Shown here one piece after another: positions 1-21,709 of a stretch of DNA of 21,709 nt. The DNA lies in the IMG/VR virus record IMGVR_UViG_3300010885_030879, positions 1 through 21,709 of that record; one strand, written 5' to 3'. This stretch comes from a virus. The notes under the pieces are model-generated. The model saw nothing but the letters and a program-made list of their open reading frames with translations. It made no database searches and was not told the DNA's origin. The position numbers and the translations under genes are program-made. Position 1 is the stretch's first letter, and every line of letters begins with the position of its first letter.

Positions 1-410
1 ATCTTATTTACAACTACATATCGAGTAGGCTCTTTATGGTTCTGTAACTTAACTAAATTACGAGCATTGCTATTAATGCGAAACCATTGTCGTCCTTCAA
101 AAAAAGCAACAGATAGCGCCCATTCAGTTTCCATTTCCTGCCTAGCTCGCTGTGCGGTTTCAAATTGATTCTTTACAAAATCACAAACCTTCATTGCTTC
201 TGCAGGAGTTTCAGACGGTAAGACTTCCCAATCTTTTTCTTCTTGATCTAAATTTAGATTTTCTGACTCATTTAATTTTGGATTAGTAAGCTTTTGTGAG
301 CCAAGAGTTCCTTCATGTTCCGGAACTTTAAACGCAGTCATCTGTGCATTCTGTCCACCACCACGTAACATGTTGGCTAATTTGCTAGGATCAATAAGCG
401 ATTTTCTCAT
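1..410 (-). CDS. Portal protein, N-terminal part (runs off left edge)
   Basis: The frame opens at an ATG at 410 and stays open to the window edge, giving about 136 residues. The start MRKSLIDPSKLANMLRGGG is followed by an acidic linker. Then comes a helical stretch with W-A-L-S-V-A-F-F-E-G-R-Q-W-F and a downstream R-Y-V-V-V-N-K. This 'AF(F/Y)xGxQW ... VVNK' arrangement is typical of the N-terminus of phage portal proteins, the dodecameric ring at the capsid vertex through which DNA is packaged and ejected. Its place just after TerL and a small gene on the same strand is the usual portal position. The start codon overlaps the stop of the 45-aa gene (ATGA), implying translational coupling. The rest of the protein lies outside the window, so the call rests on the N-terminus and synteny. 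Confidence 0.72.
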   Translation of the reverse strand, partial: MRKSLIDPSKLANMLRGGGQNAQMTAFKVPEHEGTLGSQKLTNPKLNESENLNLDQEEKDWEVLPSETPAEAMKVCDFVKNQFETAQRARQEMETEWALSVAFFEGRQWFRINSNARNLVKLQNHKEPTRYVVVNK

Positions 411-544
411 AACCAGTCTCCTGTCTTGCTAATTTCTTTAAGGATTTTTTCCACTCGTTGATCTTTTAATTCCTTTAGTACTTCATACATCCATACCAAT
501 GTAAGTATTCCAAATAAAGCCTCAACTACATCACGGACTTGCAT
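407..544 (-). CDS. 45-aa small protein between terminase and portal
   Basis: ATG at 544 overlaps the TerL stop (TAATG), and the TGA at 407-409 overlaps the portal ATG (ATGA), so the gene is coupled on both sides. The 45-residue product begins MQVRDVVEALFGILTLVWMY and continues into a Lys/Glu-rich helix ending KTGDWL. Residues 9-20 are hydrophobic. The protein may be a short membrane-anchored or amphipathic helix followed by a charged helix. I recognise no family. Perfect overlaps at both ends and uninterrupted codons support it as a real gene rather than a gap. Confidence 0.7.
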   Translation of the reverse strand: MQVRDVVEALFGILTLVWMYEVLKELKDQRVEKILKEISKTGDWL

Positions 545-2286
545 TAAATCCAATCCTTTTGTGCTTGGTTACTCATCCAGCTTGGCATGTTTTCTTGATT
601 ACGAATACGTTCTGATCTAATCTCAGGACATTCTACTGGATATTTTCTCCACATCGCCCCATACCTCATGCTGTCAATTGCGTGATCGTTCTTAGTACCG
701 TTGTCAATTTCATCTGGATCACGTGGAGATGCCATTGTTTTTTCCAACTGCTTAATAATGTTTGGGCATTTACTTCTAACTATTTGCAGTTTAGACCTAC
801 GTTTCCCGGCAACAAATTCAGATGCATCAAGCAACTCTTTCATTTGTGCCCAACCAGCCTTCCTGTCTTTAACTGCACGGACGCATGGTAATCCCATGTT
901 CCACCAAACCTCGACTGGATATTCACCAATTCGTTCTTCAATTTTTGCAGGAGGAAAAGTGTTTGCCCAGTCAAAAGCAATAGCCTCTAATTTTGTCGCC
1001 CATTGATTGCGTTCTTTTGAAATACACTTTGCTAATTCAAACTGCTCTAACATTTTTGCAACATTAGTTGCTTGACTTGAACTAACGTGACCTGCCTCAT
1101 ACCATTCAGATAACAAATACACGTTCTCGCGTTCGTCAGATGCAAAAAGTATCGTACAAGCTGGAGCACCCGTACCGTAGTCATGACTTGCCCAGAATCT
1201 CCACCAAGGTTGAATCTCAACATGATCAACCACGTGCCATGGATTACCTTCATTGTCAAATTCACGAAATTGCGGAAAGAATCTACCACCAACACCAACA
1301 TCGTGCTGGCATTCTCGCAAGAATGATGTTAACCCAAACGTATCAATTTCATCTTGGCAGACATCGATGTTTTTGTGATTCCAAGCCGGTGTGCCACCTG
1401 TTATCGTATAGCCTACACGGCCATTATCTCGTTCACATGGCGTATATGTAAGATCCCAAATAGCGGGAACTTTTGGTGATTGAATACGGTTTTGCAACAT
1501 ATCAATCTCACCAGATAATGTCCTAGTCATAACACTATTACTGTGAATGGCGTTTTGTACAAAAATAACTGCGCAGTCAATACTTCTAGCAGGAAGAATT
1601 GTGGCAGTCATTGTTTTTATCTTTTTCTCCACGCGATCAACAGAGTCATCAAGCTCATCAATGTCGTCAAAAATAATGATGTCAGGACGTAAGTGGTCAA
1701 GCTTAACACCACGAGCACCAGTGTCCAAACCGAACGCAAGAACATTAAAGCCATTGGAGGTGCGTAACTTACTTGCACTCCATCCCTTTGAAAATCCATA
1801 TTGGTTTACCGCTCGCTCAATACCACATTTTTCCATTGCACTTGCAATATCGTTTACGTGCCTATTTGCTGCATCTTGTGTGTGGCAAACATATAAAGCA
1901 AAACGCCTTGTAGCCTTAACTGCTAATCGTGAAATGATAAGTTCAACGGTCGTTGATTTACCACCACCTCGAAACCAACATTCAATCAATGCTGGTGCGG
2001 ATGCACCGGGGGTTAACTTTTCTGCCCATTCCCATGCTCGTATGTGATGTTCTGCTAAATCTGCATTAGCAGAATGTTTTGCGTAAGACTTTAACCAGTG
2101 CTTGTAATCTAGTTCGGCTCCGGCTATAGGTATAGCTTTACCGCTATCAAAGTCACCTAATTGTAATGTAGTTCCTAATTCATCTTCTAGTGCCTGTAAT
2201 AAACTAACTGATAATGACTTACCGCTTTGCATAAAAGGTTTTAATTTACGTGGAGTTAGTGATTTACCAATATTAGTTTTCATCAA
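544..2286 (-). CDS. Terminase large subunit (TerL)
   Basis: The 580-residue protein has both terminase modules. In the N-terminal ATPase, a Walker A-like FRGGGKST lies at about residues 105-112 and a Walker B DIIIFDD at 202-208, followed by acidic D-I-D-E. The C-terminal RNase H-like nuclease shows H-D-Y at 368-370, F-D-W at 438-440 and N-D-H-A-I-D-S at 533-539, giving the expected metal-binding acidic residues D369, D439 and D534. It cuts concatemeric phage DNA and powers packaging into the procapsid through the portal. Length is normal for the family. It overlaps the putative small subunit by 14 nt upstream and the 45-aa gene by 1 nt downstream. MMKTN allows either of two adjacent Met codons as the start. 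Confidence 0.93.
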   Translation of the reverse strand: MMKTNIGKSLTPRKLKPFMQSGKSLSVSLLQALEDELGTTLQLGDFDSGKAIPIAGAELDYKHWLKSYAKHSANADLAEHHIRAWEWAEKLTPGASAPALIECWFRGGGKSTTVELIISRLAVKATRRFALYVCHTQDAANRHVNDIASAMEKCGIERAVNQYGFSKGWSASKLRTSNGFNVLAFGLDTGARGVKLDHLRPDIIIFDDIDELDDSVDRVEKKIKTMTATILPARSIDCAVIFVQNAIHSNSVMTRTLSGEIDMLQNRIQSPKVPAIWDLTYTPCERDNGRVGYTITGGTPAWNHKNIDVCQDEIDTFGLTSFLRECQHDVGVGGRFFPQFREFDNEGNPWHVVDHVEIQPWWRFWASHDYGTGAPACTILFASDERENVYLLSEWYEAGHVSSSQATNVAKMLEQFELAKCISKERNQWATKLEAIAFDWANTFPPAKIEERIGEYPVEVWWNMGLPCVRAVKDRKAGWAQMKELLDASEFVAGKRRSKLQIVRSKCPNIIKQLEKTMASPRDPDEIDNGTKNDHAIDSMRYGAMWRKYPVECPEIRSERIRNQENMPSWMSNQAQKDWI

Positions 2287-2989
2287 CTACCTCAGCATCT
2301 ATAACGTCATCTTCTTGATATTGACGGAGTAATTGTCCAATTCCTGTTTTGATTGCACTCATCTCTTCTGCGTCTTTAACACTTTTTTTAATTACACCTA
2401 AGACCTGCATAATCAAACTGTAAGCTTGATCAACTTCTAGAATATAGGATTTACTTTGCAGCATCTTTTGTTCAGTCTCTACAATAAATGCTCGTTGCCG
2501 AATCAAATCAATCAAAGAATCAGATGCCGCTGTTGCATCTGCTCCATCACGAACAGATGTGTCTAAGTGGTCAATGAGTTTGGTCACCTCATCAAAGTTT
2601 GAACTCTTCCATTCGGCTTTTAATGCTTTAACTAAACCTTTAATTTCAATGTAGTGTTCAGTTGTTATGCCTTCTGTAATTGCTTCTGCTCGTACGTCAA
2701 GTAACGCAGTAATGTAAGCAGCATCATCTTTTAAAGACCACAACTCTGGATCATCACGTAGTTCTCTAATACGTGTTAATAATTTTGGTGCTACTGATGC
2801 AAACCTTTCTCGATTCATGCCAGATAGCCCGGTTTTAAATGTGGGTGAGTTTATATTACGTGTAGCTTTTGATACATGAAAACCACATAAGGTATGACCG
2901 TCCATTGCATTTCTTTTACACTGGTCCTTTTGACCATGTCTGGTAAAAGTAGCAATGCATCTTTGATTTACCTTCTGTAATTCATTCAT
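2273..2989 (-). CDS. Putative terminase small subunit with N-terminal zinc-like motif
   Basis: This 238-residue protein lies directly upstream of TerL and overlaps it by 14 nt, the usual position of the DNA-recognition subunit of the packaging motor. The N-terminus carries C11-x12-C24-x10-C35-x2-H38. This resembles the short Cys/His 'CKR...G...C..H' motif seen in several small phage packaging or regulatory proteins, and could bind zinc. The rest is predicted largely helical and charged, suitable for a coiled oligomeric ring. A 17-bp promoter motif ends 5 nt before the ATG, so the transcript may be leaderless. The function is inferred mainly from synteny; a general phage DNA-binding protein remains possible. 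Confidence 0.6.
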   Translation of the reverse strand: MNELQKVNQRCIATFTRHGQKDQCKRNAMDGHTLCGFHVSKATRNINSPTFKTGLSGMNRERFASVAPKLLTRIRELRDDPELWSLKDDAAYITALLDVRAEAITEGITTEHYIEIKGLVKALKAEWKSSNFDEVTKLIDHLDTSVRDGADATAASDSLIDLIRQRAFIVETEQKMLQSKSYILEVDQAYSLIMQVLGVIKKSVKDAEEMSAIKTGIGQLLRQYQEDDVIDAEVVDEN

Positions 2990-2994
2990 ACTTT

Positions 2995-3011
2995 AGAATA
3001 CTGTAAGTAAT
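2995..3011 (-). promoter_or_regulatory. Promoter motif ahead of terS
   Basis: The minus strand reads ATTACTTACAGTATTCT, matching the window-wide consensus ATTACYTACRGTANNNT. The TATTCT hexamer (2995-3000) ends 5 nt before the terS ATG at 2989, which would place transcription start at or next to the start codon. The motif also abuts the TGA of the 203-aa gene. The geometry is the same as at the luxR-type gene (8390-8406). Confidence 0.5.
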
Positions 3012-3622
3012 CATTTTTTGGCATAAGGATTTTTGTTAAAACTTGGTCCACCTGTCGCGCCAGTACGGCCACTAAACACGCTTTTCTTACCATCTGGTGG
3101 AATAACTGCATCAACTCCTGCACGTATGCTTGGCATCATTGCTTGAATTGGAGCATTCATTAACTGACCAATTTTAGCTAACGCCGGTGGAAGCGTCTTT
3201 TGATACATTTGACTTTCAAGTAATTTCTTTGCATGCGGTTGCAGCAAGTCGCCATACTGCGCAAGAAACATTGATAACTTATCCGCTTCTGTATTTTGCC
3301 ACACTGGCGAATCGTAGTCATCAACCATTTGTCGAAATTTTGGGTCTCCAGCTACGTTCCACGTTGTATCTATTCCGGCATTAATATAAGGAGCTGCACC
3401 TTTAAACACATAGTCCGTTGCAACGTCTTGTGCAGCATTTCCAGCGATCATAGACGTACCTAGCATAGATGCTTTATAACGATCGTCAACATCCTCTGAA
3501 GCAAGCCCACGCAATAAGGTATCTGCACCACCAAGGTAAGGTACAACGCCAAGAAGATTTGCAGCAAGGGGCAATGCTTTTTTTGCCCCTTTTACAAATG
3601 CTGGTTTATTTTTTTGCGGCAT
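3011..3622 (-). CDS. 203-aa Gly/Ala-rich protein, possible virion or ejection protein
   Basis: The start ATG at 3622 has AAGGAACGGAA just upstream and overlaps the end of the 1387-aa gene by 17 nt. The product starts MPQKNKPAF. Residues about 14-35 form a hydrophobic Ala/Leu/Gly stretch (ALPLAANLLGVVPYLGG), and a second Ala/Gly-rich stretch follows around 55-85. The middle is polar and helical. The C-terminus is basic and ends NPYAKK. The amphipathic, membrane-active look and position beside packaging genes suggest an internal virion or DNA-ejection protein, but no family is recognised. It shares the MPQ start and KK end with two other small left-arm proteins. Confidence 0.75.
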   Translation of the reverse strand: MPQKNKPAFVKGAKKALPLAANLLGVVPYLGGADTLLRGLASEDVDDRYKASMLGTSMIAGNAAQDVATDYVFKGAAPYINAGIDTTWNVAGDPKFRQMVDDYDSPVWQNTEADKLSMFLAQYGDLLQPHAKKLLESQMYQKTLPPALAKIGQLMNAPIQAMMPSIRAGVDAVIPPDGKKSVFSGRTGATGGPSFNKNPYAKK

Positions 3623-6600
3623 TTCCGTTCCTTATTTGTTGAGATAAGTTACTTTGACCCCGATTATATATTTCTGTTAAAACAGGAGCAGCAACTGCGC
3701 CCATTCCAAACTTTTTGATATTTCCAAGTAAACCACCAGCTCTGCCACCCTTTGGTTTACCGGCATCGTCAGCTGGAGTAGATAGTGCCTTTAGCGGCTT
3801 AGGCGCAGGTAACGCAGGAGATGCATCCGCAATGGCAGAGCCACGTAACGCAGATAAATCAAACCTACTTCCCGGAGAAAATCGTAAGAAATCAAGTGCC
3901 ATATTTAATGCACTAAGATCTTTACCTTCAAATCTAGGAGAACTTTGCAACTGTTCAATAGTTCGACCAGAAGATAATTCATCTGCAACTAACTTAATAA
4001 TCCTTTGATCATTAGCGTTGATTTGTTTAGGTTTAGGATTTGAAATATTCCACTGATCAATTTTAGTTGTAATAGATTCAACCCATTTTTCAGGAGTCAA
4101 TTCACCCATAAATTGTTGAGGAACATAATTAGTTGGCACAGGTGTTTTATCAGCAGGTTTGTAATCTGGACCAACATCACCAATCTTAGTTCCCTTTGAT
4201 TTACCAGAACCACCTTGTTCAATTCTACGTAACGCAGCATCTTCTGTAGGCTTTTGATTACCTCTATTTTCAGCGGGTTTACGTCCAATGTTAGCTTCTT
4301 CAGCTTGACCTACATATTTTCGTACGCGTTTAATTTGCTCAAGACTATTAGGTCCACTAAATTTACTTAATACACCCTTGTATCGCGTTGGGTCTCCTAA
4401 AAACTTATCAAACTCATCTTGAAGTCTAGCGTCCTTAATTTCTTGTGACTGCCCTGATTTTTCAATTAGAGCAGCTTTTTTTGCAAATTCTGGAGCATAG
4501 TAACGTAACCTGTCGTCATATGGTCCAAACGCACGTGCCATAGTATCAATAGCGTCATTAGCTAATGAGAAAAGATCTTTTTCTGGTAAATACTGTGATC
4601 GCGTACCAAGTAATTTTGCAGATAACATTTCTGACGTAATTTTTTCACCAGAAACGAGTTCTTCAATTCTACGTAATCCTTCAGTTAATCCACCGGCTAC
4701 TGAACTTGTTGTTTGCCCTCTGCCTAACAATGCTTTTGTTTGATCAGGGACTTTTGCTAAAATTCGAATAATCTCACGAACATCAACATCCTCAGACTTT
4801 GGTGAATATTGTAACTTTCCAGCAGTACGCCTAGCATTTGCACCTTGTACTGCTGCACGTACTGAGTTACCTAAATATTTACCATCAAGTTGCTCACCTT
4901 GATAAGCTCGTGCAATGTCTCCTGCAGCATTAATAAACGATGCCCATGCCTCTGGATTTTGCTTTATTTTTTCAGTTAATCCTTCTGGTGAAAATCCTGT
5001 TCTTGTTGTTCCGTCAGATTCAATACTATATGGATTAATGCCAAATCGTTTATATTCAGTTACAAACGTAAGTAAAGCGTCAGGTAGTTTAACGCGCTCC
5101 TGATTACTGTTGATTCGTTTTACTAAATCACTCTGTACGTTAATCAAATCGCGGTTTTGCTGTAAACGTTCTGGTAATCCTTCAGCATTAACCCTAGTTT
5201 TTACTCCAGCTCCGCGCATAGCACCAAAAACTGCAGAAGCTTTTGGTGTGAATTTAACAAAATCTTGCCAAAATCGTAGAGTTCCAATTTCACTGTCGGC
5301 GCCAACGGCCATTACTTTATCTGCAAATGATGGCTTAGTGCTTCCAAACTGATTAACGTAATCAGGATTCTTCTTTAAAATTTTTGCAAATGCCCTATTT
5401 ACATGCTCTGTACTTTGCGGGGTTTGCAATCCAGTAAATACATCAAATAGTTCTAACTGCTTATTAGTACTTCCACCCTGTAGCATTGGAATTGCAAATA
5501 ATTTATTTTGCATTTCCCTGACTTTGTCAGGAGCATATAATTTACTACTAGCAATCTTATTTCGCTCAGTAGTAATGTAATCATTAGCATCTTTAATTGT
5601 TGCAAATTCTCTACCACCGACTTTGAACTTAATGTCTGCGCCAGTAACTCTTTGTAAATTACGCACTATCGAGTCGCGTAAAATTTCATTTCGCCTATAT
5701 GGAACTCCGGTGTCTTCACCAGCCGGTAAAACTCCCCGTACATTTTGTTCTGTAACTCTTGCTGGTAAAAAAACTTCTAACTTATCTGGTGTGACGTACG
5801 GTTCAACTTGAAAAGCAAATTCACCATAATCGTTTGCTTTTAATGCATCAATAGCTTTACGTATGCGCGTTGGAAATTCTTTAGCTAATGGATTGTCAAA
5901 GTCTGTTTGACCAATACCACGCCAATCAAACACCATTGCATCACTGATCAGGTTTGTAACATTTAACCTAGCTGCAAGTGCCTGTGCTGGCCCAGAAACA
6001 GCTTTTCCTGTTACTGGGTCAATGACTGGGCCATCTTTACCTATTTGTGCCCCAGTTTTAATAGCATCAAAGAATGTTGATGCACGTGTATTACCAGATC
6101 CAATTTCTTTACCAAGTTGAAGATCTTTAGCAGCAGTTTTTATGCCATCTTCTAATCTGAGAATTAATGGTATGTCGGTTTTCTTAAAAAGCTCTGTCAT
6201 TAATTCAACGACTAGATCTTTCTTTTCACCAATTGGAGTACCTGCGTATTTGCTATCAAACGCTTTATCAAATCGATCTAAGGCAATACCACGAGCTGCG
6301 GACAGTGTTTGCGAAACAACATTTCCCTCAACGTCTTTTACAGATACTTTTCCTTCGTCACGCCACGATTCTTTATCTGCGCCAACAACGCGTTTAGATG
6401 TTGTTAACCATTCAGAATATGGCCTACCACTCAATAAAAAGCTGACCATTCCTCTGTCAGTTAAGTTAGCTAGAGAATCTACTCCTAATCTTTTTGACGT
6501 TATTTCTGAACTTTCTCCATAACTTCCCGCTTTACGAATCATTGCTTCAAAAGACATAGATGCTTGTTTAAATACGTCTGACTTAACGTTATCTGGAACA

Positions 6601-7769
6601 CCTAACGATGGATTATCAAGAGCTGTAGTTAACTCAATTAGCTTTGTAAATCCACTTGCAATGGCGGTCCTATTTGTTCCACTAGCAGTACCGTAAATTT
6701 TAGCAACACTCTCAACAAAACGGCCCATTCCAGTTGCATCTGATTTAGGAATACCGCTTTCTAGTGCTGCATTAGTAACTGCATTTAGTCGCTTTGTAGC
6801 ATCCATTTGCAATAATTGACCTAAATATGCACCGGGTGAACGGGCGCCAATTTGACGTCCTACTACGGCAGCAAAAGCATTTCGTTGGTTTGCGTTACTG
6901 AAATCAGGTATTTCTCCAGTAAATACTTGAGCGCCACCAACTTTACCTGCATCTTCAGTTCCTGCTTTTCCGGGTTCACTATAATCTTTAGTAATTGCTT
7001 GTAGTGCAACATCGTACGCACTAGATTTTTTTGCTGGAGCAGTTCGTGCATCGCTTATACGAGTTTTAATATCTTCAGAAATAGCATCTATTGGTCTTCC
7101 ACTAATTTTAGATAATTCTTCAATTCTAGGCATTGCGCGTTCAATAAACGTATCCATATCAAGCATGCCTGAACGTGAAGACATGCCTCCCATCATCTGT
7201 GGTTTATTCCCTTCAGATCTTCCACCTGTACTAACTTTTTGCACAGGTTTATAAACATTAGGGATAACCGATTCAGACGTTGCTGATAACCCACGGTTTA
7301 CTAATTCGTCTGTATTAATTTGGCCTTGACGTACATCTTCGTTTAAATCTTCTCTAAATGCACGACCACCTGTTGTTGTTGGAAGTGCATTTGCCTTAAA
7401 GTATTCATATGGATCAACATTTGCAGTTGGAAATGTAAGTATCTTTAATCGATCAAAAATTGGTTTAGCTTGCGCATTAAATTCTTGCTTGGGTAAATTT
7501 TTATCAAATAATCCACGCAACTCCTTATCATCTTCTGGGTTTAATGCTAATTGACGAGCAACACGTGCTGCTACTAGACGTGGAATTCCACCGGGGGCAA
7601 TCTTAATATCGCTCTTCATTTCGGCTTCACTGCCAGTAAATGGAGCTGGTTGTTCTACTGGTTTTGCACCTGCGGCTGGTACCGGAGGAGGACTAGTGAC
7701 AGCCTTATCAAGAGCAGCCTGTTCTTTGTCAGTCTGCATACCCATTAATAAAGAACGAAAAGATGCCAT
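3606..7769 (-). CDS. 1387-aa large protein, probable virion or ejection component
   Basis: The largest gene in the window has a good ribosome site (GGAG, 6-nt spacing) before MASFRSLLMG. The N-terminus is Pro/Ala-rich (residues about 26-50) and probably disordered. The long body is mixed Lys/Arg/Asp/Leu-rich with predicted helices and no recognisable catalytic motif. The C-terminus is again Pro/Ala-rich, then has a Gly-rich amphipathic segment (GGLLGNIKKFGMGAVAAPVL) and ends NAAKK. It sits between small basic proteins and the packaging genes, overlapping the 203-aa gene by 17 nt. Very large helical phage proteins with disordered ends are often internal virion or ejection proteins, and that is my inference. 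I see no lysozyme, RNA polymerase or tail-fibre signature. Confidence 0.85.
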   Translation of the reverse strand: MASFRSLLMGMQTDKEQAALDKAVTSPPPVPAAGAKPVEQPAPFTGSEAEMKSDIKIAPGGIPRLVAARVARQLALNPEDDKELRGLFDKNLPKQEFNAQAKPIFDRLKILTFPTANVDPYEYFKANALPTTTGGRAFREDLNEDVRQGQINTDELVNRGLSATSESVIPNVYKPVQKVSTGGRSEGNKPQMMGGMSSRSGMLDMDTFIERAMPRIEELSKISGRPIDAISEDIKTRISDARTAPAKKSSAYDVALQAITKDYSEPGKAGTEDAGKVGGAQVFTGEIPDFSNANQRNAFAAVVGRQIGARSPGAYLGQLLQMDATKRLNAVTNAALESGIPKSDATGMGRFVESVAKIYGTASGTNRTAIASGFTKLIELTTALDNPSLGVPDNVKSDVFKQASMSFEAMIRKAGSYGESSEITSKRLGVDSLANLTDRGMVSFLLSGRPYSEWLTTSKRVVGADKESWRDEGKVSVKDVEGNVVSQTLSAARGIALDRFDKAFDSKYAGTPIGEKKDLVVELMTELFKKTDIPLILRLEDGIKTAAKDLQLGKEIGSGNTRASTFFDAIKTGAQIGKDGPVIDPVTGKAVSGPAQALAARLNVTNLISDAMVFDWRGIGQTDFDNPLAKEFPTRIRKAIDALKANDYGEFAFQVEPYVTPDKLEVFLPARVTEQNVRGVLPAGEDTGVPYRRNEILRDSIVRNLQRVTGADIKFKVGGREFATIKDANDYITTERNKIASSKLYAPDKVREMQNKLFAIPMLQGGSTNKQLELFDVFTGLQTPQSTEHVNRAFAKILKKNPDYVNQFGSTKPSFADKVMAVGADSEIGTLRFWQDFVKFTPKASAVFGAMRGAGVKTRVNAEGLPERLQQNRDLINVQSDLVKRINSNQERVKLPDALLTFVTEYKRFGINPYSIESDGTTRTGFSPEGLTEKIKQNPEAWASFINAAGDIARAYQGEQLDGKYLGNSVRAAVQGANARRTAGKLQYSPKSEDVDVREIIRILAKVPDQTKALLGRGQTTSSVAGGLTEGLRRIEELVSGEKITSEMLSAKLLGTRSQYLPEKDLFSLANDAIDTMARAFGPYDDRLRYYAPEFAKKAALIEKSGQSQEIKDARLQDEFDKFLGDPTRYKGVLSKFSGPNSLEQIKRVRKYVGQAEEANIGRKPAENRGNQKPTEDAALRRIEQGGSGKSKGTKIGDVGPDYKPADKTPVPTNYVPQQFMGELTPEKWVESITTKIDQWNISNPKPKQINANDQRIIKLVADELSSGRTIEQLQSSPRFEGKDLSALNMALDFLRFSPGSRFDLSALRGSAIADASPALPAPKPLKALSTPADDAGKPKGGRAGGLLGNIKKFGMGAVAAPVLTEIYNRGQSNLSQQIRNGNAAKK

Positions 7770-7783
7770 GAGTTACTCCACTA

Positions 7784-8068
7784 TTACTTCTTTTTAATGC
7801 CAAGCATTTTACTCATTGAGGCTGGCTTAGTATTCATCATTGGCTTACGGCCATTCATAATTTCACGTGGAACACGATCGCCAGTCTTTAATCCAATTGC
7901 GCTTGCGCCAGTTGTTGGTTCGGATGTAGATGGTGCTGGCTTTGCCTTTGGCTTTGCTTTTGGGCCATAACCCATCTCGCCATAAGGAACCTTATCGCCG
8001 GTCTTCATGCCAAGCGCAGCAGCACCAGTTGTTGGATCAGAAAGCTTACCGCTTTTACTTTTTTGCAT
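7784..8068 (-). CDS. 94-aa basic protein with an internal duplication
   Basis: ATG at 8068 follows GGAGGTACGTT, a strong ribosome site. Two copies of one unit make up most of the protein: residues 11-32 (DPTTGAAALGMKTGDKVP plus four residues) and 50-71 (EPTTGASAIGLKTGDRVP plus four residues), separated by a Lys/Pro/Ala linker. The protein is highly basic and ends SKMLGIKKK. It lies in the putative structural block, 14 nt upstream of the 1387-aa gene. A capsid- or DNA-associated role would fit the charge, but no family is recognised. The C-terminal IKK resembles the ends of the 136- and 141-aa proteins. Confidence 0.78.
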   Translation of the reverse strand: MQKSKSGKLSDPTTGAAALGMKTGDKVPYGEMGYGPKAKPKAKPAPSTSEPTTGASAIGLKTGDRVPREIMNGRKPMMNTKPASMSKMLGIKKK

Positions 8069-8080
8069 AACGTACCTCCA

Positions 8081-8338
8081 CTAACAATCCCAAGCTCGTA
8101 ACGATTTATTAATTCTACTATTTGGATCATTAGCAGTTTTAGCAGATGTTCTAGTTTTTTTCATGCCTTCCATTCTGGCACAAAACGACTTACGTCTAGA
8201 TGCATCTTTAGCTGTCTTAGGATTTGGAGCTGGAGGCTTGAGTTTAGACCCAGTAGTGCGATTAAAATGAGCACGACCGGCAGCATTTAAGCCGCCACTT
8301 GGGTTTTGGTACTTTTTAATAACTCCCATAGTAGACAC
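8081..8338 (-). CDS. 85-aa conserved phage protein (DUF6321-like)
   Basis: The protein carries N-P-S-G-G-L-N-A-A-G-R-A near residues 12-23, N-R-T-T-G-S-K-L-K-P-P, then R-R-K-S-F-C-A-R-M-E-G-M and a C-terminal S-L-R-A-W-D-C. From memory this 'GGLNxxGR ... SFCARMxGM ... LRxWxC' pattern is a small conserved family in many aquatic phages (DUF6321-like); its function is unknown. The preferred start is GTG at 8336-8338 because AAGG lies 5 nt upstream; an ATG nine bases downstream (MGVIKKY) is the alternative. It heads the leftward structural block, 12 nt before the 94-aa gene, with a promoter motif at 8363-8379. Two conserved Cys residues are visible, at the SFC motif and the C-terminus. Confidence 0.82.
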   Translation of the reverse strand: MSTMGVIKKYQNPSGGLNAAGRAHFNRTTGSKLKPPAPNPKTAKDASRRKSFCARMEGMKKTRTSAKTANDPNSRINKSLRAWDC

Positions 8339-8362
8339 TGTTACCTTACTTGAAGTACTTGC

Positions 8363-8379
8363 ATCATACTATAGATAAA
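8363..8379 (-). promoter_or_regulatory. Diverged promoter motif for the structural block
   Basis: The minus strand reads TTTATCTATAGTATGAT. It matches ATTACYTACRGTANNNT except for C-to-T at two positions. The TATGAT hexamer at 8363-8368 would place the start of transcription near 8356, leaving a leader of roughly 18 nt with AAGG before the GTG start of the 85-aa gene. Confidence 0.42.
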
Positions 8380-8389
8380 AAGTCCATAC

Positions 8390-8406
8390 ATTACTTACAG
8401 TACAAT
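8390..8406 (+). promoter_or_regulatory. Promoter motif of the LuxR-type HTH gene
   Basis: The plus strand reads ATTACTTACAGTACAAT. The TACAAT hexamer (8401-8406) ends 5 nt before the ATG at 8412, so a transcript starting 6-7 nt downstream of it would be leaderless. ATTAC and GTAAT (8390-8394 and 8407-8411) also form a 5-bp dyad around the hexamer that could be an operator. Confidence 0.5.
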
Positions 8407-8411
8407 GTAAT

Positions 8412-8618
8412 ATGCATAAACTGACACCAAGAGAAAAAGAGGTCATCATTGCAATTGGCAATAAGATGACCTCTAAGCAAATAGCTACTTCGCTATCATT
8501 AAGTCCACGAACAATTCACGCATATCTAGAGAACATTTACTGGAAACTAGATGTGAGTGGCCCAAAGGCTAGACTTGACGCATACAACGTAGCACTACAA
8601 AACAACCTTCTTGATTAA
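8412..8618 (+). CDS. Stand-alone LuxR/GerE-type HTH DNA-binding protein
   Basis: The 68-residue protein is almost entirely a LuxR/GerE helix-turn-helix: L-T-P-R-E-K-E-V near residues 4-11, S-K-Q-I-A-T-S-L-S-L-S near 21-31, then S-P-R-T-I-H-A-Y-L-E-N-I-Y-W-K-L. This matches the family pattern 'LTxRExEV ... KxIAxxLxxSxxTVxxHxxxIxxKL'. There is no receiver or ligand-binding domain, so it probably acts as a small constitutive transcription regulator. It is transcribed against the neighbouring leftward genes and its end overlaps the ssb end by 4 nt. No Shine-Dalgarno is visible. Its promoter motif recurs at other phage promoters, so a role in their control is possible but unproven. Confidence 0.88.
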   Translation: MHKLTPREKEVIIAIGNKMTSKQIATSLSLSPRTIHAYLENIYWKLDVSGPKARLDAYNVALQNNLLD

Positions 8619-9010
8619 TCGGCAAATGGATCATCAATGTCTTCTGTGTGAATAGCACCAGCAGGACGTGGATTTGGTGGCGGGGCTTGACCATCTTGTT
8701 CCTTACGGGAATCAAGCAATGTCCATTGATCAACTAATACTTTAACACCTTGACGCTTTGCACCATCCTTATCAGTGTAGTTGTCAATCTGGATCTTTCC
8801 AGTAATAGCAATGAGCCTACCTTTTTGAGCGTATGTGCCTAGAGCATCTGCAGTTTGACCAAATGCAGTACAGCTAAAAAAGTCTGTTTCTTTTTCTCGT
8901 CCTTTACGATCAACTGCAATACGAATATTACAAAGACCCTTACCATTACTTGACTGCTTGTGTTCTGGATCTGCAACAAGGCGTCCAATTAATGTAACAT
9001 GATTCAGCAT
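8615..9010 (-). CDS. ssb: Single-stranded DNA-binding protein
   Basis: With the start at ATG 9010 the protein has 131 residues. It opens MLNHVTLIGRLVADPE, the standard SSB beginning, followed by the OB-fold strands (N-I-R-I-A-V-D, D-F-F-S-C-T-A-F-G-Q-T-A, K-G-R-L-I-A-I-T-G-K-I). A Pro-rich linker leads to an acidic tail. The tail ends DDPFAD, so the usual terminal Phe is followed by two extra residues, which may affect protein partners. The start was chosen because GAGGAAACAAT lies just upstream and a TATAAT promoter at 9029-9034 would begin the mRNA near 9021. The frame stays open further upstream, but those codons precede the promoter and look non-natural. The protein coats single-stranded DNA during phage replication. 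Confidence 0.93.
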   Translation of the reverse strand: MLNHVTLIGRLVADPEHKQSSNGKGLCNIRIAVDRKGREKETDFFSCTAFGQTADALGTYAQKGRLIAITGKIQIDNYTDKDGAKRQGVKVLVDQWTLLDSRKEQDGQAPPPNPRPAGAIHTEDIDDPFAD

Positions 9011-9028
9011 ATTGTTTCCTCTATATGC

Positions 9029-9045
9029 ATTATACCGTAGGTAAT
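9029..9045 (-). promoter_or_regulatory. Promoter of ssb
   Basis: The minus strand reads ATTACCTACGGTATAAT, identical over 17 bp to the copy at 10965-10981. It contains a perfect TATAAT. No TTGACA-like -35 is visible at normal spacing, so TTACCTACGG is the probable recognition extension. The predicted mRNA begins about 11-14 nt before the ssb ATG, with the ribosome site at its 5' end. Confidence 0.62.
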
Positions 9046-9057
9046 GCGCTAGATGTG

Positions 9058-9071
9058 TACAGTAGTATAAT
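9058..9071 (+). promoter_or_regulatory. Probable promoter of the 48-aa gene (half motif)
   Basis: TACAGTAGTATAAT matches the right half of the window-wide motif (TACRGTANNNT) and includes TATAAT at 9066-9071. The left TTACY half is absent. It lies back-to-back with the ssb promoter and would give a leader of about 11 nt to the ATG at 9089. Confidence 0.4.
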
Positions 9072-9088
9072 TGAGGCAGAGGTGATCT

Positions 9089-9235
9089 ATGATACGTGGA
9101 ATGATTGAACAAGCAATGATGAAGGGCAAGACCATGAAGAAGGGTATGTCCAAGGGTATGAAGAAGGGCAAGTCCGTTCCTGCAAAAGAGCAAAAGGCTT
9201 GCCCTTACTGTAAGTCTGCAAACTGCAAGTGTTAG
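9089..9235 (+). CDS. 48-aa Met/Lys/Gly-rich protein with C-terminal Cys knuckle
   Basis: A short rightward gene. GAGGTGATC, a 9-nt match to the 16S rRNA 3' end, lies 1 nt before the ATG at 9089, and a TATAAT element lies at 9066-9071. The N-terminal two thirds repeat M-K-K-G and S-K-G units (GKTMKKGMSKGMKKGKS). The C-terminus reads ACPYCKSANCKC, a C-x2-C-x4-C-x-C group that could hold one metal. The protein is very basic and might bind nucleic acid. It is convergent with and overlaps the DUF3310 gene end by 4 nt. Strong translation signals make it a likely real gene. No family is recognised. Confidence 0.72.
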   Translation: MIRGMIEQAMMKGKTMKKGMSKGMKKGKSVPAKEQKACPYCKSANCKC

Positions 9236-9507
9236 TCCTTAGAGTCAATCTCTAACGGCGTCACTTCGATAGATAAAAGCCCAGCTGCAAATTCCTGTAG
9301 TTTTTGGGCTTTGTATCTATCTTTAAATAATGCAGCACCTAAAAACCAAATAGCTTTTAAAATATCCTTATTGTACGTATTTCCCGGTTTATCTCCGGCC
9401 CGTTCAATATACTTGACACACGAAAATTCTTCAGGTGTTAAATCCCATTCCCATGCAATGTCTATTGCTTGGATGCGATGTTTTCCATAATGGCGATTGT
9501 CAATCAT
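9232..9507 (-). CDS. DUF3310-type protein (nucleotide-kinase-like)
   Basis: The 91-residue protein has H-Y-G-K-H-R-I-Q-A-I-D near residues 6-16, W-D-L-T near 21-24, then C-V-K-Y-I-E-R-A-G-D-K at 30-40 and K-D-I-L-K-A-I-W-F-L at 47-56. This matches the DUF3310 pattern 'xHY ... IKYxxRxGxK ... EDLxKAxWYL'. The family includes or resembles T7 gp1.7, reported as a nucleotide kinase, so a role in dNTP metabolism fits its place beside dut and thyX. It starts one base inside the dut stop (TAATG), implying coupling. Catalytic activity cannot be judged from the sequence alone. Confidence 0.82.
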   Translation of the reverse strand: MIDNRHYGKHRIQAIDIAWEWDLTPEEFSCVKYIERAGDKPGNTYNKDILKAIWFLGAALFKDRYKAQKLQEFAAGLLSIEVTPLEIDSKD

Positions 9508-9974
9508 TAATAATCACCAGTACTTCCAAACCCTTTAGATCCACGAATCACAGAAGGCTCATCTAGTTGAAACAGCACCCCGGTACGTACATCAATGGGT
9601 TCTACGATAGCAACAGGAGCTATAACAAGCTGCGCTATTGCCATACCGTTTAACACAATAAAGTCTTCCGTTGATGCATTTTGTAACAATACTTTGATAT
9701 TGCCTTCGTAATCTCGATCGATTGTTCCGGGAGAGTTTAATACAAATAATCCATACTTGTACGCCATTCCGGAACGCGATCGAACCTGTGCTTCATAACC
9801 TTCTGGGATCTTTACGGCCCATCCAGTATCAATTAAAGCTCGTGTTCCCGGCTTTAACACCACGCGTTTATCAATATATGCCTTTAAGTCTAGTCCGCTA
9901 GATAAATCAGTTTTACGCACTGGAAGTACGCCTTCTTTATCTTTACCATTCCAAATAAACTCAACTTGCAGCAT
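9507..9974 (-). CDS. dut: dUTP diphosphatase (dUTPase)
   Basis: All five trimeric dUTPase motifs are present in order: motif 1 S-S-G-L-D-L-K-A-Y at residues 25-33, motif 2 R-S-R-S-G-M-A at 65-71, motif 3 G-T-I-D-R-D-Y-E-G at 83-91, motif 4 G-M-A-I-A-Q-L-V-I at 110-118 and motif 5 R-G-S-K-G-F-G-S-T-G at 144-153. The 155-residue length is typical. It hydrolyses dUTP to dUMP and pyrophosphate, keeping uracil out of phage DNA and feeding dUMP to the neighbouring thymidylate synthase ThyX. It overlaps the 83-aa gene by 14 nt and the DUF3310 gene by 1 nt. Confidence 0.96.
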   Translation of the reverse strand: MLQVEFIWNGKDKEGVLPVRKTDLSSGLDLKAYIDKRVVLKPGTRALIDTGWAVKIPEGYEAQVRSRSGMAYKYGLFVLNSPGTIDRDYEGNIKVLLQNASTEDFIVLNGMAIAQLVIAPVAIVEPIDVRTGVLFQLDEPSVIRGSKGFGSTGDY

Positions 9975-10212
9975 TTTTACTTTTTAATTCTTCAAGTGTC
10001 TCAACTAGTTCGCCAATAACGTGGTTCTGAAAATCAATAAACCACTTATTCGGAACCTTGACTCCATTCCTCATAGCAGTGTTGAGTAAAGTAATTGCGC
10101 CAACGTTTTCACATTGCGTAGACTCACCATTCTTATTGGTAATAACGTAACGCTTTGATGGCGTCAACTCAACATCAACATCACTATCTCGACCAACACG
10201 TAACATGTACAT
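9961..10212 (-). CDS. 83-aa hypothetical protein between thyX and dut
   Basis: The product begins MYMLRVGRDSDVDVELTPSK and looks like a small alpha/beta protein. An N-terminal beta-rich half (R-Y-V-I-T-N-K-N-G-E) is followed by helices and a C-terminal Glu/Lys helix (ELVETLEELKSKNAAS). MYM offers two possible Met starts. It overlaps dut by 14 nt and follows thyX by 11 nt, so it is co-transcribed with nucleotide-metabolism genes. I recognise no family and see no catalytic motif. The overlaps on a conserved strand support it as a real gene. Confidence 0.72.
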   Translation of the reverse strand: MYMLRVGRDSDVDVELTPSKRYVITNKNGESTQCENVGAITLLNTAMRNGVKVPNKWFIDFQNHVIGELVETLEELKSKNAAS

Positions 10213-10223
10213 AGCTAAACTCC

Positions 10224-10865
10224 CTAGTCTTCCTTCAGGTAATACTTTTCAAACGCATCTGCGGTGCACGGTAGGACTTTTTTAATTACATTCCAGCAAT
10301 CTGTTGCAATTTCGCGGTGCTCTACTTGAGTGTGACTGTCCATACGTACACGACAATAATGTAGCCAATCACGTACATTACCCTTCATGTAGAGGCGCGT
10401 ACCAACGCACAATGGCAATACCATTCTTGCTGACTCAAGAGCCACGCCAGATTTGACAAGATCGTCATAAGCTCTAATGGCAACTAGTACTGGCGCCAAT
10501 GCTTTATTATCCATTTGAAACTGTGTCTCAGGATCATCAAACATAACGCTACCCTGCCTGTTTGTGCTGCCTTTGCGTCGCATTACAGGTAGGTCTAATT
10601 CAATCTTTCCCGGATTGGCATAGCGTTGACTAAACTCTTGAAAGTGAAAGCTCCTGTGTCGCAAGATCTGTGCTGCAATAGCCCTTGATGTGTAGATCTC
10701 CATTACAACATCTACCATTTCAAATACAGACCAGTGGCCTTGCTTCATACAGTAGTTGAGTAAACGTTCGTAATCAGGATTGTTTTCGTTGTCTGATGAT
10801 ACACGTGCAAGGTGAATCATAAACTCTTCTGCGTCGGGTTGTACGTACTTTAATGTTGCTGCCAT
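10224..10865 (-). CDS. thyX: Flavin-dependent thymidylate synthase ThyX
   Basis: The ThyX signature R-H-R-S-F-H-F-Q-E-F-S-Q-R-Y is at about residues 69-82 and matches RHRxxSxNxxSxR with Q in place of N, as in other family members. G-H-W-S-V-F-E near 43-49 is the FAD-pocket His/Glu motif. ThyX makes dTMP from dUMP using methylene-tetrahydrofolate and FADH2. The start at 10865 (213 residues) was chosen because GGAG lies 6 nt upstream. The longer start at 10877 would overlap the last base of tRNA-Leu and lacks a ribosome site. dut, encoded downstream in the same unit, supplies dUMP. Confidence 0.95.
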   Translation of the reverse strand: MAATLKYVQPDAEEFMIHLARVSSDNENNPDYERLLNYCMKQGHWSVFEMVDVVMEIYTSRAIAAQILRHRSFHFQEFSQRYANPGKIELDLPVMRRKGSTNRQGSVMFDDPETQFQMDNKALAPVLVAIRAYDDLVKSGVALESARMVLPLCVGTRLYMKGNVRDWLHYCRVRMDSHTQVEHREIATDCWNVIKKVLPCTADAFEKYYLKED

Positions 10866-10876
10866 CTTTTTCTCCA

Positions 10877-10957
10877 TACCCCAGACGGGACTTGAACCCG
10901 TACACCTTGCGGTAACAGATTTTAAGTCTGTCGTGTCTACCTTTCCACCACCGGGGC
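10877..10957 (-). tRNA. tRNA-Leu (anticodon UAA)
   Basis: The minus strand starts GCCCCGGTGGTGGAAAGG and folds as a class II tRNA. The D-arm is GTG/CAC. The anticodon arm is ACAGA-CTTAAAA-TCTGT, giving anticodon TAA. A long variable arm (ACC-GCAA-GGT) and a T-arm ACGGG-TTCAAGT-CCCGT follow. The acceptor closes with one or two G-U pairs, and no CCA is encoded. It would read UUA leucine codons. It is the first element after a TATAAT promoter, and its 5' end lies about 8 nt after the -10 box, so little 5' trimming would be needed. thyX follows at once. Confidence 0.92.
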
Positions 10958-10964
10958 CTGACTG

Positions 10965-10981
10965 ATTATACCGTAGGTAAT
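10965..10981 (-). promoter_or_regulatory. Promoter of tRNA-Leu, thyX and dut unit
   Basis: The minus strand reads ATTACCTACGGTATAAT, an exact 17-bp copy of the ssb promoter at 9029-9045. TATAAT occupies 10965-10970 and is followed by 7 nt before the tRNA 5' end at 10957. It sits just downstream of the HNH gene stop. Confidence 0.63.
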
Positions 10982-10997
10982 TGTGGTAGAGATAGGG

Positions 10998-11273
10998 TTA
11001 GCGTTTTGGTTTATTTACTTTGACACTGTGGTCACTATTACGACTAAAGGATCTATTAGCTGATGGCGTTTTAAGTGTTAGGTTTGAAGCAGCATTAGTA
11101 CCACCTTTAGATAATGGCTTCTTGTGGTCTATGTCTTTACCAGTGCGGTTAATACCTTTAGCATCCATGGCCCTACGAGCCTTCTGGCGCTCCATACGCA
11201 AGGGGTGTTCGGCTCTGGCGACCTGTTGTCCGTATTCTTTTTTATATGGTCGTGCTTTGTTTACGTAGGGCAT
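10998..11273 (-). CDS. Small HNH endonuclease
   Basis: The 91-residue basic protein carries the HNH core G-K-D-I-D-H-K-K-P-L-S-K-G-G near residues 45-58, followed by N-A-A-S-N-L at 60-65 and N-R-S at 73-75. The D49-H50 pair, N64 and N73 are the expected metal and structural residues. No zinc-binding CxxC pairs flank the core, so it is the compact form common in phages. It could nick DNA in packaging, recombination or homing. The N-terminus is Arg/Lys-rich (ARPYKKEYGQQ, RQKARRAMDAK). AAGG lies 8 nt before the ATG. It is the last gene of the unit led by the 136-aa gene. Confidence 0.87.
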   Translation of the reverse strand: MPYVNKARPYKKEYGQQVARAEHPLRMERQKARRAMDAKGINRTGKDIDHKKPLSKGGTNAASNLTLKTPSANRSFSRNSDHSVKVNKPKR

Positions 11274-11276
11274 TAT

Positions 11277-11522
11277 CTATACCTTATCATCTCCCTTATG
11301 TTCTACAATTTCAATTCCATCAAGTTGTGATAGTCTCCACATTGCAAAATACTTAGGCATGTTAGTTTTGTTTAAATCATCATCATCTATATCTTGGCTG
11401 TCACACCAATCTCGAAATTCAAAGTAGTCCTTTACATCACATACTTTATGCCATATAAGCATCACTGCACTACATGCAGCAAACCCTAAAAGGAATGAAT
11501 TTATATAGAATGGGTAGAACAT
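11277..11522 (-). CDS. 81-aa single-pass membrane protein
   Basis: The N-terminus MFYPFYINSFLLGFAACSAV continues into a hydrophobic segment to about residue 24, which is consistent with one transmembrane helix. The remainder is an acidic soluble tail with W-C-D-S-Q-D-I-D-D-D-D-L and a C-terminal D-G-I-E-I-V-E-H-K. Its ATG overlaps the phosphoesterase stop (TAATG), so the two are coupled. It ends 3 nt before the HNH gene. No family is recognised. A small inner-membrane protein acting on the host is possible but unproven. Confidence 0.72.
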   Translation of the reverse strand: MFYPFYINSFLLGFAACSAVMLIWHKVCDVKDYFEFRDWCDSQDIDDDDLNKTNMPKYFAMWRLSQLDGIEIVEHKGDDKV

Positions 11523-12415
11523 TAAATCTCCAGCGTATCTCTTACAACTACCGTAGTGCCTTTACCGCGCACGTCTCTAGAATGTGCTGCCGTTAATGTA
11601 AGCATAAGTCCACCTTTAGGAAGAGTGGGAGAATCCCACAGTGCAGCATATGAATCTTTGCGTCCATGCTTTAGCAACTGCTCACTAGTCGTTCCTACGT
11701 ATGTATCAAAATAAGATCCAGTACGCAATGTAAGTACATCCCGTGTCATTACTCTATTCTCAGGTACAACAACACTCTTGTTAAAGGTTATCTTGTTATC
11801 TCTACCAGCTTGCCTGTGATGCGTATGTCCACGCCATATAGCATCTGCACCTTCTATCCACATAGCGGCCCTTGAAAAGGTGATAGCACCTTTAGTTACT
11901 GGCGCGGCGCCCCCGGCTCCATGGTGATAGTGAATAACGTAGTGTCCGTAATGAGAGTCTGTAAAAGGCTGCAACTGTATGTGAATGAAGCCGTGATATC
12001 CGCCATATTGAATGTTACCGTCTGCTCCATTTAACATTACTACTAAATGCTTAACTGGTTCAATGTGGTGGTATCTTGCAACCGCGTCATCATGGTTACC
12101 GTCACCAATCATAATGATGTCATCTTTATAAGGAGCTAGGATTTCATACGCCCACCTTATAGACTCACCAAGCATGTCGTCTCCAGCCTCGTATAAACGA
12201 GGGTGAAGATTGTTTGCGCGGTATCGCTTGCGATCACCGGGTAGTACTGCATCAAATACATCGCCATTGATTAGAATTTTTGCTCCACGCTTTTTGGCGT
12301 CGGCTAATTCTTTATCAATTAATTTGTAATCTACATGTAATCCACCAATATGTAGGTCACTCATTAAACACAAGATAACGGGATTTTGTTCTGTCTTATA
12401 CTCAATGACTGTCAT
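11522..12415 (-). CDS. Calcineurin-like metallophosphoesterase
   Basis: The 297-residue protein has the full metallophosphoesterase motif set: D20-L-H22, G51-D52, G106-N-H-D109, H162 (followed by Y-H-H) and G196-H-T-H199. These residues hold two metal ions and define phosphatases, nucleases and cyclic-nucleotide phosphodiesterases. The closest familiar layout is the phage or prophage DNA-repair-exonuclease-like group, but no SbcD-type cap or SbcC partner is visible, so the substrate is uncertain. AGGAG lies 6 nt before the ATG. It is followed by a coupled membrane protein and the HNH gene. Confidence 0.9.
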   Translation of the reverse strand: MTVIEYKTEQNPVILCLMSDLHIGGLHVDYKLIDKELADAKKRGAKILINGDVFDAVLPGDRKRYRANNLHPRLYEAGDDMLGESIRWAYEILAPYKDDIIMIGDGNHDDAVARYHHIEPVKHLVVMLNGADGNIQYGGYHGFIHIQLQPFTDSHYGHYVIHYHHGAGGAAPVTKGAITFSRAAMWIEGADAIWRGHTHHRQAGRDNKITFNKSVVVPENRVMTRDVLTLRTGSYFDTYVGTTSEQLLKHGRKDSYAALWDSPTLPKGGLMLTLTAAHSRDVRGKGTTVVVRDTLEI

Positions 12416-12428
12416 TGGTGGCTCCTAG

Positions 12429-12854
12429 TTACTTTTTAATATTAAGCTTTGTTCTAAATGTGTCTTGTTTAGGAATAGACTTTTTGGAACGCTCGGCTTT
12501 TATTTCGGCACGATTATAGGCATCAGCTTTTGCAAACGTTTCATCCCATGCTGCCTGTTTACGTATATTCATCTCATTGATATGTTCATCAAATGATTTA
12601 TTGTATGACGTTTCTAGTGATTTAAGCTGAGTGGCTACTGGGACGCCAACAAGCGGTATTTTTGCAATACCTTCGAGTATTGACTTTGGCACATACTGAC
12701 GCATTCCATCTGTTTTTTGTTTGCTTAAACGAACACGCCTACGTTCTTCCGTCAATTGTTCTGGAGTTAATGACTGGTAGTGTTTTTTGATTTTTCTTTC
12801 TAGCTCGTAATCTGGACTGAACAAATCACTTAGGTCTTGAGGATTTTGCGGCAT
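12429..12854 (-). CDS. 141-aa basic protein with MPQ...LNIKK ends
   Basis: The protein begins MPQNPQDLSDLF and ends TFRTKLNIKK. It is rich in Lys/Arg/Glu and mostly predicted helical (SLTPEQLTEERRRVRLSKQ), with one apolar stretch, I-P-L-V-G-V-P-V-A, near residues 66-74. The stop of the 136-aa gene is 4 nt upstream of its ATG, so the two are likely coupled. N- and C-terminal ends resemble those of the 136-aa protein (MPQDP ... GMNIKK) although the middles differ. No family is recognised. A DNA-associated or virion protein is possible from the charge. Confidence 0.75.
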   Translation of the reverse strand: MPQNPQDLSDLFSPDYELERKIKKHYQSLTPEQLTEERRRVRLSKQKTDGMRQYVPKSILEGIAKIPLVGVPVATQLKSLETSYNKSFDEHINEMNIRKQAAWDETFAKADAYNRAEIKAERSKKSIPKQDTFRTKLNIKK

Positions 12855-12858
12855 GGCG

Positions 12859-13269
12859 TTACTTCTTGATATTCATGCCACGTCGATAACGATCATCCTT
12901 TGATACGCTATTGCTCTGCGTACCACCTAGAGCTGTCTTGCCAAATTCAGCGGTCTTGCCGTCGTAATCTTTTTCATTACTGAGCATTTTCTGACGCTGT
13001 TCTTCTTTCTGCTTTTTCTTGTACTCGCCAATTCTTTTAACATTTGTTAGTTCTTCTTCTTCCCAAAAATCATTCAGGCCTTTTTCAAAGTTATGGTAAT
13101 TCAGCAAATCAGTTGGATTGTTGTAATTGTTAGGTCGAAATGGATAACCCCGCCTACTTGAAACAGTGTTGTCGTTCTTGGACCCTTCGTTAACGTTCAT
13201 ATTCCAAGGACTGTTTGGGTCTTTAGGGTTAATCTTAGCGTTGTGCGGAAGACGGGGATCTTGTGGCAT
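12859..13269 (-). CDS. 136-aa charged protein with MPQ...MNIKK ends
   Basis: The start at ATG 13269 follows GAGGTG with 4-nt spacing and gives MPQDPRLPHNAKINPKDPN. The frame stays open upstream, but that part overlaps a promoter and hairpins and is not natural coding. The N-terminal half is rich in Asn/Pro/Asp and probably disordered. A central Glu/Lys coiled segment (WEEEELTNVKRIGEYKKKQK) follows, and the end is DDRYRRGMNIKK. It is the first gene of the leftmost-reading unit starting near 13,384. Its ribosome site is part of a 24-bp near-palindrome that abuts the start codon, implying translational control. No family is recognised. Confidence 0.78.
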   Translation of the reverse strand: MPQDPRLPHNAKINPKDPNSPWNMNVNEGSKNDNTVSSRRGYPFRPNNYNNPTDLLNYHNFEKGLNDFWEEEELTNVKRIGEYKKKQKEEQRQKMLSNEKDYDGKTAEFGKTALGGTQSNSVSKDDRYRRGMNIKK

Positions 13270-13386
13270 AGTACACCTCTGCAGAAGTGTACTAGATACA
13301 GACGCAGTAACGCCACCGTATGGGAGAAAGAGAAAGGACCGTACGGCGGCATTACACCTGCAGGACGTTTGCATGCATGGCAGGTG
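13270..13386 (-). promoter_or_regulatory. Structured 5' leader with three consecutive hairpins
   Basis: In the leftward RNA the leader folds as three adjacent hairpins. A: CACCTGC/GCAGGTG pairs 13386-13380 with 13361-13355, at the very 5' end. B: a 13-bp stem pairs 13354-13342 with 13320-13308, fully paired if two G-U pairs are allowed on this strand. C: a 24-nt near-palindrome at 13270-13293 with one G-U pair ends at the base before the ATG and holds the GAGGTG ribosome site. This suggests a stable 5' end and gated translation of the 136-aa gene. Confidence 0.6.
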
Positions 13387-13390
13387 ATAA

Positions 13391-13407
13391 ATACTACCGT
13401 AAGTAAG
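13391..13407 (-). promoter_or_regulatory. Promoter of the 136-aa gene unit
   Basis: The minus strand reads CTTACTTACGGTAGTAT, matching the consensus at every position except the first. The TAGTAT hexamer (13391-13396) predicts a start near 13384, which is the base of the first leader hairpin. Confidence 0.55.
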
Positions 13408-13498
13408 ACTATGTGTCAAGGCGGAGCAGCTATATTTTGTGGGGTGAGTTATTTCTGTGGCGGGAGAAGATAGTTGAAGGAAAGAGTTTGTTGGTAGC

Positions 13499-13571
13499 GG
13501 TGGCCCCAACGGGTGCCAGTAGGAGGGGGCAGGGGCTTGCCACCTAGGGGGCTATGGGTAGCCGGGGGGGG
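13499..13571 (+). other. G-rich structured segment, possible G-quadruplex
   Basis: Five G-runs of 5, 4, 5, 3 and 8 bases lie at 13525-29, 13532-35, 13547-51, 13556-58 and 13564-71, with loops of 2, 11, 4 and 5 nt. That is enough for a quadruplex on the plus strand or its RNA. Competing stems exist: GGTGGC/GCCACC (13499-13504 with 13539-13544) and GGCTA/TAGCC flanking TGGG. The segment is far richer in G than the rest of the window. Confidence 0.45.
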
Positions 13572-13733
13572 TCGCCTCTCACTGACGGGTGCCAATAGTT
13601 CTCAATCGTACTATTAGACATGGTTGAGGGGTCTTCACCATGGTCTTTGGTTGTCGGGTGTGGTGTATCTATTCGAACTTACTGCGAAGTTATTATTATC
13701 GAAAGGAGGTTGTTATCGGCTAGTAGCAGTTGT

Positions 13734-13761
13734 TTGTGATACATCACGCCCAAATTATATT
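13734..13761 (+). promoter_or_regulatory. Possible rightward promoter with dyad
   Basis: TTGTGA (13734-13739), a 16-nt spacer and TATATT (13756-13761) resemble a housekeeping-type promoter for the right arm. A perfect dyad, GTGAT-AC-ATCAC at 13736-13747, overlaps the -35 side and could be an operator. The left-arm TTACYTACRG motif is absent, so the two arms may use different promoters. Confidence 0.3.
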
Positions 13762-13789
13762 CATAATCCTAGATAGTCAAACTCCTATT

Positions 13790-13831
13790 CCGAGCGGTGC
13801 ATATGGTTCACGCCGTATGTGCTATGCTCGG
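13790..13831 (+). promoter_or_regulatory. Long hairpin in the right-arm leader
   Basis: CCGAGC (13790-13795) pairs with GCTCGG (13826-13831). Inside, CATATGG (13800-13806) pairs with CCGTATG (13813-13819) with one G-U pair, around the loop TTCACG. It has no U-tract, so it is not a simple terminator. Confidence 0.45.
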
Positions 13832-13870
13832 TGCTCTTGGGGACCCACCAATGTCGTAAGACCTGCGGTG

Positions 13871-13916
13871 CCATGGTTCGACTCCATGGGAAGGGTATAC
13901 CCCACCACAAGTGGGG
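13871..13916 (+). ncRNA. tRNA-like mini-element E0 (weaker member)
   Basis: A T-arm-like hairpin with stem CCATGG (13871-13876)/CCATGG (13884-13889) and loop TTCGACT gives the tRNA box GGTTCGACTCC. A second hairpin, CCCCAC/GTGGGG (13900-13905 with 13911-13916), follows before the ribosome site of the 118-aa gene. The order T-arm, small hairpin, ribosome site matches elements E1-E4. The outer GTAG/CTAC stem of those copies is not clear here; ACCC and GGGT further out may replace it. Confidence 0.4.
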
Positions 13917-13964
13917 ACACGGGGAGCCTACCCCATAACAAAAGGCATTCAGTAGGAGTCTATT

Positions 13965-14321
13965 GTGACTATCGAACAAATCAAAGCAGACAACACCCGC
14001 CTATCGTTCACCGGGACAGACATGTCCCACCGTGGCACCATTGAGGCGTTTCTGTGGCTGGCATCAAAGGCCTGCATCACACGGGAAGTGAAGCTCATCA
14101 ACGCTGCCCTTGGCAAGATGATCGAGTTGGACGCGGACGGAACTTTCAGCATGCTCTGCACCCCAGAGCAAGGTGAAGCAGTTGTGTTCGTGTCGGATGC
14201 CCTCAAGGCATTCGGTGAGACAGTGTCGGCACGTAAGGAGCGGGTGGCCCTACAGGGTACTTCACTCGCTATCAGTGAGTTGCGTGCAAAGGTGGCTCGC
14301 AACGCAGAGTACGACTTCTAA
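13965..14321 (+). CDS. 118-aa hypothetical protein, first right-arm gene
   Basis: The start is GTG at 13965 with AGGAG 6 nt upstream. The product MTIEQIKADNTRLSFTGTDM continues as a mostly helical, Ala/Glu-rich protein (EAFLWLASKACITREVKLIN, DALKAFGETVSARKERVAL) ending RNAEYDF. GC content and GC-ending codons look higher than in the left arm, as in the next few genes. It is the first cistron of the rightward operon and stands alone between elements E0 and E1, so it may be strongly expressed early. I recognise no family, and there is no signal peptide, membrane segment or cysteine motif. Confidence 0.8.
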   Translation: MTIEQIKADNTRLSFTGTDMSHRGTIEAFLWLASKACITREVKLINAALGKMIELDADGTFSMLCTPEQGEAVVFVSDALKAFGETVSARKERVALQGTSLAISELRAKVARNAEYDF

Positions 14322-14348
14322 GTCGTAGAGTTTCACTATCTGGGAGTT

Positions 14349-14437
14349 TGGTGCATCTCCGGCAAAATGCACCACTATCTAGGTAGAGCTGGTGTTTACT
14401 AAGGTTCGATTCCTTAGCTACTAATCCCAACAGGGGA
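14349..14437 (+). ncRNA. tRNA-like mini-element E1 with upstream hairpin
   Basis: A perfect 8-bp hairpin, TGGTGCAT/ATGCACCA (14349-14356 with 14367-14374), precedes the element. The element itself has outer strand GGTAG (14382-14386), linker AGCTGGTGTTTA, T-stem CTAAGG/CCTTAG (14399-14404 with 14412-14417), loop TTCGATT and outer strand CTACT (14418-14422). A short hairpin TCCC/GGGA (14425-28 with 14434-37) follows, then GAGGAG and the ATG of the 147-aa gene. GGTAGAGC resembles a tRNA D-arm and GGTTCGATTCC is the canonical T-arm box, but no anticodon arm fits between them. Confidence 0.6.
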
Positions 14438-14455
14438 CGTTTGAGGAGAAAGACA

Positions 14456-14899
14456 ATGGACGGAAAAGCTGGACTTTTGTTCTGGCTGGCAGAGCGTGAG
14501 CGGAAGCCGTTCACGATCGAGCAGTCGGACTTGGTAGGCATTGCAACATCGCATTGCCTACACTTTGATTCCCACGAAATTTTCACGTGGGATCACGAAA
14601 CAGAAATGCAGAACTGGGATCCTCAGTACTGCGACGAGAGTAAACACTCTCACCACTGTTGGCAAATACTGCCCACTGAGTGGGTGGTGTTTGCAAAGGC
14701 AGATATCTGCCGGTGTCCTCAATGCGGGGATAATTGGAATCAACCATTGACAATCAATGGCACGAATCGACTGGGCGTGGAGTACACACTCCATTGTTCA
14801 GTGGACGCAGCTTTGGCTATGGTCAAGGCTGGAATCATCGACGCTTCCGACGTAACAGAATCCGAGTGGTCAAACTGTTACTGTGATTGTGGTTTGTAA
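14456..14899 (+). CDS. 147-aa Cys/His-rich protein, possible zinc binding
   Basis: GAGGAG lies 7 nt before ATG 14456, giving MDGKAGLLFWLAERERKPF; the frame is open slightly upstream from a TTG but lacks a ribosome site there. Cysteine clusters appear as C-R-C-P-Q-C-G at residues 85-91 and C-Y-C-D-C-G-L at the C-terminus (141-147). H63, H66, H67 and C68 lie between (S-K-H-S-H-H-C). Together they suggest one or two metal sites. The middle is Trp-rich. The gene lies between E1 and the 49-aa basic-protein gene, 11 nt away. No family is recognised; an early host-interaction protein is only a guess. Confidence 0.8.
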   Translation: MDGKAGLLFWLAERERKPFTIEQSDLVGIATSHCLHFDSHEIFTWDHETEMQNWDPQYCDESKHSHHCWQILPTEWVVFAKADICRCPQCGDNWNQPLTINGTNRLGVEYTLHCSVDAALAMVKAGIIDASDVTESEWSNCYCDCGL

Positions 14900-14910
14900 G
14901 GAGAAACACT

Positions 14911-15060
14911 ATGAGAGTACGACGACGACATTGCAAAAATTACAGCCGCCGAACGGCGAAGATTGTAAAGGCCCGATTCATGAACAAACTACGAAAGACA
15001 AATCCTGTAGCGTTCGCAGAAATGCGATTATACGAGGCCCCATACAAGCCTCATAGGTAG
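14911..15060 (+). CDS. 49-aa Arg/Lys-rich protein, paralogue of the 65-aa gene
   Basis: AAGGAGAAACACT precedes the ATG at 14911. The product starts MRVRRRHCKNYSRRTAKIVK and ends APYKPHR. It is strongly basic and likely binds RNA or DNA. It aligns with the 65-aa protein at 16385: M-[RK]-V-R-x-R-H at the start, then [KR]-A-R-[FW]-M-N-[KR]-x-R-[KR], a shared Pro three residues later, and K-P-[HF]-R at the end. In both genes the last codons are AGG TAG, and the TAG forms part of the 5' strand of a tRNA-like element. This gene is too short to stand out on coding statistics, but the paralogue supports it. Confidence 0.75.
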   Translation: MRVRRRHCKNYSRRTAKIVKARFMNKLRKTNPVAFAEMRLYEAPYKPHR

Positions 15061-15112
15061 AGCTGGTGCTAACCGGGGTTCGATTCCCCGGCTACTATTT
15101 CCCAATAGGGAA
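15056..15112 (+). ncRNA. tRNA-like mini-element E2
   Basis: Outer strand GGTAG (15056-15060, containing the TAG stop of the 49-aa gene) is followed by linker AGCTGGTGCTAA. The T-stem is CCGGGG/CCCCGG (15073-15078 with 15086-15091) with loop TTCGATT, then outer strand CTACT (15092-15096). A second hairpin TTCCC/GGGAA (15099-15103 with 15108-15112) follows, then GAGGAG and the ATG at 15130. The T-stem differs from E1 and E4 while pairing is kept, which is compensatory variation. Confidence 0.65.
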
Positions 15113-15129
15113 TGTTTGAGGAGAAAGAG

Positions 15130-15324
15130 ATGACAAGTAAGGAATTGATGGTCAAGGCACAGGCGTTGTCGATGGAGATCCTGCTCATGAGGGCAGCAAA
15201 CTACAACTACAAGGCACGTTGGGGAAAGTATGACCCTAACGTCAGCATCGCCAAGGCTGAGGCAGAAGAGAAGCTTGCTGAGATTCAGCATGCATACATC
15301 GTAGCAGTACACGCCTGCAAGTAA
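15130..15324 (+). CDS. 64-aa helical protein after E2
   Basis: ATG 15130 is preceded by GAGGAGAAAGAG; an in-frame ATG at 15112 lies inside the upstream hairpin and is not preferred. The product MTSKELMVKAQALSMEILLM is Ala/Glu/Lys-rich and predicted mostly helical, ending EIQHAYIVAVHACK. It stands alone between E2 and E3. It resembles the 67-aa protein at 16678 in composition and in a shared C-terminal pattern (E-x-L-A-x-I-Q-x-A-Y ... A-x-A). Both follow a basic gene plus a tRNA-like element, which suggests a duplicated cassette. No family is recognised. Confidence 0.75.
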   Translation: MTSKELMVKAQALSMEILLMRAANYNYKARWGKYDPNVSIAKAEAEEKLAEIQHAYIVAVHACK

Positions 15325-15326
15325 AC

Positions 15327-15390
15327 GGTAAAGGTTAAAGGCCTATGTAGGGGTTCGATTCCCCTACTACTATTTCTCCCGCATGGAGAA
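15327..15390 (+). ncRNA. tRNA-like mini-element E3 (divergent 5' half)
   Basis: The T-arm GTAGGGG/CCCCTAC (15347-15353 with 15361-15367) with loop TTCGATT is followed by TACT (15368-15371), which can pair with GGTA at 15327-15330. The 5' linker (AAGGTTAAAGGCCTAT) differs from E1, E2 and E4. A second hairpin TTCTCC/GGAGAA (15374-15379 with 15385-15390) precedes AGGAG and the ATG at 15405. It starts 2 nt after the TAA of the 64-aa gene. Confidence 0.55.
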
Positions 15391-15404
15391 CTTAGGAGAC
15401 ATAG

Positions 15405-15647
15405 ATGAAGAAGTTTGATTCCTGCTTTGTGGCAGGTCCGTTTCGTTGCAAGGTATGGCCAAACCCCAATGGCACACACGTCGTTCGCGTTGAACTCATC
15501 AGTGGTGATGGGCACAACGCACAAGATTACTACCTGACCAACCAAGCATCACTTAGAGATGCAATGGTTGATACTGTCATGACTATATGTCCGACTGGCG
15601 TTCACTACGTCAAGTCACACTTTCAACAGATTGAAGGAAAAAGATAA
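15405..15647 (+). CDS. 80-aa hypothetical protein
   Basis: AGGAG lies 6 nt before the ATG. The product starts MKKFDSCFVAGPFRCKVWPN and looks like a small alpha/beta fold: beta strands near C-K-V-W-P and H-V-V-R-V-E-L, then a helix L-R-D-A-M-V-D-T-V-M. The stop overlaps the next start (TAATG), so it heads a five-gene coupled cluster after element E3. Cysteines at 7, 15 and 62 are not in an obvious metal motif. No family is recognised. Confidence 0.75.
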   Translation: MKKFDSCFVAGPFRCKVWPNPNGTHVVRVELISGDGHNAQDYYLTNQASLRDAMVDTVMTICPTGVHYVKSHFQQIEGKR

Positions 15648-15856
15648 TGAAGAATAAGAAGATTGTTTATGTAGGGAATACCTACTTTTACAAGGATGAG
15701 ATCTTTGTAGCCCTGTGCGTCATCGCCATCGCTTTGATTGGCATGATCTGTGTACAGGTTGGTCGCAAGATGGACGCTGAGGTAGAGCGTCAACGACAGG
15801 TAGAGATGGCGGAGATCGCCAATGACAAACTAGTAAACAATGAGGTAACAAAATGA
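15647..15856 (+). CDS. 69-aa membrane protein
   Basis: MKNKKIVYVGNTYFYKDEIF leads to a clear hydrophobic helix, F-V-A-L-C-V-I-A-I-A-L-I-G-M-I-C-V, at about residues 20-36. A charged helical tail (RKMDAEVERQRQVEMAEIAN) follows and could form a coiled coil. One transmembrane segment with a cytoplasmic coiled tail is predicted. It overlaps both neighbours (TAATG upstream, ATGA downstream), so it is translated together with them. No family is recognised. Confidence 0.75.
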   Translation: MKNKKIVYVGNTYFYKDEIFVALCVIAIALIGMICVQVGRKMDAEVERQRQVEMAEIANDKLVNNEVTK

Positions 15857-16290
15857 ACATTGAACACAATGTGGCATATAGCGTAATCGAAACTTACGGT
15901 GAAGACCGTGAGTACAGCAAGCCAGCGTATAGCGTCTTTCATGGCTCGTATAACACGATCGAAGAGGCTACACGTAGACTGGGTGAAGTATTACCCGATG
16001 ACTTCTACGACTATGTAGACACACGCTTCTTCTTCAGTAAAGAAGATATTGACTGGATGAAGTCATTCATTGACTTTAGTGAGTACACATTCACAGTACT
16101 TGAAGATAGCTTTGAGGATGACTGCATCTCAAACGGCAAGCATCCAAAACTTACGCCAGAACAACGACTCAAGTTCTTCTCTCGTAAACAATTCCAATCG
16201 TTTGACAATGGCGAAGTCGGCTACACATTCCACATCGTGGAAAACATCTTAGTTCCAACAAAGGTAATCGAATGCAACACAGGAAAATGA
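15853..16290 (+). CDS. 145-aa acidic protein
   Basis: The ATG overlaps the upstream gene's TGA (ATGA). The product MNIEHNVAYSVIETYGEDRE is rich in Asp/Glu and aromatic residues (DDFYDYVDTRFFFSKEDIDW), then D-S-F-E-D-D-C. A more basic stretch follows (LTPEQRLKFFSRKQFQ), and the end is F-H-I-V-E-N-I-L-V-P. Strong acidity in a small early-region protein could point to a DNA mimic or inhibitor, but that is speculation. Its stop overlaps the ATG of a 33-aa membrane gene. No family is recognised. Confidence 0.75.
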   Translation: MNIEHNVAYSVIETYGEDREYSKPAYSVFHGSYNTIEEATRRLGEVLPDDFYDYVDTRFFFSKEDIDWMKSFIDFSEYTFTVLEDSFEDDCISNGKHPKLTPEQRLKFFSRKQFQSFDNGEVGYTFHIVENILVPTKVIECNTGK

Positions 16291-16388
16291 CCAAGCAAGA
16301 GGAACAACGCGAACTCCTAGACATCTTCATCCACTTGATGTGGATTCTTTTATTCATCGTAGGCGTAACATCGGAGTTTTATCTATGA
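16287..16388 (+). CDS. 33-aa membrane peptide
   Basis: The ATG overlaps the upstream TGA, and its own TGA overlaps the next ATG (ATGA at both ends). The product is MTKQEEQRELLDIFIHL followed by the hydrophobic run W-I-L-L-F-I-V-G-V and a short S-E-F-Y-L end. A single short transmembrane helix is likely. The double overlap is the main evidence that this tiny frame is real. No function is assigned. Confidence 0.6.
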   Translation: MTKQEEQRELLDIFIHLMWILLFIVGVTSEFYL

Positions 16389-16582
16389 AAGTCAGAGTAA
16401 GACACTACCCATTTAAAAAACTGACTTACAAAATGGCAGGAAGCAGACGCATTACGAATAGAGGCAACTGCGCAAAACGTAAGTTGTACCGCGCAAGATG
16501 GATGAATCGTTGTCGGCGCGAACGCCCAGAAGAGTACTTATGGCATCGCAACCTCGAAGCAAGATGGAAACCATTCAGGTAG
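16385..16582 (+). CDS. 65-aa Arg/Lys-rich protein, paralogue of the 49-aa gene
   Basis: Coupled to the 33-aa gene by ATGA. The product MKVRVRHYPFKKLTYKMAGS continues very basic (R-R-I-T-N-R-G-N-C-A-K-R-K-L-Y-R-A-R-W-M-N-R) and ends RWKPFR. It aligns with the 49-aa protein at the start, in the centre (A-R-[FW]-M-N-[KR]) and at the end, and is 16 residues longer. Such charge suggests nucleic-acid binding. The terminal AGG TAG is shared with the other gene, and its TAG is part of the outer stem of element E4. This raises the possibility that the protein binds or is regulated by that RNA. Confidence 0.75.
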   Translation: MKVRVRHYPFKKLTYKMAGSRRITNRGNCAKRKLYRARWMNRCRRERPEEYLWHRNLEARWKPFR

Positions 16583-16661
16583 AGCTGATGCTAATCCGAG
16601 GTTTGATTCCTCGGCTACCCTTTCTCCCTAGTGGAGAAAATTGGCTGACAACCTACTGTCA
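16578..16661 (+). ncRNA. tRNA-like mini-element E4
   Basis: Outer strand GGTAG (16578-16582, containing the TAG stop) is followed by linker AGCTGATGCTAAT. The T-stem is CCGAGG/CCTCGG (16596-16601 with 16609-16614) with loop TTTGATT, then outer strand CTACC (16615-16619). Here the outer stem is a full 5 bp (GGTAG/CTACC); in E1 and E2 the last pair is G-U. A 7-bp hairpin TTTCTCC/GGAGAAA (16621-16627 with 16633-16639) follows. A small TGACA/TGTCA repeat lies at 16646-16661, before the 67-aa gene. Confidence 0.65.
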
Positions 16662-16677
16662 ATAACAAGGTAACACA

Positions 16678-16881
16678 ATGAAACAAGAGAAACAAAAACT
16701 AGAGCAAGCAAAACTTGCCGCGTATGAATACTTCTCGTCTAAAACAGACGACAGTGTTCTTGTACGATGCCGAAAGCAACGGGAACTGGCATCAGACATT
16801 CAACAGGCCGAACAAGCCTACAACACCGCTTACGCTATCGCAATGCGTAACAAGTTCTTACAATTAGGAGACAACATTTAA
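16678..16881 (+). CDS. 67-aa helical protein after E4
   Basis: The ribosome site AAGGTAACACA precedes ATG 16678. The product MKQEKQKLEQAKLAAYEYFS is Ala/Gln/Lys-rich and predicted nearly all helical, with A-S-D-I-Q-Q-A-E-Q-A-Y and a C-terminal M-R-N-K-F-L-Q-L-G-D-N-I. Its stop overlaps the next start (TAATG). It occupies the same relative place as the 64-aa gene at 15130 (basic gene, tRNA-like element, helical gene) and may be its distant paralogue. No family is recognised. Confidence 0.75.
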   Translation: MKQEKQKLEQAKLAAYEYFSSKTDDSVLVRCRKQRELASDIQQAEQAYNTAYAIAMRNKFLQLGDNI

Positions 16882-17198
16882 TGCAACCACTATTTACAGC
16901 CAAAGAATTGGCCATGATCGAGAAGATCCGTCAACGTGCTATCGATAGAGCTAATCGTAAACCTAAGCCTAAGTTGTTCATCGACCGGCTGAATAAGTCT
17001 GAATACAAGTATCTTGTATCTGCAATAAGCCGACAGTTACTGTGTAAGGCAGCAGATACAACACAGGCACAATCATATGTCAGTGAACGTGTAGCAGAAA
17101 AGCTTCTTGTTGCGCTGGACGTAAGCCCACAAGAGCATGGAGTACTACTCAAATTTGCTAAACTAGTGGCTGATAAACAGGCTAAGCTCAGTCAATAG
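16881..17198 (+). CDS. 105-aa basic helical protein
   Basis: The ATG overlaps the upstream stop (TAATG). The product MQPLFTAKELAMIEKIRQRA continues with a Lys/Arg/Pro-rich stretch (ANRKPKPKLFIDRL) and then helices (V-S-A-I-S-R-Q-L-L and S-E-R-V-A-E-K-L-L-V-A-L). It ends LAKLSQ-like, with K-Q-A-K-L-S-Q. No family is recognised. Its TAG stop at 17196-17198 lies at the base of the 5' strand of the switch-like structure that follows, so termination here could influence that fold. Confidence 0.75.
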   Translation: MQPLFTAKELAMIEKIRQRAIDRANRKPKPKLFIDRLNKSEYKYLVSAISRQLLCKAADTTQAQSYVSERVAEKLLVALDVSPQEHGVLLKFAKLVADKQAKLSQ

Positions 17199-17275
17199 GG
17201 TGTAGATATTGAGGGGTTTAAATTCTATACCCCTCAATCTTTACTAGGGACGAGGGTGTAAAATCTACTACCCTC
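17197..17275 (+). promoter_or_regulatory. Two mutually exclusive hairpins between gene clusters
   Basis: Hairpin 1 is a perfect 10-bp stem ATTGAGGGGT/ACCCCTCAAT (17208-17217 with 17229-17238). Hairpin 2 is GAGGGT/ACCCTC (17252-17257 with 17270-17275). Alternatively AGGGTGTAGAT (17197-17207) can pair with ATCTACTACCCT (17263-17274, one bulged T), enclosing hairpin 1 and destroying hairpin 2. There is no U-tract after either, so they are not clear terminators. The arrangement looks like an RNA switch between the 105-aa and 75-aa genes. Confidence 0.55.
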
Positions 17276-17311
17276 ATTACATTGAAGGAAAAGCATTAAG
17301 GAACTATAGTA

Positions 17312-17539
17312 ATGGCACGAGAGAAGAAGGCAGATAGAGACATCCGTATCGAGTACCCATCAAGGAAGACTAATGATGGCTCATACAAGGCTAAGTGGGG
17401 AGTCTACGAGTACCTAACACTCGAAGACGGAACCGAAGAGCGAAGATTCTTACAAGAGTATGACTACAAGGATATGGCCACAGAGGCATACCCTACTGCA
17501 ACATTTAAACCAAGCGGATACAAGAGTACAGAAGTATGA
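17312..17539 (+). CDS. 75-aa charged hypothetical protein
   Basis: ATG 17312 is preceded by AAGGAACTATAGTA, a somewhat long ribosome-site spacing. The product MAREKKADRDIRIEYPSRKT continues with W-G-V-Y-E-Y-L-T-L-E-D-G-T-E-E-R-R-F-L and ends SGYKSTEV. It looks like a small beta-rich or disordered charged protein. Its stop overlaps the next gene's ATG. It heads a four-gene coupled cluster after the switch-like hairpins. No family is recognised. Confidence 0.72.
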   Translation: MAREKKADRDIRIEYPSRKTNDGSYKAKWGVYEYLTLEDGTEERRFLQEYDYKDMATEAYPTATFKPSGYKSTEV

Positions 17540-17850
17540 GATTAGAAGTAGGAACACGAGTACGTAATGTACGTAGACCAGACGTCATTGGCGTCGTGAC
17601 ATCACTCGAAGCACCAAACAATATGTGGGCTGTAAGGGCACAGGATCACCGTGTGCTCGTGAAATACCCACGATTGACAAAGTTATCCAATGGTAATTGG
17701 AAAGGAGGCGTGTTGGATGAATTACCTATAGACCTTCTCCCTACCGGAGAAAAGATTCCGGAGGCGTTTGCATCATACAAACGTAGTGGTGATGAAGGAG
17801 GAGTCGGCGCCCGTATCGCCGCATATGAAAGAAAGAGAAAGCGAAAATGA
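17536..17850 (+). CDS. 104-aa protein with small beta-barrel-like start
   Basis: Coupled by ATGA to the 75-aa gene. The N-terminus L-E-V-G-T-R-V-R-N-V-R-R-P-D-V-I-G-V-V-T-S-L has the spacing of KOW/SH3-like barrels (V-G-x-x-V ... G-x-V) that often bind nucleic acid, and W-A-V-R follows. The C-terminus is Gly- and Lys/Arg-rich (GARIAAYERKRKRK). A nucleic-acid role is plausible but rests only on this resemblance. Its stop overlaps the ATG of the 37-aa membrane gene. Confidence 0.75.
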   Translation: MRLEVGTRVRNVRRPDVIGVVTSLEAPNNMWAVRAQDHRVLVKYPRLTKLSNGNWKGGVLDELPIDLLPTGEKIPEAFASYKRSGDEGGVGARIAAYERKRKRK

Positions 17851-17960
17851 TTATAGTTGTATGCATCAGCATTGTATTCATATCCATCCTGTTTCTACTA
17901 GGATGGTTTTTTAATGCAATAGATATCGCACAGGAAGAAATAGACAACGACAATGACTAA
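17847..17960 (+). CDS. 37-aa membrane peptide
   Basis: The ATG overlaps the upstream TGA (ATGA) and the end overlaps the next gene by 8 nt. The product starts MIIVVCISIVFISILFLLGW, a clear transmembrane helix. A short acidic tail ends EEIDNDND. It resembles the 33-aa and 69-aa genes as one of several tiny coupled membrane proteins in this arm. No function is assigned. Confidence 0.68.
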   Translation: MIIVVCISIVFISILFLLGWFFNAIDIAQEEIDNDND

Positions 17961-18342
17961 CATAATTACCCCTCAGAAGCTCGCTGAAGACGTACTGAGG
18001 GCTTATGAGATGGAAGGTGGACTCATCACCAAGGTAGAGTTTCACAACACCTCAAACTTCAGAAGTAAGCATCGCATAAGCATCGATGGCACGATCGATG
18101 TCTACTTGATTATGCATTATGAGTACAGGGCTTCTGCTCAGTATCGCATCACACTGCAAGTGTGGGAAGATAAGTGGCGCATAAAGTCTGAAGGCTACTT
18201 AGATGAGGTCAACATCGAGTACAGCAATGAGACACACAAAGCACCAACTACGTTTATGATTCTCCGATCTTGGGCAGAATTATTTGTAGATGAAGTATTG
18301 AAACTCAAGACCACTGAAGGTCATGGGTTCATCGTAGACTAA
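17953..18342 (+). CDS. 129-aa hypothetical protein before PK1
   Basis: MTNIITPQKLAEDVLRAYEM starts a helix; a beta-rich middle follows (T-I-D-V-Y-L-I-M-H-Y-E-Y-R and Y-R-I-T-L-Q-V-W-E-D-K-W-R). The C-terminal helix is F-M-I-L-R-S-W-A-E-L-F-V-D-E-V-L. The mixed alpha/beta layout is reminiscent of the 163-aa protein at 19496, which also precedes a pseudoknot, but no clear alignment is visible. The TAA at 18340-18342 is followed 6 nt later by pseudoknot PK1. No family is recognised. Confidence 0.78.
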   Translation: MTNIITPQKLAEDVLRAYEMEGGLITKVEFHNTSNFRSKHRISIDGTIDVYLIMHYEYRASAQYRITLQVWEDKWRIKSEGYLDEVNIEYSNETHKAPTTFMILRSWAELFVDEVLKLKTTEGHGFIVD

Positions 18343-18348
18343 CACACT

Positions 18349-18377
18349 GTGAGGGATGCGTCTCACTGACAACGCAT
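18349..18377 (+). ncRNA. H-type RNA pseudoknot PK1
   Basis: Stem 1 is GTGAG (18349-18353)/CTCAC (18362-18366). Stem 2 is ATGCGT (18356-18361)/ACGCAT (18372-18377). The stems interleave: loop 1 is GG, loop 2 has no bases and loop 3 is TGACA. These lengths fit an H-type pseudoknot with coaxial stems. It begins 6 nt after the TAA of the 129-aa gene and ends 13 nt before the preferred ATG at 18391. An ATG at 18376 falls inside stem 2. Confidence 0.68.
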
Positions 18378-18390
18378 GAAAGAGAACACA

Positions 18391-18615
18391 ATGACAATAG
18401 AAGAAAAGAAAGTTGCCTACTGGAAGTGGGTCAACGATATGGTTTTTATAAACATGATGGCAAACATGGGTTTGTCAAAAAAACATAGAAGTGATTTTCA
18501 GTCAGAGCTTCCAGATACTGATGATGTTGAGACACAGTATCAATTCATGCTGAATTACAACACAAATAAAGCACAAGAATTTAACCGTCAACGTGCAGAA
18601 CTACGAGGAGAATAA
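18391..18615 (+). CDS. 74-aa hypothetical protein after PK1
   Basis: ATG 18391 (MTIEEKKVAYWKWVNDMVFI) is preferred over the in-frame ATG at 18376 because the latter lies in pseudoknot stem 2; AAGAGAACACA precedes the chosen start. The product has a Trp-rich N-terminal helix, a Met-rich centre (M-M-A-N-M-G-L-S-K-K-H-R), an acidic D-T-D-D-V-E segment and an Arg-rich end. The stop is one base before the next gene's ATG. No family is recognised. Confidence 0.72.
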   Translation: MTIEEKKVAYWKWVNDMVFINMMANMGLSKKHRSDFQSELPDTDDVETQYQFMLNYNTNKAQEFNRQRAELRGE

Positions 18616-18616
18616 T

Positions 18617-18946
18617 ATGACTGACCTAACACACTACAGGACTATCATCCTGCGTTTTGCGTATTTACACATTCATCCCGGTGGTGGTCTTGCTGGCATG
18701 ATCATGCTCAAGCCCGGCTTTGAAGACAAGCTTGATCACATAGCACAGGCTAATCTTTGTGAGTTACTCAAGTTTGCAAATGCACATGTACCGCATGACA
18801 CACGCAATGCACAGGGATTCAATGACTGGCTTGGCGAAGAGCCAAACATGTTTGAGAAAGAGTCATTCGATAAGTGGATGTCGGCAATCACACCAATGCC
18901 ACGACCTACACCTGCAGGATGGGAGGAGGTAGACACAAGTGCCTAG
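18617..18946 (+). CDS. 109-aa hypothetical protein
   Basis: GAGGAG lies 6 nt before ATG 18617. The product MTDLTHYRTIILRFAYLHIH contains H-P-G-G-G-L-A-G-M-I, then helices (L-D-H-I-A-Q-A-N-L-C-E-L-L-K-F-A) and N-A-Q-G-F-N-D-W-L-G. The C-terminus is Pro-rich (ITPMPRPTPAGWEEV). It overlaps the next gene by 8 nt. No family is recognised, and I see no catalytic motif. Confidence 0.75.
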   Translation: MTDLTHYRTIILRFAYLHIHPGGGLAGMIMLKPGFEDKLDHIAQANLCELLKFANAHVPHDTRNAQGFNDWLGEEPNMFEKESFDKWMSAITPMPRPTPAGWEEVDTSA

Positions 18947-19187
18947 ATACACTTATCACAATCAACAGTATGACTTTCAAGGCCAAGCAATTGGCCTTCC
19001 TGATGTTTATACAAATGCATCGGCTGCACGATCAATTGCTGGACTTCATGTTTACTGTGATCCAACAATTATGCATATAAGAATCTCGCGATGCTTAGAG
19101 CATACGTATGAGTTTAAACCATACGCAATCGTTTATATGAACATTGTGACTGATAAACCAATTACAAGTAAAAGGAAGGTGTTTTAA
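18939..19187 (+). CDS. 82-aa hypothetical protein (GTG start)
   Basis: The start is GTG at 18939, with GGAGG upstream and an 8-nt overlap with the preceding gene. The product MPRYTYHNQQYDFQGQAIGL continues with D-V-Y-T-N-A-S-A-A-R-S-I-A-G, a beta-like Y-E-F-K-P-Y-A-I-V-Y-M-N-I-V, and ends ITSKRKVF. The stop abuts the next ATG with no gap. Codons are more A/T-rich here than in the first right-arm genes. No family is recognised. Confidence 0.72.
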   Translation: MPRYTYHNQQYDFQGQAIGLPDVYTNASAARSIAGLHVYCDPTIMHIRISRCLEHTYEFKPYAIVYMNIVTDKPITSKRKVF

Positions 19188-19442
19188 ATGAGATTTGCAT
19201 ACGAAGTACTTTATGGAAGCTTAGCTCTTGAAGCGCTTCTTAAAGAGAAATTAATATCCCAAGATCATTACGATCACATGTGGGAGCGGTTTAATGCGCA
19301 AAGTAATGAGTTAAATTACACATTAGTTGATTTAGCTGAGGTCTTACTTAATCTTGAGCAAGTTGATTGCGAAATGATTGTTAATTACATGACTGCTAAT
19401 CACGACTTAAAAGAGTTTTACACAACTAAACTCGCTATCTAA
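19188..19442 (+). CDS. 84-aa acidic helical protein before PK2
   Basis: The ATG follows directly after the upstream TAA, with AGGAAGGTG 7-8 nt ahead. The product MRFAYEVLYGSLALEALLKE is Leu/Glu-rich and mostly helical (V-D-L-A-E-V-L-L-N-L-E-Q-V), ending YTTKLAI. The TAA at 19440-19442 is followed 7 nt later by PK2. No family is recognised. Confidence 0.75.
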   Translation: MRFAYEVLYGSLALEALLKEKLISQDHYDHMWERFNAQSNELNYTLVDLAEVLLNLEQVDCEMIVNYMTANHDLKEFYTTKLAI

Positions 19443-19449
19443 TGTTTGT

Positions 19450-19478
19450 GTGAGGGGTGCGTCTCACTGACAACGCAT
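19450..19478 (+). ncRNA. H-type RNA pseudoknot PK2
   Basis: Stem 1 is GTGAG (19450-19454)/CTCAC (19463-19467). Stem 2 is GTGCGT (19457-19462)/ACGCAT (19473-19478) with an outer G-U pair. Loops are GG, none and TGACA, as in PK1. It begins 7 nt after the upstream TAA and lies 17 nt before the 163-aa gene. Confidence 0.68.
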
Positions 19479-19495
19479 AGAAAAGAAACATAATC

Positions 19496-19987
19496 ATGTC
19501 AGTCAAGCTTCACACATCGTACTTCCGTGACACTCTTCTCGCTGTTCCTGCTAAAGTAGCAGACGGGACATTGCATTCGTACGGTGGATATCACACAACA
19601 GAGTATACAGATACCATTGAACTCAACGGGCATTTCATCCAGATGGAATATAGTTTACGAATGGATGTAGCCAATGGTCAAGAGAAGACACTTCATCCTG
19701 TTCCTCTTGTTCAAATTGAGATTGAGTTTACAGCTCGTCCTGATAAAGAGAGCCGTGCAACTGCTTCAGTAATGAAGAAGGTCATCAAAGTTCAGCTAAA
19801 TAGCGAGACTCTTGAAGAGCAGATTGATGAGGCGATCCAAACACTGGAACGTGTCATCATTGATGTCAAGCTGCCAACTATTGCTTTTGACTTCTGGAAG
19901 TATGTGTCTACTGCAATGCCAGACTTTGAGAAGCAGGTTAGCAAAGCGGTTGTAACTAACCATACTCGTCTGTCCTACAAGGACTAA
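19496..19987 (+). CDS. 163-aa hypothetical protein between PK2 and PK3
   Basis: ATG 19496 follows an A-rich, weak ribosome site (AAAAGAAACATAATC). The product MSVKLHTSYFRDTLLAVPAK has a beta-rich first half (T-I-E-L-N-G-H-F-I-Q-M-E-Y and P-L-V-Q-I-E-I-E-F). A Lys-rich stretch leads to helices (L-N-S-E-T-L-E-E-Q-I-D-E-A-I-Q-T-L). A Trp/Phe-containing end follows. It is a single-gene cluster framed by pseudoknots on both sides, so its expression may be separately set. No family is recognised. Confidence 0.8.
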   Translation: MSVKLHTSYFRDTLLAVPAKVADGTLHSYGGYHTTEYTDTIELNGHFIQMEYSLRMDVANGQEKTLHPVPLVQIEIEFTARPDKESRATASVMKKVIKVQLNSETLEEQIDEAIQTLERVIIDVKLPTIAFDFWKYVSTAMPDFEKQVSKAVVTNHTRLSYKD

Positions 19988-19993
19988 GTAGAT

Positions 19994-20022
19994 GTGAGGG
20001 GTGCGTCTCACTGACAACGCAC
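19994..20022 (+). ncRNA. H-type RNA pseudoknot PK3
   Basis: Stem 1 is GTGAG (19994-19998)/CTCAC (20007-20011). Stem 2 is GTGCGT (20001-20006)/ACGCAC (20017-20022), all Watson-Crick. The outer stem 2 pair is G-C here, G-U in PK2 and A-U in PK1, which is covariation supporting the fold. It begins 6 nt after the TAA of the 163-aa gene. Confidence 0.7.
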
Positions 20023-20047
20023 AACTACACATTACAAAGGTAACACA

Positions 20048-20287
20048 ATGTATCGAACATGGTATGAACGCAAAATCAAACTCGATGATGGATATCAAGT
20101 ATCTATTATCTGCAAACAACTAGTTAGTTATGGGGAAGATGAAAAGTTGTTTGAATGCGCTTTGATTGAACCCGATGGCAATGTTGATGATGAATCAGTA
20201 ACGGGTTATCTAGACTTTCATCAGGTTGCAGAGTACATCAACAAAGCTAATGAACAACATAACTTCAAGGAAATACAAGGAATTTAA
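20048..20287 (+). CDS. 79-aa acidic protein after PK3
   Basis: The ribosome site AAAGGTAACACA precedes ATG 20048; nearly the same sequence precedes the 67-aa gene. The product MYRTWYERKIKLDDGYQVSI looks beta-rich at first (Q-V-S-I-I-C-K-Q-L), then acidic (E-P-D-G-N-V-D-D-E-S), with a helical end containing Y-I-N-K-A-N-E-Q. The stop is 2 nt before the next ATG. No family is recognised. Confidence 0.75.
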   Translation: MYRTWYERKIKLDDGYQVSIICKQLVSYGEDEKLFECALIEPDGNVDDESVTGYLDFHQVAEYINKANEQHNFKEIQGI

Positions 20288-20289
20288 TT

Positions 20290-20766
20290 ATGGCACTTAC
20301 ATACGACACAACAAAATGCCCTGACATCGTTCGTGAAGAACTTGCTGGTATTACACAACAAATTATCTTTCTCACCATGAATACTCGTCATGGATGGGAG
20401 ATGGATAACAAAACAATAGATGTATTCATACGCAGGTTTAACCTAATCAACAAGACATGGAATGCCTTGTGTATGGCAGACACCACACATATGAGACGTA
20501 CTCATGACCGCATTTGGATTGACAAGTTTGGCTTGCAATGGATTGGTGATGAACACCCACACTTAGTTCTAACTGAACCAGCAGTCCGCACATATTGGTT
20601 TGGACTTAAAACCAATTGTGGTAAAGACACAGAGGCTGTTTGGAATAAAAACTTTATGCAGAATCGATATCGTGAATCATTCGAGCAAAGTCCGTTTTAC
20701 CTACGAGATAGATCTATTATTGCAATGAAGGACATATTCAATGAGCTTTGTATTCAGACCAATTAA
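20290..20766 (+). CDS. 158-aa hypothetical protein
   Basis: AAGGAATTTAATT precedes ATG 20290. The product MALTYDTTKCPDIVREELAG continues with N-T-R-H-G-W-E-M-D-N-K-T-I-D-V-F-I-R-R-F and Trp/His-rich segments (R-I-W-I-D-K-F-G-L-Q-W-I-G, V-R-T-Y-W-F-G-L). It ends with a helix, I-I-A-M-K-D-I-F-N-E-L. It overlaps the next gene by 26 nt, a longer overlap than others in this arm. No family or catalytic motif is recognised. Confidence 0.78.
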   Translation: MALTYDTTKCPDIVREELAGITQQIIFLTMNTRHGWEMDNKTIDVFIRRFNLINKTWNALCMADTTHMRRTHDRIWIDKFGLQWIGDEHPHLVLTEPAVRTYWFGLKTNCGKDTEAVWNKNFMQNRYRESFEQSPFYLRDRSIIAMKDIFNELCIQTN

Positions 20767-21061
20767 GTACACGTTTTGGAATACGTTCGGGGATAACACC
20801 CCGAACGATTTCGTTTGCATGTACATCGAACCGCATTACGGTAAGCCATGCCTTATCAAAATTAGGCGTAGGCTTGCAGCAGAAATTGGATGCACTGGTT
20901 TGCGTAAAGGAGTTGAGTGGTACGTCAACGATACTGACTGCTCCATGTGGAGTGAAAGACATGCTGTCATTGGTTATGCTGAAGTGTTAGCACCTGTGAC
21001 TGTAGTGTCAAAAGCACAAGCACTAGCGGTGTGTGAGTTTATGGAGTTAAAAAATGACTGA
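20741..21061 (+). CDS. 106-aa hypothetical protein
   Basis: The product MSFVFRPIKYTFWNTFGDNT starts 26 nt inside the preceding gene. It is mixed alpha/beta with cysteines at 26, 37, 51, 67 and 98 that do not form an obvious metal motif, and W-Y-V-N-D-T-D-C-S-M-W in the centre. Residues about 15-24 are encoded by a perfect 9-bp hairpin (20784-20807). It overlaps the next gene by 8 nt. No family is recognised. Confidence 0.75.
   Translation: MSFVFRPIKYTFWNTFGDNTPNDFVCMYIEPHYGKPCLIKIRRRLAAEIGCTGLRKGVEWYVNDTDCSMWSERHAVIGYAEVLAPVTVVSKAQALAVCEFMELKND
20784..20807 (+). promoter_or_regulatory. Perfect 9-bp hairpin inside the 106-aa gene
   Basis: CGTTCGGGG (20784-20792) pairs with CCCCGAACG (20799-20807) around loop ATAACA and is followed by ATTTCGTTT. 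It starts 17 nt after the TAA of the 158-aa gene and lies in coding sequence. The downstream T content is too interrupted for a typical terminator; it may slow ribosomes or polymerase. Confidence 0.45.
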
Positions 21062-21455
21062 CAGAAAAATAATGATCCAAGCATGGGAAGAAATCATGGC
21101 TGACGCACAAGAAGCTGAAGAGTGCATTGTTTCTATGTACAGTGTCGAGCCGTATTATGGTGGCCCAGAGGAAGGAGGTTGGTGGGGCAATCTGTACATA
21201 CTTCAACAATATGTTCGATGCAGTAATCGTGATGCAGCAGAACAATTACAACGGAAACTGCAAGAAAGGTGTTCACAATTAAACTATGAAGCAAAAATAG
21301 CAGATGGGGAGCACTGCTTACGTCAAATGGAACGTGCTGATGCACGAGGTGAAGACATTGATGACTATGGTTATGATGGACCAAATTCATACAATGTAAT
21401 CATCGAGAAATTTCCCGGTGAGAACCAACAAACAGAGAGATCACACTACGAATAA
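21054..21455 (+). CDS. 133-aa acidic protein
   Basis: The ATG overlaps the preceding gene by 8 nt. The product MTDRKIMIQAWEEIMADAQE is helical and acidic, with a Gly/Tyr/Trp segment (EPYYGGPEEGGWWGNLY) and a Gln/Arg-rich coiled-coil-like stretch (AAEQLQRKLQERCSQL). A loop D-D-Y-G-Y-D-G-P-N-S-Y-N precedes the C-terminus, which ends RSHYE. Its TAA overlaps the next ATG (TAATG). No family is recognised. Confidence 0.77.
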   Translation: MTDRKIMIQAWEEIMADAQEAEECIVSMYSVEPYYGGPEEGGWWGNLYILQQYVRCSNRDAAEQLQRKLQERCSQLNYEAKIADGEHCLRQMERADARGEDIDDYGYDGPNSYNVIIEKFPGENQQTERSHYE

Positions 21456-21709
21456 TGCCACTCAAGAAACTGACGCCTGAACAAATAGAATCAATACGTC
21501 ATCAAGCAAACAATGGTGTAAGTGTAATTGCACTTGCTACTAAATACAAAGTGTCTCAACAACACATATACAGAATTAAAAGTAATCAACGACGAAATCG
21601 AAAGACAAAAAAAATGAGTACATACAACGGCTGGACAAATCATGCGACGTGGTTGTTTTATCTACACCACAGCGAGGAAATATATAACTGGCATCACGAA
21701 CACAATGAA
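21455..21709 (+). CDS. HTH protein fused to a YNGWTN-type domain (runs off right edge)
   Basis: ATG 21455 overlaps the upstream TAA; 85 residues are visible. The start M-P-L-K-K-L-T-P-E-Q-I-E-S-I-R continues G-V-S-V-I-A-L-A-T-K-Y-K-V-S-Q-Q-H-I-Y-R-I, a resolvase/Hin-like helix-turn-helix, followed by a basic patch (QRRNRKTKK). Residue 54 begins M-S-T-Y-N-G-W-T-N-H-A-T-W, matching a small phage domain pattern 'YNGWTNxxTW' (from memory, DUF7249-like). There is no stop between them and no ribosome site before M54, so a two-domain DNA-binding protein is most likely. The C-terminus is outside the window. Confidence 0.72.
   Translation, partial: MPLKKLTPEQIESIRHQANNGVSVIALATKYKVSQQHIYRIKSNQRRNRKTKKMSTYNGWTNHATWLFYLHHSEEIYNWHHEHNE

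Follow-up and report, generated by a model that had tools for sequence, protein, structure and literature searches.

The closest described counterpart of the RNA elements reported here is the haloarchaeal 5S t-element, which tRNase Z reportedly processes in Haloferax volcanii, giving the 5' end of 5S rRNA (PMC4326828, PMC3296008). For this element (Hoelzle et al. 2008, cited in PMC4326828) a tRNase Z cut in vitro is reported, paired t-elements release crRNA in vivo in Haloferax (PMC4326828, PMC3296008), and RNase P cleavage at the 5' side is stated for t-elements in general (PMC4326828). Among natural elements of this shape, the haloarchaeal 5S t-element is the only one reported to be cut by tRNase Z. 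Host RNase P is also known to cut operon mRNAs, phage M3 RNA, C4 antisense RNA and T4 gene 32 mRNA (PMC11143913).

We analysed a stretch of viral DNA of 21,709 nucleotides (IMG/VR record IMGVR_UViG_3300010885_030879; hereafter the window), in which a sequence-only reading had noticed five tRNA-like elements, E0 to E4, and had taken them for sites where host RNase P and RNase Z cut the phage message. The existence of an element family is confirmed; the processing-site reading is partly supported, cleavage itself being the part that we infer.

Mini-tRNA elements in the window

Two covariance models were built: R1, trained on E1, E2, E4 and their relatives with E3 left out, and R2, trained on other phages and haloarchaea only, with no sequence from the window. 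The elements and their surroundings are as follows:

13871-13889, + strand: E0, T-arm only, CCATGG UUCGACU CCATGG (R1 model positions 19-37, 13 bits, E = 0.04 in the window)
14350-14373, + strand: separate conserved hairpin GGTGCAT...ATGCACC upstream of E1 (from sequence; also before L005a and L001b)
14382-14422, + strand: E1 mini-tRNA element (R1 60 bits; R2, E1 not in training, 37 bits, E = 6e-6)
14382-14386 and 14418-14422, + strand: E1 acceptor, GGTAG pairing with CTACT
Within E1, + strand: mini D-hairpin AGC-UGGU-GUU; T-stem CTAAGG/CCTTAG; T-loop UUCGAUU
14425-14436, + strand: hairpin UCCC-AACA-GGGG directly 3' of E1 (from sequence; in relatives at the same place with a different stem)
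14443-14458, + strand: GAGGAG ribosome site and ATG (14456) of the gene after E1 (from sequence)
15056-15096, + strand: E2 mini-tRNA element, T-stem CCGGGG/CCCCGG (R1 65 bits; R2 37 bits, E = 6e-6)
15058-15060, + strand: UAG stop of the upstream ORF, inside the GGUAG of E2 (from the ORF end)
15099-15112, + strand: hairpin UUCCC-AAUA-GGGAA 3' of E2 (centroid structure)
15118-15132, + strand: GAGGAG ribosome site and ATG (15130) after E2 (from sequence)
15327-15371, + strand: E3 mini-tRNA element (R1 39 bits, E = 2.5e-10; E3 not in the training set)
15327-15330 and 15368-15371, + strand: E3 acceptor, GGTA with TACT
Within E3, + strand: 7-bp T-stem GTAGGGG/CCCCTAC; longer linker containing GG
15374-15390, + strand: hairpin UUCUCC-CGCAU-GGAGAA 3' of E3 (from sequence and centroid structure)
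15394-15398, + strand: AGGAG after the E3 hairpin, then ATG at 15405
16578-16619, + strand: E4 mini-tRNA element with UGAU and UUUGAUU, A19-U56 replacing G19-C56 (R1 62 bits; R2 E = 0.0035)
16580-16582, + strand: UAG stop of the upstream ORF, inside the GGUAG of E4
16621-16639, + strand: hairpin UUUCUCC-CUAGU-GGAGAAA 3' of E4 (from sequence); ATG at 16678

E1, E2 and E4 carry GGTAGAGCTGRTG, the T-arm and a closing CTACT or CTACC, as had been read from the sequence, and each is a complete member of a single RNA family. E3 had been credited with the T-arm alone; it has an acceptor strand of its own, which was overlooked, and is the fourth member. E0 does share the T-arm, but nothing beyond it matches: E0 is a T-arm only, its full membership is not established, and it is kept in phage L008 as an atypical element (L008:373). 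A short hairpin stands 0-3 nt after each of E1-E4, ahead of a ribosome site and start, and E0 is followed by a hairpin, a ribosome site and a GTG, in line with the second hairpin and ribosome site described earlier. GGTAGAGC was considered as the 3' half of a usual tRNA D-arm and this was rejected for E1-E4, since it pairs as an acceptor with CTACY and the acceptors of other phages at that place are quite different.

The family fold comprises a 5-bp acceptor stem, a mini D-hairpin of 2-3 bp whose loop contains GG, and a T-arm made of a 6-bp stem and a UUCGAUU loop. Acceptor and T stems are stacked, with 5+6 bp in E1, E2 and E4 and 4+7 bp in E3, and the T-loop has the canonical 7 nt. Across the family the linker measures 11-14 nt and holds a D-like GG with no anticodon arm. 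The earlier description of a 12-13-nt linker too short for an anticodon arm holds, and ARAGORN calls none of E0-E4; the linker is not empty, however, as it can form the mini D-hairpin. A bare acceptor plus T-arm minihelix with a bulge is therefore no longer an adequate description: a D-loop mimic is present, whose GG corresponds to the GG by which the D-loop of tRNA contacts the T-loop.

Covariation and recurrence of the family

Acceptor, D and T stems all covary, which bears out the earlier remark that T-stem sequences differ while pairing is kept. Among 19 elements, 96% of pair cells are standard and double changes occur at 10/15 pairs, with a covariation score of 0.429 against 0.156 for shuffled controls (0/500); the corresponding values are 98.4% and 0.99 against 0.21 for 20 diverse elements, and 98.3% and 0.837 against 0.173 for 96 distinct rows. 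Part of the acceptor covariation in A2-A4 stems from the choice of sequences; shuffling of upstream strands is the test free of this bias, the core search pattern having made no use of acceptor pairing. An acceptor of at least 5 bp adjoins the core in 58/82 distinct matches, against a mean of 5.9 (maximum 14) with upstream strands shuffled. The GG is retained in 19/19 variants outside the seed pattern. Position 19 is A in three clear members (E4, L005b and L516), all of which show the matched change from G19-C56 to A19-U56; one doubtful A19 match (L563) has C56. These three form one lineage, so the exchange seems to be a single event and is counted once; most matches of a scan designed for A19/U56 were ordinary tRNAs. 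Folded by minimum free energy, the five regions do not surpass their shuffles (z -0.4 to -1.7), and E1 does not take up the family fold; it is covariation and recurrence that support the structure, and folding energy does not.

In a 261-kb search, R2 recovered E1 (E = 6e-6), E2 (6e-6) and E4 (0.0035); because this model contains no window sequence, the resemblance is not due to chance. R2 also matches phages Syn5, S-TIP28 and phiC2 of C. difficile, the His2 virus, and an element directly upstream of haloarchaeal 5S rRNA, which it finds before 5S in 17 further haloarchaeal genomes. In Syn5, a T7-like cyanophage that infects Synechococcus WH8109, the mini-tRNA stands before the capsid gene, with the scaffold gene on its other side. 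The core pattern alone matches the Halomicrobium rRNA operon, where the 5S gene starts about 3 nt past the acceptor. Elements of the E1-E4 type are carried by phages and by haloarchaeal viruses, and the family is widespread. Recurrence and covariation, on which the sequence-only reading had staked its proposal in advance, were both tested and both found.

Other searches delimit the family. Rfam gave nothing above cut-off at E1-E4, the sole matches being T-arm fragments to beta_tmRNA with 12-14 bits against a cut-off of 84, and a literature search found no paper on such an RNA family in phages. No match was obtained for the E4 DNA among phage isolates, for the ten flanking proteins in PHROGs, or for relatives through the 118-aa neighbour gene. 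Phosphoesterase relatives were found at 45 loci; of 20 records searched, R1 detected full elements in only 5, and a T-arm only in a sixth, which indicates that the element set turns over fast. A relaxed GGTAGAGY...T-arm scan was set aside, as it returned mostly tRNAs and anticodon-less tRNA-likes with a full D-arm, which are a different class.

Certain tRNA fragments in viruses serve as attP sites (PMC8707807), and the D-loop and T-arm motifs could likewise mark attachment sites or tRNA genes in decay. Against such an origin, the covariation is strong, the acceptor sequence is free and genomes carry several copies, and the window version of the element has no match in 84,980 species genomes. 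The covariation tests refute it for the mini-tRNA family, and we give it almost no weight. A tRNA-derived attachment site in the strict sense, a single copy equal to the 3' half of a host tRNA, was rejected as well, given several diverged copies per genome and no genome match for the window version.

Placement and proposed function

Placement was assessed on 60 distinct viral elements. A ribosome site and start lie within 60 nt downstream of 31/60 elements, against 3/60 on the opposite strand, 18.6% of random same-strand positions and 78/539 full tRNAs (p = 4e-10), while 13/60 lack a ribosome-site start over as much as 250 nt. An ORF stop falls within -45 to +12 of the 5' end in 34/57 elements, compared with 21% at random. 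The elements therefore sit between cistrons, strand-specifically and just ahead of ribosome sites, as had been proposed. A hairpin comes right after 19/60 elements, against 45/545 tRNAs; on the 5' side, too, hairpins are common (15/60). CCA is encoded after 1/60 elements versus 333/545 full phage tRNAs, any later CCA addition being invisible in DNA. CCA blocks RNase Z. This enzyme and RNase P measure 12 bp in tRNA; the acceptor plus T stack spans 11-13 bp in 63/70 matches, and the 11-bp stack of the window elements is 1 bp short of tRNA, the Halomicrobium 5S element also having 5 + 6 bp.

The recurrence of the same element ahead of ribosome sites in many unrelated phages, together with a closest counterpart that is reportedly cut by tRNase Z, indicates that these are probably cut sites. 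We estimate at roughly 60% the probability that E1-E4 are t-element-like sites at which RNase P and RNase Z divide phage messages. The element would fold in the long message once the upstream ribosome has cleared the stop codon, often located in the acceptor strand, and the GG of the D-loop, set against the T-loop, would join acceptor stem, mini D-hairpin and T-arm into a tRNA-like elbow. Host RNase P would then cut at the 5' edge of the acceptor (before 14382 in E1) and host RNase Z just beyond the unpaired base following the acceptor (after 14423 in E1), splitting the message into smaller units. The short hairpin after the element would form the start of the downstream unit, where it may slow 5'-end-dependent decay ahead of the ribosome site. 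In follow-up work in Haloferax, other predicted tRNA-like elements reportedly stayed uncut in vitro, so shape alone is no guarantee of cleavage.

A UAG stop lies inside the acceptor strand in E2, E4 and phages L008 and L005, and start codons are close by, as one might expect if the ribosome or a tRNA-binding protein recognised an uncut tRNA mimic that set the next initiation, or termination at the UAG of GGUAG. Many copies, however, are 60-150 nt from a start or overlap no stop, and the 5S t-element, with which they are identical, stands before an RNA that is not translated, which points to processing; such translational control in cis is improbable. The window phage, L005 and L008 differ in the genes that lie between elements, yet have elements again and again at the junctions, so the elements could chiefly be recombination junctions or spreading repeats by which phages swap gene cassettes. 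Stem sequences that differ with pairing kept would weaken the shared homology this needs, and the single strand, the covariation and the elbow pair demand a role as RNA, making this account very improbable.

Two phages, L318 and L351, carry intergenic runs of mini-tRNAs with no ORF between copies. These arrays do not fit pure mRNA cutting, and some copies may accordingly act as small RNAs. The released mini-tRNAs could even be the product: decoys or sponges for RNase P, RNase Z, modification enzymes or EF-Tu, or a means of diverting tRNA-directed host defences, the intergenic place merely allowing transcription and excision. Losing the anticodon while keeping the elbow suits binding without decoding, and the separate anticodon-less tRNA-likes with a full D-arm are common in phages with no enrichment before ribosome sites. 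In most genomes, though, single copies lie between a stop codon and a ribosome site, a place that a trans-acting RNA does not need, and CCA is not encoded. We regard this explanation as unlikely.

Extended beyond the window, the processing reading would describe a general layer of expression: unrelated phages of cyanobacteria, Clostridioides and other bacteria, and haloarchaeal viruses, would place mini-tRNAs between cistrons, have them cut by host tRNA-processing enzymes and obtain hairpin-capped 5' ends, with the same device as in haloarchaeal 5S release. We consider the chances of this undescribed layer to be evenly balanced. If it exists, two host enzymes usually associated with tRNA, RNase P and RNase Z, routinely process phage mRNA, and phages of distant hosts share a mark hitherto known from a single archaeal rRNA operon. 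Such a layer would account for odd non-coding stretches such as that before the Syn5 capsid gene, predict exact RNA ends that can be checked in existing infection RNA-seq, and offer compact natural processing tags for synthetic operons. A searchable RNA family, absent from Rfam, would be a further gain.

Comparison with known systems

E1-E4 differ from transfer RNA in that the anticodon arm is missing and the linker too short to hold one. The anticodon-less tRNA-likes found on 93 IMG/VR contigs also keep T-arm and acceptor with no anticodon arm, but have a full 4-bp D-arm and a 7-bp acceptor, and show no enrichment before ribosome sites (14/64). In T7, RNase III sites divide phage messages from a similar place between cistrons, through a different enzyme and with plain long hairpins. 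Mitochondrial t-elements, which had been proposed as a parallel in idea, are comparable as tRNA-like cut marks in polycistronic messages; they are not known to have the mini-tRNA fold, and the archaeal 5S t-element is closer. The non-tRNA substrates of RNase P share with the proposed model the host enzyme and a phage or operon RNA (PMC11143913), cleavage of the phage elements being presumed; they are single cases of varied structure, unlike a recurrent covarying family at gene junctions. The haloarchaeal 5S t-element has the same architecture: an acceptor, a mini D-hairpin around UGG, a UUCGAUU T-arm and no anticodon arm, with 5 + 6 bp, a linker of about 11-14 nt and the D-like GG. Phage copies differ in that they precede protein genes, occur several per genome and often hold the upstream stop codon, most being followed by a hairpin or a ribosome site. 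The haloarchaeal element stands directly before the RNA to be released, and one covariance model detects both.

Architecture of the elements in the window

The window is a 21.7-kb virus record. Its right arm is a rightward operon of small genes, starting at about 13.9 kb, in which tRNA-like mini-elements lie between cistrons: E0 (13871-13889), E1 (14382-14422), E2 (15056-15096), E3 (15327-15371) and E4 (16578-16619). Ten proteins of this operon (13965-18342, +) were tested against PHROG families, with no match. The leftward arm holds one tRNA-Leu and genes that we take, from their translations, to be terminase, ThyX, dUTPase and SSB.

E1, E2 and E4 match their description in the sequence-only reading exactly. 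Alignment with their relatives shows an acceptor stem of 5 bp, in which GGTAG pairs with CTACY; next come the mini D-hairpin (A)GC-UGGU-GC(U) and a short linker. The T-arm has a 6-bp stem that varies in sequence and the canonical T-loop of 7 nt, UUCGAUU, which two G-C pairs close. The same reading credited E3 and E0 with the T-arm only; this stands for E0, where the T-arm alone is seen, but E3 is a whole element of the same architecture (4 + 7 bp, longer linker), detected by a model trained without it. Folding energies are ordinary, and the acceptor and T-stem stack of 11 bp is 1 bp below that of tRNA and equal to that of the Halomicrobium 5S element. In E2 and E4 the upstream ORF terminates at the UAG within GGUAG, as in two related loci, L008 and L005. 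Every full element is followed, as had been proposed, by a short hairpin (0-3 nt gap) whose stem varies from copy to copy, and then by a ribosome site and start.

Two conserved stretches accompany the elements. The hairpin GGTGCAT...ATGCACC (14350-14373) lies 5' of E1; it recurs ahead of copies L005a and L001b and, in L008, behind the 119-aa gene. The second, TTGGCTGACAACCTACTGTCAAT (16640-16663), sits downstream of the E4 hairpin, ahead of the following start, and resembles an extra leader motif; it has a near-identical counterpart after L005b and a similar one after L001c.

Covariation and spread among viruses

Covariation and recurrence in related phages, suggested earlier as a check, were both found, in a 19-element alignment (window and Syn5 groups) and with covariance models. 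In that alignment 96% of pair cells hold standard pairs and 10 of the 15 pairs change on both sides, a result equalled by 0 of 500 shuffles; the claim that T-stems differ while pairing is kept is upheld. The L008 acceptor covaries (GATAG/CTATC), and the D-stem AGC/GCU becomes GGC/GCC (L005, L008) or AAC/GUU (L001, L012). In E4 and its orthologues, D-loop GG becomes GA together with T-loop C56 to U, a compensatory form of the tRNA G19-C56 elbow pair; a dedicated scan for altered elbow pairing added a single member, L516, which argues for one exchange event rather than several. Among 96 distinct aligned matches, 98.3% of cells pair (score 0.837 versus 0.173), in an alignment that leans towards the structure. 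All 19 variants that fall outside the seed pattern retain GG, with changes in the small D-stem around it (GC/GC, AC/GU, AA/UU, CU/AG, CA/UG).

Besides the window itself, 13 viral stretches carry the window version (GGTAGAGCTGRTG...GGTTYGATTCC), T7-like cyanophages forming one group; it has no match in 84,980 species genomes. In Syn5 and S-TIP28 the element sits between the scaffold and major capsid genes. A pattern without acceptor, GCTGGTGY N3-10 GGTTCGATTCC, gave at least 120 matches in viral contigs. Among those listed, 58 of 82 distinct matches form an acceptor of 5 bp or more directly beside the core, for which the pattern did not ask, against a mean of 5.9 (maximum 14) after shuffling upstream strands, and 63 of 70 show an acceptor and T-stem stack of 11-13 bp. 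Acceptor sequences are free (GGCAG/CTGCC, CTGAT/ATCAG, GACAG/CTGTC, CCGGC/GCCGG and others). A covariance model, R2, built from 20 elements found with this pattern, none of them from the window, recovers E1, E2, E4, Syn5, S-TIP28, His2 virus and C. difficile phiC2. Rfam 15 holds no family matching the elements, and a search of the open literature turned up no phage RNA family of this kind.

Placement at gene junctions

Of 60 distinct elements, 31 have a downstream gene (ribosome site and start within 60 nt, ORF of 30 codons or more), against 3 on the opposite strand. Genes were called here by simple ORF rules instead of a gene finder, a weakness that extends to the controls. The corresponding values are 18.6% at random same-strand positions and 78/539 after full tRNAs from contigs of this kind (Fisher p = 4e-10 versus elements). 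For 34 of 57 elements, an ORF stop falls between -45 and +12 relative to the element start (21% at random). All copies within a multi-copy locus share one strand, and the His2 element ends 7 nt ahead of the ORF23 GTG. CCA, which would stop RNase Z, follows 1/60 elements versus 333/545 full tRNAs. A hairpin with 5 bp or more begins within 6 nt downstream of 19/60 elements (3.9 expected; 8% after full tRNAs). In the window group this link is clear; across all elements it is not exclusive, because 5'-side hairpins are also common (15/60).

Two loci carry arrays without sizeable ORFs between copies:
L318:1640-2845, strand -, intergenic mini-tRNA array
L351:9276-10276, strand -, intergenic mini-tRNA array
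In both, a short hairpin comes after each element and the acceptor GUAAGCAUA/UAUGCUUAU is common to the copies. They may be small-RNA clusters, and such arrays suggest that the small RNA itself is put to use in some phages.

Other anticodon-less tRNA-likes are common in phages (93 IMG/VR contigs, including L030, L031, L034, L064 and L091). Their acceptor has 7 bp, and only 6-14 nt separate the full D-arm from the T-arm; since they are not enriched before ribosome sites (14/64), they form a class distinct from the mini-tRNA elements.

Likeness to known processing signals

The rRNA operon of Halomicrobium katesii matches the core pattern (CCGAC-GCUGGUGUCUA-UCGCGG-UUCGAUU-CCGCGA-GUCGG), with the 5S rRNA starting about 3 nt past the element, and R2 finds an element ahead of 5S in 17 further genomes of the same order, the UGG mini D-hairpin being identical in kind. 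In Haloferax, predicted tRNA-like elements other than the one before 5S were reportedly left uncut when tested in vitro. The Halorubrum aquaticum genome has, at L450/L585 and L611, a mini-tRNA, then a hairpin, then a protein-gene ATG; these copies are possibly a provirus or a cellular mRNA t-element. In HF1-group haloviruses a conserved prediction of an aberrant tRNA-Pro is reported ahead of the large terminase gene (PMC7230728); it could be a relative of the mini-tRNA elements.

For Haloferax volcanii, tRNase Z is reported to process this tRNA-like element and so make the 5S 5' end; RNase P and tRNase Z are credited with the release of a crRNA in vivo by paired t-elements (PMC4326828, PMC3296008). 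The likeness to the haloarchaeal 5S t-element is one of fold: as the core pattern and R2 match both, the phage elements have the fold of a signal for which processing is reported. They are without CCA, rightly oriented and sited where cutting would release the next cistron. By analogy, we infer cutting at these elements in infection; in the window, a cut past the base following the acceptor would make each message start at its hairpin. We regard the phage elements as probable t-elements, relocated on a large scale to the junctions between phage genes. The known phage RNase P substrates, M3 RNA, C4 antisense RNA and T4 gene 32 mRNA, are single, isolated cases (PMC11143913), whereas the mini-tRNAs are a recurring family.
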